A stretch of DNA of 64,000 nucleotides from Baekduia soli (GTDB lineage: Bacteria; Actinomycetota; Thermoleophilia; Solirubrobacterales; Solirubrobacteraceae): contig NZ_CP042430.1 in the NCBI RefSeq assembly GCF_007970665.1, positions 4,154,001 through 4,218,000 on the forward strand, read 5' to 3'. A program made the position numbers and the translations under genes. This document shows, in pieces, positions 1 to 64,000 of the stretch. The notes below the pieces were generated by a model that worked only from the letters and a program-made list of their open reading frames with translations, made no database searches and was not told the origin of the DNA. Every line of letters begins with the position of its first letter. Position 1 is the first letter of the stretch.

Positions 1-371
1 ACGTCGCCGCCGGCCTTGGTCACGGCCTTGGCCAGCGCGGCGGGGACCTTGGCGCGCCCGTCCTCGCGCGCGAAGAACGCCACGGTCGTTTCGGGCGCGA
101 GCCCCTGCAGCGCAGGCACGACATGGGTCTCCACGTCGGCCTGCTTCCAGCGCTCGGCGCCGTCGACGACCACGAAGCGCCGCCCGATCGCGAACGTCAT
201 CGCACTGAGCGCGTGGCCGACGGCCTCCGGCGTGGCCGCGTCGCCCTCCAGCACCTCCAGGCCGCCTGCGCCGCTCTCCCCCTCGGCGCGCAGCCGCAGG
301 CCGGCGCGCCGCTCGGCGATGCGCCCGTGGTCGTCTCCGTGGATGAGGTAGGCCGGCTTCCACTGCGCCAT
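1..371 (-). CDS. holA: DNA polymerase III delta subunit, N-terminal part (runs off window)
   Basis: Leftward reading frame starting at an ATG at 369-371 and still open at base 1. The first residues read MAQWKPAYLIHGDDHGR, the typical beginning of HolA, in which the YLIxGDD segment opens the AAA+-like nucleotide-binding fold. HolA is the clamp-loader subunit that opens the beta sliding clamp. Only about 123 codons are visible, so the clamp-binding and collar domains are not seen. It lies just downstream of comEC in the same orientation; comEA-comEC-holA is a common bacterial order, which supports the call. Confidence 0.82.
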   Translation of the reverse strand, partial: MAQWKPAYLIHGDDHGRIAERRAGLRLRAEGESGAGGLEVLEGDAATPEAVGHALSAMTFAIGRRFVVVDGAERWKQADVETHVVPALQGLAPETTVAFFAREDGRAKVPAALAKAVTKAGGD

Positions 372-408
372 CGGCCGCAGTCTAGGCCCGTCCGCGGCGG
401 CCGCCCGC

Positions 409-2046
409 TCACGCACCGGCGCCCCCGGTCGCCCGCGCGGCCGCGACGGTGGCCCTCCCGCCCCCGAGGTCGACGCGGACCGTCCCGTCGCGGTCCGTGC
501 GCCGCACGACGCCGCCTGCGGCCGCCAGGGCGCGCATCGTCGCCGGGACGGGATGGCCGTAGGTGTTGTGGCGTCCGACCTCGACGAGCGCGATCCGCGG
601 GCGCAGCTCCTGCAGGAGGCCCTCCAGGCCGGGATCGGCGCTGCCGTGGTGGCTGACCTTCAGGACGTCGACCGGCGTGAGCCCGAGCGGGGCGAGGACC
701 GGGCTCTCGGCGTCGGCGGTGAGCAGGACCCGCGCGCCGTGGGCGGAGGCGACCGCGACGATGGCGCGGTCGTTGGGGTCGGTGCCGGGCACGGCCGGTC
801 CGGGCGGAGGCCACAGGACCCGCAGCGCCAGGGTCCCGACGCGCACGACCTGCCCGGCGGCGGCGGGCACGACCCGCGTGTGACGCCGAGCCAGGGGTCC
901 GTCGAGCGCCCGCGATCCCGGGGACCGGTCGCCCCCGCGGCCGTCGAGCAGGACGTCGACGGGCAGGCGGGCGAGCACCGCCGGCGCGCCCCCCTCGTGG
1001 TCGGCCTGGGCGTGGGTGACCACGAGGACATCGAGCCGCCCGACGCCGGCGCGACGCAGCTCGGCCAGCAGCGGGGCGCCGGGCGGCCCGGTGTCGACCA
1101 GGACCGCGTGGCCGTCGGCCTGCAGCAGCGTGGCATCACCCTGGCCGATGTCCAGCGCCGTGACGCGCAGCACGCCGGCCGGCGGCGGTCCCACCACCCC
1201 GTGCCGCAGAAGTCCCGGGCCCACGAGCACCAGGAACGCCGCCAGGGCGCCGGCGACCACGAGCGCCCGTCGGCGCACGCGCCGCCGGCGCGACGCGGAC
1301 GCCGCGCCCGGACCCTCGCGCCCCGGCAGCAGGGCCGCGGCGACGAGCGCGGCGATCCCCGCCACCGCGGCGGCGGGCACGGCCACCTGCGCCCCGGGCA
1401 GTCCGGCGGCGGCGTGGGCCAGCGCGACGAGGAAGCCGAGCGGGAGGCCGGCCACGGCGACGAGCGGCGCCACGAGGGCGGCGGGGGCCAGCTGGCCGAC
1501 CGTGGCCGCGATCATCCCGAGCCACATGACGGGAGCGACCGCGGGCGCGGCCAGGATGTTGGCGGGCAGGCTCACGAGCGACGAGCGGTCGAAGCGCCAG
1601 GCGATGATCGGCGCGGTGGCCAGCGTGGCGGCGATCGTCACGGCGGCGACCTCCGCGGCACCGCGCGGCACGCGGGCCCGCCTCAGGCGATCGGCCGCGG
1701 GGCGCGCGAGAAGGGCGATGCCCAGGACCGCGGCGAAGCTCAGCTGCCATCCCGGGTCTGCGGCGCTGCGCGGGTCGGCGGCGAGGGTCGCGCCGGCCGC
1801 CAACAGCAGGGCGTAGCCGCGCGACGCCGGGCGCGAGGCCAGCGCGGCGGCCAGCGTGGCCATCCCCATGATCCCCGCGCGCTGGATCGACGGGCCCGAG
1901 CCGGCCAGTGGGACGTAGAGCGCGATGAGCGCCGCGGTCAGCCACCAGCGCAGCTGGACGCCCAGGCCCGAGACGGCCCCCACCGCCAGCACGAGCGCGG
2001 TGAGCAGCATGACGTTCTGCCCGCTGGCGGCGACTAGGTCGACCAA
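409..2046 (-). pseudogene. comEC: comEC 3' half: DNA-uptake channel, severed by element insertion
   Basis: This is the C-terminal two thirds of ComEC, the inner-membrane channel that passes single-stranded DNA into the cytoplasm during transformation. After a few element-derived codons it resumes with LVAASGQNVMLLTALVL, the conserved competence-domain motif, followed by many hydrophobic segments to about residue 280. The C-terminal metallo-beta-lactamase-like domain shows LDIGQGDATLL, THAQADHEGG and VSHHGS. The only possible start is a TTG at 2044-2046 supplied by the element, with no ribosome-binding site visible. The 5' half is at 13652-14371 in the same strand. Joining the halves across the AC core restores a continuous frame, so the gene is disrupted by insertion rather than decayed. 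Confidence 0.92.
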
Positions 2047-2055
2047 TTAGGGCAG
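2015..2055. other. attL: left junction of element with comEC
   Basis: Chromosomal comEC sequence ends at the dinucleotide AC (2033-2034; GT on the coding strand) and element sequence begins immediately to its right. The junction was placed by comparing the broken comEC reading frames here and at 13652-13680. Only AC is shared between the two junctions, which fits the 2-bp crossover core of a large serine recombinase. Confidence 0.75.
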
Positions 2056-2065
2056 AATTCCTATC

Positions 2066-3583
2066 ATGCACTCCATCCGCCTCGACGGGTACATCCGCGT
2101 CTCCCGCGTCGGAGGGCGCCACGGAGACTCCTTCATCAGCCCGGACGCCCAACGCGACCAGATCGAGGCGTTCGCGAAGGTCATGGGCGCCGAGGTCGTC
2201 CAGTGGCACACCGATCTCGATGAGTCGGGCGGCAAGATGGACCGCCCCGGCCTCAACGCCGCCCTCGCTCGGATCGACGCCGGGCAGACCGGCGGCCTCA
2301 TCGTCGCCAAGATCGACCGATTCGCGCGCGCCGCGGAGGCCGGCGCAGTCGTCCGCCAGATCACCGACCGCGGAGCGGTCTTCGCATCGGCTGCCGAGCG
2401 CCTCGACCCAACCACTGCGATCGGCAAGGCGATGCTCGGCATCATGCTCGTGTTCGCCGAGATGGAACTCGACCGCATCCGCGACGGCTGGGCAGACTCC
2501 CAGGAGCGCGCCGTCGCGCGCGGCGTCCACATCTCGTCGGTCCCACCGACCGGCTACCGATGGCGTAGCGAGGACGACAAGCGGCTCGTCGTCGTTCCCG
2601 AACTGGCGCCCGTGGTCGCAGAGATGTTCCGCTTGCGGGCCGACGGGGGCTCGTGGGAACAGCTCGCCGACCATCTGAACGCTCACGGCGTCGCCACCCC
2701 GTACAACAGCCCTCGCTGGACCGGCGGGTCCGTCCAGGGCATCATCGAGAACCGCGCGTACCTCGGCGAGTCGCGGGGCGGCGTCGGGTTCGTCAACCCA
2801 GACGCTCACGAGGCGATCATTGACGTCGAGACGTGGAAGGCTGCGCAGCGCGCGAAGGGCGTTGCCCCCACGCGACGCGCCGAACCTCATCTGCTGACCG
2901 GGATGGTTCGGTGTGCCGGGTGCCGTTACACCCTCAAGGCCGACACGCAGAAGACCCGCGATGGCGGCAAAATGCGTATCTACCGCTGCCGCGGCAAGCA
3001 GAGCGGCGGGGTCTGCGACGCGCGTGCCGGCGTCACGGCGAAGCTGCTCGACGAGTACGTCGTCGACGCGTTCTTCGCGCGCTTCGGCGAGATCACGGCA
3101 ACCGGCCGCGCGACGAACGCAGAGCTCGACGCGGCTGAGACGGCGCTGACCCAAGCGGAGGTGGCGCTCGTCGCGTACCGCGACGACGACCGCATCCTGG
3201 CGACCCTCGGGAACGACCGCTTCGTCGCCGGCCTCCAGGCGCGCGTGCGCGCCGTCGAAGACGCCGCAGCCGCAGTAGACGAGCTCAGGGGCCTCAAACG
3301 GCTCGACGGCGTGCCCGACGTCGCCGTCCTGCGCGATGTATGGCAGGAGCTGCCAGTCGCGGAGCGCCGACATCTACTGAGATCGGTCCTCGACGTCGTG
3401 ATCCTGCGCAAGGCGCGTCCCCGCACCCAGCCCGTCGCCGATCGGGCGCTGATCCTCTTTGGAGGCGAAGCACCCAACGATCTGCCCGGCCGGGGTCGGA
3501 ACGCTCGCGAAGGAGTCAGCGTCATCCGGCCGTTCCCCTGGCCCGCCGGGCACCCAGGTGCGGGCCGGCCGGACCCGGCCTAG
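2066..3583 (+). CDS. large serine recombinase (integrase of the element)
   Basis: This 505-residue protein is predicted to integrate and excise the element. The N-terminal resolvase domain begins LDGYIRVSRVGG, with Ser13 as the expected nucleophile, and includes KIDRFARAAEAG and GKAMLGIMLVFAEMELDRIR. A recombinase domain follows to about residue 265. A zinc ribbon with CAGCRYTL and YRCRGKQSGGVCDA lies at about 278-315, and a coiled-coil-rich stretch at about 345-415. The gene starts about 30 bp inside the left end and points into the element, so attP would sit directly upstream of it. No separate excisionase (directionality factor) is recognisable; one of the small unassigned genes could serve. 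Confidence 0.95.
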   Translation: MHSIRLDGYIRVSRVGGRHGDSFISPDAQRDQIEAFAKVMGAEVVQWHTDLDESGGKMDRPGLNAALARIDAGQTGGLIVAKIDRFARAAEAGAVVRQITDRGAVFASAAERLDPTTAIGKAMLGIMLVFAEMELDRIRDGWADSQERAVARGVHISSVPPTGYRWRSEDDKRLVVVPELAPVVAEMFRLRADGGSWEQLADHLNAHGVATPYNSPRWTGGSVQGIIENRAYLGESRGGVGFVNPDAHEAIIDVETWKAAQRAKGVAPTRRAEPHLLTGMVRCAGCRYTLKADTQKTRDGGKMRIYRCRGKQSGGVCDARAGVTAKLLDEYVVDAFFARFGEITATGRATNAELDAAETALTQAEVALVAYRDDDRILATLGNDRFVAGLQARVRAVEDAAAAVDELRGLKRLDGVPDVAVLRDVWQELPVAERRHLLRSVLDVVILRKARPRTQPVADRALILFGGEAPNDLPGRGRNAREGVSVIRPFPWPAGHPGAGRPDPA

Positions 3584-3630
3584 CACTGCGACGAACGCGA
3601 GCTCGCAGGAACGGCGCAGCTGGGCGTCGG

Positions 3631-4023
3631 TCATGCCGTCGCCCCCTCACGGGACGACGGCGATCTAGGACCTGGGTCGCTCTCCCCGCTGTCGCCGGAC
3701 CGGGCGCTGCTGCGAGAAGCCTGAGCCCGGGGTCGGCCGGCGCCGCGAGGGCGCGCGCCGCGTCGCCGCGGGGCGGCGAGCAAACCGCGCGATCGCGAAG
3801 CTCGGCGCGCGTACCACCGGTTGATCACCGTGTACTGCTCTGCCGTGTAGTCGCCGTAAGGGCGGTCGAGTCCAGCGATCAGAGCCATGGTGAGCTCGGC
3901 GCGGAGTCGTGCGACGCGCAGTCGCTGGGCGGCGTTGTAGGAGCGGGGTTTGCCGCCGAGCGGGAAGCCGGGGGGGAGGCGACGACGTCTGCGCGGCGGC
4001 ATGCACGCGACGTGAGACTTCAT
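3631..4023 (-). CDS. small basic protein of unknown function
   Basis: Family not recognised. From the chosen ATG (MKSHVACMPPRRRRR) the product is about 130 residues and strongly basic. A central stretch, AELTMALIAGLDRPYGDY then TAEQYTVINRWYARRA, looks helical and may be the folded core; the tail is Arg/Pro/Ser-rich. An alternative start is the Met at 4002. It is convergent with the recombinase gene and divergent from the gene at 4205, with two inverted repeats between the divergent starts. Its basic charge would suit a DNA-binding or directionality-factor role, but that is speculation. Confidence 0.45.
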   Translation of the reverse strand: MKSHVACMPPRRRRRLPPGFPLGGKPRSYNAAQRLRVARLRAELTMALIAGLDRPYGDYTAEQYTVINRWYARRASRSRGLLAAPRRRGARPRGAGRPRAQASRSSARSGDSGESDPGPRSPSSREGATA

Positions 4024-4204
4024 AGCCCGGCGAACGATACGCGCCCATCCGGCGTATCGCCAACGCGGGAGGCCCGGGATCACTCCCGGGCCTCGACCAC
4101 GGCTATGAAGAGACGTCCGCAGGAACGCTCGATGACGAACCCTAGCCGCGGCGTCGGCCGGTTCCCCATGCACAACGTCCGAGTCGAGGCGGACCATCAG
4201 CCCC
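4024..4204. promoter_or_regulatory. divergent intergenic region with two inverted repeats
   Basis: This spacer separates the leftward gene ending at 4023 from the rightward gene starting at 4205. It contains CGATACG (4035-4041) facing CGTATCG (4053-4059), and a perfect 11-bp inverted repeat, GAGGCCCGGGA (4069-4079) against its complement (4084-4094), with a 4-base TCAC loop. No T-run follows on either strand, so operator or RNA-hairpin roles are as likely as termination. Confidence 0.45.
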
Positions 4205-5224
4205 GTGACCGTCGTTGGGTGCTTCTTCGCTCACGGACAGCCGGCGATGCTCGGCGACTTCCTACTGACCGGCGACGGACGCGACGCAGGCGTGCGCAAG
4301 AAGATCACCCGCCTGTCTCCGACGGTGGCCGTCGGCTGGACGGGCAGCATGCACGCGGCCGACCGTGCGGTGGATGGGCTGCGGGCGGCACTGCCGGCGC
4401 GCGCCACCCGCCGTCAGATGGAGGACGCACTCACGGGGCTCGACGTCGCCGACTACGTCGGGCCGGTGTCCTTGGTCGGGTGGGTGATCGACCCCGGGTT
4501 TCACCGCTTCAAGTGGGACAGCGCGCTCCCCGGCGTCGTGCACTGGGATGAGGTGTGGCACGTCGGGTCCGGGGGCGAGGTTCTCGATCGCATGGTCGGC
4601 GAGCAGGGCCTCGTCGCCGCCCCCGACTCCGACCAGCCAGTCGACGAGGCGCTCCTAACGGTCGGCACGAACCTAATGGCAGACGAAGTGCTCGGGCAGG
4701 GCCTTCGACAGCTTCGGATCGGCCACGGCTACGAGATGCTGCTGTGGTCGGGCGAGTCGTTCGAGTATGTCGCCGACGTCACCTACATGACGATTCGGGC
4801 AACCTTCGACGGGTCAGGCGGCGTCGAGCGTCTCGAGCTCCTCGAACCGTCCTTCAAGTACATGGTCAAGGACGAGATGTCGGTCCTCTGTGTCTTCGAG
4901 CCCTCGACCGATCGGACGGCGCTCCATCTCATGACGGCCGTGGGCGCCGGCGACCGCGCCGGAGCCGAGGCGTTCATCCGAGGGCTGGTCAGCCAGGGGG
5001 TGCCCGCCCTGCGGTCCAAGTTCTACGGGGTGTTCTTCGATACGCGGGCGCCGGACTACGTCGGGCCGCTCCTGGCGTTCGTGATCCGCGACGACGCGCA
5101 GCCCAGCCCGCCGATAGTGACCGAACGCGTTCCGGGCACTCTGGAGCTCGCGTTGCCCGGTGACATGCTGGCCTGGATGCACGCCACGGTGAGAGCAGAC
5201 CAGGAGTCCACGACGGGCGCCTGA
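4205..5224 (+). CDS. hypothetical protein, possible Ntn-hydrolase (proteasome-like) fold
   Basis: This 339-residue protein starts at a GTG. The N-terminus reads MTVVGCFFAHGQPAMLGD, followed by KKITRLSPTVAVGWTGSM. That spacing resembles the start of proteasome-beta/HslV-type Ntn hydrolases: a Thr nucleophile exposed at position 2, a strand, an Asp, then K-I-x-x-L and a G-x-x-G-S-like turn. The rest carries no motif I can name. No signal peptide or membrane segment is seen. It is one of only two rightward genes in the element, probably transcribed separately, and converges on the gene at 5237-6064. The fold assignment is inference from a short pattern. Confidence 0.5.
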   Translation: MTVVGCFFAHGQPAMLGDFLLTGDGRDAGVRKKITRLSPTVAVGWTGSMHAADRAVDGLRAALPARATRRQMEDALTGLDVADYVGPVSLVGWVIDPGFHRFKWDSALPGVVHWDEVWHVGSGGEVLDRMVGEQGLVAAPDSDQPVDEALLTVGTNLMADEVLGQGLRQLRIGHGYEMLLWSGESFEYVADVTYMTIRATFDGSGGVERLELLEPSFKYMVKDEMSVLCVFEPSTDRTALHLMTAVGAGDRAGAEAFIRGLVSQGVPALRSKFYGVFFDTRAPDYVGPLLAFVIRDDAQPSPPIVTERVPGTLELALPGDMLAWMHATVRADQESTTGA

Positions 5225-5236
5225 TCCCTCTCGGGG

Positions 5237-6064
5237 CTAGGGCTCGCTGGCGTCGACGATCGCGCCGGGCTGCGCGGTCGCCGGGATGCTCGGGTCGGGG
5301 CCTGGCTCGGGGTCGGGTTCGTCGTGACCGAGCGGGCGCCCTTGCGTGCCGGGTCCGAACCGTTGAAACCAGCGGGGCAGGTGAGTTGCCCCGGGCTCGC
5401 GGAACCACCTGCACGAGCAGCCCTCGACGTTGCATTCATGCGCGACGATCCGGAGATTGAGTTGTCGCCAGCGGAGCCGCACGCGCCGCGGCTTCCACTC
5501 CCACCGGTGGTGGTCCCAGCGGTGTGCGCATCGGCAGGATGCGAGCGGGTCGACCGTCATAACGACGGCGACGCGACGCCGCCGCACGAGTGGCACGTCG
5601 CCGCGCGCCAACCACGCGACCGCGGAGAGTCCCTGCGCCACGAGTGCCGCAGTGATAGCCCGCTCGTGGCGCGTCTGGTCGTCAACCGTCGCGGGGAACG
5701 GCGCCGCGCCGGGGATCGGCGCGACGATGTTCTGCATGCGCGCGTTGAGGACGGCTATGGCCCGGTAGGTCGCGTTCAGGAGGAGGAACTCCTCCTCGAG
5801 CAGGGCGCCGGCGAGGTCGCTGCTGTACTGCTCCCAGGCGCTGGTCGGGAGCAGCCACAGGTTGTCGGCGTCGAGGCGGCGCGCGGCATCGGAGAGCTCC
5901 TCGCGGACGACGCGGGCGTAGCCGACGGCGCGCGCGGCCTCGGCCCGGCGGTCGAGCAGGAAGCGCACGACGCCGCCGCCGAGCAGGCCGAGAAGCGCCG
6001 TCAGCACGGGTAGGACGATGGCGGCCCAGACCGGGACTCCGATCGAGGCTTGGTGCGCGTGCAT
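5237..6064 (-). CDS. membrane-anchored hypothetical protein with Cys/His clusters
   Basis: This 275-residue protein has a single clear transmembrane helix near the N-terminus (VPVWAAIVLPVLTALLGLL, about residues 10-36), followed by a cytosol-type basic stretch. The C-terminal half has a Cys/His-rich region, CRCAHRWDHHRWEW, then HECNVEGCSC, which could bind metal, and a Pro/Asp-rich tail. I do not recognise the family. It is the last gene of the leftward series, about 60 bp after the small zinc protein, so the two may share the SOS-type operator at 6326-6345. Confidence 0.6.
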   Translation of the reverse strand: MHAHQASIGVPVWAAIVLPVLTALLGLLGGGVVRFLLDRRAEAARAVGYARVVREELSDAARRLDADNLWLLPTSAWEQYSSDLAGALLEEEFLLLNATYRAIAVLNARMQNIVAPIPGAAPFPATVDDQTRHERAITAALVAQGLSAVAWLARGDVPLVRRRRVAVVMTVDPLASCRCAHRWDHHRWEWKPRRVRLRWRQLNLRIVAHECNVEGCSCRWFREPGATHLPRWFQRFGPGTQGRPLGHDEPDPEPGPDPSIPATAQPGAIVDASEP

Positions 6065-6124
6065 CAGGCGACCAGCATCCCTGGCCGCGCGGACAGCGGG
6101 TACGGCGACCGCGACGTCGACGGC

Positions 6125-6313
6125 CTACCTCGTGCCGGGGCGCGGTCGGTCGGTGCGGCCTGTGCGGGCGCAGGTCGGGCAGGCCCAGACCTTGTGGCCC
6201 TGGTAGGTGGCGGGCGTCCAGCCGGGCTGCTTGGGGTCGAGTCGGAGGGTGCGAGCGCAGATCCCGCAGGTGCGGGTCTGGAGGGAGACGATCGGGGTGA
6301 AGGAGTCGGTCAT
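6125..6313 (-). CDS. small zinc-ribbon protein downstream of an SOS box
   Basis: This 62-residue protein has two CxxC knuckles (CGICARTL and CPTCARTG) about 30 residues apart, the pattern of a single zinc ribbon. Function unknown. The start ATG (6311-6313) lies 12 bp downstream of a perfect LexA-type palindrome, so expression is probably DNA-damage inducible. In phage-related elements such a gene could be an antirepressor, an excision factor or a host-takeover peptide; the sequence does not discriminate between these. Confidence 0.6.
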   Translation of the reverse strand: MTDSFTPIVSLQTRTCGICARTLRLDPKQPGWTPATYQGHKVWACPTCARTGRTDRPRPGTR

Positions 6314-6325
6314 TGCCCGACCGTA

Positions 6326-6345
6326 ATACGAACGTGTGTTCGTAT
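6326..6345. promoter_or_regulatory. LexA/SOS-box-like operator
   Basis: A perfect palindrome, ATACGAAC-GTGT-GTTCGTAT. Its core CGAAC-GTGT-GTTCG fits the Gram-positive/actinobacterial SOS-box consensus CGAAC-RNRY-GTTYG. It sits immediately upstream of the leftward gene starting at 6313 and downstream of the stop of the next gene (6350), exactly where an operator would be. Confidence 0.75.
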
Positions 6346-6349
6346 CAAG

Positions 6350-6778
6350 TCACCAGGGGCAGAGCAGCGGCTCGACGGCGTCGACGACCGTCAGGTCGGC
6401 GGCGAGGTCGCGCATGCGCGCCTGCTCGTCGGCGATCTCGGCCTCGGCCCGGCCCGTCTGCCGGTGCTCCCGGGCCATCCAGTCCGACGCGCGGAGCTCG
6501 ACCTCGGCGCGATGGCCGCTGACTGCGGCGAGGACGGCCTGCCAACAGGCGGCGAGGTCGGTCCCCGCCCGGTCGGGGATCGCGACCTCGATCTCGTCGA
6601 TGCCGGTCACGAAGTTGTTGATCCCGTCGAGCCAGTAGCCGCCGTCGAGGCCGTGGGCGCCGAAGCCGACGACGCCCTCAGACATCGCGGGGAACGCCGC
6701 GATCGCCTGCACGACCCGGGCGGCGCGGTCGAGGTCGTCGCGGGTCAGGCCGCGCCGGCTGCGGTGGCTGTCGTTCAT
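6350..6778 (-). CDS. hypothetical protein of the element
   Basis: About 142 residues. The start MNDSHRSRRGLTRDD is chosen because GAGGAAGGA lies just upstream at good Shine-Dalgarno spacing; an in-frame ATG 12 codons upstream lacks one. The product is acidic with likely helices at both ends and a central FGAHGLDGGYWLDGINNF segment. The C-terminal part (RQTGRAEAEIADEQARM) looks like a coiled coil. No known family recognised. It sits between a strong hairpin at 6853-6887 and the SOS-type operator, so it is probably its own transcription unit. Confidence 0.6.
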   Translation of the reverse strand: MNDSHRSRRGLTRDDLDRAARVVQAIAAFPAMSEGVVGFGAHGLDGGYWLDGINNFVTGIDEIEVAIPDRAGTDLAACWQAVLAAVSGHRAEVELRASDWMAREHRQTGRAEAEIADEQARMRDLAADLTVVDAVEPLLCPW

Positions 6779-6852
6779 GGTGTCCTTCCTCGCTGTGCCT
6801 ATGGCGCGAACCATACGCCTGCGCCAGGGAGGCCGGACCGAGGGGCCGCGCA

Positions 6853-6887
6853 GGCCCGCAGACCGCCCGTACAGGGCGCTGCGGGCC
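6853..6887 (-). terminator. strong hairpin closing the satellite operon
   Basis: GGCCCGCAG (6853-6861) pairs with CTGCGGGCC (6879-6887), and inside it CGCCC (6864-6868) pairs with GGGCG (6874-6878), giving about 14 pairs with one small bulge. It lies just after the stop of the leftward gene ending at 6900. There is no U-tract, as is common for GC-rich actinobacterial terminators. Confidence 0.5.
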
Positions 6888-6899
6888 CGTCGTGCGTGC

Positions 6900-7556
6900 T
6901 CAGGCCGCGCGGGTCAACGGCGGTGTCACGGGCTCGCCCGTCGCGCTCTGCGCCTTCGGGCGCACGGCCGCCGGCACGAGGTCGGCCATCCGGGCGTAGT
7001 CGGGCGTGACGTCGCGATGCGGGTGGATCGGGTCCGGCGAGGTGTCGCCAAGGACGGCGCGGGCGGTCCGCAGCCGCAGGCGTGCGCGATGTAGGCGCTG
7101 GACCTGTTCGAAGATCGCGCGCTGCTGGTCTGCGAGCTCGTCCTCGCGGTCGGCGCGCTCGCTCTGGAGCTCGGCGGTGTGGCCGGCGACGTGGGCGACG
7201 AGCATCGCGTCGAGCTCGGCGACGGCCGTCTCGAGCACTCGGAGGCGATCGACGTCGAACGCCTGGACTTGGGCCTCGATCTCGGCGAGGCGCTTCTTCG
7301 GGCCCTGGACGTCGGGGGTGGCGCGGTCGTCGAGGTCGCCGAGCGCGGCGCGGGCGGCGATCGTCTGGGTGGCCTGCTCGACGGCGGTCGCGGCCTGCTG
7401 GTGTGCGTCGACGAGCGCGCGGCGGTCGGCCTCGAGCCCGTTGAGCTCGTGGCGGAGCTCCTGCCGGCGCGCGATCAGCGCTTCGTAGCGGACGGCGGCC
7501 GGGCCGTCGGGCTCGGCGAAGACCGACTTGTACTGGTCGGGGTTGAGACGGCTCAT
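6900..7556 (-). CDS. coiled-coil protein of the element
   Basis: This 218-residue protein is dominated by heptad-rich coiled coil from about residue 25 to 165 (for example AEIEAQVQAFDVDRLRVLE and ADREDELADQQRAIFEQVQ). Its start, MSRLNPDQYKSVF, is preceded by GAAGGAG and overlaps the stop of the upstream gene (7553-7753) by ATGA, so translation is coupled. It is the last gene before the hairpin at 6853-6887. Coiled-coil proteins at this position in phage operons include scaffold-like and capsid-size-redirecting proteins, but nothing here identifies which. Confidence 0.65.
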   Translation of the reverse strand: MSRLNPDQYKSVFAEPDGPAAVRYEALIARRQELRHELNGLEADRRALVDAHQQAATAVEQATQTIAARAALGDLDDRATPDVQGPKKRLAEIEAQVQAFDVDRLRVLETAVAELDAMLVAHVAGHTAELQSERADREDELADQQRAIFEQVQRLHRARLRLRTARAVLGDTSPDPIHPHRDVTPDYARMADLVPAAVRPKAQSATGEPVTPPLTRAA

Positions 7557-7753
7557 GCGTGGTGCTCCTTCGGGTCGTTGTCGGGGTCGCCGGTCGTGCC
7601 GTCGGGCGGCTCGGGGCGGTTCGTGTTCTGCATTGCGGCGATCAGGGCGGGGTGGCCGTGCTTTCGCTGCTGGCGGTCGTGGTGCTCGACGAGGGCGCGG
7701 CGCAGCGCGGTGCCCTCGGGGTCGAGCTCGTCGGGGTCGGGGTCGGTGGTCAT
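7553..7753 (-). CDS. small acidic protein, one of a pair sharing an ALIAAM motif
   Basis: 66 residues (MTTDPDPDELDPEGTALRR...), with GGAG 6 bp before the ATG and ATGA overlaps with both neighbours. The centre reads HPALIAAMQNTNRPEPP. The preceding gene's product ends KGAALIAAMHPTSNPEERR, so the two adjacent small proteins share an ALIAAM-x2-N-like tail motif, suggesting partial duplication. Function unknown. Confidence 0.5.
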   Translation of the reverse strand: MTTDPDPDELDPEGTALRRALVEHHDRQQRKHGHPALIAAMQNTNRPEPPDGTTGDPDNDPKEHHA

Positions 7754-7986
7754 CGGCGCTCCTCCGGGTTGCTGGTGGGGTGCATGGCGGCGATCAGTGC
7801 GGCGCCCTTGTCGGGGCCGTGCTCGAGGACGTCGCGCAGGGGCGGGACCGGGATCGCGAGCGGTCCGGCCGGGGGCGCCGGCAACGGCGCGAACAGCGCC
7901 GCCGCGTGCACAGGCGGCAGGGCACGCCACGTCGGGCTCGCGAGCCCGGCGCCGAGTAGGGGATGGGTCAGGTGGCTGAGGCGCAT
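7750..7986 (-). CDS. small hypothetical protein, partner of the ALIAAM pair
   Basis: 78 residues (MRLSHLTHPLLGAGLASPTW...ALIAAMHPTSNPEERR) preceded by CAGGAAGGA at good spacing. The stop overlaps the next start as ATGA. Its last 20 residues resemble the C-terminal half of the next gene's product. No membrane segment or known domain is seen. Confidence 0.5.
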   Translation of the reverse strand: MRLSHLTHPLLGAGLASPTWRALPPVHAAALFAPLPAPPAGPLAIPVPPLRDVLEHGPDKGAALIAAMHPTSNPEERR

Positions 7987-8162
7987 GCGGCGGCCGTCCT
8001 TCCTGTGGTCGTGGGGTCGCGACGCTCGGGCGTGCCGCGGGCCACTCGGGAGGAAGAAGGAACCCCCGAGCTACCCAGGGCCGGAGCTACCCCGCCCGCG
8101 GCACGCCGTCGTCGCGTCCAGGACGCCGCAGCAGCAGCGTCCAAGTTGAAGTTCTTGGTCAT
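7968..8162 (-). CDS. tiny Ala/Arg-rich ORF coupled to terS
   Basis: 64 codons starting MTKNFNLDAAAAAS, with the ATG overlapping the stop of the terminase small-subunit gene (ATGA). The coupling suggests it is translated, but after residue 14 the composition is low-complexity (R, A, P, T, S). It may be a very short peptide gene or a degraded one. Confidence 0.3.
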   Translation of the reverse strand: MTKNFNLDAAAAASWTRRRRAAGGVAPALGSSGVPSSSRVARGTPERRDPTTTGRTAAACASAT

Positions 8163-8575
8163 GCGTCGTCCCTCGGCCGCGTCCAGGACGCGGGCAGAGC
8201 GTCGGCCGTGCCCGGTGTGTGCGCGCGGGTGGCGCGGGCCGCGGCGAGCTCGTCGATCGGGTCGATAGCGACGGGCGCCGCCGGTCGCCGGGTCGCGGGC
8301 CGTCTGTCGCCTCGCCGCTGCCCCGCGGGCGTCAGGCCGAGCTGGCTGGCGAGCGCCATCGCTCGACGTGCCGCGCGGTCCCAGGCCGTGGTGTGGCCCT
8401 TCGTGCGCGCCGCGTCGGCTGCCTGCAACGCCCGCAGGTACTCGACGAGCAGCGGATAGAGCGCCTGGTCCCAGGTCCCGGCCGCCTTAAGTGCCTTCAG
8501 CGCCGTGCGCCAGACGCCGAGCCAGTGCGCGTCAAGGCCGGCCGGCGGGCGCTCGAACGTCGGCGTCGCGCCCAT
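8159..8575 (-). CDS. terS: phage terminase small subunit, P27 family
   Basis: This 138-residue protein has the layout of the P27-type small terminase: W-x3-W-x-TALKALKAAGTWDQALYPLLVEYLRALQAADAA, then a second helical block, RAARRAMALASQLGLTPAGQRR. The LGLTP-x-x-(R/Q)-R ending is the family signature, and a Pro/Arg-rich tail follows. TerS recognises the packaging site and recruits the large-subunit motor. No large subunit follows, unlike in a phage, where terL would be next. In PICI satellites a lone terS redirects the helper phage's packaging motor to satellite DNA; that role is inferred here. Coupled to the next small gene by ATGA. Confidence 0.78.
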   Translation of the reverse strand: MGATPTFERPPAGLDAHWLGVWRTALKALKAAGTWDQALYPLLVEYLRALQAADAARTKGHTTAWDRAARRAMALASQLGLTPAGQRRGDRRPATRRPAAPVAIDPIDELAAARATRAHTPGTADALPASWTRPRDDA

Positions 8576-9014
8576 CAGGCCGCCGCCTCGAGGTCGTCTC
8601 CGGGCGCCCGTGAACCCGTCTGGGCGGCATTGGACCCCCCGATCTCGGCGTCGAGCCGGCGCGCGCCGCAGCTCCCCTCACCGGTCCCGATCGCCGGGAG
8701 GTCGGGGTACCCCCCTGGGTCGCGAGGTCGCCGTCAGGTCGCGGCGGGCCGAAGACGAGGTCCTCGCTGCTCTCGTCGTGCTCGCAGGCGCAGGTCGCGG
8801 GGCTCATCCGGCATCGGGCGCAGTGCTCGGCGCCGCAGCCTGCGACGTGCGGCGCGCCGAGCCACGCGGCGCACGTGGCGCACTGTTGGCCGGGTCCGGC
8901 CCACGGCTCCTCTGCGCCGAACACGACGCGCAGAACGCGTGTGCCGTCGTCGAGCAGGACGACGCGGTCGGCCGGTGGGTCCGGGGTCGGGGCGGTGGAG
9001 GCGGCGGTGCCCAT
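8532..9014 (-). CDS. Cys-rich (zinc-binding) hypothetical protein
   Basis: 160 residues. The segment QCATCAAWLGAPHVAG then CGAEHCARCRMSPATCACEH (about residues 44-78) contains eight cysteines and could hold two zinc ions. The C-terminal half is Arg/Pro/Gly-rich and poorly conserved in appearance. It overlaps terS by about 44 bp, and its start overlaps the upstream stop as TGATG. Function unknown; its place directly before terS suggests a packaging or late-regulation role, but that is inference. Confidence 0.5.
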   Translation of the reverse strand: MGTAASTAPTPDPPADRVVLLDDGTRVLRVVFGAEEPWAGPGQQCATCAAWLGAPHVAGCGAEHCARCRMSPATCACEHDESSEDLVFGPPRPDGDLATQGGTPTSRRSGPVRGAAARAGSTPRSGGPMPPRRVHGRPETTSRRRPDGRDADVRAPAGRP

Positions 9015-9250
9015 CAGTGGATGCCCGTTCCGACGTTGAGCGTGAGCTCGTCGCGTTCCTGTCGGCCGACGACGAGGCGCAGGCGCTCGGCGAGCGCGGC
9101 GGCTGCGACCTCGTGCTCACGGATCGCTTCGTCGAGCACGCGGCGTGCGTGGTCGTGGCTGGCGCGTGCGGCGTCGAGGCCGCGGCGCGCGGTGTCGAGG
9201 CGTTCGATCTGGCGGTCGGTCACGGCGCCGTTCTCCTTGTTGGGGTTCAT
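9014..9250 (-). CDS. small helical (coiled-coil) protein
   Basis: 78 residues, MNPNKENGAVTDRQIERLD..., almost entirely helical with a heptad pattern (ARRGLDAARASHDHARRVL, then AAAALAERLRLVVGRQERDE). The start overlaps the upstream stop as ATGA. No family recognised. Confidence 0.55.
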   Translation of the reverse strand: MNPNKENGAVTDRQIERLDTARRGLDAARASHDHARRVLDEAIREHEVAAAALAERLRLVVGRQERDELTLNVGTGIH

Positions 9251-9750
9251 GCGGCGAGCGCCTCGTCGGGCTGGTCGGCCTCGAGGGCGGTGTCGGCCTG
9301 TCCCTGCTCGAGGCCGGTGCAGGCGGCGCAGCGCATGACGCCGGCCGCGTCGCGCAGGAACTGGCGGGCGCCGCGACAGCCGCAGACCGGGTGGCTTGCG
9401 GCGAGGAGCTCGCGGACCCGGGCGAGGGCGACCGGGTGTTGGTCGGTGCGCAGGCGCCGGCCACCTGGGGGTGTGTTGGTGGCGGTCGGTGCGACGGCGG
9501 CGGCGAGCTGCGCGGGCGCGGGGCGGTAGGGGCTCTGCCCGCTGCTGGCCAGGGCGACGAGCGTGTCGCGGACGGTGTCGGCCGGGACGTGCCCGACGGC
9601 GGTGGCGTAGGCGAGCCGGTCGGCCGTCGCGAGCCTCTTGGCCCAGAAGCGGTCGAGGACCTCGAAGACCGCGGCCCAGCCCAGGCGGTCGATCGCGACG
9701 TCGTCGCCGCGATGCACGGCCTGCCGGAGCTCCTCGCGGGCCGCGCTCAT
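9247..9750 (-). CDS. putative helicase-loader-like protein with zinc knuckle
   Basis: 167 residues, with GAAGGA upstream of the ATG. The N-terminal half (AAVFEVLDRFWAKRLATAD then VPADTVRDTLVALASSGQS and YRPAPAQLAAAV) resembles the helical N-domain of phage replisome organisers and loader proteins, in which a helix capped by G-x-x-x-R-P-x-P-A-x-L is typical. The C-terminal part carries CGCRGARQFLRDAAGVMRC-AAC, a likely zinc site. It follows directly after the repeat cluster at 9800-9945, which suits a replication role. The assignment rests on pattern only. Confidence 0.45.
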   Translation of the reverse strand: MSAAREELRQAVHRGDDVAIDRLGWAAVFEVLDRFWAKRLATADRLAYATAVGHVPADTVRDTLVALASSGQSPYRPAPAQLAAAVAPTATNTPPGGRRLRTDQHPVALARVRELLAASHPVCGCRGARQFLRDAAGVMRCAACTGLEQGQADTALEADQPDEALAA

Positions 9751-9799
9751 CGGGGTGTCCTTCTCGTCGAGAGGACACCATCACCATGAAGTACGCGAG

Positions 9800-9945
9800 C
9801 TGTTGTGATGGTGATGGTTCCCTGATGGTTAAAGGATGGTTCGGGCGAACTCCCCTTCGCCCCCCTGCGTCGGTGAGTTCGCCCCCTCGGGGCACTCACT
9901 TCGCCCCGCGTAGTGAGTTCGCAGCGCACTCAGTTCGCCCCCATC
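9800..9945. repeat. iteron-like repeat cluster, candidate replication origin
   Basis: The octamer GAGTTCGC occurs at 9875-9882 and 9915-9922, as CAGTTCGC at 9931-9938 and inverted at 9845-9852; a related CACTTCGCCCC lies at 9897-9907. Most copies are followed by a C-run. Next to them, at about 9807-9840, is a comparatively AT-rich block with four ATGGT repeats. The cluster fills the only sizeable gap in the leftward operon, between the winged-helix gene and the loader-like gene. Confidence 0.5.
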
Positions 9946-10205
9946 CGGATCGAGTAGGACACGGTCCCCCGCGGGGTGTTCGTCGCCTCGTCCTTCGCGA
10001 TCGCGCCGGACGCCTCGAGGCGGCGCAGCGCGAGCTGGGCGCCGCGGCGCGTGAGCCGCGCCTTCTTGCCGATCGTCGCGACGCTCGGGAACGCGCTCGT
10101 CCCGTCGTCGTGGGCGTGGTCGGCGAGGACGAGCAGGACGAGAAGGTCGCCGCGGTGCTCGACGTCGGAGTGATCGAAGACCCAGGACATGACCCGGACG
10201 CTCAC
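9930..10205 (-). CDS. winged-helix replication-initiator-like protein
   Basis: About 91 residues from a GTG that overlaps the upstream stop (GTGA); an ATG at 10190 is the alternative start. The sequence MSWVFDHSDVEHRGDLLVLLVLADHA then AFPSVATIGKKARLTRRGAQLALRRLEASGAI matches the HTH_36-type winged helix found in phage and plasmid replication initiators (helix, GxxxPS-x-x-T-I, recognition helix with R-RGAQ-x-x-LRRLE). It ends at the edge of the iteron-like cluster. It is shorter than a full initiator, so it may act with other proteins or as a regulator. Confidence 0.6.
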   Translation of the reverse strand: MSVRVMSWVFDHSDVEHRGDLLVLLVLADHAHDDGTSAFPSVATIGKKARLTRRGAQLALRRLEASGAIAKDEATNTPRGTVSYSIRMGAN

Positions 10206-10750
10206 GGCCGCCGGCGCGGGTCGACGCACAGGACGCCGATGGCGTCGTCGGTCAGCGCCCCGCAGGCGACGAGGTCGTCGACCGCCCGCGCGAGCGTCTC
10301 GGGGTCCCAGCCCTGCACGCGGGGCAGCGATGCGACGCCGCCGAGCGACCGGGGCATGAAGCGCGTGAGCTCGTCGAACAGGACGCGGGCGCGCAGGACG
10401 CGAACGGCAGGCCGCGGCGCCGAGAGCGCCGGGGCCCTGGGTAGCTCCCCGTCGTCTCGCGCGGTAGCCGTCGCTCGCGCGCGCGGCGACCGATGACCGC
10501 GCGCTCGAGTCCGGGATCGGCGTGGCGCGTTCGGCTGGCGCCGGGTGCCGCCGGCTCGACGCGCGGAGCGGGGCCGGCCGATCGACATGACCTGGGTCCG
10601 GGAGCCGTCGGCGTTCTCGACCGTCTCGGTCGTGACCTGCATCCCGCTCCAGCCCGCGACCTCGACGAGCGCGGCGGGGAGGCTGTTGGTGGGCGGGGTC
10701 CGCTCGGCGGGGCCGTCGTTGGGGTCAGCGGGGGGAGTAGCGTTCGTCAT
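10202..10750 (-). CDS. hypothetical protein with basic linker
   Basis: 182 residues: an N-terminal part (SLPAALVEVAGWSGMQVTTE), a long Arg/Ala/Pro basic linker (about residues 60-105), and a C-terminal helical part (DELTRFMPRSLGGVASLPRV then WDPETLARAVDDLVACGALT) that may be a small DNA-binding or dimerisation domain. Family not recognised. It overlaps the RHH gene by 26 bp and the winged-helix gene by 4 bp, so the three are co-translated. Confidence 0.5.
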   Translation of the reverse strand: MTNATPPADPNDGPAERTPPTNSLPAALVEVAGWSGMQVTTETVENADGSRTQVMSIGRPRSARRAGGTRRQPNAPRRSRTRARGHRSPRARATATARDDGELPRAPALSAPRPAVRVLRARVLFDELTRFMPRSLGGVASLPRVQGWDPETLARAVDDLVACGALTDDAIGVLCVDPRRRP

Positions 10751-10943
10751 GGCGGGGCGTCTTCCCGTCGAGGTTTTCGGCGCGGGGCGGCTGGCGGGCC
10801 GCCCCGTCGTCTTCTGCGGTCGCGGCCACGTACCAGCGCAGGCCCCGCAGGACCTCGCGGCTCACCGAGCGGTCGGCGGCTCGCGCCCTGGCTCGGATCG
10901 CCTCGTGCAGCTCGTGTGGCACCACGGTCTTCAAGGTGTGCAT
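10725..10943 (-). CDS. ribbon-helix-helix regulator, first gene of the satellite operon
   Basis: 72 residues. MHTLKTVVPHELHEAIRARARAADRSVSREVLRGLRWYVA is a standard Arc/CopG-type ribbon-helix-helix: a short strand (LKTVVP), helix 1 (ELHEAIRARARAAD), turn (RS), and helix 2 (VSREVLRGLRWYV). It is likely a homodimeric operon regulator. The gene heads the leftward operon, so it probably autoregulates through the upstream region at 10944-11110, which holds strong palindromes. Confidence 0.65.
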   Translation of the reverse strand: MHTLKTVVPHELHEAIRARARAADRSVSREVLRGLRWYVAATAEDDGAARQPPRAENLDGKTPRHDERYSPR

Positions 10944-11391
10944 CGATCCGTCCTTGCGACGACGTCGCCTAGCGGTTCAACCTGTAGGACAAGCGTATAG
11001 CCCGCTCCGGACCAACATGGGGTGATTGGTACCGACGAGCGCGTCGGCACCCGCTCCTTCGAAGGATTTCGTGAGACGACGGGGTAGGAATCGACCCCAT
11101 GTTGGTGCGGTAGCCGGGGCTGTTGCGTGTCGGGCCCGGCCGCGAGGAACCGGGCCCGCACGCAGGTAGATGGCAGCGTGGTCAACGACCGCAAGGGCGG
11201 TCGACCATCGACCCCGCCGCGAGGACGAGGCCGGCGCCGGAGGCCGCTTCAGCCGGTTGCCTTGTCATGGGGCGTCGCGATCGCCCGGACGTGCGCTCGG
11301 GCTGGCACGGGTCGTGCGCAGGCGCCACACGATGTCGTCGACGCCGCCGGCGGCTCTCCTGAACGTCCTAGTCCGAGGGCGTACGCGCGAG
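10944..11391. other. gene-poor spacer upstream of the satellite operon
   Basis: A 448-bp stretch without a convincing gene on either strand. It would carry the promoter of the leftward operon; I cannot fix its -10/-35 boxes. The left part (11011-11106) has nested inverted repeats listed separately. The rest (11107-11391) shows nothing I can name. Confidence 0.4.
11011..11106. repeat. 13-bp perfect inverted repeat enclosing two smaller palindromes
   Basis: ACCAACATGGGGT (11011-11023) is repeated as its exact complement at 11094-11106, 70 bp away. Between them lie CCGACG-AGCG-CGTCGG (11032-11047) and the perfect 12-bp palindrome TCCTTCGAAGGA. This nested symmetry suggests an operator complex, an origin or packaging site, or a cruciform or structured RNA. 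Confidence 0.6.
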
Positions 11392-12258
11392 TCAGGCCGG
11401 GCTCACGAACCCAGCCTCGATGGCTCGGATCAGCGCTCCCTCGATGTCGTTGGCCCCTAGCTTGCGCACGATTAGGTTGAGCATCTTGTAGTAGCTCTCG
11501 CCCGGCAGGCTGAGGCGCTCTTGAATCTCGTTAGGGCTGTGCGCCTCACGAAGGAGGGTGAGCATCTCCAATTCGAGCGGCGACAGATGCGGATCAAGCG
11601 CCTCGGACCTACGCGCCGGGTCATCGACGGGCGGCATGTGCGTCGACAGGCCGCCGGAGCTCCCGGTCCGCAGGTTGATCTTGAGCGAGCAGCCTGTGGG
11701 AAGGTGCTCGAGTAGATCCCGCGCGACGCCGCGTGCTTCCTCAGTGAGGTCGTGGGAGTAGTCGATGTCGCAGCGAGCGCCGTCTGCACCGTGCCCTTTG
11801 ATGAGGTCGCGCGCGGTGTAGCCGGTCGCGGTCGAAAGTGCTGCACCGATGGACGAGAGCACCAGGGTCGCTGCGGCGAAGCGCTTGACGCGTCCTCTCG
11901 CGGACGCTGACAGCAGGATCTTGAGCGATCCGGACTCCAGCCCCACGACGACGAAGCCGAGCTCGGCGCCCAGAGCCACGAGCTCGCGCAGGCTTTCCGG
12001 CTCGTGAGACTGCTCGGCTGCCACGACTGCGCCGGCCGCGATCGCCCACCAGCCGCTCGAGGCAGCAAGGGCGGAGGAGACCGTCTCGGCGCCGCGCGAC
12101 CATGAGTAGACCTCCATGTTCGCGTCGACGTCTGTCTCGTCGTCCCAGCCGAGCTCGTTGAACAACGACCACGTGGCGTCCAGGGCGCCGTGGCTCAGCT
12201 CGGCCACGATGGCCTGGGCGAGGTATGCGTCGGCGTCCTGCGAGACGGTCGCGGCCAT
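11392..12258 (-). CDS. LuxR-type HTH protein paired with the TIR-like effector
   Basis: 288 residues. The C-terminal 60 residues (LSPLELEMLTLLREAHSPNE then IQERLSLPGESYYKMLNLIV and RKLGANDIEGALIRAIEAGF) form a LuxR/GerE-type helix-turn-helix. The N-terminal 210 residues are of unknown type and include hydrophobic stretches (WWAIAAGAVVAAEQ, FAAATLVLSSIGAALSTATGY) that could be buried or membrane-associated helices. It follows the TIR-like gene in the same orientation after a 125-bp gap. It could sense infection and control the effector, or be an unlinked regulator. Confidence 0.6.
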   Translation of the reverse strand: MAATVSQDADAYLAQAIVAELSHGALDATWSLFNELGWDDETDVDANMEVYSWSRGAETVSSALAASSGWWAIAAGAVVAAEQSHEPESLRELVALGAELGFVVVGLESGSLKILLSASARGRVKRFAAATLVLSSIGAALSTATGYTARDLIKGHGADGARCDIDYSHDLTEEARGVARDLLEHLPTGCSLKINLRTGSSGGLSTHMPPVDDPARRSEALDPHLSPLELEMLTLLREAHSPNEIQERLSLPGESYYKMLNLIVRKLGANDIEGALIRAIEAGFVSPA

Positions 12259-12383
12259 CGGTGAAACCTACTGAGCTATTTCGACCGCGTCGTCGTGCTC
12301 GTCGTTCCGTGCGCGACCGGCTAGCGCCTGCGAAGGGCCCGCCGCGGGTCGTGCGGCCGCTGGCGGCGCCGTTCGCCCTCGCG

Positions 12384-13148
12384 TCACGGAATCTTGCGAT
12401 GGTCGAACGGGATGTCGGCGGCTTCCAGTTCGCGTCCCAGGGCCAGCTTCCAGGCGCCCGCGGGGTCGAGCCCGATGTAGACGAGCCCATCGATGTCCGA
12501 TGGTTTCTCGACGCCTTCCGACATGAGAACGGCGACCTTCTTGCGCCCGAGTTGAGCACAGAAGAACCCGAACTCGAAGACCACGTTTTGCCGGCCGCGG
12601 CGTTGCATCTGCTCGCCGTCGGCGACGCCGCCGACGTCATCGCCCGTGAGAAGCACGACCGCGTAGGCAGCGCCAGCAGCGTGCGACTCGAACTTCTCAA
12701 GGATCGTCTGTCCCCGGTTCGGCTGCTCGTGTAGGACGACCACCTCGCGCCCGGTGCCGCGCTCGAGAACGCGAACCGCCTCGTGAAGGATCGCGTGTGC
12801 GTGGCCGTGAACAACGAAGATCGTGTTGGCTACGTCAGTCGCCGCTGTAGGCGGTGGGTCGGAGACGGACGGCGCGCGGAACGCGGTCGGCTCCCCGAGG
12901 ACGGCGCGCAGCTCCGCACGGGCTTTGTCGTTGAGCAGCTTGAAGCGCTCGTGAGCCCAATCCGTCCTCTGCCGCTCCGGGAAGTCGTCCCACTCGTCCG
13001 GGACCGGCTCGTGACCGAAGTCCAGCTTCGCGTGCCACTGGTTCAAGCTGTCGAGGATGTGCTGGGCCACGACGCGATCCTTCGTCGCGAAATCCTCGGC
13101 AAGCATGACTGTCTGAGCCCACTTCAGCCTCCGGTCCACGGCCGGCAC
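12384..13148 (-). CDS. TIR-like (CAP12/Pycsar-type) effector, putative anti-phage protein
   Basis: 254 residues from a GTG (a second GTG lies at 13139). The N-terminal ~105 residues form an unassigned helical domain (FATKDRVVAQHILDSLNQWH). The C-terminal domain matches the TIR-like nucleotide-binding family throughout: IFVVHGHAHAILHEAVRVLE, VVVLHEQPNRGQTILEKFE, AYAVVLLTGDDVGG, RRGRQNVVFEFGFFCAQLGR, EKPSDIDGLVYIGLD. In this family TIR domains act as NAD-degrading effectors in cyclic-nucleotide-triggered defence (CBASS, Pycsar). No cyclase gene is adjacent, so the trigger is unknown; the N-terminal domain may sense it. Defence genes on phage satellites commonly block competing phages, which fits this context. 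Confidence 0.8.
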   Translation of the reverse strand: MPAVDRRLKWAQTVMLAEDFATKDRVVAQHILDSLNQWHAKLDFGHEPVPDEWDDFPERQRTDWAHERFKLLNDKARAELRAVLGEPTAFRAPSVSDPPPTAATDVANTIFVVHGHAHAILHEAVRVLERGTGREVVVLHEQPNRGQTILEKFESHAAGAAYAVVLLTGDDVGGVADGEQMQRRGRQNVVFEFGFFCAQLGRKKVAVLMSEGVEKPSDIDGLVYIGLDPAGAWKLALGRELEAADIPFDHRKIP

Positions 13149-13650
13149 TCTAGATGTTCGGTCACGTCTTTGGATCGGTCAGCGACGCCACCGCCCGAGG
13201 TCGTCCGCCCGCGTAGGTCCTCCTGACAGGGGACGCGCAGTCGTGGAGGGGCCCGCCGAGCGATCCGAGGCACTGCAAACGCCTCCCCCCTGCCCCGAGG
13301 GGGTGGCCGCCTTTCCATCGGCGGCCTTCCGCTCCGTCCACGCTCCCCTGGCCGTCCGGTGCCCCCTCGAAGTCCTCGGGGGTCCAACTACGGGCTTGGT
13401 GCTCTCCTGCCTCGGGGCGGTTGCCCCAGCGTGTGCCTCGTCTCCCGTCCCCTGGTGGTGGGCCTCAGACGGGAGGTGACGGCTGCATTCGGCCTGCCTC
13501 TTGCGTTGACGCCCCGGGCGAGGAGCGGGCTATCGGTCGCCGACCCCGGGGCTCTACCGACTCGCGTCCTCCCGGCGGGGCCGGCCGCGCGGACTCGGCG
13601 GGTCGAAGCACAGGCCCCTCTTGCTGTCCCCTTGGTTCTGCCTATATAGG
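13149..13650. other. non-coding stretch rich in hairpins next to attR
   Basis: About 500 bp with no supported gene. It contains many local stems: GGCCGCC/GGCGGCC (13305-13311, 13320-13326), CCCCC/GGGGG (13362-13366, 13378-13382), GGGGC/GCCCC (13414-13418, 13423-13427) and CTCCCGTC/GACGGGAG (13442-13449, 13468-13475). A structured RNA or a cis-acting DNA region is possible. I cannot match it to RNase P RNA, tmRNA or a group I intron. Confidence 0.4.
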
Positions 13651-13680
13651 ATTATCTCACCAGATGGCTCAACCCGGCCG
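13640..13680. other. attR: right junction of element with comEC
   Basis: Element sequence (ending ...TATAGGATTATCTC) meets comEC at the AC core (13659-13660), to the right of which CAGATGGCTC continues the gene. Reading leftward, comEC codons run through the core and hit a TAA at 13652-13654 supplied by the element. Confidence 0.75.
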
Positions 13681-14371
13681 CGCGGAAGTCGTCGGCCACG
13701 TCGCCCGGCAGGGCCTCATCCTCGCCCAGGACCATGCCGCGCAGCAGCCCGGCCTCGGCGGGAGGCAGGCCACCGTCCAGCGACGACTCGGCGCGGCGGC
13801 GGATCGCGTCGACGAGCCCGGCCGCACCTCCTCGCCGGCGCCCGGACGGACGCACATGGGAGGCCGCGAGCACCGCGTGCGCGCGGGCGGCGCGGGCCGT
13901 GCGGTCGGCCGCCCGCAGCCGGCCCCGAACGACCACGATGTCCCCGATGCCCGGCGGGGTGGCGGCCGTGCCCCACCGGGGGAGCCGCAGCAGGACGCGC
14001 TCGCCCCGCCAGGACGCCACGGCGCGCCGGCCGCCGAACGCATCGGTCCGCACCGCGGTGAGCAACGTGACCGACCCCGAGACGATCCGGCCGAGCTCGG
14101 GCGTCAGCCGCGTACGGTCCAGGGCCGCCGTGCGCGCCTGGGCGGCGACGGCGGCCACGAGCACCACGGCCCCGAGCACGAGGCCCAGCGCCGCCGGCCG
14201 CACGCACCCGGCGCCGGCGGCGGCCAGCGCGACGAGCAGCGCCACGCCCACGACGGCGCCCGCCGGCGCCCGGGGGCCCAGGAGAAGGCCGAGCACCGCG
14301 CAGGCGAGGACGAGGTGACGCGGGTGGTCGCGCGCGGCCGCGGCCGCGGGCCGACGCACGGCGATCGTCAC
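13652..14371 (-). pseudogene. comEC: comEC 5' half, truncated by element insertion
   Basis: Starts at a GTG that overlaps the comEA stop (GTGA), encoding VTIAVRRPAAAAARDH. It has two or three N-terminal membrane segments (HLVLACAVLGLLLG, VVGVALLVALAAAG) and the DUF4131-type periplasmic domain (IGDIVVVRGRLRAADR), ending LLRGMVLGEDEALPGDV-ADDFRAAGLSHLVR-stop. The final two codons come from the insertion. The missing continuation, LVAASGQN, is at the left end of the element, so uptake of transforming DNA should be abolished while the element is in place. Confidence 0.9.
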
Positions 14372-14973
14372 GCCTGCACCTGCGCGCGCAGCGCCTCGAG
14401 CTTCTTGGGACCGATGCCGGGGACCTGGGCGAGCTCGTCGACGCTGCGGAACCCGCCGTGGGCCTGCCGGTACTCGAGGATCTTGCGCGCCGTGGCCGGG
14501 CCGACGCCCTCGAGGGTGTCGAGCTGCTCGGCCGTGGCGGCGTTCAGGCTCACCGGCGCCGGCGCCGAGGCCGTCCCGGGCGGCCCCGTGGCCCCCGGCG
14601 CGGCGGCGGGGGCCGCCCCCGCGGCGCTGCGGCGCGGTACGACGACCTGCTGGGCGTCGGCGACCTTCGCCGCCAGGTTGATGGCCTGCAGATCCGCGCC
14701 GCGGGCCGCCCCGCCGGCGCGGCGGATCGCGTCCTGGACGCGCTGGCCGGCGCGCAGCCGGTAGACGCCCGGCCGCCGGACCGCGCCGACGACGTGGACG
14801 AGCGGACGCGCCGATGGCGCCGCCGCGACGGTTGCGGTAACCGGCCCGCGCGACGAGGACGCCACCGCCGCCGGCGCGCCGCCACCCGCGTGCAGGGCGC
14901 GCCAGCCCAGGAGCGCCACGAGCACGGCGCAGGCCGCGTAGGCGGCGAGCTCGGAGCGGCTGAGATCGGGCAC
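14368..14973 (-). CDS. comEA: ComEA, DNA receptor for transformation
   Basis: 201 residues. An N-terminal membrane anchor (LAAYAACAVLVALLGW) is followed by an SLBB domain (VHVVGAVRRPGVYRL...AINLAAKVADAQQVVVP, about 59-112). A C-terminal helix-hairpin-helix pair (LNAATAEQLDTLEGVGPATA then FRSVDELAQVPGIGPKKLEA, about 140-200) binds double-stranded DNA without sequence specificity at the cell surface and feeds ComEC. It is directly coupled to comEC. It is intact, in contrast to the interrupted comEC. Confidence 0.95.
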   Translation of the reverse strand: MPDLSRSELAAYAACAVLVALLGWRALHAGGGAPAAVASSSRGPVTATVAAAPSARPLVHVVGAVRRPGVYRLRAGQRVQDAIRRAGGAARGADLQAINLAAKVADAQQVVVPRRSAAGAAPAAAPGATGPPGTASAPAPVSLNAATAEQLDTLEGVGPATARKILEYRQAHGGFRSVDELAQVPGIGPKKLEALRAQVQA

Positions 14974-15018
14974 ACCGCGAACCTAGGCGTGGCCGCGTGC
15001 CGCGGGGCGCGCGCGGTG

Positions 15019-15486
15019 TCACGAGACTGCGGAGGAGGCGTGCCGGATCGCGCGCGCCACGGCATCGGCCGCGTCGGTCGCGGCGACGATGCCCTCCGTG
15101 TCCCACGTCCCCAGCCCGAACACCGGCGTCCCGGTCTTCAGCGCGAAGGCGATCTCCGAGAGCGTGCCCGCTCCTCCGCCGATCGCGATGACCGCGTCGG
15201 CACTGCGCACGATGAGCCCGTTGCGAAGCTCGCCGAGCCCCGTGGCCACGGCAACGTCGACCCAGCCGTTGGCGGCGCGGCGGTCGTCGCCGGGCAGCAG
15301 GGCCAGCGTGCGGCCGCGCCGGGACTTCGCGCCGCGGCACGCAGCCTCCATCACGCCGCCGAGCCCGCCGGTCACGACGACCGCACCGGCCTCGGCGAGC
15401 GCTGCGCCGACCTCCTCCGCCAGCCAGGCCTGGCCGGCGTCGGCCTCGCCGCTGCCGACGACCGCGACGTACGACTCCCCGGCCAC
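15019..15486 (-). CDS. LOG-family (SLOG, TIGR00725-like) nucleotide-binding protein
   Basis: 155 residues from the GTG at 15484-15486 (VAGESYVAVVGSGEADAG). It has the Rossmann-like features of the lysine-decarboxylase-like/SLOG family: VVGSG near the start, VVTGGLGGVMEAACRGA, and GGGAGTLSEIAFALKTGTPV, the equivalent of the PGGxGTxxE motif. Relatives bind or hydrolyse nucleotides; the exact substrate of this short subgroup is not established. It begins about 14 bp after the leuS stop, so it is probably co-transcribed with leuS. Confidence 0.8.
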   Translation of the reverse strand: MAGESYVAVVGSGEADAGQAWLAEEVGAALAEAGAVVVTGGLGGVMEAACRGAKSRRGRTLALLPGDDRRAANGWVDVAVATGLGELRNGLIVRSADAVIAIGGGAGTLSEIAFALKTGTPVFGLGTWDTEGIVAATDAADAVARAIRHASSAVS

Positions 15487-15499
15487 GGCGACGCCGCTC

Positions 15500-17958
15500 T
15501 CAGCCGCGGACGACGACGTTGACGAGCTTGCCAGGCACCACGATCTCCTTGACGACGTCCTTGCCGTCGATGTGGGCGCGCACGTTGGGCTGGGCCCGGG
15601 CCAGCTCGAGCAGCACGTCCTTCGCGGCACCCGTGGGCGCCTCGACGCGGTCGCGGACCTTGCCGTTGACCTGGACGACCAGCTCGAACGTGTCGGTCTC
15701 CAGGAACGCGGGGTCGGGCGCCGGCCAGGGCTCCTCCCACACGCGCCGCCCGGTGAGGCGCTCGTAGGCGTCGGCGCTCACGTGCGGGGCGAACGGGAAC
15801 AGCAGCGAGGCGGCGGTGGCCAGGACGAAGCGCACGCTGCCGGGGTCGGCGGCCCCGCGCTTCTCGATCGTGACCTCGTTGAGCAGCTCCATGACCGCGG
15901 CGATCGCCGTGTTGAAGGCGAACCGCTGGTCCAAGTCGTTGGTGACCTTCTCCATGGCCCAGTGGGCCTTGCGCACGATGCGCAGCGCGTCGGGGTCCAG
16001 GTCGTCGGGCACCCCGACGTCGGGCAGCTCGTCGGCGGCCTGCGCGGAGGTGCGCCACAGCCGTCCGAGGAAGCGGTGCATGCCCTCCACGCCCGAGTCC
16101 GACCAGTCGGCGTCCTGGTCGGGCGGCCCGATGAACAGGATGTAGCAGCGGGCGGTGTCGGCCCCGAAGCGCTCGACGATCTCCGAGGGGGGCACCACGT
16201 TGCCCTTGTTCTTGGACATCTTGGCGCCGTCCTTGGTGATCATCCCCTGCGTGAACAGGCGCGCGAATGGCTCCTGCACGGAGAGGTGGCCCAGGTCGGC
16301 CAGCGCCTTGATGAAGAAGCGCGCGTAGAGCAGGTGCAGGATGGCGTGCTCGACCCCGCCGATGTACTGGTCGACGGGCATCCACTCGGCCAGGATCGCG
16401 GGATCCCAGGCCTGCTGGTCGTTGCGCGCGTCGCAGTAGCGCAGGAAGTACCAGGACGAGTCGACGAACGTGTCCATCGTGTCGGTCTCGCGCAGGGCGG
16501 GACCGCCGCAGGCCGGGCAGGTCGTGTGGACCCAGTCCTCGGCGGCGGCCAGCGGCGACTTGCCCTTGGGCTTGTAGTCGGTGACGTCGGGCAGCACGAC
16601 CGGGAGCTGGTCGGCCGGGACCGGGACGATGCCGTCGCGCTCGCAGTGCACGATGGGGATCGGCGCGCCCCAGTAGCGCTGGCGCGAGACCAGCCAGTCT
16701 CGCAGCCGGTAGTTGACCGACCGGTGGCCCTTGCCCTCGCGGTCCAGCCAGTCGACGATCCGGTCCAGGGCCTCGCGGTTGCCCAGCCCGTCGAAGTCCG
16801 GATGGGAGTCCACGAGCGGGCCGTCGCCGGTGTAGGGCAGCTCGTCGTCGCCCTCGGGGCCGGCGATGACCCGGCGGATCGGCAGGTCGTAGACCTCGGC
16901 GAACGCGTGGTCGCGCTCGTCGTGGGCCGGCACGGCCATGATCGCGCCGGTGCCGTACTCCATGAGCACGTAGTCGGCGACGTACATCGGCAGCGCCTCG
17001 CCGTTGACGGGGTTGATGACGTGGCGGCCCAGGAAGACGCCCGTCTTGGGCTTGTCGGTGTCGCCGCGCTCCTCGACGGACTCGCCCATCGCGTGGTTGA
17101 TGTAGTCGCGCACCTCCTGCTCGCGCCCCGTGCCGGCGATGAGCCGCTCGAGGTCGGGGTGCTCGGGGCCATCACGAAGAACGTCGCCCCGAACAGCGTG
17201 TCGGGGCGAGTCGTGAACACGGGGTAGTCGATGCCCACCTCCGCGCAGTGGAAGGTGACCTCCGCACCCTCCGAGCGTCCGATCCAGTTGCGCTGCATCG
17301 TCTTGACGTGCTCGGGCCACGTGATCGTGTCGAGGTCCTCGACCAGGCGGTCGGCGTAGTCGGTGATGCGGAAGAACCACTGCTCGAGCTGGCGCACCTC
17401 GACCTCGTGGCCGCAGCGCTCACAGCGCCCGTCGATGACCTGCTCGTTGGCCAGAACCGTCGCGTCGTGGGGACACCACTTGACCGCGGCGTCCTTGCGG
17501 TAGGCCAGCCCGCTCTCGAAGAGCTGCAGGAAGATCCACTGCGTCCAGCGGTAGTACTCGGGCTGATGGGTGGCCAGCTCCCGGGACCAGTCGATGGAGA
17601 TGCCCCACTCGCGGAACTGCTTCTGGAAGGACTTGATCGCCGCCTCGGTCGACTCGCGCGGGTGCTGGCCCGTGCGGATAGCGTGGTTCTCGGCCGGCAG
17701 CCCGAACGCGTCATAGCCCATGGGGTGCAGGACCCGCCGGCCCGTGCGCCGGTGGAAGTGCGCCACCGCGTCGCCGACGGAGTAGACCTTGAGGTGGCCG
17801 ATGTGCGGCTCGCCGCTGGGGTACGGGAGCATCTCCAGGACGTAGGACTTGGGCGCCCCGCCGACCTCGTCGTTGGACACCTCCCAGGTGCGCTCGTCGG
17901 CCCACACCTGCTGCCAGCGAGGCTCGATGTCCTTCGGGTCGTAGCGATAGTCGGCCAC
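15500..17958 (-). CDS. leuS: leucyl-tRNA synthetase with an apparent -1 frameshift
   Basis: Charges tRNA-Leu. From the GTG at 17956-17958 ([20 protein letters not shown]) it shows the class I HIGH motif ([13 protein letters not shown]), two zinc knuckles (CERCGHE and CPACGGP), an editing domain and the KMSKS motif ([12 protein letters not shown]). The reading frame breaks near 17164: the upstream part reads [10 protein letters not shown] then nonsense, while the next frame resumes [17 protein letters not shown]. Restoring one G in the coding strand (CCGAG to CCGGAG) gives an uninterrupted protein of about 820 residues. As leuS is essential and this is the only copy visible, a sequencing error is the likeliest cause. 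Confidence 0.9.
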
Positions 17959-18492
17959 GTTCTGCAGGCTACAGCGAGGACGCCCGCTGCCGATCGACGG
18001 GGAGAGCCATGCCCAAGCCCCTCCGCCGCCTGCTCCGTCACCGCCGCGCACGTCGCGGCGGCAGCGCCCGCTTCATGCTGGCGATGCCGCTGCCCGCCTG
18101 CGCCTGACCCACCTGCCCGCCGTCGCGCCGGCGGCGGCGCGCCTGGGGTCGGCGCGTGGGCTCCTGCGCGACCCCGGCCCCGTCGAGCGCAGCGAGGGCC
18201 TCCAGCGCAACCCCGGCTCGCGCCGGCTGGCCGACCGCGGCTGGCGGCCCCTGTGGTTCGAGGTGCGCATCGCCGTCGGCGACGGCCATGATCATGAGTT
18301 CATCCACTCGCTCGTGTGGGGCGAGCCGGGCCGGCCCGCCGCCGAGGAGGAGCCGGGCCACGCCCTCGAGGAGGCGCTGCGGCAGCTGCGCGGTCGCGAC
18401 AGCTACGCGTCGGGCACAGGACGGGCCGTCGGGCGTCCTCGGCTGATCGTGTTCTTGCGGTCCCGCGGCGGCCCGGACCTACCATCCCCGGC
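17959..18492. other. 534-bp stretch without a supported gene
   Basis: It lies between divergently oriented leuS and the DivIVA-like gene. A rightward frame without a normal start reads RLADRGWRPLWFEVRIAVGD then GHDHEFIHSLVWGEPG (about 18220-18325), which is protein-like, but I cannot assign it. A 32-codon ORF at 18009-18107 begins [13 protein letters not shown] after GGAGAG. Either a small gene with an indel or plain spacer. Confidence 0.3.
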
Positions 18493-19335
18493 GTGGAGGA
18501 TCGCTTCACCGACCATCCGCCCGAGGATACGGCTCGGCGCGCGCCGAGCGCCGGCGGGCTGGACGACCTCGACGACCTGGCGGCGTCCTTCGCCCCCAAG
18601 CGCCCGCTGAGCGGCATCTCGGTCGCCTCGGCCAAGGTCGCGGCCATCGTGGAGGCGGCCGAGCGCGCCGCCGAGGACCTGCGCACCAAGACCGAGGAGC
18701 GCGTCCGGGAGCGCATCGCGGAGGCCGACCGCGCCGCCGACCTGCGGGTCGAGGCGGCCGAGGCCGAGGCCCGGGAGATCGTCGACGCCGCCCGCCGCGA
18801 GGCCGCCGCCGTCGAGGCCGAGGCGCGCGAGTCGGTGCGCCAGATCCACGACGACGCCGCGCGGGTCCGCGAGGAGGCCGAGCACCGCCGGCACGCCGCG
18901 GTGCAGGAGGCCCAGGACGAGGCCGCCCTGGTCCGCGCCGAGGCCGAGGCCTACGTCGAGGAGGTCAAGCGCGGCGCCAAGAGCGACGCGCGCGACATCA
19001 TCCAGGAGGCCCACGACGCCGCACGCGGCGTGCTCCACGACGGCACCACTCTCTCCGGCCACCTCGAGGAGCTCAGCGACTCGCTGCGGCGCAACGCCGA
19101 GCGCCTGCTCAACGACGTCAAGCTCGCCCACGCGCGCCTGACCGCCGACCTCGAACAGGCCACGCCCGCCGGCGCCACCGACCCCGCGCCGCGGGCGACG
19201 CGGACGACCGCACCCTCCCGTCGTGGCGCGGCGCGCGCCGACGCCCCCGCGGCGGCGTCACCGCCGGCGCCCGGCCGCCGCGCCGAGCCCGACGAGGACT
19301 TCGACGTGCCGGAGTTCGTCCCCGGCCGCCGCTGA
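18493..19335 (+). CDS. DivIVA-like coiled-coil protein
   Basis: 280 residues from a GTG (VEDRFTDHPPEDTARR). It has an acidic N-terminus and then about 170 residues of uninterrupted alanine/glutamate-rich coiled coil (AAERAAEDLRTKTEERVRE, EAEAREIVDAARREAAAVE, ARVREEAEHRRHAAVQ). A Pro/Ala linker and an acidic C-terminal tip (DEDFDVPEFVPGRR) follow. Proteins of this build in actinobacteria are polar or septal scaffolds related to DivIVA/Wag31, but the canonical N-terminal membrane-binding motif is not evident. It may instead be an ATP-synthase-b-like or other structural coiled coil. Confidence 0.6.
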   Translation: MEDRFTDHPPEDTARRAPSAGGLDDLDDLAASFAPKRPLSGISVASAKVAAIVEAAERAAEDLRTKTEERVRERIAEADRAADLRVEAAEAEAREIVDAARREAAAVEAEARESVRQIHDDAARVREEAEHRRHAAVQEAQDEAALVRAEAEAYVEEVKRGAKSDARDIIQEAHDAARGVLHDGTTLSGHLEELSDSLRRNAERLLNDVKLAHARLTADLEQATPAGATDPAPRATRTTAPSRRGAARADAPAAASPPAPGRRAEPDEDFDVPEFVPGRR

Positions 19336-19401
19336 GGCGCCGCGCGGGCGGGCGCCGGCCGTCCGTCCTCCGGGCGACGGTGTTAAGATGGATCTCGACC
19401 T

Positions 19402-19477
<76 letters not shown>

Positions 19478-19480
19478 ACA

Positions 19481-19508
19481 CGAAGGGCCCGCTCCGGCGG
19501 GCCCTTCG
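19481..19508. terminator. bidirectional hairpin terminator after tRNA-Ala
   Basis: CGAAGGGCCCGC (19481-19492) pairs perfectly with GCGGGCCCTTCG (19497-19508) around a TCCG loop. It sits between the rightward tRNA and the convergent leftward gene ending at 19533, so it could stop both. Confidence 0.75.
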
Positions 19509-19532
19509 TGCGTCCGGCCGGGGCAGGCCCGG

Positions 19533-19955
19533 TCAGCGCGTCGCGTTCTCGCGCGCGATGCGTGCGAGCGCCTGCAGCATCGCCCAGGCCACCGCGGGCT
19601 GGCTCTGGACGAAGGTCTTGAAGCCGAACAGCGTCTCCGTGAGGCAGCGCAGCTCGGTGTCGGCGGTCACGGTCGCGGCGCGCGCCTGCCCGTCGATGAG
19701 CGCAAGCTCCCCGAAGGAGTCCCCCGGGCCGAGCGTCCGGACGATGGTGCCGCCGATCGTGACCGCGGCCGTCCCCTCGAGGATGATGAAGAACCCGGCG
19801 CCGGTGCGGCCCTCGGTGACGACCTCGCGCCCCGGCGCGAAGACGCGCTCCTTCATGCCCTTGGCGAGTCGCCGCCGGTCGCGCTTGGAGAGCCCCGCGA
19901 AGAGGGGGATCCCCTCGAGCACATCGGCGATCGGCGGGGCAGAGGTGGTGGCCAT
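19533..19955 (-). CDS. cyclic-nucleotide-binding domain protein
   Basis: 140 residues from MATTSAPPIADVLEG. It is a single cNMP-binding domain: IPLFAGLSKRDRRRLAKGMK, then EVVTEGRTGAGFFIILEGTA, and the phosphate-binding cassette GDSFGELALIDGQARAATV, in which FGELAL...RAATV matches the cAMP-contacting GE and R residues. There is no DNA-binding helix-turn-helix, so it probably acts as a sensor subunit or by protein contact. A cyclase domain protein is encoded in this window at 52072-53406, but no direct link is shown. Confidence 0.85.
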   Translation of the reverse strand: MATTSAPPIADVLEGIPLFAGLSKRDRRRLAKGMKERVFAPGREVVTEGRTGAGFFIILEGTAAVTIGGTIVRTLGPGDSFGELALIDGQARAATVTADTELRCLTETLFGFKTFVQSQPAVAWAMLQALARIARENATR

Positions 19956-20065
19956 GCCGCAGTATTCCCCAAAGCGGGGCCGCCGCGCCAACGTCCGGTG
20001 CGGGCGCCTGCGCAGCCGGCCGCGCGCGGCGCGACGATCGCGAGCCGGTGCCGACCGGACCAGGC

Positions 20066-21979
20066 TCAGCCCGTCACCGGGCGGCCCATGTCCCCGGCGA
20101 CCTCGCGCTGGGTCAGCGCACGCCTGTAGATCCGGATCTCGTCGAGCGTGCCCCTGAAGCCGGAGCCGATGCGCAAGGCGCCGCGGCCTGGGAGCAGGGC
20201 TCCAGATGTCCTGGTCGACCCCGACCGCACACCGTTGACGTAGAGAACGAGGTACGCACCGTCATACGTGATGGCGACGTGGCTCCAGGCCCGTCGGGCC
20301 AGTCCCTTCTGCGCCCGCACGCGGCTGATGTGGCGCGCCGTCACGAGCCGGGCGCCGGGGCGACGACCGTCGCTGGCGTACAACCCGTAGCTCATGCTTC
20401 CCTGCAGACCCTTCACGAGGATCACCCGCTGGCCGGCGGCAGCCGTCGGGCGGACCCAGGCCTCGAGCGTCATGCGCCGCGAGAGCCGGAGTGCCGGGGC
20501 GTCCGGGATCGTGACGTGGGCCCCGTGACCGTCGAAGGTCATTGCGCGACCGAACCGACCGGATGCCGTCCGCCTGCCGCCATGGCGGTGACCGTCGAGA
20601 CCGTGCCCAGAGGTGTCGGTGATCACCGTCCCCTTGAGCTCGTCGAAGCCATAGGCCGCGACGAGCCCGCTCGGCGTCGCGACTCCGCCGCCGCCCGCGG
20701 ACGGCAAGGGGGCCGCAGACCCGCCGGAGCCGGGGGCCGGGCCGGGCCCTTGCGGGGGCGAGGGCCCGTTGGTCCGTCCGGGAGGCTGCGGACCACTCGG
20801 TGTCGGCGCCGGGCTGGAATCAACGGGCACGGTGGTCGTCGAGCCGAACTCGAACGCGCCGGCGTCGGGGCCACGCCCGGCGAACCGGACGTCGCCCATC
20901 ACATCGAATGCCGGAAACGTCGACGGGTCCCCGGCATCCACCACCGGCGACCCCGCGAGCGGGCTCCCGTCGGGGTTGAGCTTGAGCGAGGCGACCTGCA
21001 CGTCCGTGGACCCGCACTTCTGCGATGTCCACACGTTGTGCGAGTAGGTCGCCCGAACCGCGTCACAGCTCGTGCTCATCCCGACCCCGGCGTTGCCGAC
21101 CCACGTCTGCGACTGCCCTGTGTCCGCCGCCGAGTTGACCTGGATCTTCTGGCGCCCAGGGAAGGTGTTGTAGCGGACGTCTGCGTCGGCGGCCAAGACG
21201 TCGAGGCTGTAGTAGCCGCAGCCGCTGATGCCGGTCACGGTGTCCCCGAACACGTTCTGCTCGATCAGCACGTCGTCTCGGTCGTTCGTCCGGATGTTCA
21301 TGCACTCGTTGTCGTAGAAGCGGTTGCGCAGGATCTTGATCTGCTGCGGGATCTGATTGACGTTGCCGCAGTTGCAGAACTGAAGCGCGTCGGAGTGCGA
21401 CGACGGGGTCGGGGCACGGAGCCCGTGAAAGACATTGTCGGCGATCGTCAGGCGCAGGTTGGACTGCGGGCTGCGTGTCTGCTCGTAGATGTCCATCATG
21501 TCGCCGTTGGACCACGTCGTCCCGCCGGGTGCGGGCTCGATGACGTTGGCGGAGATCGTCGTGTCGACCGTGCCCTCCACGTAGACCATGTTGTGGATCC
21601 GGGCGTGGCGGACCGTCACGTTGCTGGTGTTGGTCAGTGACACGGCGCCATCGGCCGAAGTGCCGATATAGGTGCCACCGTCGAACGTCGGTCCGCTCGC
21701 GCCGTGCACGTCGAGCAGCGCGATCTGCGCTGAAGGATCGATCTGGAAGGTCACGGCCTTCGTGCACCCGACGTACTGGGCGCCGTAGCTGCCCGCCGGA
21801 ACCGTGATGACGTCCCCACTCCCCGCCGAGGTGCACGCGGCGTCGAAGCTTCGCGCGCCGAGAGGGACCGTGGCAGCGCCGGCGCCGGACACGTTCCATG
21901 CGCCGAGGCCGACCATGAGCACCAGGACGATGCTCGCCGCGCGACGGACCGCCGGGCATCGCCACCGCCACTGGCCCAT
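20066..21979 (-). CDS. secreted right-handed beta-helix protein with C-terminal LamG domain
   Basis: About 637 residues from MGQWRWRCPAVRRAASIVLV, chosen because a signal peptide follows at once (cleavage near SGAGAA). Residues of about 35-370 have the repeating N-I-x-V pattern of a parallel beta-helix (for example VSLTNTSNVTVRHARIHNMV, NLRLTIADNVFHGLR, QQIKILRNRFYDNECMNIR). A Pro/Gly-rich linker follows. The last 210 residues are a concanavalin-like LamG domain (LVAAYGFDELKGTVITDTSG, MTLEAWVRPTAAAGQRVILV, LDEIRIYRRALTQREV). It is probably extracellular carbohydrate-binding or polysaccharide-acting; no catalytic motif was identified. Confidence 0.8.
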   Translation of the reverse strand: MGQWRWRCPAVRRAASIVLVLMVGLGAWNVSGAGAATVPLGARSFDAACTSAGSGDVITVPAGSYGAQYVGCTKAVTFQIDPSAQIALLDVHGASGPTFDGGTYIGTSADGAVSLTNTSNVTVRHARIHNMVYVEGTVDTTISANVIEPAPGGTTWSNGDMMDIYEQTRSPQSNLRLTIADNVFHGLRAPTPSSHSDALQFCNCGNVNQIPQQIKILRNRFYDNECMNIRTNDRDDVLIEQNVFGDTVTGISGCGYYSLDVLAADADVRYNTFPGRQKIQVNSAADTGQSQTWVGNAGVGMSTSCDAVRATYSHNVWTSQKCGSTDVQVASLKLNPDGSPLAGSPVVDAGDPSTFPAFDVMGDVRFAGRGPDAGAFEFGSTTTVPVDSSPAPTPSGPQPPGRTNGPSPPQGPGPAPGSGGSAAPLPSAGGGGVATPSGLVAAYGFDELKGTVITDTSGHGLDGHRHGGRRTASGRFGRAMTFDGHGAHVTIPDAPALRLSRRMTLEAWVRPTAAAGQRVILVKGLQGSMSYGLYASDGRRPGARLVTARHISRVRAQKGLARRAWSHVAITYDGAYLVLYVNGVRSGSTRTSGALLPGRGALRIGSGFRGTLDEIRIYRRALTQREVAGDMGRPVTG

Positions 21980-22254
21980 GGGGCTCGGTGAGCCTGGCCG
22001 AATCGAGCCTTCGAGCGTCGCGACGCGGTCAGAGGTGGTCAGGCGCGAGGTGGTCGACACGAGATTCGGGGCCTTCGGTCTCGGAACACGGACAAGCGCA
22101 CGCACCGCCGCCCGACGAGGTCACGCCGACCGGGTGTGCGCCACGAAGCGAGACCGACGCGCGAGGGGCCTGGACCCCCGCCCCGTGCGCCGGAGCGCAC
22201 GTTGTAGCACATCTGTGCTGACGGCTCGGACCCCCTGGCCGCTACCGTCCCCCC

Positions 22255-22743
22255 ATGCGCCACGGCCGGACCATCGCGGGCGTCGCCCTGGCCGTGCTCG
22301 CCGCCGACGCGGCCACGAAGGCCGTGGCCACCCACGCGCTCGCCGGCCGGGGCGCGGTCCACGTCGCCGGCGACCTGCACCTGCTGCTGTACCGCAACCA
22401 CGGCGGCCCGGCGGGCCTGCTGCCCGGGCACCCCGTGCTCGTGTCGGTCCTGGCGCTGGTGGCCCTCGGGGCCATGGTCGCGGTGGCGCGGGTCGTGCAG
22501 ACCCGGCTGGGCGCCGTTGCCGTCGGCCTGATGCTCGGGGGCGGGCTGGGAAACCTCGCCGACCGACTCCTGCGCGCGCCCGGCCCGCTGCGCGGCGGCG
22601 TCGTCGACTGGATCCAGCCCCGCACCCACGGGGCGAGCATGAACCTCGCCGACCTGTCGCTGAACGCCGCGCTCGCGGTCGGGCTGCTCGTGCTGCTGGC
22701 CGGCGCCGTGCGGGCGCGCCGGCCGGGGCCCGCCGTCAGCTGA
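22255..22743 (+). CDS. lspA: lipoprotein signal peptidase (signal peptidase II)
   Basis: 162 residues with four predicted membrane helices. Conserved boxes: LAADAATKAVA in helix 1, LYRNHGGPAGLL (the RNxGAAFG equivalent), GGGLGNLADRLL with the first catalytic Asp, VVDWI, and MNLADLSLN with the second catalytic Asp. It cleaves prolipoproteins after lipidation. The box sequences diverge somewhat from the usual RNxGAAF form (HGGPAG), but both catalytic Asp contexts are present. Confidence 0.88.
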   Translation: MRHGRTIAGVALAVLAADAATKAVATHALAGRGAVHVAGDLHLLLYRNHGGPAGLLPGHPVLVSVLALVALGAMVAVARVVQTRLGAVAVGLMLGGGLGNLADRLLRAPGPLRGGVVDWIQPRTHGASMNLADLSLNAALAVGLLVLLAGAVRARRPGPAVS

Positions 22744-22744
22744 T

Positions 22745-23045
22745 CGTCGCGAGCCGCGGCGAGGCCGGCGCCGCGCGTGCGGGCGCGGTCAGCGCCGCGT
22801 GGTCGATCGGCAGGAACGCGTGGACCGCCGGGGTCGAACTGGCGGCCCCGCAGCCCGACGATCTCGGCCACGACGTCCTCGATGCTCGCAGGGACGCGCG
22901 TGGACGAACGCGTCGAAGACGTGGGCGACGTCGGCGATCCGCCCCGTCATAGCAGCAGCACGAGGATCTCCAGGCTGTCGTCGACGATGAGGATGTGGAT
23001 GTCCCGGTGAGCAAGCCCGGGAGCGTCGATGAGCAGGTTTGCGGG
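22745..23045 (-). pseudogene. remnant of an HD-GYP response regulator
   Basis: Pieces in different leftward frames read as one degraded protein. DIHILIVDDSLEILVLL (about 22960-23010) looks like the start of a receiver domain. MTGRIADVAHVFDAFVHA (about 22890-22950), then VPASIEDVVAEIVGLRGRQF and DPAVHAFLPIDHAAL, follow the end of an HD-GYP domain (RIADVFDA...GxQFDPxxxxAFL). Most of the middle is missing and at least two frameshifts are needed. HD-GYP proteins degrade cyclic-di-GMP; this copy cannot be functional. Confidence 0.55.
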
Positions 23046-23080
23046 GCATGAGGTGCCCCAACGTGCAGCGCGGCCGTGCG

Positions 23081-23449
23081 TCAGGGACGGACGGGCACGT
23101 CCTCGAGCTCGACGTCCAGGCGCGGGACGTCGCCCCAGAGTTGTTCGAGGCGGTAGAACTCGCGGACCTCGGGCACGAAGATGTGCACCACGATGTCGAA
23201 GTAGTCCATGAGCACCCAGCGCGCCTCGCCCAGGCCCTCGACGCGGCGCGGCAGCATCCCGTGGTCCTTCTTGAGGCCCTCGTGGACGGCGTCGTGGATG
23301 GCCTTGACCTGGCGGTCGGTGTTGCCCGAGCACACGACGAAGAAGTCCGTGTAGCTCGAGACCCCGCGCAGGTCGAGCACGGTGAGGTCGATGGCCTTCT
23401 TGTCGGCCGCGTAGGAGGCCGCGAGCTGCGCGAGGCGCTCCGGGCTCAT
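23081..23449 (-). CDS. rsfS: ribosome silencing factor RsfS
   Basis: 122 residues from MSPERLAQLAASYAADKKAI, with AGGA 8 bp upstream; a longer start at 23491 is possible. The conserved core DLTVLDLRGVSSYTDFFVVC, SGNTDRQVKAIHDAVHEGLK and WVLMDYFDIVVHIFVPEVRE is diagnostic. RsfS binds ribosomal protein L14 and blocks subunit joining in starvation. It is next to nadD, the usual partner. Confidence 0.95.
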   Translation of the reverse strand: MSPERLAQLAASYAADKKAIDLTVLDLRGVSSYTDFFVVCSGNTDRQVKAIHDAVHEGLKKDHGMLPRRVEGLGEARWVLMDYFDIVVHIFVPEVREFYRLEQLWGDVPRLDVELEDVPVRP

Positions 23450-23510
23450 GGTCGTGTCCTGTGGATCCTGCTGAATGGTCTGGCTGGGCAAGACGACGCT
23501 TCCTCCGTGG

Positions 23511-24161
23511 TCATGCTGACGGGGTTGGGGATCCGACCGGGCCCGCGTACAGGCCGTGCTGCGCGATGTACTCGGCGACCGGATCGGTCACCAGGTACCG
23601 GATCGGGCGCCCGGTGACGACACGCCGCCGGACGAGCGAGGACGACACGTCCATCCTTGGGAGATCGAAGAAGTCCGCGCGATCGACGGCGCCGGGGATC
23701 GTCGCCAGCCGCTCCAGGATATCGCCGCGGCGCGCGCCCTCGCGCTCGGCGATGGCCAGCCGTGCGAGGGTCACCACCTCCGCGGGCTCACGCCACGTCG
23801 GGAGGCTGAAGGCCATGTCGCCTCCGACGATGAACGTCAGGTCGTCCCCCGGCAGCGTCGCATGCAGTGCCCTCAGGGTATCGACCGTGTAGGACGCGCC
23901 GCCGCGCTGCACCTCGAGCTCGGAGACCGCGAAGCGCTCGTCACCGGCCACGGCCAGCTCGCACATGGCCACGCGGGCCGCGGCGCCGGGGTCGGACTCG
24001 GCCTCCTTGTGGGGCGGCGCGGCCACCGGCATGAGCAGCACGAGGTCGAGCCCGAGCTGGTCGTGGGCCTCCTGCGCGCAGAGCAGGTGCGCGATGTGCG
24101 GCGGGTTGAACGTGCCGCCGAGGATCCCGACGCGGCGGGCGGGCGGGCCGGACCCCCGCCC
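23511..24161 (-). CDS. nadD: nicotinate-nucleotide adenylyltransferase
   Basis: Adenylates nicotinic acid mononucleotide in NAD synthesis. Recognised by RRVGILGGTFNPPHIAHLL (nucleotidyltransferase T/HxGH motif), LLMPVAAPPHK, FIVGGDMAFSLPTW and the C-terminal DVSSSLVRRRV (the SSTxIR equivalent). The start is unresolved: between the proA stop and RVGILGG no ATG, GTG or TTG is in frame, so either the true start lies inside proA or a base is missing here. The right boundary given is only the last codon clear of proA. Confidence 0.85.
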   Translation of the reverse strand, partial: GRGSGPPARRVGILGGTFNPPHIAHLLCAQEAHDQLGLDLVLLMPVAAPPHKEAESDPGAAARVAMCELAVAGDERFAVSELEVQRGGASYTVDTLRALHATLPGDDLTFIVGGDMAFSLPTWREPAEVVTLARLAIAEREGARRGDILERLATIPGAVDRADFFDLPRMDVSSSLVRRRVVTGRPIRYLVTDPVAEYIAQHGLYAGPVGSPTPSA

Positions 24162-24162
24162 G

Positions 24163-25407
24163 TCAGCCGCGGACGTGCCCGTCCCCTCGCACGACGTACT
24201 TGAACGAGCAGAGCTCGCGCAGGCCGATCGGGCCGCGGGCGTGCAGCTTCTGGGTCGAGTTGCCGATCTCGGCGCCGAACCCGAACTCGCCGCCGTCGGT
24301 GAAGCGCGTCGAGGCGTTGATGTAGACGCAGGCCGCGTCGACGCCGAGCTCGAACGCGCGCGCGGCGGCGTAGGCACCGGTCACGATGGCCTCGGAGTGC
24401 CCGGAGCCGTGGCGGTTGACGTGATCGATGGCCTCCTGGACGGAGTCCACGACGCCGACGGCCAGCACGAGGGCCAGGAACTCGGTGTCCCAGTCGGTGT
24501 CGGCGACCTCGGCCACCTCGGGGTCGATCGCGCGCACGCGCTCGTCGCCGCGCAGCTCGACGCCCGCCTCGCGCAGCGCCCGCAGGGCGCCGGGCAGGAA
24601 CGCGCCGGCGACGTCGCGGTGCACGAGCAGCGTCTCGGCCGCGTTGCAGACCCCGGGGCGCTGGGTCTTGGCGTTGAGGATGATGTCGCGCGCCGCGTCG
24701 AGGTCGGCGTCGGCGTCGACGTAGACGTGGCAGTTGCCCGACGCGGCGAAGATCATCGGCACGGTGGCGACGTCGACGAGCGCCTTCTTCAGGCCCTCGC
24801 CGCCCCGCGGGATGATGAGGTCGACGAGGTCGTCCTGCGTGGCGAGCTCGGCGAGCTCCTCGCGCCCGCCGCCGGCCACGAGCTGCACGGCGCCCTCGGG
24901 CGCCTCGGCTGCGGCGATCGCCGCCAGCACGGCGTTGGACTGCGTCGCCGACGACGAGCCGCGCAGCACGATCGCGTTGCCGGACTTCAGGCACAGCGCG
25001 GCCGCGTCGATCGTGACGTTCGGGCGGGCCTCGTAGACGACGGCGACCACGCCCAGCGGCGTGCGCGTCTTGGCGACGTCGAGACCGTTGGGCAGCCGGA
25101 AGCCGTCGATGACCTCGCCGACGGGGTCGGGCAGCGCGGCGATGTCGCGCACCTGAGCGGCGATCGCGGCGATCCGCCCCTCGTCGAGCGTCAGGCGGTC
25201 GATGAGCGCGTCGGAGAGCCCGGCCTCGCGGCCGGCCTGCAGGTCGCGGGCGTTGGCCTCGAGGATCTCGGGCGTGCGGTCCAGCAGGGCGTCGGCGATG
25301 CGGTGCAGGACCGCGTCCTTCTCCGCGGTCGGCAGCGTCGCCAGCCGGCGCGACGCCGCACGGGCGGCGCGGCAGAGATCGGTGACGGACGTGGCGGTCG
25401 TGGCCAT
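24163..25407 (-). CDS. proA: gamma-glutamyl phosphate reductase
   Basis: 414 residues, full length. It reduces gamma-glutamyl phosphate with NADPH in proline synthesis. Key stretches: RTPLGVVAVVYEARPNVTID, KSGNAIVLRGSSSATQSNAV, and the catalytic-cysteine segment QRPGVCNAAETLLVH (Cys around residue 250), ending GEFGFGAEIGNSTQKLHARG. It follows proB in the same direction; the product of ProB is its substrate. Confidence 0.97.
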   Translation of the reverse strand: MATTATSVTDLCRAARAASRRLATLPTAEKDAVLHRIADALLDRTPEILEANARDLQAGREAGLSDALIDRLTLDEGRIAAIAAQVRDIAALPDPVGEVIDGFRLPNGLDVAKTRTPLGVVAVVYEARPNVTIDAAALCLKSGNAIVLRGSSSATQSNAVLAAIAAAEAPEGAVQLVAGGGREELAELATQDDLVDLIIPRGGEGLKKALVDVATVPMIFAASGNCHVYVDADADLDAARDIILNAKTQRPGVCNAAETLLVHRDVAGAFLPGALRALREAGVELRGDERVRAIDPEVAEVADTDWDTEFLALVLAVGVVDSVQEAIDHVNRHGSGHSEAIVTGAYAAARAFELGVDAACVYINASTRFTDGGEFGFGAEIGNSTQKLHARGPIGLRELCSFKYVVRGDGHVRG

Positions 25408-25440
25408 GCCCTGAAGGGTATCCGGGTCCGCCGCCGGGCC

Positions 25441-25471
25441 CGGGGGGCCGCCGGCCGCCGGCCGCCCCCCG
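25441..25471. terminator. G/C hairpin between proB and proA
   Basis: CGGGGGGC (25441-25448) faces GCCCCCCG (25464-25471) over a GC-rich loop. It lies in the 69-bp gap between the proB stop and the proA start. It could attenuate or process the proBA transcript, or simply be high-GC spacer. Confidence 0.35.
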
Positions 25472-25476
25472 CCCGG

Positions 25477-26574
25477 TCAGGCCAGGACGAAGTAGTCGCG
25501 GTGGATGGCCTCCTCCGCGGAGCGGGGCAGGACCTCGCGGACCTGCGGGGACTGCAGGCCCATCACGCGGCGTAGCTCCGGCGCCGCGTAGTTGACGATG
25601 CCCTTGCCCAGCAGCCGGGCGCCCTCGCGCACCTCGACCGCGTCGCCGGAGCCGAAGTCGCCCGAGACGCCGACGACGCCGACGGGCAGCAACGACGTGC
25701 CGCCGTCGCGCAGCGCTCGCGCGGCGCCCGCGTCGACGGCGACGGTGCCCCGCGACGGCTTGGCGTAGCGCAGCCAGAGCTTGAACGAGGAGTAGCCCAG
25801 CGCGCGGGCCGGGAACGACGTGCCCTCGTCGGTCGCGCCGGCCAGGACGCGGCCCAGCGCCTGGTGGCGCAGGCCATTGCAGATGACGGCCGGGATGCCG
25901 GCGGCCGTGGCCATCTCGGCGGCGACGACCTTCGAGCGCATGCCGCCCGAGCCCAGCGCGGAGGTCGAGTCGCCGATCGCCGCGTGGGACTCGAGGTCGT
26001 CGAAGTCGGTGATCTCGCCCACGACGCGCGCGTCGGGATGGGTCCGCGGGTCGGCCGTGAACACGCCGTCGACGCCGGTGAGCAGCACGAGCTGGTCGGC
26101 CTCGACGAGGATCGCGACCTGGGCGGCGAGGAAGTCGTTGTCGCCGAAGGAGATCTCGTCGGTCGCGGTCGTGTCGTTCTCGTTGATGACCGGGACCAGG
26201 CCCCACTGCAGCAGCCGGCGCAGCGTCTGGCGGGCGTTGAGGTAGTGCGAGCGGTGGCTGAGGTCGAAGAACGTCAGCAGGACCTGGGCGGCACCGACCC
26301 CGCGGTCGGCCAGCAGCTCGTCGTAGAAGCGGAACAGGCGGCCCTGCCCCACGGCGCTGGCGGCCTGGAGGTCCTCGATGGCGGTGGGGCGCGACGTGAG
26401 GCCGAGGATCTGCATGCCGCGCGCGATGGCCCCGCTGCTGACGACGACGACGTCGTCGCCGGCCCTTCGGCGGGCGGCGATCTCGTCGCAGATGCCGGCC
26501 AGGACGTCGGCGCGCAGGGCGCCGTCGTCGGAGGCGACGATCCCCGAGCCGAGTTTGATGACGTGCCGGGCCAT
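25477..26574 (-). CDS. proB: glutamate 5-kinase with PUA domain
   Basis: 365 residues. It phosphorylates glutamate, the first and usually proline-inhibited step of proline synthesis. The N-terminal amino-acid-kinase domain shows VIKLGSGIVASDDGALR, VVVSSGAIARGMQ, INENDTTATDEISFGDND and GSGGMRSKVVAAEMAT. The C-terminal PUA domain is at about 285-360 (GTVAVDAGAARALRDGGTSL). Length and domain order match the family. Confidence 0.97.
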   Translation of the reverse strand: MARHVIKLGSGIVASDDGALRADVLAGICDEIAARRRAGDDVVVVSSGAIARGMQILGLTSRPTAIEDLQAASAVGQGRLFRFYDELLADRGVGAAQVLLTFFDLSHRSHYLNARQTLRRLLQWGLVPVINENDTTATDEISFGDNDFLAAQVAILVEADQLVLLTGVDGVFTADPRTHPDARVVGEITDFDDLESHAAIGDSTSALGSGGMRSKVVAAEMATAAGIPAVICNGLRHQALGRVLAGATDEGTSFPARALGYSSFKLWLRYAKPSRGTVAVDAGAARALRDGGTSLLPVGVVGVSGDFGSGDAVEVREGARLLGKGIVNYAAPELRRVMGLQSPQVREVLPRSAEEAIHRDYFVLA

Positions 26575-26613
26575 GCGGCCCGCAAGCCTACGGCGCGAGC
26601 GCCGTCGGGGGAC

Positions 26614-26685
26614 CTACAGGTGCACGGCGGCCGGCACGAACAGCAGCGCCGCGCTGACGATGGTGGAGAACGCGAGGCGGATCAT
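26614..26685 (-). CDS. putative 23-residue single-pass membrane peptide
   Basis: Encodes MIRLAFSTIVSAALLFVPAA-VHL, essentially one hydrophobic helix, with CGGGAGA just before the ATG. It lies in the 237-bp gap between obgE and proB in the same orientation. Too short for homology by eye; composition and ribosome-binding site are the only support. Confidence 0.35.
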   Translation of the reverse strand: MIRLAFSTIVSAALLFVPAAVHL

Positions 26686-26811
26686 GTTCTCCCGATCGGA
26701 GCGTGGGCGCCGCGCCCCAAGGGCCTTCGACGCGTGTCCCGCGGGGCGTCCCCAGTTCTGGCCAGGCGCTCGGACGAGCGTCCAGCGGCCCCTCCCCCGT
26801 TCCGGTGCGGC

Positions 26812-28149
26812 CTAGCCGGGATCGAGCTCGAAGACGATGCCGGCGATCTCCACGTCGTCACCCGGCTCGAAGCCCTGGGCCTCCAGCGCGCGGATGACGC
26901 CCATCTTGTGCAGGCGGTGCTCGACGTGCATGAGCGCGTCCTCGTTCTCGAGGTCGTGGCGGGCGATGAGCCGGTCGACGGCGTCGCCGACCACGCGCCA
27001 GCCGCCCTCCTCGAGGGCCTCGACGGCGAACTCGGCCCGCCGCCGCGGCGCCGGGCGGAACAGGCGGTGCTCCTCGAGCGCCTCGTCCTCGGCGCCGGGC
27101 AGGGGCGCCGGGCCGGTCTCCACGGGAACGCGGCGCAGCAGCTCGGCCTTGAGCTCGTCCAGGCCGGCCCCGGTGGCCGCCGAGGTCACCAGGACGGGGG
27201 TGGGCTCGGCGACGGGCTCCCAGGGCTCGCGCTCGGGGACCTCGGCGGCGAAGCGCTCGCGCCACACCTGGGCGACGACCTCGGCCTCCTCGGGCGAGAC
27301 GAGGTCGGCCTTGGAGAGCACGAGGATGCGCGGCAGGCGCGCGAGCCGCGCGTCGTAGGCGCCGAGCTCGTGCTCGATCGTGGCGAAGTTGGCCTCGGGG
27401 TCCGAGCCGTCCAGGGGCGCGAGGTCCAGGACGTGGACCAGCAGGCGGGTGCGCTCGACGTGGGCCAGGAAGTCGTGGCCCAGCCCCGCGCCGCCCGCGG
27501 CGCCCTCGATGAGCCCAGGGATGTCGGCGAGCACGAGCTGGCGGTCCTCGCCGTCCAGCGTGCCGAGGACAGGCTCCAGCGTCGTGAACGGATAGCCGGC
27601 GATCTTCGGCGCGGCGCGCGTGACGCGCGCCAGCAGCGAGGACTTGCCCGCGTTGGGCACGCCGACGAACCCGACGTCGGCCAGGAGCTTGAGCCGCAGG
27701 TCCAGCCAGCCCTCCTCGCCGGGCAGGCCGCGCTCGGCGAACGTCGGCGACTGCCGGGTGGCGCCGGCGAACTTCTTGTTGCCCTTGCCGCCGGGGCCGC
27801 CGTGGGCGACGACGACCTCCTGGCCGGGGATCACGAGGTCGTGGACGGTGCCGTCCTCCGTCGTGACCTGGGTGCCGGGCGGGACGCGGACGACGAGGTC
27901 CTCGCCGTCGGCGCCGTGGCGAAGCGCGCCCTCGCCGTGGCGCCCGCGGCCGGCCTTGTAGTGCGCCTTGCGCTTGAAGGACTGCAGGTCGCGCAGGGAG
28001 TCGTCGCAGCGCAGCACGACGTCGGCGCCGTGCCCGCCGTCCCCGCCGTCGGGGCCGCCTTTGGGCACGTGCGCCTCGCGGCGGAAGCTCATGCAACCGT
28101 TCCCGCCGCCGCCCGCCTGGACGAAGATGCGCGCCTTGTCGTACAGCAT
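26812..28149 (-). CDS. obgE: Obg-family GTPase (ribosome biogenesis, stress)
   Basis: About 445 residues from MLYDKARIFVQAGGGG; the upstream in-frame TTG is less likely. The glycine-rich Obg fold occupies residues 1-155 (GGNGCMSFRREAHVPKGGPD). The G domain has GVPNAGKSSLL (G1), DIPGLIEG (G3) and LSKADL (G4), and a C-terminal OCT domain (ALEEGGWRVVGDAVDRLIAR...MGVIRALEAQGFEPGDDVEI) follows. It normally follows rplU-rpmA; here two unrelated genes intervene. Confidence 0.97.
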   Translation of the reverse strand: MLYDKARIFVQAGGGGNGCMSFRREAHVPKGGPDGGDGGHGADVVLRCDDSLRDLQSFKRKAHYKAGRGRHGEGALRHGADGEDLVVRVPPGTQVTTEDGTVHDLVIPGQEVVVAHGGPGGKGNKKFAGATRQSPTFAERGLPGEEGWLDLRLKLLADVGFVGVPNAGKSSLLARVTRAAPKIAGYPFTTLEPVLGTLDGEDRQLVLADIPGLIEGAAGGAGLGHDFLAHVERTRLLVHVLDLAPLDGSDPEANFATIEHELGAYDARLARLPRILVLSKADLVSPEEAEVVAQVWRERFAAEVPEREPWEPVAEPTPVLVTSAATGAGLDELKAELLRRVPVETGPAPLPGAEDEALEEHRLFRPAPRRRAEFAVEALEEGGWRVVGDAVDRLIARHDLENEDALMHVEHRLHKMGVIRALEAQGFEPGDDVEIAGIVFELDPG

Positions 28150-28184
28150 GTGAGCCAAGGACGGTAGTGGGGAACCAGCCCCAC

Positions 28185-28874
28185 ATGGCTCACGACCCCG
28201 TCTTCCTCATCACCGGCGCCGGCTCGGGCATCGGCGCCGCCACCGCGCGCCGGGCCGCGCAGGCCGGCCACCGGCTCGTGCTCGCCGGCCGCTCCGCCGA
28301 CCGCCTGCAGGCCCTGGCCGACGAGCTCGGCGGCCGCGGGCGCGCCGTGGCCGTCGCGACCGACGTCACCCGCTGGGAGGACAACGAGGCGCTCGTGGCC
28401 GCCGCCCTGCAGCACTTCGGGCGCCTGGACGTCGCGTTCGCCAACGCGGGGTTCGGCGCCGCGCGCGGCTGGCTGAAGGAGACGCCCGAGCACTGGCGCG
28501 AGATGGTGCTCACGAACGTCCTGGGCGCCGCCTACACGGCCCGGGCGGCGATCCCGGCGCTGACCGAGAGCCGCGGCCACCTGCTGCTGACGGGCTCGGT
28601 GGCCGGGCGCAGGGCGCTGCCTGGCAGCCTGTACTCCGCGACGAAGTGGGCGGTCACCGCCATGGGCGAGGCGCTGCGGGCCGATCTGGACGGCACGGGT
28701 GTGCGCACGACGCTCATCGAGCCCGGCGCGGTCGACACGCCGTTCTTCGACGACCCGGGCGAAGGGCGGCTGGAGCCCGACGACGTCGCGCGCGCGGTGC
28801 TCTACGCGGTCTCCCAGCCGCCGCACGTCGACGTCAACGAGATCCTCATCCGCCCCACGGCCCAGTCGGGCTGA
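28185..28874 (+). CDS. short-chain dehydrogenase/reductase
   Basis: 229 residues, classical SDR. Cofactor loop ITGAGSGIGAATARRA, ANAGFG, catalytic Ser in LLLTGSVAGRRA, and YSATKWAV with the YxxxK pair. The R following the second strand (LAGRSADRLQ) suggests NADP preference. Substrate unknown. It is divergent from obgE and convergent with the MFS gene, between obgE and rpmA. Confidence 0.92.
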   Translation: MAHDPVFLITGAGSGIGAATARRAAQAGHRLVLAGRSADRLQALADELGGRGRAVAVATDVTRWEDNEALVAAALQHFGRLDVAFANAGFGAARGWLKETPEHWREMVLTNVLGAAYTARAAIPALTESRGHLLLTGSVAGRRALPGSLYSATKWAVTAMGEALRADLDGTGVRTTLIEPGAVDTPFFDDPGEGRLEPDDVARAVLYAVSQPPHVDVNEILIRPTAQSG

Positions 28875-28892
28875 GGGACGGCCGCCCGGCGC

Positions 28893-30339
28893 TCAGCCGC
28901 CGGAGCGCTCGGTGGCCGCGGCCGGGGCCGCGGCCGGCCGCACGCCGCGCACGAGCAGCAGCAGGCACATGGCGAGGCCGAGCGCCGCGATCCCGGCGCC
29001 GACCAGGAAGGCATGGGCGAAGCCCTCCGTGAGAGCCCGAAGCGGGCCGACGCCCGGCCCGACGCCCGCGGTGTGCTGCGTCGCGACCGTGGCCAGCAGT
29101 GCCAGGCCGATGGATCCGCCGACCTGGCGCGACGTGTTGACCAGGCCGGAGGCCAGGCCCGCCTCCGGGCCGCGGACGCCTGCGGTGGCCGCGATCGTCA
29201 CCGGCACGAAGGAGAACCCGATGCCCGCGGCGGTCAGCACGGAGGGGGCGAGCACGTCGCCCAGGTAGCTGCCGTCGGCCGAGATGCGACTGAGGCCCAG
29301 CATGCCCACGGTGATGAGCGCCATGCCCCCGAGAGCACGACGCCGGGGCCGAGGCGGCCGGTGAGGCGGCCGGCCAGCTGCGAGGTGCCGATGATCGCGG
29401 CGGTCATCGGCAGGAACGCGAGGCCGGCCTCGATCGGGTCCAGGCCGAGGATCTCCTGGAGGTAGAGCGAGACGAAGTACCACATCGCGAAGACCGCGCC
29501 GCCCATGCACAGCACGACGATGTTGGCTCCGCTGACCGCGCGGGAGCGGAAGATCCGCAGCGGGACGAGCGGTGCGGCGGCCAGCCGGCCCTCGATGAAC
29601 AGGAACGTCGCCAGCAGCGCGACGCCCAGCCCGAGCGTGACGAGCGTGCGCGTGGAGGCCCAGCCGTGCTGGTCGGTCTCGACGATGCCGTAGGTGAGGA
29701 CCACGAGCCCGGCGGTCACCGTCAGGGCCCCGGCGAGGTCGAACGCCCGCCGGGCCTTGGCGTCGCGCGTGACGAGGGGGACGACGCTCAGCGCGGCCAC
29801 GGCGACGGCCACGCCGATCGGCACGTTGATGAGCAGGATCCAGCGCCAGGACAGCAGCTGGGTGAGCACGCCGCCCAGCAGCGCTCCCGTGGCGCCGCCG
29901 ACGCCGCCCATGGCCCCCAGAGCCCGAGGGCCTTGTTGCGCTCGGCGCCCTCGGTGAACGTGGTCATGATGATCGACAGCGTCGCGGGCGCGACGATCGC
30001 GCCGCCCAGCCCCTGGATGGCCCGCGCGGCGACGAGCATGCCCTGGGTCTGGGCCAGGCCGCCGGCCAGCGAGGCGAAGGCGAAGACCAGCAGGCCGGTG
30101 ACGAAGACGGGCCGCCGGCCGATGAGGTCGGTGGCCCGGCCGCCCAGCATGAGGAACCCGGCGAACGCCAGCGTGTAGGCGTTGACGATCCACTGCAGCC
30201 CCGTGGCCGAGAAGCCCAGGTCGCCGCGGATGGACGGCAGGGCGACGTTGACGATCGAGACGTCGAGGATGACCATGAACTGCGCGAGGCAGCACAGGAC
30301 GAGGACGAGGGTCGGGGTGCGAGCCTTGGAGAACGACAC
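28893..30339 (-). CDS. MFS drug-efflux-type transporter (DHA2), two apparent frameshifts
   Basis: A 14-helix DHA2-type transporter if repaired. The N-terminus is VSFSKARTPTLVLVLCCLAQ then FMVILDVSIVNVALPSI (DHA2 motif D1), and GGRATDLIGRRPVFVTG is motif A. The frame breaks at a C-run at 29914-29918 (KALGLWG | MGGVGGATGALLGG) and again at 29326-29330 (GPGVVLSG | GMALITVGMLGL). Each is fixed by one extra G in the coding strand. The start GTG at 30337-30339 is preferred over 30357 because the latter lies inside a large palindrome. It is either two sequencing errors or a young pseudogene. Confidence 0.8.
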
Positions 30340-30372
30340 GAGCCCATGGTTGCACACGCAACCATGGGCTCG
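30339..30372. promoter_or_regulatory. 15-bp perfect palindrome at the MFS gene start
   Basis: CGAGCCCATGGTTGC (30339-30353) and its exact complement (30358-30372) flank ACAC. The inner ATGGTTGC-GTGT-GCAACCAT looks like a TetR-family operator, as often found before efflux genes, and it overlaps the transporter's translation start. It also lies 25 bp after the rpmA stop and could end that transcript. No tetR gene is adjacent. Confidence 0.6.
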
Positions 30373-30396
30373 GGTGTCAGGTCCGATACGGGGACG

Positions 30397-30669
30397 CTAG
30401 GCGGCGGGCTGCGCGTCCTCGCCGGGGAGGATCGACACGACGCGGCCGCGGCGGCCGGTCTTGAACTCGACGATGCCCGCGTCCTTGGCGAACAGCGTGT
30501 CGTCCTTGCCCATGCCGACGCCGTCGCCGGCCTTGAAGCGCGAGCCGCGCTGGCGCACGATGATCTCGCCGCCCGTGACGACCTGGCCGGCAAAGATCTT
30601 GACGCCGAGCCGCTGCGCGTTGGAGTCGCGCCCGTTGCGCGACGAGCCGAGGCCCTTCTTGTGAGCCAT
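30397..30669 (-). CDS. rpmA: 50S ribosomal protein L27
   Basis: 90 residues, [20 protein letters not shown] then [20 protein letters not shown], the standard bacterial L27 sequence; the N-terminal tail reaches the peptidyl-transferase centre. It is 4 bp downstream of rplU and clearly co-transcribed with it. Confidence 0.98.
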
Positions 30670-30673
30670 GGTG

Positions 30674-30982
30674 CTAGCTCCCCTTCGAGATCTTCGTCAC
30701 GCGGATGCGCGTGAGCTCCTGGCGGTGGCCCTGGCGGCGGCGGTAGCCGCGCTTGGGCTTGAACTTGTTGACGCGCAGCTTGGGGCCGCGCAGGTGCTCG
30801 ACCACCTCGGCGGCGACCTTGACCCCGCCGAGGTCGGAGCCGAACAGCACGTCGTCGGCCGCGAACAGCAGCGGCTCGAGGTCGAGCTTGGCGCCGGCGT
30901 CGCCAGGCAGCCGCTCGACGAGCAGGGTCTGGCCCTCCTCGACGCGGTACTGCTTACCACCGGTCTTGACGATCGCGTACAT
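30674..30982 (-). CDS. rplU: 50S ribosomal protein L21
   Basis: 102 residues. [20 protein letters not shown] and the C-terminal [20 protein letters not shown] are diagnostic. It is the first gene of the rplU-rpmA pair, just downstream of the RNase E/G gene. Confidence 0.98.
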
Positions 30983-30991
30983 GTCTCTCAG

Positions 30992-32926
30992 TTACTCCGA
31001 GGTTGCCTCGGCCTTGACAGCCGAACGGCGCCGTCCACCTCTGCGGCCGCGGCGCCGAGGCTTGGATTCTAGCGAGTCGGCGTCCTCGTCGCCTTCCCCG
31101 TCGCCCGCGCCCTCGACGTCGAGCAGCGTGGCGACCGCGGCGGTGCGCCCGGCCTCCTCGATGCGCACGAGCTTCTTCGTGCCGACGAACCGCCCGCCGT
31201 TGACCACGGAGATGATGTAGCCGTCGATCTTGGCGACCGCGTCGTCGACCTCGTACATGTGGGGCTCCACGATGTTGACGAGGACCTCGTCGCCCTCCTT
31301 GAAGGGGATCGCGCGCTCCTCGATCTCCTGGCGCGAGCCGTCCATGGTGATCGCGAAGTGGTCCAGCGGCAGGCCCTCGGAGCCCTCGAAGTGGAAGACC
31401 TTGCCGGTCTCCTCCTCCAGGGCGTGCAGGACGCGCGCGCCGTCGCCGGTGAACTTCGAGCTCACCCGCGGGTTGACCTGGACGAGGAACGCCTCGGTCT
31501 TGTTCGGCGCCCGCGAGGCGATCTCGCGCAGCTGGCGCTCGAACTCGATCGCGATCGTCTCCTCGGACTTGATGACGCCCTCGCCCTGGCAGGTCGGGCA
31601 CGGGCGGCTCATGATCTCGCGCACGCCCTCCGTGACGTTCTGGCGCGTCATCTCGACGAGCCCGAGCTTGGAGATCTCGGCCGTGAACGTCTTCGTGCGG
31701 TCCTCGTCCAGCGCCTTGCGCAGCGTCTTGAGGACGGCCTCGCGGTTCTTGGCACGGGCCATGTCGATGAAGTCGATGACGATGATCCCGCCGATGTCGC
31801 GCAGGCGCAGCTGGCGCACGACCTCGTCGGCGGCCTCGAGGTTGGTCCGCGTGATCGTGTCCTCCAGGCGGGCCTGCTTGCCGCGCCCCACGAACGATCC
31901 GGAGTTGACGTCGATGACGGTGAGCGCCTCGGCGTAGTCGATGAGCAGGTAGCCGCCCGAGGGCAGGTCGACGCGCTTGGACATCAGGCCGTCGATGACC
32001 TTCTCGACGTCCCAGGCCTCGAACAGGGGCTTGGACTCCTGCCAGAGCTCGACGCGGTCGACGAGCTCTGGCGCGGTGCGGCTGAAGAACGAGACCAGGC
32101 GGTGGTGCTGCTGCTCGTCGTCGACGATCGCCTTCTCGAAGTCGGCGCTGAAGATGTCGCGCACGACGCGCACCGACAGGTCGGCCTCCTGGAAGACCAT
32201 GGAGGGCGCCGAGGACTCCTCGACGCGCTTCTTGAGCACCTCGTGGAGCTTGAAGAGGTACTCGAGCTCGCGCTCGAAGTCCGCGCGCTTGGCGCCGTGG
32301 GCCGCGGTGCGCACGATCGCGCCGCCGCCGTGCAGCTCCAGGCCGCGGGCCTCGCGGCGCAGCCGCTCGCGCTCCTTGTCGTCCAGGCGCTTGGAGACGC
32401 CGATGCCCTCGCCGGTCGGCGTGTAGACCATGTAGCGGCCGGCGACCGTCAGGTCCATCGACAGCCGCGCGCCCTTGGTCTTCAGCGGGTCCTTGACGAC
32501 CTGGACGACGACCTCCTGGCCGGGCTTGAGCAGCTCGCCGATGGTCTTGCCCTTCGAGCCGACGCGCCCGCGGCGCGCGACCTCGACGCCCGGCATGACG
32601 ATCTCGTCGACGTGCAGGAAGCCGTTCTTGTCCAGGCCGATGTCGACGAACGCCGCCTCCAGGCCGGGCAGGACGTTGTCGACGCGCCCCTTGTAGATGT
32701 TGCCGACGATGGAGCGGTTGCCGCGGCGCTCGAGGTAGAGCTCCGCGACCCTCCAGCCGTCGTTGAGCGCGGCGGGCCTGGCCCGCGACGCGGTGGCGGT
32801 GGCGGTGCCGGCGGCGGCAGCGCGGCTGCGGCTCCGGCGGGGAGCGGCCGCCGGAGCTCCGGTGGCCTCCATCAGCGCCACGCGGGTCTCCCCGCGGTCG
32901 ACGCTGACGAGCACTTGCTTTCTCAC
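30992..32926 (-). CDS. rng: ribonuclease E/G family endoribonuclease
   Basis: 644 residues. It begins RKQVLVSVDRGETRVALMEA and contains a basic Ala/Arg insert (about 25-50). An S1 domain follows (NIYKGRVDNVLPGLEAAFVD), then the catalytic core with VIDVNSGSFVG and IGGIIVIDFIDMA (metal-binding Asp), and the zinc-link cysteines CPTCQGEG. Processes rRNA, tRNA and mRNA. Compared with E. coli RNase G it has an extra C-terminal beta-rich domain (EGDEVLVNIVEPHMYEVDDA) and a basic tail, as in other actinobacterial Rne/Rng proteins. No long degradosome scaffold is present. Confidence 0.95.
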   Translation of the reverse strand: MRKQVLVSVDRGETRVALMEATGAPAAAPRRSRSRAAAAGTATATASRARPAALNDGWRVAELYLERRGNRSIVGNIYKGRVDNVLPGLEAAFVDIGLDKNGFLHVDEIVMPGVEVARRGRVGSKGKTIGELLKPGQEVVVQVVKDPLKTKGARLSMDLTVAGRYMVYTPTGEGIGVSKRLDDKERERLRREARGLELHGGGAIVRTAAHGAKRADFERELEYLFKLHEVLKKRVEESSAPSMVFQEADLSVRVVRDIFSADFEKAIVDDEQQHHRLVSFFSRTAPELVDRVELWQESKPLFEAWDVEKVIDGLMSKRVDLPSGGYLLIDYAEALTVIDVNSGSFVGRGKQARLEDTITRTNLEAADEVVRQLRLRDIGGIIVIDFIDMARAKNREAVLKTLRKALDEDRTKTFTAEISKLGLVEMTRQNVTEGVREIMSRPCPTCQGEGVIKSEETIAIEFERQLREIASRAPNKTEAFLVQVNPRVSSKFTGDGARVLHALEEETGKVFHFEGSEGLPLDHFAITMDGSRQEIEERAIPFKEGDEVLVNIVEPHMYEVDDAVAKIDGYIISVVNGGRFVGTKKLVRIEEAGRTAAVATLLDVEGAGDGEGDEDADSLESKPRRRGRRGGRRRSAVKAEATSE

Positions 32927-32945
32927 GATGGGTGGTCCTTGGAGA

Positions 32946-34088
32946 TCAATGGCTCACGATCCGGCCCTTGAGTGCGGCCGACGAACGTCCTTGGACGTAG
33001 ATCGACTGCAGCAGGCCGATGGCCAAGAGGGTGGACATCACCGAGGATCCGCCGTAGCTCATGAGCGGCAGCGGAATGCCGGTGATGGGCATGATCCCGA
33101 GGGTCATGCCGACGTTGACGAAGACCTGGAACAACAGCATCGCGACGATGCCGCCGGCGACCAGCGCGCCGAACAGGTCCTTCGCCATGGTCAGGATGCG
33201 CAGCCCGCGCCATATCAACAGCGCGTAGAGCGAGAGGACGAGCGCAGCCCCGACGAAGCCCCAGCGCTCACCGACGACCGCGTTGATGAAGTCGGTGTGG
33301 TGCTCGGGCAGGAAGTTGAACTTGGTCTGGGTCGCCCGGTCGCCGCGGCCGGTCTTCTCACCGGAGCCGATGGCGATCAGGGACTGGTTCTGCTGGTAGC
33401 CCGCGTCCGCGGGATCCGAGGATGGATGCAGGAACGAGGTCAGGCGCTGCTTCTGGTAGGGATGCAGCACCTCGACCCCGGCGCGCGGGGCGACGACCAG
33501 CACGAAGCTGATCGCCACGGCGCCGAGCGCGAAGAGGGCGAGGAAGTGGCGTGCGGGCGTGCCCGCGAAGTAGAGGACGGCCAGGACGATGGCGCCGTAG
33601 ACCAGGCTCGAGCCGAGGTCGGGCTGGACCATGACCAGCGCCGCGGGCACGAGCGCGAGGAGCATGATGCGCGCCGTCGTGTCGCGCTCGCCCAGGCGCC
33701 GGGACCGCTCCGTGACGACCCCGGCCAGCGCCACGACGAGCAGGATCTTGCCCAGCTCGGAGGCCTGGAACTGGAACGGGCCGACGGGGATCGAGCGCTG
33801 GGCGCCCTTGGCGACCGAGCCGATGGCCATGACGGCCAGGATCGAGCTCATCAGGAACCCGTAGATCCACCAGCGGGCGCGGCGCAGGAGGCCGTAGTCC
33901 AGGCGGCTGAGGCCCAGGCTGATCACGCCGCCGACGGCGAAGAAGATCGCCTGGCGGTCGAAGTAGTAGCCGGGCTGGCCGGGGACGTCGTCGACGGTGG
34001 CCGCACGGATGGTGACCAGCGAGCATGCGGCCAGGCCGATGACCCCGAGGATCAGCACGAGGTCGATCGGCAGCGCCATTCCGGGCAC
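32946..34088 (-). CDS. rodA: RodA, rod-shape SEDS glycosyltransferase
   Basis: 380 residues with about ten membrane helices. It polymerises peptidoglycan for side-wall growth with PBP2. Signatures: LVMVQPDLGSSLVYGAIVLA, the loop with HHTDFINAVVGERWGFVGAA, and GIPLPLMSYGGSSVMSTLLA near the end. Just upstream, an ATG overlapping the mrdA stop (ATGA) opens MSTRPTTPIHDLDDAPPPRR in another frame. One base inserted in the G/C run near 34105 would join it to rodA, so the true N-terminus may be about 24 residues longer. Confidence 0.95.
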   Translation of the reverse strand: MPGMALPIDLVLILGVIGLAACSLVTIRAATVDDVPGQPGYYFDRQAIFFAVGGVISLGLSRLDYGLLRRARWWIYGFLMSSILAVMAIGSVAKGAQRSIPVGPFQFQASELGKILLVVALAGVVTERSRRLGERDTTARIMLLALVPAALVMVQPDLGSSLVYGAIVLAVLYFAGTPARHFLALFALGAVAISFVLVVAPRAGVEVLHPYQKQRLTSFLHPSSDPADAGYQQNQSLIAIGSGEKTGRGDRATQTKFNFLPEHHTDFINAVVGERWGFVGAALVLSLYALLIWRGLRILTMAKDLFGALVAGGIVAMLLFQVFVNVGMTLGIMPITGIPLPLMSYGGSSVMSTLLAIGLLQSIYVQGRSSAALKGRIVSH

Positions 34089-34158
34089 GCGGTTGGCGCC
34101 CCGCGGCGGGGCGGGGGCGCGTCGTCGAGATCGTGGATGGGGGTGGTGGGCCGCGTGC

Positions 34159-36207
34159 TCATCGGGTCGCCGACGACCCCCGGACGAGCTTGGGCTTGAT
34201 CTGGAACCACTTCGACAGCATGAGCCGGACGGCGGGCGCCGCCGCCACCGCGCCGAAGCCGCCGTCCTCGACGGTGCAGGCGATGACGATCGGGTTGCGG
34301 TCCGGCGCGCTGGCGTCGTAGCTGTAGGCGACGTACCAGGACTGGTCGTTCGGGCGCCCGGTGCGCTGGGCCGTGCCCGTCTTGCCGTAGATGGGGAACT
34401 GCTGCTTGGGCCAGTCCTTGAAGACGTCGGCCGAGGTGCCGCCCGGATCGCTGGCCGCGCGGCGCAGGCCCTCCATGATCGCGCTGCGCCACGCCGGGTC
34501 GATCTTGACGTGCTTGGAGGCGGGCTGGTCGAGCTTCTGGACCACGCCGCGGGCGTCGGTGACCTCCTGGCCCAGGTGCGGGCGCGGGACCTTGCCGCCG
34601 GCGACGATCGTCGAGTAGGCGACGGCCATCTGCAGCGGCGAGGCCTGCAGGTCGCCCTGCCCGATCGCGAGGTTGATCTCGTCGCCCGGCAGCCAGGCGC
34701 GGTTCGTGCCGTCCGCGTAGCCGCAGGGGTGGCCGAGCTGCTTGCGGCAGCGCGCCTCCTTGCGGTTCTGCGCGTCGCGCCAGGCGGGATCGGGCACCAG
34801 GCCGCTGCCCTCGCCGGGCAGGTCGATGCCCGTGCGGTGGCCGAGGCCGAGGTGGCGGGCCCACTTCTGCAGCGGGTGGCCGGGCTGCGGGTTCAGCGCC
34901 TGGCCCATCTTGTAGAAGTAGACGTCGGAGGAGACCTGCAGCGCCTTGACGAGGTTGACGGGCCCGTTGGGCTTCGAGCCGGCGTTGCAGCGGCGGTCGG
35001 CCTGCGTGCGCCCGACGGAGATGCAGCCCGTGTCGTCGATGACCTTGTCGGGCGACGTGACGCCCGACTGCAGGGCCGCCAGCGACGTGATCGGCTTGAA
35101 CACCGAGCCCGTCGGATAGAAGCCGCCGATCGCGCGGTTGAACAGCGGGTCCCCGGCGGCCTTGCCGAACTTCTTGTCGTAGGCGGCCTGGGAGGCGAAG
35201 GGCTTGGAGTACTCGCGCGGGTCGAACGTCGGGTAGGAGCCCATCGCGTAGATCGCCCCGGTGTCGGGGTTCATCGCCACGAACGCGCCGGGGTGCCCGC
35301 CGCCGGCCTGCACGAAGTCCTGCTCGGCGTTCTGCTGGAGCCCGAGGTCGAGGGTCAGCTTGAGCTGGCGGCCGGGCTCGGGGTCGCGCGCGGCGACGGC
35401 CTGGCGGCGCTCGCCGGCCGCGTTGACCTCGATCTGGTAGGTCCCGTCGTGGCCGCGCAGGTACTTGTCGTACTCGGACTCCAGGCCGCCCTGGCCGATG
35501 AACGTGCCCGACGTGATCCCCTTGTAGGCCTTGTTCTTGAGCTGCGTCTCGGAGATCTCCCCCACGCTGCCGATGATCTGGGCGGCGACGTCGCCGATCG
35601 GGTACGAGCGCAGGTAGACCTGGTCGACCGAGACGCCCGGGAAGCGCTCCTTGTACTGCTCGAGATAGTCGCGCTGGGAGCGGTCGACGTCGGTCTTGAT
35701 CCGCACGTCGGCGTAGGGCACCTGGAGGATCGAGCTCACCACGCGCTGGTTGATCGTCGCAGGCGACATCTGCAGCACGGTGCCCAGGCGCCGGAACAGC
35801 GTCTGGGTCGCCCCGGTGGCCTGCGGCATCGCGGGCCGCGGGCCCTTCCTGCCCTTCGGCCGCTTGTCGCGCGCCGTGAAGGCCTGGCCGTAGACGGCGA
35901 TCTGGGTCCGCAGGGCGACGGGGATGCTGCGCGGGTCGATGGACACGACCGTCGCGCGGCGGTTGTCGACGAGCTTGAGGTTGTTGCGGTCGACGATCTG
36001 CCCGCGCGGCGCCTGGATGCGCTCCGTGCGCACCCGGTTCTCGCGCGCCTGGGCCAGGTACTTGTCGCCGTCGAGGACCTGGAGGTACCAGAGCCGGAAG
36101 AAGACGATCCCGAACAGGATGAACGCCACGACGCCCACGCCCGCGACGCGCAGCGCCATCTGGGGCGTGACCGGGGGGCGGCGGTCGCTGGTCGGGTCGA
36201 CGGGCAT
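34159..36207 (-). CDS. mrdA: penicillin-binding protein 2
   Basis: 682 residues from MPVDPTSDRRPPVTPQMALR. There is one N-terminal membrane helix (VAGVGVVAFILFGIVFFRL), a dimerisation domain (RIQAPRGQIVDRNNLKLVDN) and a transpeptidase domain with the active-site serine in GSVFKPITSL (SxxK) and the KTG triad in YGKTGTAQRTGRPNDQ. It cross-links peptidoglycan in the elongasome. The start overlaps the mreD stop by one base. Confidence 0.96.
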   Translation of the reverse strand: MPVDPTSDRRPPVTPQMALRVAGVGVVAFILFGIVFFRLWYLQVLDGDKYLAQARENRVRTERIQAPRGQIVDRNNLKLVDNRRATVVSIDPRSIPVALRTQIAVYGQAFTARDKRPKGRKGPRPAMPQATGATQTLFRRLGTVLQMSPATINQRVVSSILQVPYADVRIKTDVDRSQRDYLEQYKERFPGVSVDQVYLRSYPIGDVAAQIIGSVGEISETQLKNKAYKGITSGTFIGQGGLESEYDKYLRGHDGTYQIEVNAAGERRQAVAARDPEPGRQLKLTLDLGLQQNAEQDFVQAGGGHPGAFVAMNPDTGAIYAMGSYPTFDPREYSKPFASQAAYDKKFGKAAGDPLFNRAIGGFYPTGSVFKPITSLAALQSGVTSPDKVIDDTGCISVGRTQADRRCNAGSKPNGPVNLVKALQVSSDVYFYKMGQALNPQPGHPLQKWARHLGLGHRTGIDLPGEGSGLVPDPAWRDAQNRKEARCRKQLGHPCGYADGTNRAWLPGDEINLAIGQGDLQASPLQMAVAYSTIVAGGKVPRPHLGQEVTDARGVVQKLDQPASKHVKIDPAWRSAIMEGLRRAASDPGGTSADVFKDWPKQQFPIYGKTGTAQRTGRPNDQSWYVAYSYDASAPDRNPIVIACTVEDGGFGAVAAAPAVRLMLSKWFQIKPKLVRGSSATR

Positions 36208-36776
36208 CAGGCGCGGCTGAGGGGCGACAGCCCGCCGGTGGTGTACGCCCGGCGCCGCCGCCGGCGCGGGTCCTCGGGCAGGACGGGCGACAGCCAGCGG
36301 CGCACGATCGCGAAGACCGGCAGCGCGATGAGCGCGTTGAGGACGATGGTGGCCAGGATCTGGCGCAGCAGCAGGAAGCTCACCGGCGCGTCGATGCCCA
36401 GCAGGAAGTTCATGAGGCCGAAGCCGATCGTGGTGACCGCGGTCGCCGCGGCGCCGACGATCATCGGCACGACCGCGGCCTGCGGGTCGCGCAGCTCGCG
36501 CAGCCGGCCGGCCCAATAGCCCGCCACGACGAACACGAGGCTCGACAGGCCCATGGTCTGCACGAGCGCGGTGTCGACGAACAGGCCGACGCCGAAGCCG
36601 AACAGCGCGCCGGGCAGCGAGCCGCACAGCAGGCCGACCGAGGCGACGACGAGCGGGGTCAGGTCGGCGTTGGTGCCGAACAGCAGCACCTGGGAGACCG
36701 CCGCGACCTGGATGACGACGACGGCCACGCCCAGCACGGCGGCCCGGAACAGCAGCTTGGGGGTGATGGGCGGCAT
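36207..36776 (-). CDS. mreD: MreD, rod-shape membrane protein
   Basis: 189 residues from MPPITPKLLFRAAVLGVAVV; the longer upstream start would run into mreC. Five to six hydrophobic helices, with LTPLVVASVGLLCGSLPGAL and GFGVGLFVDTALVQTMGLSS typical of MreD. The start overlaps the mreC stop (TGATG). Connects MreC and PBP2 in the elongation complex. Confidence 0.9.
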   Translation of the reverse strand: MPPITPKLLFRAAVLGVAVVVIQVAAVSQVLLFGTNADLTPLVVASVGLLCGSLPGALFGFGVGLFVDTALVQTMGLSSLVFVVAGYWAGRLRELRDPQAAVVPMIVGAAATAVTTIGFGLMNFLLGIDAPVSFLLLRQILATIVLNALIALPVFAIVRRWLSPVLPEDPRRRRRRAYTTGGLSPLSRA

Positions 36777-37666
36777 CAGCGGTTGTTGTCGACCTTCTTC
36801 GTGAGCACCTGGACCCACTCGACGTGCTGCAGGTCCACGAAGGGGCGCAGGTGCACCTCCTGGGACTCGCTCCCCGGCTCGTCGATGCGGGTGACGCGGC
36901 CGATCGGCAGGTCGGGCGGGTAGGGCGCCGCCAGATCATCCCGCTTGGAGGTCGTCCCCGCGGTGACGACGACGTCGCCGCTGGCGATCTGGTCGTCCTT
37001 GCGGGTGTACTTCAGGATGAGATCGCGCGGGTTGCCCACCTTCGGGGTGACCACGCCGGTCGCGTTGCCCGACACCGTCCGCGCGGCGACCGCGACGGAC
37101 GCGTCGGTGATGAGGCGCACGGTGGAGGAGTTGGAGGCGACGGTCTCGACCTTGCCGATGAGCCCGTTGCCCTCGTCGCCGCTGCCGTCGGAGGCGATGA
37201 CGGGCTGGTCGACCTGCAGGCCGGAGGAGCTGCCGCGATCGATGAAGATCCGCACGTACCAGAGCGTCGGCGAGGAGCCCGTGACGCGCGCCGTCACCGG
37301 ATCGAAGGCCTTCAGCGACTGCGGGGCCTGGTCGAGGCCGAGCAGGCCGCGCAGCTGGCGGTTGTCGCGGGCGGCGGCCTCGTTGCGGATGGCCGACGCG
37401 CGCCACTGGTCGCGGTCGCGCCGAGCGCTCTTGAGCTCGCCCTTGGCCGAGACGGTGTCGCCGACCCAGCCGAACAGGTCGCGGACGGGCTTCAGAGCGC
37501 GGCTGGCGCCCTCCTGGATCGGGGAGACGACCTGGAGCACGCCGCGCTGCACGCTGTGCAGCGCCCCGCCCGCAGGCTCGCCGAAGTAGGCCGTGAGGAG
37601 GATCAGGGAGCTGACGACGAGCAGTCCCAGGACTGCGCGCCGCCGGCGAACCGTCTTGTCGTACAT
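36776..37666 (-). CDS. mreC: MreC, rod-shape scaffold
   Basis: 296 residues: one N-terminal membrane helix (RAVLGLLVVSSLILLTAYF), a coiled coil (VSAKGELKSARRDRDQWRAS), and the beta-rich periplasmic domain with ARVTGSSPTLWYVRIFIDRG, GLIGKVETVASNSSTVRLIT and VVVTAGTTSKRDDLAAPYPP. MreC forms extracytoplasmic filaments that activate PBP2. Normal length. Confidence 0.95.
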   Translation of the reverse strand: MYDKTVRRRRAVLGLLVVSSLILLTAYFGEPAGGALHSVQRGVLQVVSPIQEGASRALKPVRDLFGWVGDTVSAKGELKSARRDRDQWRASAIRNEAAARDNRQLRGLLGLDQAPQSLKAFDPVTARVTGSSPTLWYVRIFIDRGSSSGLQVDQPVIASDGSGDEGNGLIGKVETVASNSSTVRLITDASVAVAARTVSGNATGVVTPKVGNPRDLILKYTRKDDQIASGDVVVTAGTTSKRDDLAAPYPPDLPIGRVTRIDEPGSESQEVHLRPFVDLQHVEWVQVLTKKVDNNR

Positions 37667-37713
37667 GGCGTACGCGACTCCAAAGCGTTCATTGCGTCAC
37701 CGGGGCGGCGCAC

Positions 37714-39334
<1,621 letters not shown>

Positions 39335-39384
39335 GACACCCCGGGTGGTCGGCGGCCGCGCCGCGGGCTTGAAGCGGCGTGCCC

Positions 39385-39987
39385 TCAGGACGGGGCGACG
39401 GGCGACGCGTGATCGCGCATGATGCGCGGCCACAGGTCGATGAGCGCCGCGACCGGCAGGCCCACGACGTTGAGGTAGTCGCCCTCGATGCGCCGCACGA
39501 GGGCGGCCCCGCGGCCCTGGATCGCGTAGCCGCCGGCACGGCCCCGCCACTCGCCGCAGCCCAGGTACCAGGTGATCGTGTCCTCGTCGAGCGTGCGGAA
39601 CTCGACGCGCGTGACCTCCGTCGCGGCGCGGACGTCGCCGCGGCGCACGAGCGCCAGGCCGCTGACGACCTCGTGCGTGCGACCCGAGAGGCGGCGCAGG
39701 GTCGCCCGCGCGGCGTCCTCATCGGCGGGCTTGCCCCAGATCTGGACGCCCTCGGTGGCCACGAGCGTGTCGCAGCCCAGGACGACCTCTTCGTCGCCCT
39801 CGGGCGCGGCTGCACCCGCCAGCGCCTTGCGCAGCGCGTTCTCGGAGGCCACGACGCGTGGGGCACCCTCGTCCTCCTCGGCGACCTCCGTGGCCCGGAC
39901 GGTGAAGTCCAGGCCGAGGTCGCCGAGGATGCGCCGGCGCTGCGGGGAGCTGCTGGCCAGCACGAGCCGGGGACGGCCGGCCTCCAT
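39385..39987 (-). CDS. maf: Maf-family nucleoside triphosphate pyrophosphatase
   Basis: 200 residues: RLVLASSSPQRRRILGDLGL (substrate-binding SxSPRR-type motif), VVLGCDTLVATEGVQIWGKP (catalytic Asp), LSGRTHEVVSGLALV and GYAIQGRGAALVRRIEGDYL. Hydrolyses dTTP/UTP or modified nucleotides. Twelve bp downstream of ndk, so likely one unit. Confidence 0.95.
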   Translation of the reverse strand: MEAGRPRLVLASSSPQRRRILGDLGLDFTVRATEVAEEDEGAPRVVASENALRKALAGAAAPEGDEEVVLGCDTLVATEGVQIWGKPADEDAARATLRRLSGRTHEVVSGLALVRRGDVRAATEVTRVEFRTLDEDTITWYLGCGEWRGRAGGYAIQGRGAALVRRIEGDYLNVVGLPVAALIDLWPRIMRDHASPVAPS

Positions 39988-39998
39988 GCTCGCGGGGC

Positions 39999-40403
39999 TC
40001 AGAGCTCGGGGAACCAGATGCCGATCTCGCGCGCGGAGGACTCGGGCGAGTCCGAGCCGTGGACGAGGTTCTGCCCGACCTCGATGGCGAAGTCGCCGCG
40101 GATCGAGCCCGTGGCCGCCTCGAGCGGGTTCGTGGCGCCGATGAGCTGGCGGCTGCCCTTGACGACGTCCTGGCCCTCCAGGACGGCGGCGACGAGCGGC
40201 GCGGAGGTGATGAAGTCGACGAGCTCGCCGAAGAACGGGCGCTCCTTGTGCTCGGCGTAGTGCGTCTCGGCGGTCTCGCGCGAGGTCTGCACGAGCTTGA
40301 GGGCGACGATCTTCAGGCCCTTGCGCTCGAAGCGGGCGAGGATCTCGCCCGTCAGGCCGCGTGCGAACGCGTCGGGCTTGACCAGGATGAGGGTCCGGTC
40401 CAC
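39999..40403 (-). CDS. ndk: nucleoside diphosphate kinase
   Basis: 134 residues from a GTG ([20 protein letters not shown]) with AAGGAG nine bases upstream. The active-site His is in [36 protein letters not shown] and [18 protein letters not shown] are all standard. Balances nucleoside triphosphate pools. Confidence 0.97.
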
Positions 40404-40455
40404 GGAGGTTGCTCCTTGAGGGGTGGTTGCTGGTGCGGTGCGACGCGGCGGGACT

Positions 40456-40986
40456 CTACGAGCCCGGCTCGCTGACCGCCGTCGGCTCGGCGAGGTCCCC
40501 GGCCCCACGACGGCGACGGCGCCGCGGTTGCGGCGTCACGCCCGGGATCTCGGACTCGCAGAACGGGCAGATCTTCCAGGCGGGGTCCAGCGGCCTGGCG
40601 CAGGTCGTGCACGCGTCCTTGAGCTTGCGCAGGCAGTGCGGGCAGCGCAGGAAGTCCTCCTTGACCTCCCCGTCGCAGTGCGGGCACAGGAAGAAGCCGA
40701 GGTTGTGCAGCCGCGCCTCGGCGGCCTGCATCTCGAGCTCGCGCTCGCGGACGTCGTCGAGGTACTCCGGCGGCCGCACGATCATGTAGACGATCGTGCC
40801 CACGAACGGGAGCAGGCTGGCCACGACGGCGCAGCCGATGAGCAGCGGGTCGTCGATCCGTCGCCGCGCGTCCGCGTACGTGTAGTAGATCAGCGCCACG
40901 TAGATGACGATGAGGAAGAGGACCAGCAGCTTGACGGCCGTATTGAGGCCGCTGCTGTTGATCCCGAAGACCGCTTCGACGGACAT
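40456..40986 (-). CDS. membrane protein with double zinc ribbon
   Basis: 176 residues from [20 protein letters not shown]. Two N-terminal membrane helices ([20 protein letters not shown] and [20 protein letters not shown]) precede a charged helix. Two zinc ribbons follow: [18 protein letters not shown] and [18 protein letters not shown]. The tail is Arg-rich. This layout recurs in actinobacterial envelope or proteostasis proteins of unknown function. Confidence 0.75.
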
Positions 40987-41111
40987 GTGCAAGAGAATCC
41001 TAGGGGGTGCGTGCGGCCGAGGGGGTCGCTCCGTCCGGTCTTCGGAGCCCCTGGACGCCTTCCTGCCGTCTACCCGGAGACCGCCAAGATGTCACCCATC
41101 TGACGGTCCGA

Positions 41112-41231
41112 TCAGAGGAACATGCGGCCGAAGCCGTAGCCGATCCCGAAGAACAGCAGGATGACGACCGCGACGATGATCGCCACGAGCGCGACCATCC
41201 GCAGGACGCTGGGCCCGTGCTCCTCGTTCAC
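41112..41231 (-). CDS. 39-residue membrane peptide coupled to folC
   Basis: Starts at a GTG overlapping the folC stop (GTGA): VNEEHGPSVLRMVALVAIIV then AVVILLFFGIGYGFGRMFL. Charged N-terminus and one strongly hydrophobic helix ending in a basic tip. The GTGA overlap supports translation. Function unknown. Confidence 0.6.
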   Translation of the reverse strand: MNEEHGPSVLRMVALVAIIVAVVILLFFGIGYGFGRMFL

Positions 41232-42493
41232 AGCGTGCTCCGCGCGCGTCCGGCCGGGCGCATGAGATCGGCGATGAGGTAGATCGAGCCCGTGGCCAGC
41301 GCGACGCCGCCGGGGCCCGCGAGCGCCTGGGCGCGGCGCAGGGCGTCGTGGGGCTCGCCGACGACCTCGACGGCGCCCGCGAAGCCGAGCTGGTGGCACA
41401 GCGAGGCGAGCGTCGCGGGCGACAGCGCCCGCGGCGTCCCGGCGCGCGTCAGCACGACCGCGTCGCACAGCGGCAGCAGGATCCGCAGCATCGCCGTGGC
41501 GTCCTTGTCCTCCAGCACCGCGACGCAGGCCACGAGCGGGCGGCCGCCGACGAAGTCGGGCAGCGCCTCGGTCAGCGCGGTCAGCCCGCCCGGGTTGTGC
41601 GCGCCGTCGATGACCGTCTCGGGATCCTGGCCGACGACCTCGAAGCGGCCGGGCACCAGCGTGGAGGCGGCCGCCGCGCGGACGGCCTCCTCGTCGGGAT
41701 CGCAGCCGAGCTGCGCGCGGGCGGCCTCGACGGCGAGCGCGAAGTTGCGCCGCTGGAACGCCCCGCGGGCCACGAGCTCGAGCGCCGGGGGCGGCAGCGC
41801 CGGCTCCCCCGGGGCCACGACGAGCCGCGCGTGGCGCTCGCGCGCCGTCTCCTGCGCGAGGGCCGCGGCCTCGGGCGCCAGGCCCGCCCCGACGACGAGG
41901 GTGGCGCCGTCGCGCACGACGGCGAGCTTCTCCCCCGCGATGTCGGCGATCGTCGGGCCCAGCCAGCGGGTGTGCTCCAGCCCGACGTTCGTCAGGACCT
42001 GCACGCGCGAGCGGTCCAGCACGTTCGTGGCGTCCCAGCGGCCCCCGAGGCCGGCCTCGACCACGGCGACGTCGACGCCCGCCCGGGCGAAGTGGTCGAA
42101 CGCCGCCGCCGTGAGCAGCTCGAACTGCGTGACGCGGTCGCCCTCCTCCAGGGTGCGGTCGACCTTGGCCGCGGCGTCGGCGGCCCGCGCCACCGCGGCC
42201 GCGAACTCGGCGCCCGTGACGTCGGCGTCGTCGACGCGCACGCGCTCGGCGAACGTCACGAGGTGCGGTGAGAGGTAGGCGCCGGTCCGCAGCCCGTGGC
42301 GGCGCAGGATCGCGGCGGTCATGCGCACCGTCGAGGACTTGCCGTTGGTCCCGACGACGTGGACGGCGCCGAAGCGCTCCTGGGGCGAGCCCAGGGCGGT
42401 GAGCATCCGCCGCATGCGGTCCAGCCCGAACCGCATCCCGAAGAGCTCCAGCGACAGGAGCAGCCGCTCGGCGCCCTCGAGGTCCATCGCCAT
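41228..42493 (-). CDS. folC: folylpolyglutamate/dihydrofolate synthase
   Basis: 421 residues. The Mur-ligase-type P-loop is VHVVGTNGKSSTVRMTAAIL, followed by YLSPHLVTFAERVRVDD, GLGGRWDATNVLDRSRVQVL and the C-terminal domain VIDGAHNPGGLTALTEAL. It adds dihydropteroate and/or glutamates in folate metabolism. Starts 3 bp after valS, a common gene pair. Confidence 0.95.
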   Translation of the reverse strand: MAMDLEGAERLLLSLELFGMRFGLDRMRRMLTALGSPQERFGAVHVVGTNGKSSTVRMTAAILRRHGLRTGAYLSPHLVTFAERVRVDDADVTGAEFAAAVARAADAAAKVDRTLEEGDRVTQFELLTAAAFDHFARAGVDVAVVEAGLGGRWDATNVLDRSRVQVLTNVGLEHTRWLGPTIADIAGEKLAVVRDGATLVVGAGLAPEAAALAQETARERHARLVVAPGEPALPPPALELVARGAFQRRNFALAVEAARAQLGCDPDEEAVRAAAASTLVPGRFEVVGQDPETVIDGAHNPGGLTALTEALPDFVGGRPLVACVAVLEDKDATAMLRILLPLCDAVVLTRAGTPRALSPATLASLCHQLGFAGAVEVVGEPHDALRRAQALAGPGGVALATGSIYLIADLMRPAGRARSTL

Positions 42494-42496
42494 CGT

Positions 42497-45088
42497 CTAG
42501 AGCGCCTCCAGCTCCGCCATGAGCTGCTCCAGCTTGTCGCGCTCGGCGGCCACGACGGCCTCCGGGGCCTTGGCCACGAAGCCGACGTTGGCGAGCTTCT
42601 TCTCGGCGCGGGCGATCTCCTGCGCGAGGTGCTCGCGCCGGACGGCGAGCTTGGCCGCGGCCTCGGCCGGGTCGACGCCCGTCAGCAGCTCGACGTGGGC
42701 GCCCCCGACGGGAATCGTGGCCACGGGCTCGCGGTCGTCGGCGGTCGGCGTCAGGCGGGCCAGGCGGGCGACCAGCGGCTCGAGGCCCTCGAGGCCGACC
42801 AGACGGGCCTCGAGGACGTCGCCGGGGCGCACGCCGCTGGCGTCGCGCCACGAGCGCACGGCCTGCACGGCCGCGATGACGCGGGCGATGTCGGCCTCGG
42901 CGCGCTCGTCGCGCAGCGCCGGGTCGCCGCCCGACCGCCGGTGGGCGGCCAGCAGCCCCGCGTCGGGCGCGCCCACCCCCGAGGCCCACAGCTCCTCGGT
43001 GACGAACGGGATGATCGGGTGGGCGAGGATCAGCGTCTCGCGCACGACGTGGAGCAGGTGCGAGCCCAGCGCGCCGTCGAAGTCGCGGCCCTTGATGAGC
43101 TCGAGGTACCAGTCGCAGAGCTCGCCGTAGACGAAGTCGTAGAGGCCGAGCGCGGCCTTGGAGAAGTCGAAGGCCTCGACGCGGCCGGCGAAGTCGGCCT
43201 TCGCGGCCTCCAGGCGGCTGAGGATCCAGCGGTCCTCGACCGTCGTGGGCGACGGCGCGGGCTCGGGCCGCCCGTCATCGCCCCCGGCGCGCTCGAGGTT
43301 GGTCATCACGAAGCGCGTGGCGTTGAAGAGCTTGTTGGCCAGCGCCTGGCCCTGGGCGACCTTCTCCTCGCTGAAGCGCACGTCCTGGGTCGAGGACATG
43401 GCCAGCAGGCCGAAGCGCACGCCGTCGGCCCCGTAGGCCGGGAAGTCGCCGCCGCCGGTGAACACGGGCGGACGGGTGCCGCCCTCGATGAGGTGCAGCG
43501 GGTCGATCCCCGTCCCCAGGGACTTGCTCATGCGCCGCCCGTCGGGCGCCTGGATGACCGAGTGCACGTAGACGTCGGTGAACGGGACGTCGCCCGTGAA
43601 CTCCAGGCCCATCATGACCATCCGCGCGACCCAGAGGAAGAGGATGTCGCGCGCCGTCGACAGCACGTCGGTCGGGTAGAACGCCCGCAGCTGCGGGGTG
43701 TCCCGGGGCCAGCCGAGCGTGGCGAACGGCCACAGCGCCGAGCTGAACCACGTGTCGAGCACGTCGGGGTCGCGGGTCCAGCCCTCGCCCTCGGGCGGCT
43801 CTGCGCCGACGCGGGTCTCCCCGTCGCGGTACCAGACCGGGATCTGGTGGCCCCACCACAGCTGGCGGGAGATGCACCACGGGCGGATGTTCTCGAGCCA
43901 GTCGATGTAGCGCCGCGACTGCGACTCCGGGTGGATCCGCACGCGCCCCTCGCGCACGGCCTCGATGGCCGGCCGCGCCAGCTCGTCCATGCGCATGAAC
44001 CACTGCAGCGAGATGAGCGGCTCGATGCGCTCGCCGGAGCGGTGGCTGTAGGGAACGGTGTGCACGTAGGGGTCGCGGGCGCGGATGAGGCCCTGGGCGT
44101 CGAGCGCGGCGACGACGGCCTCCTGGGCCTCGGCGACCGTCATCCCCGCGAAGTCGCCGGCCTCGGCGGTCATGCGGCCGTCCTCGCCGATGGCGCTGAG
44201 CTCGGGCAGGCCGTGGCGGCGACCGATCTCGAAGTCGTTGGGGTCGTGGCCCGGGGTGATCTTCAGCGCGCCGGTGCCGAAGTCGGTCTTGACGTACTCG
44301 TCGGCGATGACCGGCAGCTCGCGGCCCACGAGCGGCAGGGTCACCGTGGCGCCGACGAGGTGGCGGTAGCGCTCGTCGTCGGGATGGACGGCGACAGCGA
44401 CGTCGGCCAGCATCGTCTCGGGCCGCACGGTGGCGACGACAAGCTCGCCCGACCCGTCGGTCAGCGGGTAGGCGATGTGGAACAGGGTGTCGGTGACCTC
44501 GCGGTCCTCGACCTCGAGGTCGCTGATCGCCGAGCCCGAGCCCGGGTCCCAGTTGACCATGTAGTTGTCGCGGTAGATCCAGCCCTTGTTGTACAGGTCG
44601 ACGAAGACCTTCATGACGGCCTCGACGTAGCCGTCGTCGAGCGTGAAGCGCTCCTCCTCGTAGTCCGCGGAGGCCCCGAGGCGCTTGAGCTGGTCGATGA
44701 TCGTGCCGCCGAACTCGCGGCGCCACTCCCACGTGCGCTCGATGAACGTCTCGCGCCCGATCGCCTCACGGCTCGTGCCCTGCTCGACGAGCCGGCGCTC
44801 GACCTGGGTCTGGGTCGCGATGCCGGCGTGGTCGGTGCCGAGGATCCACTTCACGCGCTGCCCGAGCATCCGGTGGTAGCGGATGAGCGTGTCCTGCACC
44901 GAGCCGTTGAGCGCATGGCCCATGTGCAGCGCCCCGGTGACGTTGGGCGGCGGGATCGCGATGGAGTAGTTCTCCACGGGCGTGCCCTCGGGCTCGGGGT
45001 GGAACAGGCCGGACTCCAGCCAGCGGGCCACGATGCGCGGCTCCACCTCCGACGGCTCGAACCGCTTGCGGTCGTTCAGGCTCGACAT
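42497..45088 (-). CDS. valS: valyl-tRNA synthetase
   Basis: 863 residues from MSSLNDRKRFEPSEVEPRIV. Class I motifs: PPPNVTGALHMGHAL (HIGH) and GRRMSKSLGTGIDPL (KMSKS). The editing domain contains GTGALKITPGHDPNDFEIG. The C-terminal coiled coil (VRREHLAQEIARAEKKLANV) is the tRNA-binding arm. Full length, no frame problem. Confidence 0.97.
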   Translation of the reverse strand: MSSLNDRKRFEPSEVEPRIVARWLESGLFHPEPEGTPVENYSIAIPPPNVTGALHMGHALNGSVQDTLIRYHRMLGQRVKWILGTDHAGIATQTQVERRLVEQGTSREAIGRETFIERTWEWRREFGGTIIDQLKRLGASADYEEERFTLDDGYVEAVMKVFVDLYNKGWIYRDNYMVNWDPGSGSAISDLEVEDREVTDTLFHIAYPLTDGSGELVVATVRPETMLADVAVAVHPDDERYRHLVGATVTLPLVGRELPVIADEYVKTDFGTGALKITPGHDPNDFEIGRRHGLPELSAIGEDGRMTAEAGDFAGMTVAEAQEAVVAALDAQGLIRARDPYVHTVPYSHRSGERIEPLISLQWFMRMDELARPAIEAVREGRVRIHPESQSRRYIDWLENIRPWCISRQLWWGHQIPVWYRDGETRVGAEPPEGEGWTRDPDVLDTWFSSALWPFATLGWPRDTPQLRAFYPTDVLSTARDILFLWVARMVMMGLEFTGDVPFTDVYVHSVIQAPDGRRMSKSLGTGIDPLHLIEGGTRPPVFTGGGDFPAYGADGVRFGLLAMSSTQDVRFSEEKVAQGQALANKLFNATRFVMTNLERAGGDDGRPEPAPSPTTVEDRWILSRLEAAKADFAGRVEAFDFSKAALGLYDFVYGELCDWYLELIKGRDFDGALGSHLLHVVRETLILAHPIIPFVTEELWASGVGAPDAGLLAAHRRSGGDPALRDERAEADIARVIAAVQAVRSWRDASGVRPGDVLEARLVGLEGLEPLVARLARLTPTADDREPVATIPVGGAHVELLTGVDPAEAAAKLAVRREHLAQEIARAEKKLANVGFVAKAPEAVVAAERDKLEQLMAELEAL

Positions 45089-45104
45089 GGAAGGATCGGA
45101 GTCT

Positions 45105-45872
45105 ATGGACGACGACAGCGCCCGGCCCCGCGAGTGGGACGCGGGCACCTACCACCAGGTCGCCGTACCCCATCAGGGGTGGAGCGACGAGATCCTCGAA
45201 CGGCTGACCCTGCGCGGTGACGAGACCGTGCTCGACCTCGGCTGCGGCACCGGCAACGTCGCCGAGCGGCTCCTGGAGCGTCTGCCCAACGGCCACGTCA
45301 TCGGCGTCGATGGCTCCGCCGCGATGGTGCAGCAGGCCCGCGAGCGCCTGCCGGAGCGCACGACGTTCGTGCACGCCGACCTGCTCGACCTCGAGGTCGA
45401 GCCGCCCGCCGACGCCGCGGTGTCCTCGGCGACGTTCCACTGGATCGCCGACCACGACCGGCTGTTCGCGCGGGTCCGCGCGGCGCTCGTGCCCGGCGCG
45501 CCGCTCGTGGCGCAGTGCGGCGGGCGCGGCAACATCGCGGGGATCGTCGCGGGGGCCGAGGCCGTCGCAGCGCACGAGCCGTTCGCGCCGTACCTGGCCG
45601 GCTGGCCTGGCCCGTGGAACTTCGCGGGGCCCGAGGAGACGACGGAGCGCCTGCAGCGCGCGGGCTTCGCGGTGCAGAACTGCTGGCTGGCCGACTCGCC
45701 GCAGCGGCCCGAGCGCATCCGCGACTTCCTGGGCTCGGTGACGCTCGGCTCGCACCTGCTGCGGCTGCCCGAGAAGCTGCGCGACCCGTTCCTGGACGCC
45801 GTCGTGGAGCAGCTGGGCCCGGACCCCGTGCAGGACTACGTGCGCCTCAACATCGTGGCGAGCGCGGTGTAG
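45105..45872 (+). CDS. SAM-dependent methyltransferase (Tam-like)
   Basis: 255 residues from MDDDSARPREWDAGTYHQVA. SAM motifs: ETVLDLGCGTGNVAERLLE (motif I), GVDGSAAMVQQARERLP, FVHADLLDLEVEPPADAAVS and FHWIADHDRLFARVRAALVP, the last resembling trans-aconitate and related small-molecule methyltransferases. Divergent from valS. Its last 28 codons are repeated immediately downstream by a perfect 92-bp tandem duplication. Confidence 0.88.
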   Translation: MDDDSARPREWDAGTYHQVAVPHQGWSDEILERLTLRGDETVLDLGCGTGNVAERLLERLPNGHVIGVDGSAAMVQQARERLPERTTFVHADLLDLEVEPPADAAVSSATFHWIADHDRLFARVRAALVPGAPLVAQCGGRGNIAGIVAGAEAVAAHEPFAPYLAGWPGPWNFAGPEETTERLQRAGFAVQNCWLADSPQRPERIRDFLGSVTLGSHLLRLPEKLRDPFLDAVVEQLGPDPVQDYVRLNIVASAV

Positions 45873-45970
45873 GGCGCGCGTTCCTGGACGCCGTCGTGGA
45901 GCAGCTGGGCCCGGACCCCGTGCAGGACTACGTGCGCCTCAACATCGTGGCGAGCGCGGTGTAGGGCGCG
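45787..45970. repeat. perfect 92-bp tandem duplication of the methyltransferase 3' end
   Basis: Bases 45787-45878 and 45879-45970 are identical over the full 92 bp. The first copy ends the methyltransferase gene including its TAG; the second is an orphan copy of the same codons and stop. Absence of any mismatch suggests a recent event or an assembly artefact. Confidence 0.9.
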
Positions 45971-45976
45971 CCGCGC

Positions 45977-46243
45977 CTACCGGCGCTTGGAACGCCTGAG
46001 GCCGCCCCTGAACGGCATGAGCTTGCGCCCGGCCGTGAAGAGGTCGAGGCGGGCGACGATGCGCCGCAGCTCGGAGCGCTCGGCGGCCGTGACGTTCGAC
46101 GGCCGGCCCTGGGACTTCTTGACGATCCGCGCGAGCTCGCGGCGGTCGGCCGGCTCGAGCCGGCCCCAGTGGTCGCGGGCGATCACGGCGGCCTCGAGGA
46201 CCATCATCCAGGGAACGGCCTTGCGGCCCGGCAGTCTCGGCAT
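45977..46243 (-). CDS. small conserved-looking basic protein
   Basis: 88 residues from MPRLPGRKAVPWMMVLEAAV. Helical and basic: ARDHWGRLEPADRRELARIV, KKSQGRPSNVTAAERSELRR, then IVARLDLFTAGRKLMPF. The KSxGRPSN-x-T-x-x-E segment looks like a conserved core. I recall similar short actinobacterial proteins but no function. Convergent with the methyltransferase. Confidence 0.6.
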   Translation of the reverse strand: MPRLPGRKAVPWMMVLEAAVIARDHWGRLEPADRRELARIVKKSQGRPSNVTAAERSELRRIVARLDLFTAGRKLMPFRGGLRRSKRR

Positions 46244-46275
46244 CGGCGGTGAGGGTACCCGGACCCCGCCCGCAG

Positions 46276-47148
46276 CTAGCCCCCGCGGGCGACCCAGCGG
46301 TCGACGAGCAGGCGGGCGATCGCGAAGGGCGGCGGGACGAGCAGGCGCTCGGAGTCCGGGCCGTCGAGCCAGGCGACGTCCTCGCGCGAGGCCGCCGCCA
46401 GCTCGTCGCGGCCGAACCACCGGACGTCCTCGAGCTCGGCGTCGCGCGTCGTGGGCTCGCCGCTCTCGTAGGTGGCCTCGAAGCCGAGCATGAGCGAGAT
46501 GGGGAACGGCCAGGGCTGGGAGGCGATGTAGCGCACGTCGCGCACCTCGACCCCGGCCTCCTCGCGCACCTCCCGCGCGACGGCGGCCTCCAGGGGCTCG
46601 CCGGGCTCGACGAAGCCCGCCAGCGCGCTGTAGCGCCCCGCGGGCCAGACCGCCTGGCGGCCCAGGAGCGCCCGGTCGCCGTCGGTGACGAGCATGATCA
46701 CGACGGGGTCGGTGCGCGGGTGGTGCTGGTGGCCGTCGGCGCAGGTGCGCACGTGGCCGCCCTCCCCCGCCTCGGTCGGCTGCCCGCAGCGCCCGCAGAA
46801 GCGGTGGCCGCGACGCCAGTTGACCAGGCCGCTGGCGTAGGCGATGGCGCCGAGCGCGTCCGCCGGCAGGGTGACCGCGAGCTCGCGCAGGTTGACCGCG
46901 CCGGGGCCCTGGCGCTCGACCGCGAACAGCGGGCCCGACTCCGCCAGGCCCAGGAAGATCGGCTCGTCGTCGTCGGGGCGCAGCGGCGAGGGCTCGGGGT
47001 GCGCGCCCTCGGGGCCGATGACGATGGCCATCGCCCGGGGGTCGGCCAGGGCGGCCGCGAGGGCCTCCGGCTTCGTGCGCAGCTCGCCCGCGCGCTCCAG
47101 CGCGCCACCGGCGAAGGCGATGGGCGCGGGGCCCGTCGGCGCGCCCAC
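46276..47148 (-). CDS. nudC: NADH pyrophosphatase / RNA decapping Nudix hydrolase
   Basis: 290 residues from a GTG 6 bp after the clpX stop. An N-terminal domain is followed by a four-Cys/His zinc ribbon (RFCGRCGQPTEAGEGGHVRT then C). The Nudix box is GFVEPGEPLEAAVAREVREE followed by AGVEV, with the NudC-specific SQPWPFPISLMLGF after it. Cleaves NAD(H) and removes NAD caps from RNA. Confidence 0.94.
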   Translation of the reverse strand: MGAPTGPAPIAFAGGALERAGELRTKPEALAAALADPRAMAIVIGPEGAHPEPSPLRPDDDEPIFLGLAESGPLFAVERQGPGAVNLRELAVTLPADALGAIAYASGLVNWRRGHRFCGRCGQPTEAGEGGHVRTCADGHQHHPRTDPVVIMLVTDGDRALLGRQAVWPAGRYSALAGFVEPGEPLEAAVAREVREEAGVEVRDVRYIASQPWPFPISLMLGFEATYESGEPTTRDAELEDVRWFGRDELAAASREDVAWLDGPDSERLLVPPPFAIARLLVDRWVARGG

Positions 47149-47153
47149 CGTGC

Positions 47154-48431
<1,278 letters not shown>

Positions 48432-48472
48432 CTGGTCTCGCCTCGCCGTCTCTCGTACCCGTCTCGCCGAGT

Positions 48473-49057
48473 CTAGTGCTCGGAGATGACCCGGTCGATG
48501 ATGCCGTAGGTGACGGCCTCCTCGGAGGACATGAAGTAGTCGCGCTCCGTGTCGGTCCGCACCTTCTCGTACTCCTGCCCCGTGTGCTTGGCGATGATGT
48601 GGTCCAGGCGCTGGCGGATGTCGATGATCTCCCGCGCGTGGATCTCGATGTCCGTCGCCTGGCCCTGGAAGCCCGAGGAGACCTGATGGATGAGGATCTT
48701 CGCGTTGGGCAGTGCCATGCGCTTGCCCGCCGCGCCGCCGGCCAGCAGGAGGGCGCCCATCGACATCGCGATGCCGACGCAGATCGTCGACACGTCGGGC
48801 TTGATGAACTGCATCGTGTCGTAGATCGCGAGGCCCGCGTACACGCTGCCGCCCGGGGAGTTGATGTAGATCGAGATGTCCTTGTCGGGATCCTCGGACT
48901 CCAGGTGCAGCAGCTGGGCCACGATCAGGTTGGCGATCTGATCGTCCACGGGCGTGCCGAGGAAGACGATGCGCTCGTTGAGCAGGCGGCTGTAGATGTC
49001 GAACGCGCGCTCACCACGTGAGGTCTGCTCGACGACCATCGGGACCAGGGGACTCAT
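48473..49057 (-). CDS. clpP: ClpP, proteolytic subunit
   Basis: 194 residues. Catalytic Ser in [20 protein letters not shown], His in [20 protein letters not shown], and Asp in [21 protein letters not shown]-terminal [20 protein letters not shown] is typical. The only clpP visible in this window; actinobacteria often have two. Confidence 0.98.
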
Positions 49058-49275
49058 CAGACCTCGTGCTCGTTCTCTTGCTCGATCGGAATTCCTGCCG
49101 GGCCGGCCGGATCGCCGGGTCCCGAAGGTCCGTGGAGGCTAGCAGCCGTGCGAGGCCCCGCCCTGGCCTTCAGGTCGGTCTTGCGCGGGCGTCCTTGAGG
49201 CCGGCAGACGACCGTCCGAGCGGCGCTTCGCGACGTGCTAGGAGGGCCTGCGGAGGGCCTTCGCGCGGGGGTCCG

Positions 49276-50649
49276 CTACTGGCCCGGGAGGATGATCTTC
49301 TCGCGCGCCGCGGCCCGCTCGGGGTCGATCGCCGTGGCCCGCTCGACGAGCAGCTCGATGGCCCGGTGCTGGGCCAGGTCCTCGCGCAGCTCGTCCAGGC
49401 GCCCGGAGCGCTCGAGCTGCTTGCGCAGCTTCTCGGGCTTGACGCCCTGCTGGGCCGCGGGCTCCTGGAGCGCGTCGAGGATGTCGCCGTCGGAGAGCTC
49501 GATGGACTCGGCCTCGATGACCGCGGCCAGGACGGCCTCGCGCCGCAGCGCCTTCTCGGCGTCGGGGCGGGCCTCCTCGAGCAGCTCCTCCTCGGACTTC
49601 TGCGCGATGCGCAGGTAGGCGTCCTTGTTGATGCCGCGGTGCGAGAGCGAGTGCAGCATCTGGTCGAAGAGCTCGCGGGAGCGGGCGTCGACGAGCGAGG
49701 TGGGCACCTCGACCTGGGCCTTGTCGACCACGGCGTCCAGCGCGGCCTCGTTGAACTCGGCCTGGATCTGGCGCTCCTCGGTCTCGCGCAGGCGCTTGGC
49801 GATGTCCTCGCGCAGCTCGGCGACGGAGTCGAAGCCGCCGGCCTCCGTGGCGAAGTCGTCGTCGAGCTCGGGCAGCTGCTTGGCCTTGACCTCGTTGACG
49901 GTCACCTCGAACCGGGCCGGCTTGCCGGCCAGGTGCGGCGCGGAGCCGTAGTCCTCGGGGAACGTGATCTCCACGACGCGCTCCTCGCCCGCGGACGCGC
50001 CGACGAGCTGCTCCTCGAAGCCGGGGATGAACTGCCCGCTGCCCAGCTCGAGCAGGTGGTCGCGGCCCTCGCCGCCGTCGAAGTAGTCGCGCTCGCCGTC
50101 CTCGCCCTCGATCGACCCCTTGAAGTCGATGACCGCGTAGTCGCCCTCGGCGGCGGCGCGCTCGACGGTCTCCAGGCGGCCGAGCTGCTCGCGCAGGCGG
50201 GCGACCTGCTCGTCGATCTTCGCGTCGTCGACCTCGGGCTCGCGCCGCGGGACCTCGATCGTGGAGATGTCGCCGAGGGTGGCGGTCGGGCGCACGCCGA
50301 TCTCGATCGTGAAGGTCAGGGGCTGGCCCTCGGCCGGCAGGTCGCCGAGGTCGACATCGGGCTCGCCGACCGGGTGGATGCCGGCGGCGTCGATCGCGTC
50401 GACGTACCAGCGGCCCAGCGAGCCGCGGACGGCCTCGTCGAGCACGGCGTCGCGCCCGATGCGCTGGATGACCACGGGGGCGGGGACCTTGCCCTGGCGG
50501 AAGCCGGGCATCCGCAGGTCGCGGCCCATGCGCCCGGCGGCCTCGTTGAGACGCCGGGCCACCTCGGCGGCGGGCACCTCCGCCTCCACGCGCACCCGCG
50601 ACTCGGGGAGCTCCTCGACGGTGGTCTTCAGCTTCTCGGCAGCGGCCAT
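49276..50649 (-). CDS. tig: trigger factor
   Basis: 457 residues from MAAAEKLKTTVEELPESRVR. An N-terminal ribosome-binding domain with MPGFRQGKVPAPVVIQRIG (the GFRxGKxP signature), a PPIase domain (YAVIDFKGSIEGEDGERDYF...FPEDYG) and a helical C-terminal chaperone cradle follow. A co-translational chaperone upstream of clpP-clpX, a classic order. A 92-bp-period repeat array lies immediately upstream. Confidence 0.96.
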   Translation of the reverse strand: MAAAEKLKTTVEELPESRVRVEAEVPAAEVARRLNEAAGRMGRDLRMPGFRQGKVPAPVVIQRIGRDAVLDEAVRGSLGRWYVDAIDAAGIHPVGEPDVDLGDLPAEGQPLTFTIEIGVRPTATLGDISTIEVPRREPEVDDAKIDEQVARLREQLGRLETVERAAAEGDYAVIDFKGSIEGEDGERDYFDGGEGRDHLLELGSGQFIPGFEEQLVGASAGEERVVEITFPEDYGSAPHLAGKPARFEVTVNEVKAKQLPELDDDFATEAGGFDSVAELREDIAKRLRETEERQIQAEFNEAALDAVVDKAQVEVPTSLVDARSRELFDQMLHSLSHRGINKDAYLRIAQKSEEELLEEARPDAEKALRREAVLAAVIEAESIELSDGDILDALQEPAAQQGVKPEKLRKQLERSGRLDELREDLAQHRAIELLVERATAIDPERAAAREKIILPGQ

Positions 50650-50665
50650 ATCGGTGGTGACGATA

Positions 50666-50912
50666 GCGGGGAAGGGCTCGCTCAGGGGGCTCGCCTTCCC
50701 TTGCGCGAGCTCGCCCAGGGGGCTCGCTCGCACCGCCCGGCCAGATCGAGCCGACCAGCGGGGAAGGGCTCGCCCAGGGGGCTCGCCTTCCCTTGCGCGA
50801 GCTCGCCCAGGGGGCTCGCTCGCACCGCCCGGCCAGATCGAGCCGACCAGCGGGGAACGGCTCGCCCAGGGGGCTCGCCTTCCCTTGCGCGAGCTCGCCC
50901 AGGGGGCTCGCC
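50666..50912. repeat. 92-bp-period tandem repeat array upstream of tig
   Basis: GCGGGGAA begins at 50666, 50758 and 50850, giving two full units and a partial third, with only a few mismatches. Within each unit, CAGGGGGCTCGC occurs twice, and the pieces CGCCTTCCCTTGCGCGAGC and CACCGCCCGGCCAGATCGAG recur. It occupies the tig 5' region and ends about 20 bp before the small rightward gene at 50933. No spacers between units, so it is not a CRISPR. Confidence 0.85.
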
Positions 50913-50932
50913 CACGCACCGTCACGGGTACG

Positions 50933-51091
50933 GTGAAGGCCGTGGCCGCCCGCCCGCTCCCGCTCCCGACCCGCCTCGCGGCCTGGCTGTACACCGGGCC
51001 GCTCGGGCACCTCTACGGGGGGCTGCTCGACTGGGCGTCGCTGCTCGGGCGCCTGCTGTGGATGCGCGTGCGCGCCCGCACCGGTCGCTGA
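50933..51091 (+). CDS. small hydrophobic/basic protein
   Basis: 52 residues from a GTG (a second GTG lies at 50942): RLAAWLYTGPLGHLYGGLLD then WASLLGRLLWMRVRARTGR. The WLxTGPLGHLxxGxxDW core looks like a conserved small actinobacterial protein I have seen without function. Amphipathic, perhaps membrane-associated. Divergent from tig. Confidence 0.6.
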   Translation: MKAVAARPLPLPTRLAAWLYTGPLGHLYGGLLDWASLLGRLLWMRVRARTGR

Positions 51092-51147
51092 CCGGCGGCG
51101 ACCACCCCGCAGGGCGGTCGCCGCGGCCCGCGTGGCTCCCGTGCGCC

Positions 51148-51957
51148 TCAGCAGGTGGCGACGAGGTGGAACGGCCGGTCGGTGGGCGCGGTCGCGCCGG
51201 TCCCGTCGGCCCCGCCGCCGGCGCGCGTGCGCACCGTGACGGTCTTGTGGTCGCCGCCGAGCTGCACGCCGACGGCGCCGGCATCCTCGAACTGCGTCTC
51301 GGTGGCGCTGAGGGCGCAGCCCGAGACGTCGTTGGCGAACACGACCGTGTAGGTGCCCGCGCCGGTGCGGGACGCCGAGGTGGCTCCGCGGTTGCCGCCG
51401 AGCGTGCCGTCGGCGTCGACGGCCGCGAACGGGCTCAGGCCCTGGGCCGTGGCCACGGCGTCGGTGTGGGCGGCCTTGAGCGTGTCGTTCTGGATGTCGT
51501 CGGCGCTCTTGCCGTCGACCTGGTCGGCGTTGAGGCCGGTCGCCACGCCGTGGGCGTTGGTCGTGAACGGCGCGGCGGCCGCGTTGGACGAGGTGATCGC
51601 CCCGACCTCGGTGCCGCCCTTGGACTCGAACTCGAACGCCCGGCCGTCGGCCAGGTTGCTGGCCCGCACGCAGGGCTCGTTGCCCTTGGGGGAGCCGCCC
51701 GCCTTGGAGCGGCAGCCGTAGATCGCGCCGCCGCCGTTGTCGGACTTGTTGGACTGGCGTGTGCCGTAGGTGCCGGTGTTGGCGATGATCTGGGTCTCGC
51801 GACTCAGCGCCGCGCTCTCGTTGGAGCCGGGGTTGCGCTTGCCGCCGAGGATCGCACCACCCTCGCCGGACGCGACGGCGAAGCTCGAGATGAGCAGACC
51901 CAGGACCACGGCGCTGGCGAGCACCAGGGTCCCCTTCGAGCGAAACCTGCGGAACAT
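51148..51957 (-). CDS. secreted protein with NADQVDG-type motif
   Basis: 269 residues with a clear signal peptide (KGTLVLASAVVLGLLISSFA). The mature protein is Gly/Ala/Asn/Thr-rich and beta-prone. It contains GLNADQVDGKSADDIQ, a motif recurring in secreted actinobacterial proteins, and a C-terminal domain with YTVVFANDVSGCALSATETQ and HKTVTVRTRAGGGADGTGAT. Paired cysteines may form disulfides. Probably a surface or extracellular structural protein; function unknown. Confidence 0.75.
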   Translation of the reverse strand: MFRRFRSKGTLVLASAVVLGLLISSFAVASGEGGAILGGKRNPGSNESAALSRETQIIANTGTYGTRQSNKSDNGGGAIYGCRSKAGGSPKGNEPCVRASNLADGRAFEFESKGGTEVGAITSSNAAAAPFTTNAHGVATGLNADQVDGKSADDIQNDTLKAAHTDAVATAQGLSPFAAVDADGTLGGNRGATSASRTGAGTYTVVFANDVSGCALSATETQFEDAGAVGVQLGGDHKTVTVRTRAGGGADGTGATAPTDRPFHLVATC

Positions 51958-52071
51958 GATGGGGTTGCCTCCCTGTCGGTTTTCCCTTGTCGGTGGGAAC
52001 TGCGGGACCGGGACAGGGTTGCGGTGCGCGGTCCGGCGATGACCGCCGTAACACCAGGCAGTCCTGAGTGC

Positions 52072-53406
52072 TCAGGGCCTCAGAGCGAAAATGGGCCAGG
52101 CGCCGGGAACGCCGCGCAGCGCGTGCGCCCCGCGCATCTCGAAGTCCAGCCCCGACCCGACGACCGTGCCGTAGACGGTGCCCGACGTGAGGATCTCGTC
52201 GGGGCCGGCCATCTCGGCCACCCGCGCGGCGATGTGCACGGCCATCCCGCCCACGTCGCCGCCGATGAGCTCGCACTCCCCCGTGTGCAGGCCGGCGCGC
52301 ACGCGGATGCCCAGCCCGCGGACGGCGGACACGACGGTCCGCGCGCACCGCAGCGCGTCGGACGGCGGCCCCTCGAAGGCGGCGATGAACGCGTCGCCGA
52401 CCGTCTTGACCTCGCGGCCACCGTAGCGCTCCACCTCGCGACGGATCGCCTCGTCGTGGGCGGCGAGCAGGTCGCGCCAGCGCCCGTCGCCCAGCCGGGC
52501 GGCGTGGCCGGTGGCGTCGGCGATGTCGGTGAACAGGATCGTCAGCAGCCGGCGCTGCAGCCCGCTCGTCGTGTGGCGGCTGCCCGTCAGGAACTCGTCG
52601 ATCTCGCCCAGCAGGGCCTCCGTGTCGCCCACCATGGGCAGGCTGTCGGCGCCGGGCAGCTCGACCAGGCGCGCGCCCGGGATCCGCGCGGCGTACACGC
52701 GCGAGTGCCCGACGTCGATGAAGCGGTCGCCGGTGCGGTGCAGCACGAGCGTCGGCACGTCCAGCCCGCCCAGCAGCGGGCGCACGTCGACCCCGGCCAG
52801 GTTGGCGGCCACGCGCAGCATCCCCGCCGGCGTCGCCGACAGGCGCTCGAGCCGGCCGAGCCACTCGCGCATCCGGACGTCGCCGGCCACGCTGGGCGCC
52901 ATGACCTCCAGGTTGGCCCCGGTGCCCCAGTGCTCGGCGCCGCGCCGCAGCCGCTCCTCGCGCTGCTGCGGCGTGGCGGCCCAGGGCAGCTCGTCGTCGC
53001 GATGCGGCGCGACCATCGAGGCGTACAGGATGAGCGCGGAGGTCCGCTCGGGCCAGGCCGCGGCGAAGGCGACGGCCAGCGGGCCGCCCGAGGCATAGGA
53101 CTGCAGGACGACGCGCTCGGAGCCGGTCTCGCGGAGCACGGCGAGCAGGTCGGCGACCTCGTCGTCGAGGCCGCACGGCTCGTGCGGGCGGTCCGAGAGC
53201 CCGACGCCGCGGCGGTCGACGAGGATGACCCGGGCGATCGAGCCCAGCCGCTCCCACCAGCGCCGCAGGCCGGGCTCCTCGATGAAGCCCTCGATGTGCG
53301 ACGGGACCCCTCCGAGGAACACGAGGTCGACCGGTCCGTCGCCCAGCACGCGGTAGGCGATGCTGTGCTCGCCGTTGCGCGCCCAGCGGACGTGGCCCTC
53401 CTCCAT
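52072..53406 (-). CDS. alpha/beta hydrolase fused to a class III nucleotide cyclase domain
   Basis: 444 residues from MEEGHVRWARNGEHSIAYRV. Residues 1-270 are an alpha/beta hydrolase (VFLGGVPSHIEGFIEEPGLR, VILVDRRGVGLSDRP, nucleophile region VVLQSYASGGPLAVAFAAAW, and HRTGDRFIDVGHSRVYAARI). Residues of about 280-444 are a cyclase homology domain (LLTILFTDIADATGHAARLG, GGREVKTVGDAFIAAFEGPP, RAGLHTGECELIGGDVGGMA). Metal-binding Asp residues are present, but the usual Asn of the VNxAAR motif is His (VHIAARV), as in other hydrolase-cyclase fusions. Possibly a sensor that makes cAMP on ligand binding, or an inactive relay. Confidence 0.88.
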   Translation of the reverse strand: MEEGHVRWARNGEHSIAYRVLGDGPVDLVFLGGVPSHIEGFIEEPGLRRWWERLGSIARVILVDRRGVGLSDRPHEPCGLDDEVADLLAVLRETGSERVVLQSYASGGPLAVAFAAAWPERTSALILYASMVAPHRDDELPWAATPQQREERLRRGAEHWGTGANLEVMAPSVAGDVRMREWLGRLERLSATPAGMLRVAANLAGVDVRPLLGGLDVPTLVLHRTGDRFIDVGHSRVYAARIPGARLVELPGADSLPMVGDTEALLGEIDEFLTGSRHTTSGLQRRLLTILFTDIADATGHAARLGDGRWRDLLAAHDEAIRREVERYGGREVKTVGDAFIAAFEGPPSDALRCARTVVSAVRGLGIRVRAGLHTGECELIGGDVGGMAVHIAARVAEMAGPDEILTSGTVYGTVVGSGLDFEMRGAHALRGVPGAWPIFALRP

Positions 53407-53435
53407 GCGCGCAGCGTATCCGCGCCGCGCCGGGC

Positions 53436-54215
53436 TCAGGCGGGCGCGCGGAGGCGGTCGGTGACCGGGTCGGTCAGGTGCGCGGGGTCGCCGAGCAGCA
53501 GCCAGCCGTCCTCGGTGCGCTCGAGCTGGCGGGCGGCCGCGAGGTCGCCGATCGCGGAGGTGACGGAGGGCCGGCGGGCGCCGACGAGGCGGGCCAGCGC
53601 GCTGTGGGTCAGCTCCATCGGCACGAGCACGCCGTCGGGCGTGACGCGCCCCCAGCGCTCGGCCAGCGCCCAGAGGGCCAGCAGCAGGCGGTCGTCCAGC
53701 CGCACGAGCTGGTTGACGACGAGCCGCACCGACAGCCAGCGGTGGCGGCGGGCCATGCGGCCGAGGAGCGCGTCGACGACCGCCGGGTAGGCCAGCGCGG
53801 TCTGGCGGAAGCGCGCGTCGAGCACCGCGACGCGCGCGGGCTGCAGCACGCTCCAGCGGGTCACGAGGGGGAGCTCGGAGACCTCGGCGTCGGCGTCCCA
53901 GGGGCGCAGGATGTCGCCCGCCCCGAGCACCTCGGTCGACGAGCGCCGCCCGAGCGACAGGTCGCGCAGGAGCACGCCGTCGAGCACGAGCAGGCCGAAC
54001 GGGGCGGCCGGCGCGGCGACCGACTCGGGGCTCCACGCCCCCGTGTCGAGCTGGAGGACTCCGGCCACCAGCTGATGGCGTGCGCGCTCGAGCTCCTCGG
54101 GCGCGAGTCCCTCGCCGAGGTCCGGATCGGCTTCCAGGACACGAGCGAGTTCGCGGGACACGACACGCGCAGAATTCCCCATCGAATCGCACACTAACCC
54201 CTCGCGCTGGGTCAT
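53436..54215 (-). CDS. Crp/Fnr-family transcription regulator
   Basis: About 259 residues from MTQREGLVCDSMGNSARVVS; the Met at 54182 is an alternative start. A cNMP-binding-like fold occupies residues 45-150 (FGLLVLDGVLLRDLSLGRRS, VLGAGDILRPWDAD). A C-terminal helix-turn-helix follows (LTHSALARLVGARRPSVTSA then IGDLAAARQLERTEDGWLL). The canonical GELAL...R phosphate-binding residues of true cAMP receptors are not obvious, so the ligand is uncertain. It lies between the cyclase fusion and the aldehyde dehydrogenase. Confidence 0.82.
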   Translation of the reverse strand: MTQREGLVCDSMGNSARVVSRELARVLEADPDLGEGLAPEELERARHQLVAGVLQLDTGAWSPESVAAPAAPFGLLVLDGVLLRDLSLGRRSSTEVLGAGDILRPWDADAEVSELPLVTRWSVLQPARVAVLDARFRQTALAYPAVVDALLGRMARRHRWLSVRLVVNQLVRLDDRLLLALWALAERWGRVTPDGVLVPMELTHSALARLVGARRPSVTSAIGDLAAARQLERTEDGWLLLGDPAHLTDPVTDRLRAPA

Positions 54216-54295
54216 ATTGCCCAGAAGGGTACGGATCTCCGACCGTGCCCGATCGGACCCTGTGCCGGCCGCCGGCCCGGCACGCCGCGCCGGGC

Positions 54296-55741
54296 TCAGC
54301 CCAGCCGGATCATGGCCTGCTTGGCCCGCGTGTGGTCGTCCAGCGCGTAGACCGACAGGTCCTTCCCGTAGCCCGACTCCTTGAAGCCGCCGTGCGGCAT
54401 CTCGGAGAGGAACGGCAGGTGGTCGTCGACCCACACGCAGCCGAAGTCCAGGCGGCGCACGGCGTCCATCGCGCGCCCGACGTCGCGGGTCCACACCGAG
54501 GCCGCCAGGCCGTAGGGGACGTCGTTGGCCAGCGCGATCGCGTCGTCGGCGTCGTCGAGGCGCTGAACGGAGACCACCGGCCCGAAGATCTCGCTCTGGA
54601 CGATCTCGCTGTCCTGGGCGGCTCCCGCGACCACCGTCGGCTGCCCGAAGAAGCCCTGCCCGCGGCCCGGGGCGCCGCCCGTGAGGACCTGCGCGCCCGC
54701 GTCGGCCGCCCGGTCCAGCAACCCGAGGACGCGCTCCTGCTGGGCGCCGGAGACCACGCGGCCCATCTCGACGGCATCGCCCTCCGCCGGGTCGCCGACG
54801 ACCAGCGACGCCGCGGCGGGCACGAGCTCCTCGAGCAGCCGGTCGTAGATCCCGGGCGCGGCGAGCACGCGCGCTGCCGCCCTGCAGTCCTGGCCGGAGT
54901 TGAGGAAGCCGGCGATCCGCAGCCCCTCGGCGACCGCGACGGGATCGGCGTCGTCGTCGACGATCGCGGGTGCCTTGCCGCCCAGCTCGAGGTGGACGCG
55001 CTTGAGGCTGTCGGCCGCCGCCCGGGCGATGCCCTTGCCGGTCCGCACGCTGCCGGTCAGCGACACCATGGAGACGTCGGGGTGGGCGACGATGCTCGAT
55101 CCGACCGGGTCGTCGTCGCCGGTGATGACGTTCAGGACCCCCGGCGGCGGCAGCGGCGCGGCGAGCTCGCCGAGGCGCAGCGTGGTCAGCGGCGTGAGCT
55201 CGCGGCTTGAGGACCACGACGTTGCCTGCCGCCAGCGCCGAGGCGATCTTCCAGATCGCCATCATGAGCGGGTGGTTCCACGGCGCGATCTGGCCGACGA
55301 TGCCGATCGGCTCGCGGCGGACCATCGACGTGTGGCCCTCGGCGTACTCGCCGGCGGCCGGCGCGCTCATCGTCCGGGCCGCGCCGGCGAAGAAGCGCAG
55401 CTCGTCGGCGCAGATCGGCAGCTCCTCCCGGGCCAGGGACATGGGCTTGCCGACGTCGAGCGACTCGAGCGCGGCGAGCTCGTCGGCGTGGGCCTGCACG
55501 GCTTCGGCGAGCGCGAGCAGGGCGTCCATGCGCCCGGCGGGCGGCGTGCCGCGCCAGCCGGTCCGGGCGGCGCGCGCGGCGCCCACGGCCCGCTCGACGT
55601 CCGCGGCGCCCCCGTCGGGCACCCGGGCGATGACGGCGCCCGTCGCGGGGTTGACGATCTCGCGGACCGTCCCGTCGACGGCGTCGACCAGCTCGCCCCC
55701 GACGAGGTTGCCCGGGGTCCTGACGGCGGTCGCGGTCAGGC
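54296..55741 (-). CDS. aldehyde dehydrogenase (aminobutyraldehyde-type), frame broken
   Basis: About 480 residues if repaired. The upstream segment starts TAVRTPGNLVGGELVDAVDG and runs through IVGQIAPWNHPLMMAIWKIA and AAGNVVVLKP. The frame is then lost near 55203 and resumes ELTPLTTLRLGELAAPLPPP, continuing to VSLTGSVRTG, HLELGGKAPAIV (catalytic Glu) and NSGQDCRAAARVL (catalytic Cys). Two missing bases around the expected KPSELTP would explain it. No normal start codon is in frame; a CTG overlaps the aminotransferase stop. The sequence resembles aldehyde dehydrogenases acting on aminobutyraldehyde or betaine aldehyde. Sequencing error or pseudogene. Confidence 0.8.
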
Positions 55742-57127
55742 CGTCGCGGCCGAGGGGGACGCCGTCATGTGGGCGCCGGCGTCGGCGAGCACCTCGCCCA
55801 GCCCGTCGACGATGCGGTCCAGCAGGTCGCGGTCGCTGATGAGCGGCGGGGCGATCTGCAGGACGCTGTCGCCGCGGTCGTCGCAGCGCGCGACGAGCCC
55901 GGCCTCGCGCAGCCGCCGCGGCAGGAAGCCGCGCAGCAGCCGGTCGCGCTGGCCGGCGTCGAAGCGCGTGTTGTCGTCGTCGGCGACGAGCTCGAGCGCC
56001 CAGAAGAAGCCGCGGCCGCGGACGTCGCCGACGATCGGCAGCGCCAGGAGCTCGCCCAGTCGGTCCTCGAGGTGGCCCTCCAGCGCCCGCACGTTCTGCA
56101 GCACGCCGTCGCGCTCGAAGATGTCCATGTTGGTCAGGGCCATCGCGGCGCTGAGGGGGTGGCCGCCGAACGTGATGCCGTGGCGGAAGACCTGGCCGGC
56201 CTCCAGGATCGGGGCGATCACGCGGTCCGACGCCACGACGGCGCCCATCGGCGCGTAGGCCGACGTCAGGCCCTTGGCCAGGGAGACCAGGTCGGGCACG
56301 ACGCCCTCGCGGTCGATGCCGAACCACTCCCCGAGCCGGCCGCAGCCCGTGATGACCTCGTCGGCCATGAGCAGCGCGCCGTAGCGGTCGGCCAGCTCCC
56401 GCAGGCCCCGCCAGTAGCCCTCGGGCGCCGTCAGGCAGCCGCCGGCGTTCTGCACGGGCTCGGCGATGATGAGCGCGACCTCCTCGGGGCCGGCGGCGAC
56501 GATCGCCGCCTCGACCTCGGCCAGCAGCTGCGCGCAGAACGCGGCCGGGTCGGTGACCGGCCTGCCGTCGGGACCGCCGCGGAACAGGTTGGTGTTCGAG
56601 ACGTGCGTGACGTCGATCGGCGCCTTGCCGAACGGCTCCTTGAAGCGCTGCACGCCGGTGAACGACAGGGCGCCGAGCGTGACGCCGTGGTAGGCGATGT
56701 CGCGCGCGATGGCCTTCGTGCGCTGCGGCTGGCCCGTGGCCAGGTGGTACTCGCGGCACAGCTTCCAGGCCGCCTCGACGGACTCCGACCCGCCGCTGGT
56801 GAAGAAGACGCGGTTCAGGTCGCCGGGGGCCAGGCCGGCCAGGCGCTGGGCCAGCTCGATCGACGCGGGGTGCGCGGTGCCCCAGTTCGTGTTGAACGCC
56901 AGGGTCGTCAGCTGGCGGGCGGCCGCCGCCGACATCTCCTCGCCGTAGCTGTAGCCGATCTGGGCGCAGAAGAGGCTCGAGAGCGCGTCGATGTGGCGGT
57001 TGCCGCGCGTGTCGAACACGTAGGGCCCCTCGCCGCGCTCGAGGACGAGCAGGTCGTCGACGTGCTGCTTGGAGAAGTGCAGCAGCAGATGGTCCGACGC
57101 GGCCTGCTGGAGCTCGTCATGGTTCAT
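55736..57127 (-). CDS. class III aminotransferase
   Basis: 463 residues from MNHDELQQAASDHLLLHFSK. PLP fold motifs: YVFDTRGNRHIDALSSLFCA, FFTSGGSESVEAAWKLCREY, GALLMADEVITGCGRLGEWF (cofactor Asp) and LVSLAKGLTSAYAPMGAVVA with the Schiff-base Lys. Similar to omega-amine or putrescine/pyruvate aminotransferases. The next gene encodes an aldehyde dehydrogenase, so together they could convert an amine to an aldehyde to an acid, for example putrescine to GABA. The substrate is inferred from context only. Confidence 0.88.
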   Translation of the reverse strand: MNHDELQQAASDHLLLHFSKQHVDDLLVLERGEGPYVFDTRGNRHIDALSSLFCAQIGYSYGEEMSAAAARQLTTLAFNTNWGTAHPASIELAQRLAGLAPGDLNRVFFTSGGSESVEAAWKLCREYHLATGQPQRTKAIARDIAYHGVTLGALSFTGVQRFKEPFGKAPIDVTHVSNTNLFRGGPDGRPVTDPAAFCAQLLAEVEAAIVAAGPEEVALIIAEPVQNAGGCLTAPEGYWRGLRELADRYGALLMADEVITGCGRLGEWFGIDREGVVPDLVSLAKGLTSAYAPMGAVVASDRVIAPILEAGQVFRHGITFGGHPLSAAMALTNMDIFERDGVLQNVRALEGHLEDRLGELLALPIVGDVRGRGFFWALELVADDDNTRFDAGQRDRLLRGFLPRRLREAGLVARCDDRGDSVLQIAPPLISDRDLLDRIVDGLGEVLADAGAHMTASPSAATA

Positions 57128-57221
57128 GTGGGCCACGATAGGCGCCGTCCTGCGGGGCGTCCACCCCGCTTGTGCCGCGGCGTCGGGTCAGGCGGGGCGC
57201 CGGGTGTCCATCTCGTCGGGG

Positions 57222-58214
57222 TCAGCCCCGGATGTTCTCGCCGCCGAACGCCTCGCTCACCGAGTCGTCGGTGAAGATGCGGTGGATCGTGTCGGCCAGC
57301 AGGTCGGCGCACCCCACGACCCGCATCCACGGCGGCAGGCCGACGGGCAGCGGGACGGTGTCGGTCACCAGGACCTCGTCCAGGCCGAGCTCGCCGAGGC
57401 GCTGCAGCGTGTCGCCGCTGAGGATCGGGTGCACGGCGACCGCCCGGATCGACGCGACGCCCGCGTCGCGCAGGATGCCGACCGCGGCCGACAGCGTGCC
57501 GCCCGTGTCGATGATGTCGTCGACGACGATCGCCGTGCGCCCGGCGACCTCGCCGATGACCGCGTGTCGGCGCTCGGTGCTCTCGGGGTCCAGGATCGCC
57601 AGCTCGGTGCCCAGCCGCGTGGCGAACTTCTTGGCCAGCTTGACCCGCCCGGCGTCGGGGGCGACGACGACCGTGTCGGGCGCCACGCTGCCCTGGAGTT
57701 GCTGGGCCAGCAGGATCGTGGCCGTCATGTGGTCCACCGGGGCCGAGAAGAAGCCCTGGGCCTGGCCCGTGTGCAGGTCGACGGTCAGCACGCGGTCGAC
57801 CCGGGCGGACTCGAGCATGCGGGCGATCGCACGGGCGCTGATCGGCTCGCGCAGCAGCGACTTCTTGTCCTGGCGGCTGTAGCCGAACCACGGGATGACC
57901 GGGATGACGCGGTGCGCCGAGGCGCCGACGGCCGCGTCGACGAGCAGGATGAGCTCCATGAACGCGTCGTTGATCGACAGCGCGCCGTCGCGGGTGCCGC
58001 ACAGCGACTGCACGACGAAGACGTCGGCGCCGCGCACCGACTCGTCGAACCGGCAGTAGACCTCGCCGTTGGCGTAGGTCTCCAGCTGCACGGGCCCCAG
58101 GCCCACGCCGAGCCGCCGCGCGATGCTCGCGGCCAGCGCCGGATGGCTGCGGCCCGCGAACAGCATCAACCGCTTGTCGTAGTCGATGCCGAGGTACGTG
58201 GGCTGGCGGCTCAT
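57222..58214 (-). CDS. prs: ribose-phosphate pyrophosphokinase
   Basis: 330 residues from MSRQPTYLGIDYDKRLMLFA. PRPP synthase features: ETYANGEVYCRFDESVRGAD, the flexible loop YSRQDKKSLLREPISA, RVLTVDLHTGQAQGFF and the PRPP-binding loop AIVVDDIIDTGGTLSAA. Makes PRPP for nucleotides, His and Trp. Single full-length copy, divergent from hrpA. Confidence 0.96.
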   Translation of the reverse strand: MSRQPTYLGIDYDKRLMLFAGRSHPALAASIARRLGVGLGPVQLETYANGEVYCRFDESVRGADVFVVQSLCGTRDGALSINDAFMELILLVDAAVGASAHRVIPVIPWFGYSRQDKKSLLREPISARAIARMLESARVDRVLTVDLHTGQAQGFFSAPVDHMTATILLAQQLQGSVAPDTVVVAPDAGRVKLAKKFATRLGTELAILDPESTERRHAVIGEVAGRTAIVVDDIIDTGGTLSAAVGILRDAGVASIRAVAVHPILSGDTLQRLGELGLDEVLVTDTVPLPVGLPPWMRVVGCADLLADTIHRIFTDDSVSEAFGGENIRG

Positions 58215-58236
58215 CGCGCCTATCCTCGCAGGCCTG

Positions 58237-61200
58237 ATGTCCGCCCCGCCGGCGCCGGCCGGCGAGCTGCGCCCGCGGCTCGCCGCCCTCACCCTCCGCG
58301 ACGAGCACCGCCTCCGGCGGCGCCTGGACCGCGTGCGCCGCACCCGCGACGACGACGCCCGGACGGCCGCGCTGCGCCGCCTGGAGGAGGAGATCGGGCG
58401 CGCGGAGGCCCACGTGGCCCGGCGCCGCGCCGCCGTCCCCGCGGTCAGCTACCCGCCCCAGCTGCCGGTCAGCGCGCGCCGTGACGACCTGCTCGCGGCG
58501 ATCGCCGGCCACCAGGTCGTCATCGTCGCCGGCGAGACGGGCTCGGGCAAGACGACGCAGCTGCCGAAGATGTGCCTCGAGCTCGGGCGCGGCGTGCGCG
58601 GCACGATCGCCCACACCCAGCCGCGCCGGCTGGCGGCGCGCACCGTGGCCCAGCGCATCGCCGACGAGCTGGAGGTGGCGCTCGGCGAGGCCGTCGGCTA
58701 CTCCGTGCGCTTCACCGACCGCTCGCAGCAGGACACGCTGGTGCGGCTGATGACCGACGGCCTGCTGCTGGCCGAGGTCGGCCGCGACCCGCTCCTGCGC
58801 CGCTACGACACCATCATCATCGACGAGGCCCACGAGCGCAGCCTCAACATCGACTTCCTGCTGGGCTACCTGCGCGAGATCCTGCCCCGGCGCCCCGACC
58901 TCAAGGTGCTCATCACGTCGGCGACGATCGACCCCGAGCGCTTCAGCGCGCACTTCGGCGACGCGCCGATCGTCGAGGTCTCCGGCCGCACCTTCCCCGT
59001 CGAGGTCCGCTACCGCCCGCTGGCGGCCGCGCCGGCCGCCAACGACGAGGACGACGTCGACGGCGGCGGCGCGCAGCCCGACCGCGACCCGACGGAGGCG
59101 ATCGGCGACGCCGTCGACGAGCTGCTCGGCGACCCCGCCCACCCCGAGGGCGACGTCCTGGTCTTCCTCAGCGGCGAGCGCGAGATCCGCGACACGGCCG
59201 ACGCGCTGGCCGGCCGCCTGCCCGACGACGTCGAGATCCTCCCCCTCTACGCCCGGCTGTCGGCCGCCGAGCAGCAGCGCGCGTTCACCGCCCACCGCGG
59301 CCGGCGCGTCGTCCTGGCCACCAACGTCGCCGAGACGTCGGTCACCGTGCCGGGCATCCGCTACGTCGTCGATCCCGGCACGGCGCGGATCAGCCGCTAC
59401 AGCGCGCGGCTCAAGGTCCAGCGGCTGCCGATCGAGCCGGTCTCGCAGGCCTCGGCCGACCAGCGCAAGGGCCGCTGCGGGCGCACGGCCGACGGGATCT
59501 GCATCCGGCTGTACTCCGAGGAGGACTTCGCCGGCCGCCCGCGCTACACCGACCCCGAGATCCTGCGCACGAACCTCGCCGCGGTCATCCTGCAGATGGC
59601 CGCGCTGGGCCTCGGGGAGATCGAGGACTTCGGGTTCCTGGACCCGCCCGACGCCCGCCAGATCCGCGACGGGGTCAACCTGCTGGTCGAGCTCGGCGCG
59701 CTGGACCCGCGGGCGACCGACCCGGCGCAGCGGCTGACCGACGTCGGCCGTCGCCTGTCTCGCCTGCCCGTCGACCCGCGGCTGGGCCGCATGGTCCTGG
59801 AGGCCGACGCCCGCTCGTGCGCCGACGAGGTCATCGTCATCGCCGCGGCGCTGTCGATCCAGGACCCGCGCGAGCGCCCGGCCGACCAGCGCGCGCAGGC
59901 CGACCAGCTCCACGCGCGCTTCAGGGACGACACCTCGGACTTCCTGGCCTTCGTCAACCTGTGGCGCCACCTGCACGAGCAGCGGCGTGAGCTGTCCGGC
60001 AACCAGTTCCGCAAGCGGTTGAAGGCCGAGTACCTGCACTACCTGCGCGTGCGCGAGTGGCAGGACCTCGCCTCGCAGCTTCGGTCGGCCGCGCGCGAGG
60101 CGGGCGTGCGGCTCAACCGCACGCCGGCCGAGCCCGCCGACATCCACGTCGCCCTGCTCGCCGGGCTGCTCTCGCACGTCGGGGTGCGCGACGCCGCGGG
60201 GCGCGAGTACCTCGGCGCCCGCGGCGCGCGCTTCGTCCTCTCCCCCGGCTCGGCGCTCGCGCGGCGCGGGCCGGCCTGGGTCATGGTCTCCGAGCTGGTG
60301 GAGACCAACCGCTTGTACGGCCACACGGCCGCAGCCATCCGGCCGGAGTGGATCGAGCCGCTGGCCGCCCACCTCGTCAAGCGCTCGTACGGCGAGCCGC
60401 GCTGGGAGAAGCGGCGCGCGTCGGTCGTGGCGACCGAGCGCGTCACCCTCTACGGGCTGCCGATCGTCACGGGGCGCACGGTGGGCTACGGCGACATCGA
60501 CCCCGGCCTCTCGCGCGACCTGTTCCTCCGCCGGGCGCTGGTCGAGCGCGACTGGGACACCCGCCACCGCTTCTTCGCCGACAACGGACGGCTGCTGGAG
60601 GAGGTCGAGGCGCTCGAGCACCGCGTGCGCCGCCGCGACATCCTCGTCGACGACGCCACGCTGTACGCGTTCTTCGACGCGCGGATCCCGGCCTCGGTCG
60701 TCTCCGGCGCGCACTTCGACCGCTGGTGGAAGGACGAGCGGCGCCGCTCCCCGAACCTGCTGACGTTCACGCGCGAGCTGCTCGTCGGCGACCCGGAGGC
60801 GGCGACGGGCGGCGGGCGCCCGCAGCGCTGGCGCCAGGGCGAGCTGTCCATGCCATTGTCCTACACCTTCGCGCCGGGGACCGACGCCGACGGCGTCACC
60901 GTCCACGTGCCGCTCAAGGGGCTGCCGCAGCTGCGCGCCGAGGACTTCGCCTGGCAGGTGCCCGCGCTGCGGGAGGAGCTCGTCACCGCGCTGCTGCGCA
61001 CGCTGCCCAAGGAGCTGCGCCGCCCGCTCGTGCCGCTGCCCGACGTGGCCGCCGAGCTGCTCGCCCGCCTCCAACCCCGCGCCGAGCCGCTGCCCGAGGC
61101 GCTCAGCCGCGAGCTGCTGGCGCTGCGCGGCGTGCGCGTCGCGCCCGGCGACTGGGACCTGGACCGCCTGCCCGCCCACCTGCGGATGCGCTTCCGCGTC

Positions 61201-62178
61201 GAGGACGAGGAAGGCCGCGTGCAGGGCGAGGGCACCGACCTCGGCGCGCTGCGCGCCGCGCTGGCGCCCCGGCTGCGCGCCGAGCTGACGGCGGCGGTGC
61301 CCGGGCTGGAACGCCACGGCCTGCGGGCCTGGGAGCTCGGCGACCTGCCCCGGGAGGTCACGCTGCCGGGGACCGGGCGCGCCGTGCGGGCGTTCCCGGC
61401 CCTGGTCGACGAGGGCGACGCGGTCGGCGTGCGCCTGCTCGACAGCGCCCCCGCCCAGGAGCAGGCGATGGCCGCCGGCACCCGGCGCCTGCTGCTGCTC
61501 ACGGTCCCGTCGCCCGCGCGCTGGGTCCTGGGCCGGCTGCCGGGCCCGCGGCAGCTCGCGCTGTCCGACGCGCCGCACGGCTCCCCCGCCGCCGTCCTGG
61601 CCGACGCCACGGCGGCGGCCGTCGACGCGCTCGTCGCGCAGGCCGGCGGCCCGGCCTGGGACGCCGGCGGCTTCGCGCGCCTGCGCGACCACGTCGCCGG
61701 CGGGCTGGCCGAGGCGACGCTGGAGGTCGTCGAGCAGGTCGCCGCCATCCTCGACGCCCGGCGCGAGGTGCAGCGCGCGGCCGAGGGGCTGACCGCCGCG
61801 GTCTACGAGCCCGCCCGGCTCGACGTCGCGCGGCAGACCGGTGGCCTGGTCTTCGACGGGTTCATCACGGCCACGGGCGCCGCGCGGCTGCCCGACGTCC
61901 TGCGCTACCTGCAGGGCGCCGTGCGCCGGATGCAGCGGCTGCCCGACGCCGTCGCGGTCGACCGCGACCGGATGGCGGGCGTCCAGGAGCTCGAGCAGCG
62001 CCGCCGCGAGGTGGCGGCGCGGTGGCGCGGGCGCGCCACGCCGCCGGCACTGGAGCAGGCGCGCTGGATGCTCGAGGAGCTGCGGATGAGCCACTTCGCC
62101 CAGGGCCTCGGCGTGCACGGCCAGGTCTCGGCCAAGCGGGTGCGCCGCCTCCTGGACGAGGCCGCCGCCGCGGCCTGA
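58237..62178 (+). CDS. hrpA: HrpA-type DEAH-box RNA helicase
   Basis: 1313 residues from MSAPPAPAGELRPRLAALTL. Motif I VIVAGETGSGKTTQLPKMCL, motif Ia HTQPRRLAARTVAQRIADE, DEAH box IIIDEAHERSLNIDFLLGYL, motif III LITSATIDPERFS and motif VI ASADQRKGRCGRTADGICIR. The long C-terminal HrpA-specific region (DUF3418-type) ends near FAQGLGVHGQVSAKRVRRLL. Length agrees with E. coli HrpA. Implicated in mRNA processing and rescue of collided ribosomes in other bacteria. Confidence 0.96.
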   Translation: MSAPPAPAGELRPRLAALTLRDEHRLRRRLDRVRRTRDDDARTAALRRLEEEIGRAEAHVARRRAAVPAVSYPPQLPVSARRDDLLAAIAGHQVVIVAGETGSGKTTQLPKMCLELGRGVRGTIAHTQPRRLAARTVAQRIADELEVALGEAVGYSVRFTDRSQQDTLVRLMTDGLLLAEVGRDPLLRRYDTIIIDEAHERSLNIDFLLGYLREILPRRPDLKVLITSATIDPERFSAHFGDAPIVEVSGRTFPVEVRYRPLAAAPAANDEDDVDGGGAQPDRDPTEAIGDAVDELLGDPAHPEGDVLVFLSGEREIRDTADALAGRLPDDVEILPLYARLSAAEQQRAFTAHRGRRVVLATNVAETSVTVPGIRYVVDPGTARISRYSARLKVQRLPIEPVSQASADQRKGRCGRTADGICIRLYSEEDFAGRPRYTDPEILRTNLAAVILQMAALGLGEIEDFGFLDPPDARQIRDGVNLLVELGALDPRATDPAQRLTDVGRRLSRLPVDPRLGRMVLEADARSCADEVIVIAAALSIQDPRERPADQRAQADQLHARFRDDTSDFLAFVNLWRHLHEQRRELSGNQFRKRLKAEYLHYLRVREWQDLASQLRSAAREAGVRLNRTPAEPADIHVALLAGLLSHVGVRDAAGREYLGARGARFVLSPGSALARRGPAWVMVSELVETNRLYGHTAAAIRPEWIEPLAAHLVKRSYGEPRWEKRRASVVATERVTLYGLPIVTGRTVGYGDIDPGLSRDLFLRRALVERDWDTRHRFFADNGRLLEEVEALEHRVRRRDILVDDATLYAFFDARIPASVVSGAHFDRWWKDERRRSPNLLTFTRELLVGDPEAATGGGRPQRWRQGELSMPLSYTFAPGTDADGVTVHVPLKGLPQLRAEDFAWQVPALREELVTALLRTLPKELRRPLVPLPDVAAELLARLQPRAEPLPEALSRELLALRGVRVAPGDWDLDRLPAHLRMRFRVEDEEGRVQGEGTDLGALRAALAPRLRAELTAAVPGLERHGLRAWELGDLPREVTLPGTGRAVRAFPALVDEGDAVGVRLLDSAPAQEQAMAAGTRRLLLLTVPSPARWVLGRLPGPRQLALSDAPHGSPAAVLADATAAAVDALVAQAGGPAWDAGGFARLRDHVAGGLAEATLEVVEQVAAILDARREVQRAAEGLTAAVYEPARLDVARQTGGLVFDGFITATGAARLPDVLRYLQGAVRRMQRLPDAVAVDRDRMAGVQELEQRRREVAARWRGRATPPALEQARWMLEELRMSHFAQGLGVHGQVSAKRVRRLLDEAAAAA

Positions 62179-62180
62179 GC

Positions 62181-62816
62181 TCAGGCCGCGCCCACCACGC
62201 CCGGCAGCCACGCGGCGACCGCCGCGCCCACGGCGGGCAGGTCGCCCTTGAGCCCGTGGTCGCCGCGTACGGTCACGACCGTCCGGCCCGGGCCCTCGGG
62301 TGGCATCCCGAACCGGTCGCGCTCGCCCTGGACGACGAGCACCGGCACGCCGGCCGCCTCGAGCTCGGCCAGCCGGGAGACCGGCGGCGAGGCCGAGCCC
62401 GCGCGGCGCGGCGGCAGCAGCGGGAAGGCCAGGCACAGCACGGCGCGCGCGCCGGCGGCCTGCGCGGTGCGGCACGCCACGCGCGCGCCGGACGACCGCC
62501 CGCCCACGACGATCCCCAGGCCGGCCAGCGGCCCGGCGCCCAGGGCGGCCAGCACCGCGAGCCAGGCCTCGTCGAGCCGCGGGGCGGCGGGCGCGCTGCG
62601 GCGCCCGGCGACCCGGTAGGGCTGCTCGACGAGCACGACGGCCAGGCCGGCGGCGCGGGCCGCCGCGGTCGCGGCGACGAGGTCGGGCGCGGAGACCGCC
62701 CCGCCCGCGCCGTGGCCGAGGACCAGCGCGGCGACCGGGGCGGCCACGGGGTGCAGATGGGCGCGCGCGAGACCCTGCGGCGTGTCGACGTCGAGCACCG
62801 GCACACCTGACAGCAT
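62181..62816 (-). CDS. alpha/beta hydrolase (KANL3/Tex30-like)
   Basis: 211 residues from MLSGVPVLDVDTPQGLARAH. VAALVLGHGAGGAVSAPDLV, then the nucleophile region GIVVGGRSSGARVACRTAQ (G-x-S-x-G as GRSSG), VPVLVVQGERDRFGMPPEGP with the acid residue, and VTVRGDHGLKGD with the catalytic His. This small subgroup has no established substrate. Starts divergently from the S4 gene with a gap of 7 bp. Confidence 0.85.
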   Translation of the reverse strand: MLSGVPVLDVDTPQGLARAHLHPVAAPVAALVLGHGAGGAVSAPDLVAATAAARAAGLAVVLVEQPYRVAGRRSAPAAPRLDEAWLAVLAALGAGPLAGLGIVVGGRSSGARVACRTAQAAGARAVLCLAFPLLPPRRAGSASPPVSRLAELEAAGVPVLVVQGERDRFGMPPEGPGRTVVTVRGDHGLKGDLPAVGAAVAAWLPGVVGAA

Positions 62817-62823
62817 GAAGGCC

Positions 62824-63213
62824 ATGGACGACGAGTGCGGCGCCCTGCGCGTGGACAAGTGGCTCTGGGTCGCCCGCCTGGTCAAGACGCGCGCGCTCGG
62901 CGCCGAGGCGGTCAGGGGCGGCCGCGTGCAGGTCAACGGTCGTGCGATCAAGCCGAGCAAGGACGTCCGGCCCGGCGACCGCCTGCAGATCACGACCGGG
63001 CCCGTGCGCCGCGACGTCGAGGTTCTGGGCATCGCGCCGCGCCGCGGGCCGGCGTCCGAGGCCGCGCTGCTGTACCGCGAGACGGCCGAGAGCGCCGCCG
63101 CGCGCGAGGAGTACGCCGCCCAGCGCCGCCTCGGCCACGAGCTGGCCGCCGAGCGCGGCGGGCGGCCGACCAAGCGCGACCGCCGGCGCTACGAGCAGTC
63201 GCGCCGCGGCTGA
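62824..63213 (+). CDS. S4-domain RNA-binding protein (Hsp15/RqcP-like)
   Basis: 129 residues from MDDECGALRVDKWLWVARLV. The S4 fold covers about residues 8-70 (LRVDKWLWVARLVKTRALGA, VRGGRVQVNGRAIKPSKDVR, GDRLQI). The C-terminal extension with RRLGHELAAERGGRPTKRDR resembles Hsp15. These bind stalled 50S-peptidyl-tRNA complexes in heat shock or ribosome quality control. Confidence 0.92.
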   Translation: MDDECGALRVDKWLWVARLVKTRALGAEAVRGGRVQVNGRAIKPSKDVRPGDRLQITTGPVRRDVEVLGIAPRRGPASEAALLYRETAESAAAREEYAAQRRLGHELAAERGGRPTKRDRRRYEQSRRG

Positions 63214-63216
63214 CGC

Positions 63217-64000
63217 TCAGGCGCCCGCCAGGCGCCAGAGGCGCAGGCCGAGCTGGAGGTCGAGGCGGTCGTCGCCCGAGCGCAGGTCGACGCCCGCGAT
63301 CTCCTCGATGCGGTGCAGGCGGTTGTAGAGGCTGCTGCGGTGCACGAAGAGCTGCGCCGCCGCGGCCTGGACGTCGCCGCCGTGCTCGAGGTAGCACTCG
63401 AGCGTCGCGACGAGCGTCGCGGCGTCGGAGCCGGCCAGCAGCCGCCGCAGCGGCTCGGGCAGCATGGCCTCCGGCGGGCGGTCGCCGAGCAGCGTCGTCA
63501 CGGTCCGATAGGCGCCGAGCTCGTCCCACAGCGCCACCGGGTGCCGGGCGTCGTCGACGAGCGCGACGCGCGCGGCGCGCAGCGCCTCGTCGTGGGCGGC
63601 CCGCAGGCCCGCGGGGCGCGGGTGCGCGCCGGCCACGCCGACGGCCACGCGGCACCCCGCGCCCTGGGCGGTCTGGTCGGCCACGGCGGCGGCGAGCGTC
63701 GCGGCGCGCCGGCGCGGCTCCTCGGGATCCTCGTAGGCCAGGATCGCCACGGCCCGCTCCGACGGCGCGCCCGTCATGAGGTGGTGCGGCGCCACCGCGC
63801 GGCGCAGGACCTCCAGGGCCGCCGACAGCCGGACGCCGACGGCGTCGGGCGGCGAAACGCCGGGGACGGGCACGACGACGGCGGCCAGGCAGGTGTAGGA
63901 GGAGGCCGACGCCAGGCCCGCCTCGCGCAGCCGGGCGGCGGCGGCCTCGGCGTCGACGGAGCCCGTGAGCAGCAGGTCGACCAGGGCGTTCTCCTGCAGG
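63217..64000 (-). CDS. PucR/CdaR-type transcription regulator, C-terminal part (runs off window)
   Basis: The frame is open to base 64000, so the N-terminus lies beyond the window. The visible 260 residues hold a GGDEF-like middle domain (GCRVAVGVAGAHPRPAGLRA) and the C-terminal PucR helix-turn-helix: ATLECYLEHGGDVQAAAAQL, FVHRSSLYNRLHRIEEIAGV, DLRSGDDRLDLQLGLRLWRL. PucR-type regulators sense purine- or amino-acid-type metabolites; the effector here is unknown. Confidence 0.9.
   Translation of the reverse strand, partial: LQENALVDLLLTGSVDAEAAAARLREAGLASASSYTCLAAVVVPVPGVSPPDAVGVRLSAALEVLRRAVAPHHLMTGAPSERAVAILAYEDPEEPRRRAATLAAAVADQTAQGAGCRVAVGVAGAHPRPAGLRAAHDEALRAARVALVDDARHPVALWDELGAYRTVTTLLGDRPPEAMLPEPLRRLLAGSDAATLVATLECYLEHGGDVQAAAAQLFVHRSSLYNRLHRIEEIAGVDLRSGDDRLDLQLGLRLWRLAGA

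What the first reader, a model, noticed from the sequence alone, without database searches (positions are those of the whole stretch)
50666..50912. Second tandem array with the same 92-bp period, in the tig 5' region
Units start at 50666, 50758 and 50850. The sequence is unrelated to the duplication at 45787 but has the same period. Repeats are GC-rich with two internal CAGGGGGCTCGC copies per unit and sit where the tig leader should be. Copy number could tune trigger-factor expression; the equal period may be coincidence or reflect a common slippage mechanism.
Basis: seen in the sequence. Interest (0 to 1): 0.53.

Follow-up and report, generated by a model that had tools for sequence, protein, structure and literature searches.

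The report
Tandem copies of mobile-looking double-hairpin repeat
The array next to the trigger-factor gene is three copies of a short two-hairpin DNA repeat that is scattered at gene junctions in this group of bacteria, and one form of it seems to slip between neighbouring genes without breaking the ribosome's path from one to the next.

Summary
The array is real: 92-bp units at 50665-50911, 2.7 copies, 98% matches. Each unit is a ~65-nt double hairpin plus a ~27-bp spacer. tig is on the minus strand; the array lies upstream of its conserved -10 box (22 of 23 loci), so not in the leader. Two congeners have one copy, three have none.

A covariance model finds 62 matches in this genome (E<=10) and 25 of 146 family genomes positive (E<=1e-4). 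Stems covary; no Rfam family reaches threshold. Two forms occur: P (fully paired), mostly between convergent genes, and U (UC/UC loops), mostly between co-directional genes (33:9 against 7:51). U copies often occupy ATGA/GTGA stop-start overlaps; 28 of 44 keep an in-frame mini-ORF coupled to the next start (background 8 of 86), though only 2 of 9 in this genome. This resembles mycobacterial MIRUs. The tig copies are U form in an unusual divergent site, probably amplified recently. Mobility is inferred from filled and empty sites; no mobiliser was found. The 92-bp duplication at 45787 is not this element.

The parts
50665..50911 (+). tandem array, 92-bp period, 2.7 copies
50669..50733 (+). double-hairpin element, unit 1 (hairpin 1 about 50669-50700, TT linker, hairpin 2 about 50703-50733), U form
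   Evidence: covariance model match 75.3 bits; fold; hairpin borders read from the sequence
50761..50825 (+). double-hairpin element, unit 2, U form
   Evidence: 77.8 bits, the best match in the genome
50853..50917 (+). double-hairpin element, unit 3, slightly decayed (changes in both outer stems)
   Evidence: 63.6 bits; sequence
50734..50760 (.). 27-bp spacer that completes the 92-bp unit; repeated at 50826-50852
49276..50649 (-). tig, trigger factor, 457 aa
   Evidence: Pfam PF05697/PF05698; NCBIfam TIGR00115
50660..50665 (-). -10-like box of tig (TATCGT on the minus strand), 16 nt before the ATG
   Evidence: TANNNT at -13 to -20 in 22 of 23 tig loci, own included
50929..50934 (+). -10-like TACGGT of the divergent tiny ORF
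   Evidence: sequence; role inferred by analogy with tig
50942..51091 (+). conserved divergent tiny ORF, 49 aa (..TGPLGHLYGGLLDW..)
   Evidence: motif found upstream of tig in 18 of 25 loci examined, own included; no Pfam (E<=0.001) or NCBIfam (E<=0.01) match

Best explanation
The array is three tandem copies of a dispersed double-hairpin intergenic element. The family has two forms with one architecture. P-form copies (paired stems, equally stable on both strands) lie mostly between convergent genes and probably act as two-way 3'-end hairpins. U-form copies (conserved UC/UC internal loops, weaker in the sense strand) lie mostly between co-directional genes. Many of them seem to have entered a 4-nt ATGA/GTGA stop-start overlap and kept the junction working: the upstream gene still stops at the element's left edge, an in-frame mini-ORF crosses the element, and its stop overlaps the next gene's start, so ribosomes could be relayed. 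The tig copies are U form. One copy entered the divergent promoter region between tig and a conserved tiny ORF in an ancestor of G000, G003 and G001 (or was lost elsewhere), and in this genome it was amplified to three by tandem duplication of element plus about 27 bp of flank. Shown: family, structure, covariation, context, frame rule, filled and empty sites. Inferred: transposition, ribosome relay, 3'-end formation, and that at tig the array is mainly a spacer between two promoters, not a leader.
For: Own-genome matches: 62 at E<=10. Covariation on alignments fitted to the model: A2 score 0.357 against 0.125 shuffled, 22 of 28 pairs with two-sided changes against 16.0 shuffled; A3 0.398 against 0.112, 21 pairs against 17.7. 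Orthologous tig copies differ by a compensatory change (GGGAAGG/CCTTCCC here and in G003, GGCAAGG/CCTTGCC in G001). Context: 153 elements from 21 genomes after collapsing arrays; 126 have a same-strand gene upstream, 99 of these within -20 to +15 nt of its stop; second hairpin U: 51 '++', 7 '+-'; P: 9 and 33; Fisher 1.3e-11. U '++' set (n=44; 36 U plus 8 with unclassified second hairpin): stop context ATGA 22, GTGA 11, TTGA 2; gap = 1 mod 3 in 32 of 44, p=1e-7, and 25 of 37 without the modal length; mini-ORF overlapping the next start by 4 or 1 nt in 28 of 44 against 8 of 86 ordinary gaps of the own genome. Filled and empty alleles at cdd-pnp, scpA-scpB and ybeY-era. UU elements fold more stably in antisense in 51 of 55.
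Against: In this genome only 2 of 9 U '++' elements show the coupled mini-ORF; within the genus the frame rule is 14 of 24 (p=0.01), and the strength comes from other genera (18 of 20). Both forms lack stops in most frames (U 63 of 75, P 43 of 48 open in all three), so openness alone proves nothing. An ungapped test for target duplications was negative for '++' sites (12.4 against 12.2; 114 of 300 shuffles as high); a later, narrower test was modestly positive (15.83 against 14.47, p about 0.003, 3 of 42 above the 99th percentile), and one of its three top sites, L336, has a partial second copy in its flank. No mobiliser found: Y1_Tnp (PF01797) is absent from element-bearing G000, G003 and G016, though present in element-bearing G001, G004, G006 and G017, and present in element-free G002 and G005; G003 is an incomplete genome (68%), so absence there is weak. 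None of 153 elements is followed by a U-tract under the scan rule. At ybeY-era 4 of 13 printed element-free junctions are not 4-nt overlaps. Per genome the U/P contrast is not significant in G003 (p=0.12). Nothing shows any effect on tig.
Confidence: 0.66

Rival explanations
1. All copies are simply a lineage-specific kind of transcription terminator, vertically inherited, with no mobility; U and P differ because operon junctions tolerate only weak hairpins.
For: Position right after stop codons; orthologous copies persist with compensatory changes; L137 lies between a gene end and a ZTP riboswitch leader, a natural terminator site.
Against: Filled and empty alleles at otherwise intact 4-nt overlaps; gap length biased modulo 3 in U sites; patchy presence, 0 matches in G002 and G005 of the same genus; no U-tract after any of 153 elements; U copies in divergent gaps, including tig.
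Confidence: 0.25
2. The tig array tunes trigger-factor expression by copy number, as a leader or promoter-proximal VNTR.
For: The array abuts the tig promoter box and fills the -35 region; copy number is 3, 1, 1, 0, 0, 0 in the six genus genomes whose tig upstream region was printed.
Against: The array is upstream of the conserved -10 box; adding units leaves nearly the same sequence next to the promoter (inference); no variation within a species could be examined.
Confidence: 0.1
3. The tandem copy number is an assembly artefact.
For: Two 92-bp arrays within 5 kb and no other array of period 85 or more in the 864 kb examined; reads are not available.
Against: The two arrays differ in sequence; unit 1 differs from unit 2 at one base and unit 3 has substitutions of its own; neighbouring copies of this element occur in other genomes with other spacings.
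Confidence: 0.07

Closest known systems
MIRU (mycobacterial interspersed repetitive units)
   Same: [quoted passage not shown] Tandem arrays and intercistronic DTGA sites recalled, not from a call.
   Different: A covarying double hairpin with UC/UC loops; a sister form between convergent genes; matches only in one family of another lineage in the genomes searched. MIRU sequences were not fetched or compared.
REP/BIME and RAYT-mobilised palindromes
   Same: Dispersed extragenic palindromes at gene 3' ends, often several together (recalled).
   Different: Both hairpins point the same way; outer stems covary freely while the apical part is kept; Y1_Tnp does not track the element.
Rickettsia palindromic elements
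   Same: Palindromic repeats that carry an ORF in frame with host genes (PMC10969869, passages read).
   Different: RPEs enter genes and give fusions; these lie between genes as separate mini-ORFs.
Tandem-hairpin bacterial terminators
   Same: Two GC-rich hairpins right after stop codons, often between convergent genes (recalled).
   Different: A shared apical motif across the genome and no U-tract; termination not tested.

Membership tests
MIRU-like intercistronic element | Lies between co-directional genes at a stop-start overlap | tested here: met
   For the U form as a class: 51 of 58 '++' rather than '+-'; stop context D-TGA in 35 of 44. Not met by the tig copies themselves, which lie in a divergent gap.
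MIRU-like intercistronic element | ORF inside the repeat coupled at -4 nt to the next gene | tested here: met
   27 of 44 U sites at 4 nt and 1 at 1 nt, against 8 of 86 background; but only 2 of 9 in this genome. Not applicable to the tig copies.
MIRU proper (Mycobacterium) | Sequence homology to MIRU | not tested
   No MIRU sequence was fetched or aligned.
REP/BIME with RAYT | Y1-type transposase in element-bearing genomes | tested here: not met
   PF01797 absent in 3 of 7 element-bearing genomes tested (G000, G003, G016; G003 incomplete), present in 4, and present in both element-free congeners.
Mobile element with target-site duplication | Direct repeats flanking the insertion | tested here: inconclusive
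   Negative, modest signal, suggestive at cdd-pnp and ybeY-era.
Intrinsic terminator | GC-rich hairpin followed by a U-tract | tested here: not met
   None in 50400-51400; 0 of 153 elements have 5 T in 8 bases after hairpin 2.
Any Rfam family | Match at gathering score | tested here: not met
   Window and 10 element loci: no match over the element at gathering score; two overlapping matches with E 1.7 and 6.8 are far below it.

The most novel reading that the evidence does not exclude
A self-spreading double-hairpin element works as a portable mini-cistron: it enters ATGA overlaps, duplicates the Shine-Dalgarno-ATGA segment so that both neighbours keep their signals, and relays ribosomes across itself. 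A simple switch in its inner stem (UC/UC against paired) converts the same architecture between a translated relay inside operons and a two-way terminator between convergent genes.
Probability: 0.33. Interest if true: 0.72.

Novelty: new variant of a known kind. Interest (0 to 1): 0.56.

Why it matters
It would be a second, apparently independent case of an intergenic repeat that spreads through operons by preserving translational coupling, the behaviour described for mycobacterial MIRUs. Here there are about two hundred strong matches in 25 genomes (sum of the matches at E<=1e-4) with covarying stems and filled and empty alleles across species, so the mechanism of spread and the cost of inserting into operons become testable. 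It also shows how an array that looks like a promoter VNTR can be a by-product of such an element.

Tried and rejected
RAYT/IS200-type mobilisation: the transposase family does not track the element. General target-site duplication: the ungapped test was negative for '++'; the positive '+-' result in the same call came largely from the 2799524 tandem array, which my filter failed to remove. Mini-ORF openness as evidence: dropped, because both forms are stop-free in most frames. Finding named relatives through tig in genome contigs: only two records, Megasphaera and Anaeroglobus, at 31-40% identity; the tool warns that the window's own kin may be left out. Consensus promoter and terminator scan near tig: nothing. 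Rfam: nothing at gathering score over the element. rnr-smpB as an insertion site: the element is in G000 and not in G002, but the other junctions printed had different upstream genes, so it was not used.

Literature: searches for MIRU with translational coupling, MIRU with senX3, REP with Actinobacteria, Rickettsia palindromic elements, Solirubrobacter repeats (0 papers), bidirectional promoters and intercistronic repeat elements. Of the papers listed I saw titles and starts of abstracts, and read passages of three (PMC12548453, PMC10969869, PMC12825309); no title or abstract start named this element. Only open-licence papers are held, so this does not show that it is unpublished.

Limits: genes were called by my own codon-usage script trained on the own genome and applied to the others; the pooled elements are the best-scoring matches that I fetched, not all; some are orthologous and so not independent; the host lineage was not named by any search.

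Full report
Observation. Between array and ATG lies TATCGT. Of 30 tig loci fetched (own included), 25 matched my search motif and 23 of these gave a start; 22 of the 23 have TANNNT 13-20 nt before the ATG. So tig is probably leaderless or nearly so, and the array is upstream of the promoter box. On the other side lies a divergent 49-aa ORF whose motif is found upstream of tig in 18 of 25 loci, own included.

What the unit is. Searching the whole genome with the unit found diverged copies far away. The copies share one plan: a hairpin with a variable outer stem around CTCGCCCAGGGGGCTCG or a paired equivalent, a short linker, and a second such hairpin. A covariance model built from 15 copies found 62 matches in this genome at E<=10. 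Among 41 genomes searched at E<=0.1 it found 51, 73, 54, 13 and 16 in G000, G001, G003, G004 and G006, 24 in G016, 16 in G017, none in the congeners G002 and G005, and 0 or 1 in the other 32. At E<=1e-4 it hit 25 of 146 genomes of the family, in 6 of 25 genera, and 16 of 399 genomes drawn from the class, all 16 in the same family. The larger searches use stricter filters and are lower bounds. Pair counts show strong covariation against shuffles and slides, with the caution that both alignments were fitted to the model. No Rfam family reaches its gathering score over the element.

Where copies lie. Of the 51 best matches in this genome (array copies counted singly) 45 have a same-strand gene upstream: 29 in convergent and 16 in co-directional gaps; 4 lie in divergent gaps, three of them the tig units. 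I then pooled 177 distinct elements (153 after collapsing arrays) from 21 genomes. 99 of the 126 with a same-strand gene upstream start within -20 to +15 nt of its stop codon. Copies whose second hairpin has the UC/UC loop (U, 75) lie in '++' gaps 51 times and in '+-' gaps 7 times; fully paired copies (P, 48) 9 and 33 times (p=1.3e-11); 30 were unclassified. By genome: G000 p=3e-4, G001 0.01, G003 0.12, G056 0.014. U copies within that distance follow TGA stops in 41 of 45 cases, P copies TAG in 23 of 32, against 574 TGA and 195 TAG in 777 genes called in the own-genome sample.

Mini-ORF. In 44 copies that fill a co-directional gap (36 U, 8 unclassified; 9 of them from G000), the upstream stop context is ATGA in 22, GTGA in 11 and TTGA in 2, and the next gene begins NTGA in 25 against 259 of 777 background genes (p=0.003). 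The gap between stop and start is 1 mod 3 in 32 of 44, the value needed for an ORF that overlaps both neighbours by 4 nt; without the commonest length it is 25 of 37; in ordinary gaps of 55-125 bp it is 34 of 86. Such an ORF, with nearby in-frame alternative starts allowed in both sets, exists in 28 of 44 against 8 of 86 ordinary gaps. The frame rule is strong outside the genus (18 of 20) and weaker inside (14 of 24); in this genome only 2 of 9 copies show the coupled ORF. This matches what a review says of MIRUs: apparently mobile, entering at start codons, with an ORF coupled at -4 nt (PMC12548453, one passage read).

Insertion alleles, read from printed junctions. cdd-pnp: G001 carries the element; the other six genomes with a match have ATGA or GTGA at the junction (7 of 14 genomes searched had a match). 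scpA-scpB: 13 loci were fetched, 12 scripted and 9 printed; G003 carries the element and five others (G000, G001, G005, G008, G009) show a D-TGA overlap. ybeY-era: 16 loci fetched, 13 printed; G000 and G001 carry it; G005, G006, G008, G009, G017 and G059 have the overlap; G015, G016, G053 and G136 do not; G003 has a different insert of about 32 bp flanked by an imperfect 21-bp direct repeat. Gene names at these junctions are my reading of the proteins, not family searches. Flank duplication is suggestive, not proven.

The tig site. The element-free congeners G004 and G006 carry overlapping divergent -10-like boxes (ACGCTATC and ACGCTACC); the pattern ANNNTANNNT is found near the tig start in 15 of 25 loci (chance level not computed). 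Shared -10 elements are known for bacterial bidirectional promoters (PMC12825309, passages read). In G000, G003 and G001 each gene has its own box and the element lies between them. The insertion therefore seems to have split a two-way promoter (inference). Three units here against one in G003 and G001, with units 1 and 2 differing at one base, point to recent tandem duplication. Neighbouring copies of this element elsewhere have spacings of 63 to 107 bp, 15 of the 26 listed at 84-92, so 92 is element plus flank. Why the unrelated duplication at 45787 has the same period is not explained.

Mechanism. UU elements fold less stably in the sense strand than in the antisense strand in 51 of 55 cases (mean -31.7 against -37.0 kcal/mol); PP elements fold about equally on both (-47.5 and -47.2, n=37). 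This fits a sense RNA that ribosomes can cross (U) and a symmetric 3'-end hairpin (P). Against simple intrinsic termination, none of 153 elements has a U-tract. No expression data were available.

Changes after checking: confidence in the best explanation was lowered from 0.68 to 0.66 and in the novel case from 0.35 to 0.33, because the transposase result is less one-sided than first written and one of the three best flank repeats (L336) may be a partial tandem copy.

Noticed in passing
window 45787-45971: Perfect 92-bp duplication that repeats the 3' end and stop codon of a methyltransferase-like gene into the convergent gap; it contains no match to the double-hairpin model, and the equal period is unexplained.
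   Followed up: partly
L055 1489-1852 (G000 about 2799519-2799882): Four perfect 91-bp tandem copies of a P-form element between convergent genes.
   Followed up: partly
L137 1621-1703: ZTP riboswitch (Rfam RF01750) just downstream of an element, between a ketol-acid reductoisomerase-like gene and a phosphoserine aminotransferase-like gene (names by reading the proteins).
   Followed up: no
L259 (G003), ybeY-era junction: A different insert of about 32 bp flanked by an imperfect 21-bp direct repeat at the same stop-start overlap where G000 and G001 carry the double hairpin.
   Followed up: no
window 50942-51091: Tiny conserved ORF (TGPxGHLYGGxxDW) divergent from tig in 18 of 25 loci examined, in no Pfam or NCBIfam model.
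   Followed up: partly
L184 (G003) and L224 (G001): Orthologous sites whose second hairpin is U form in one species and P form in the other.
   Followed up: no
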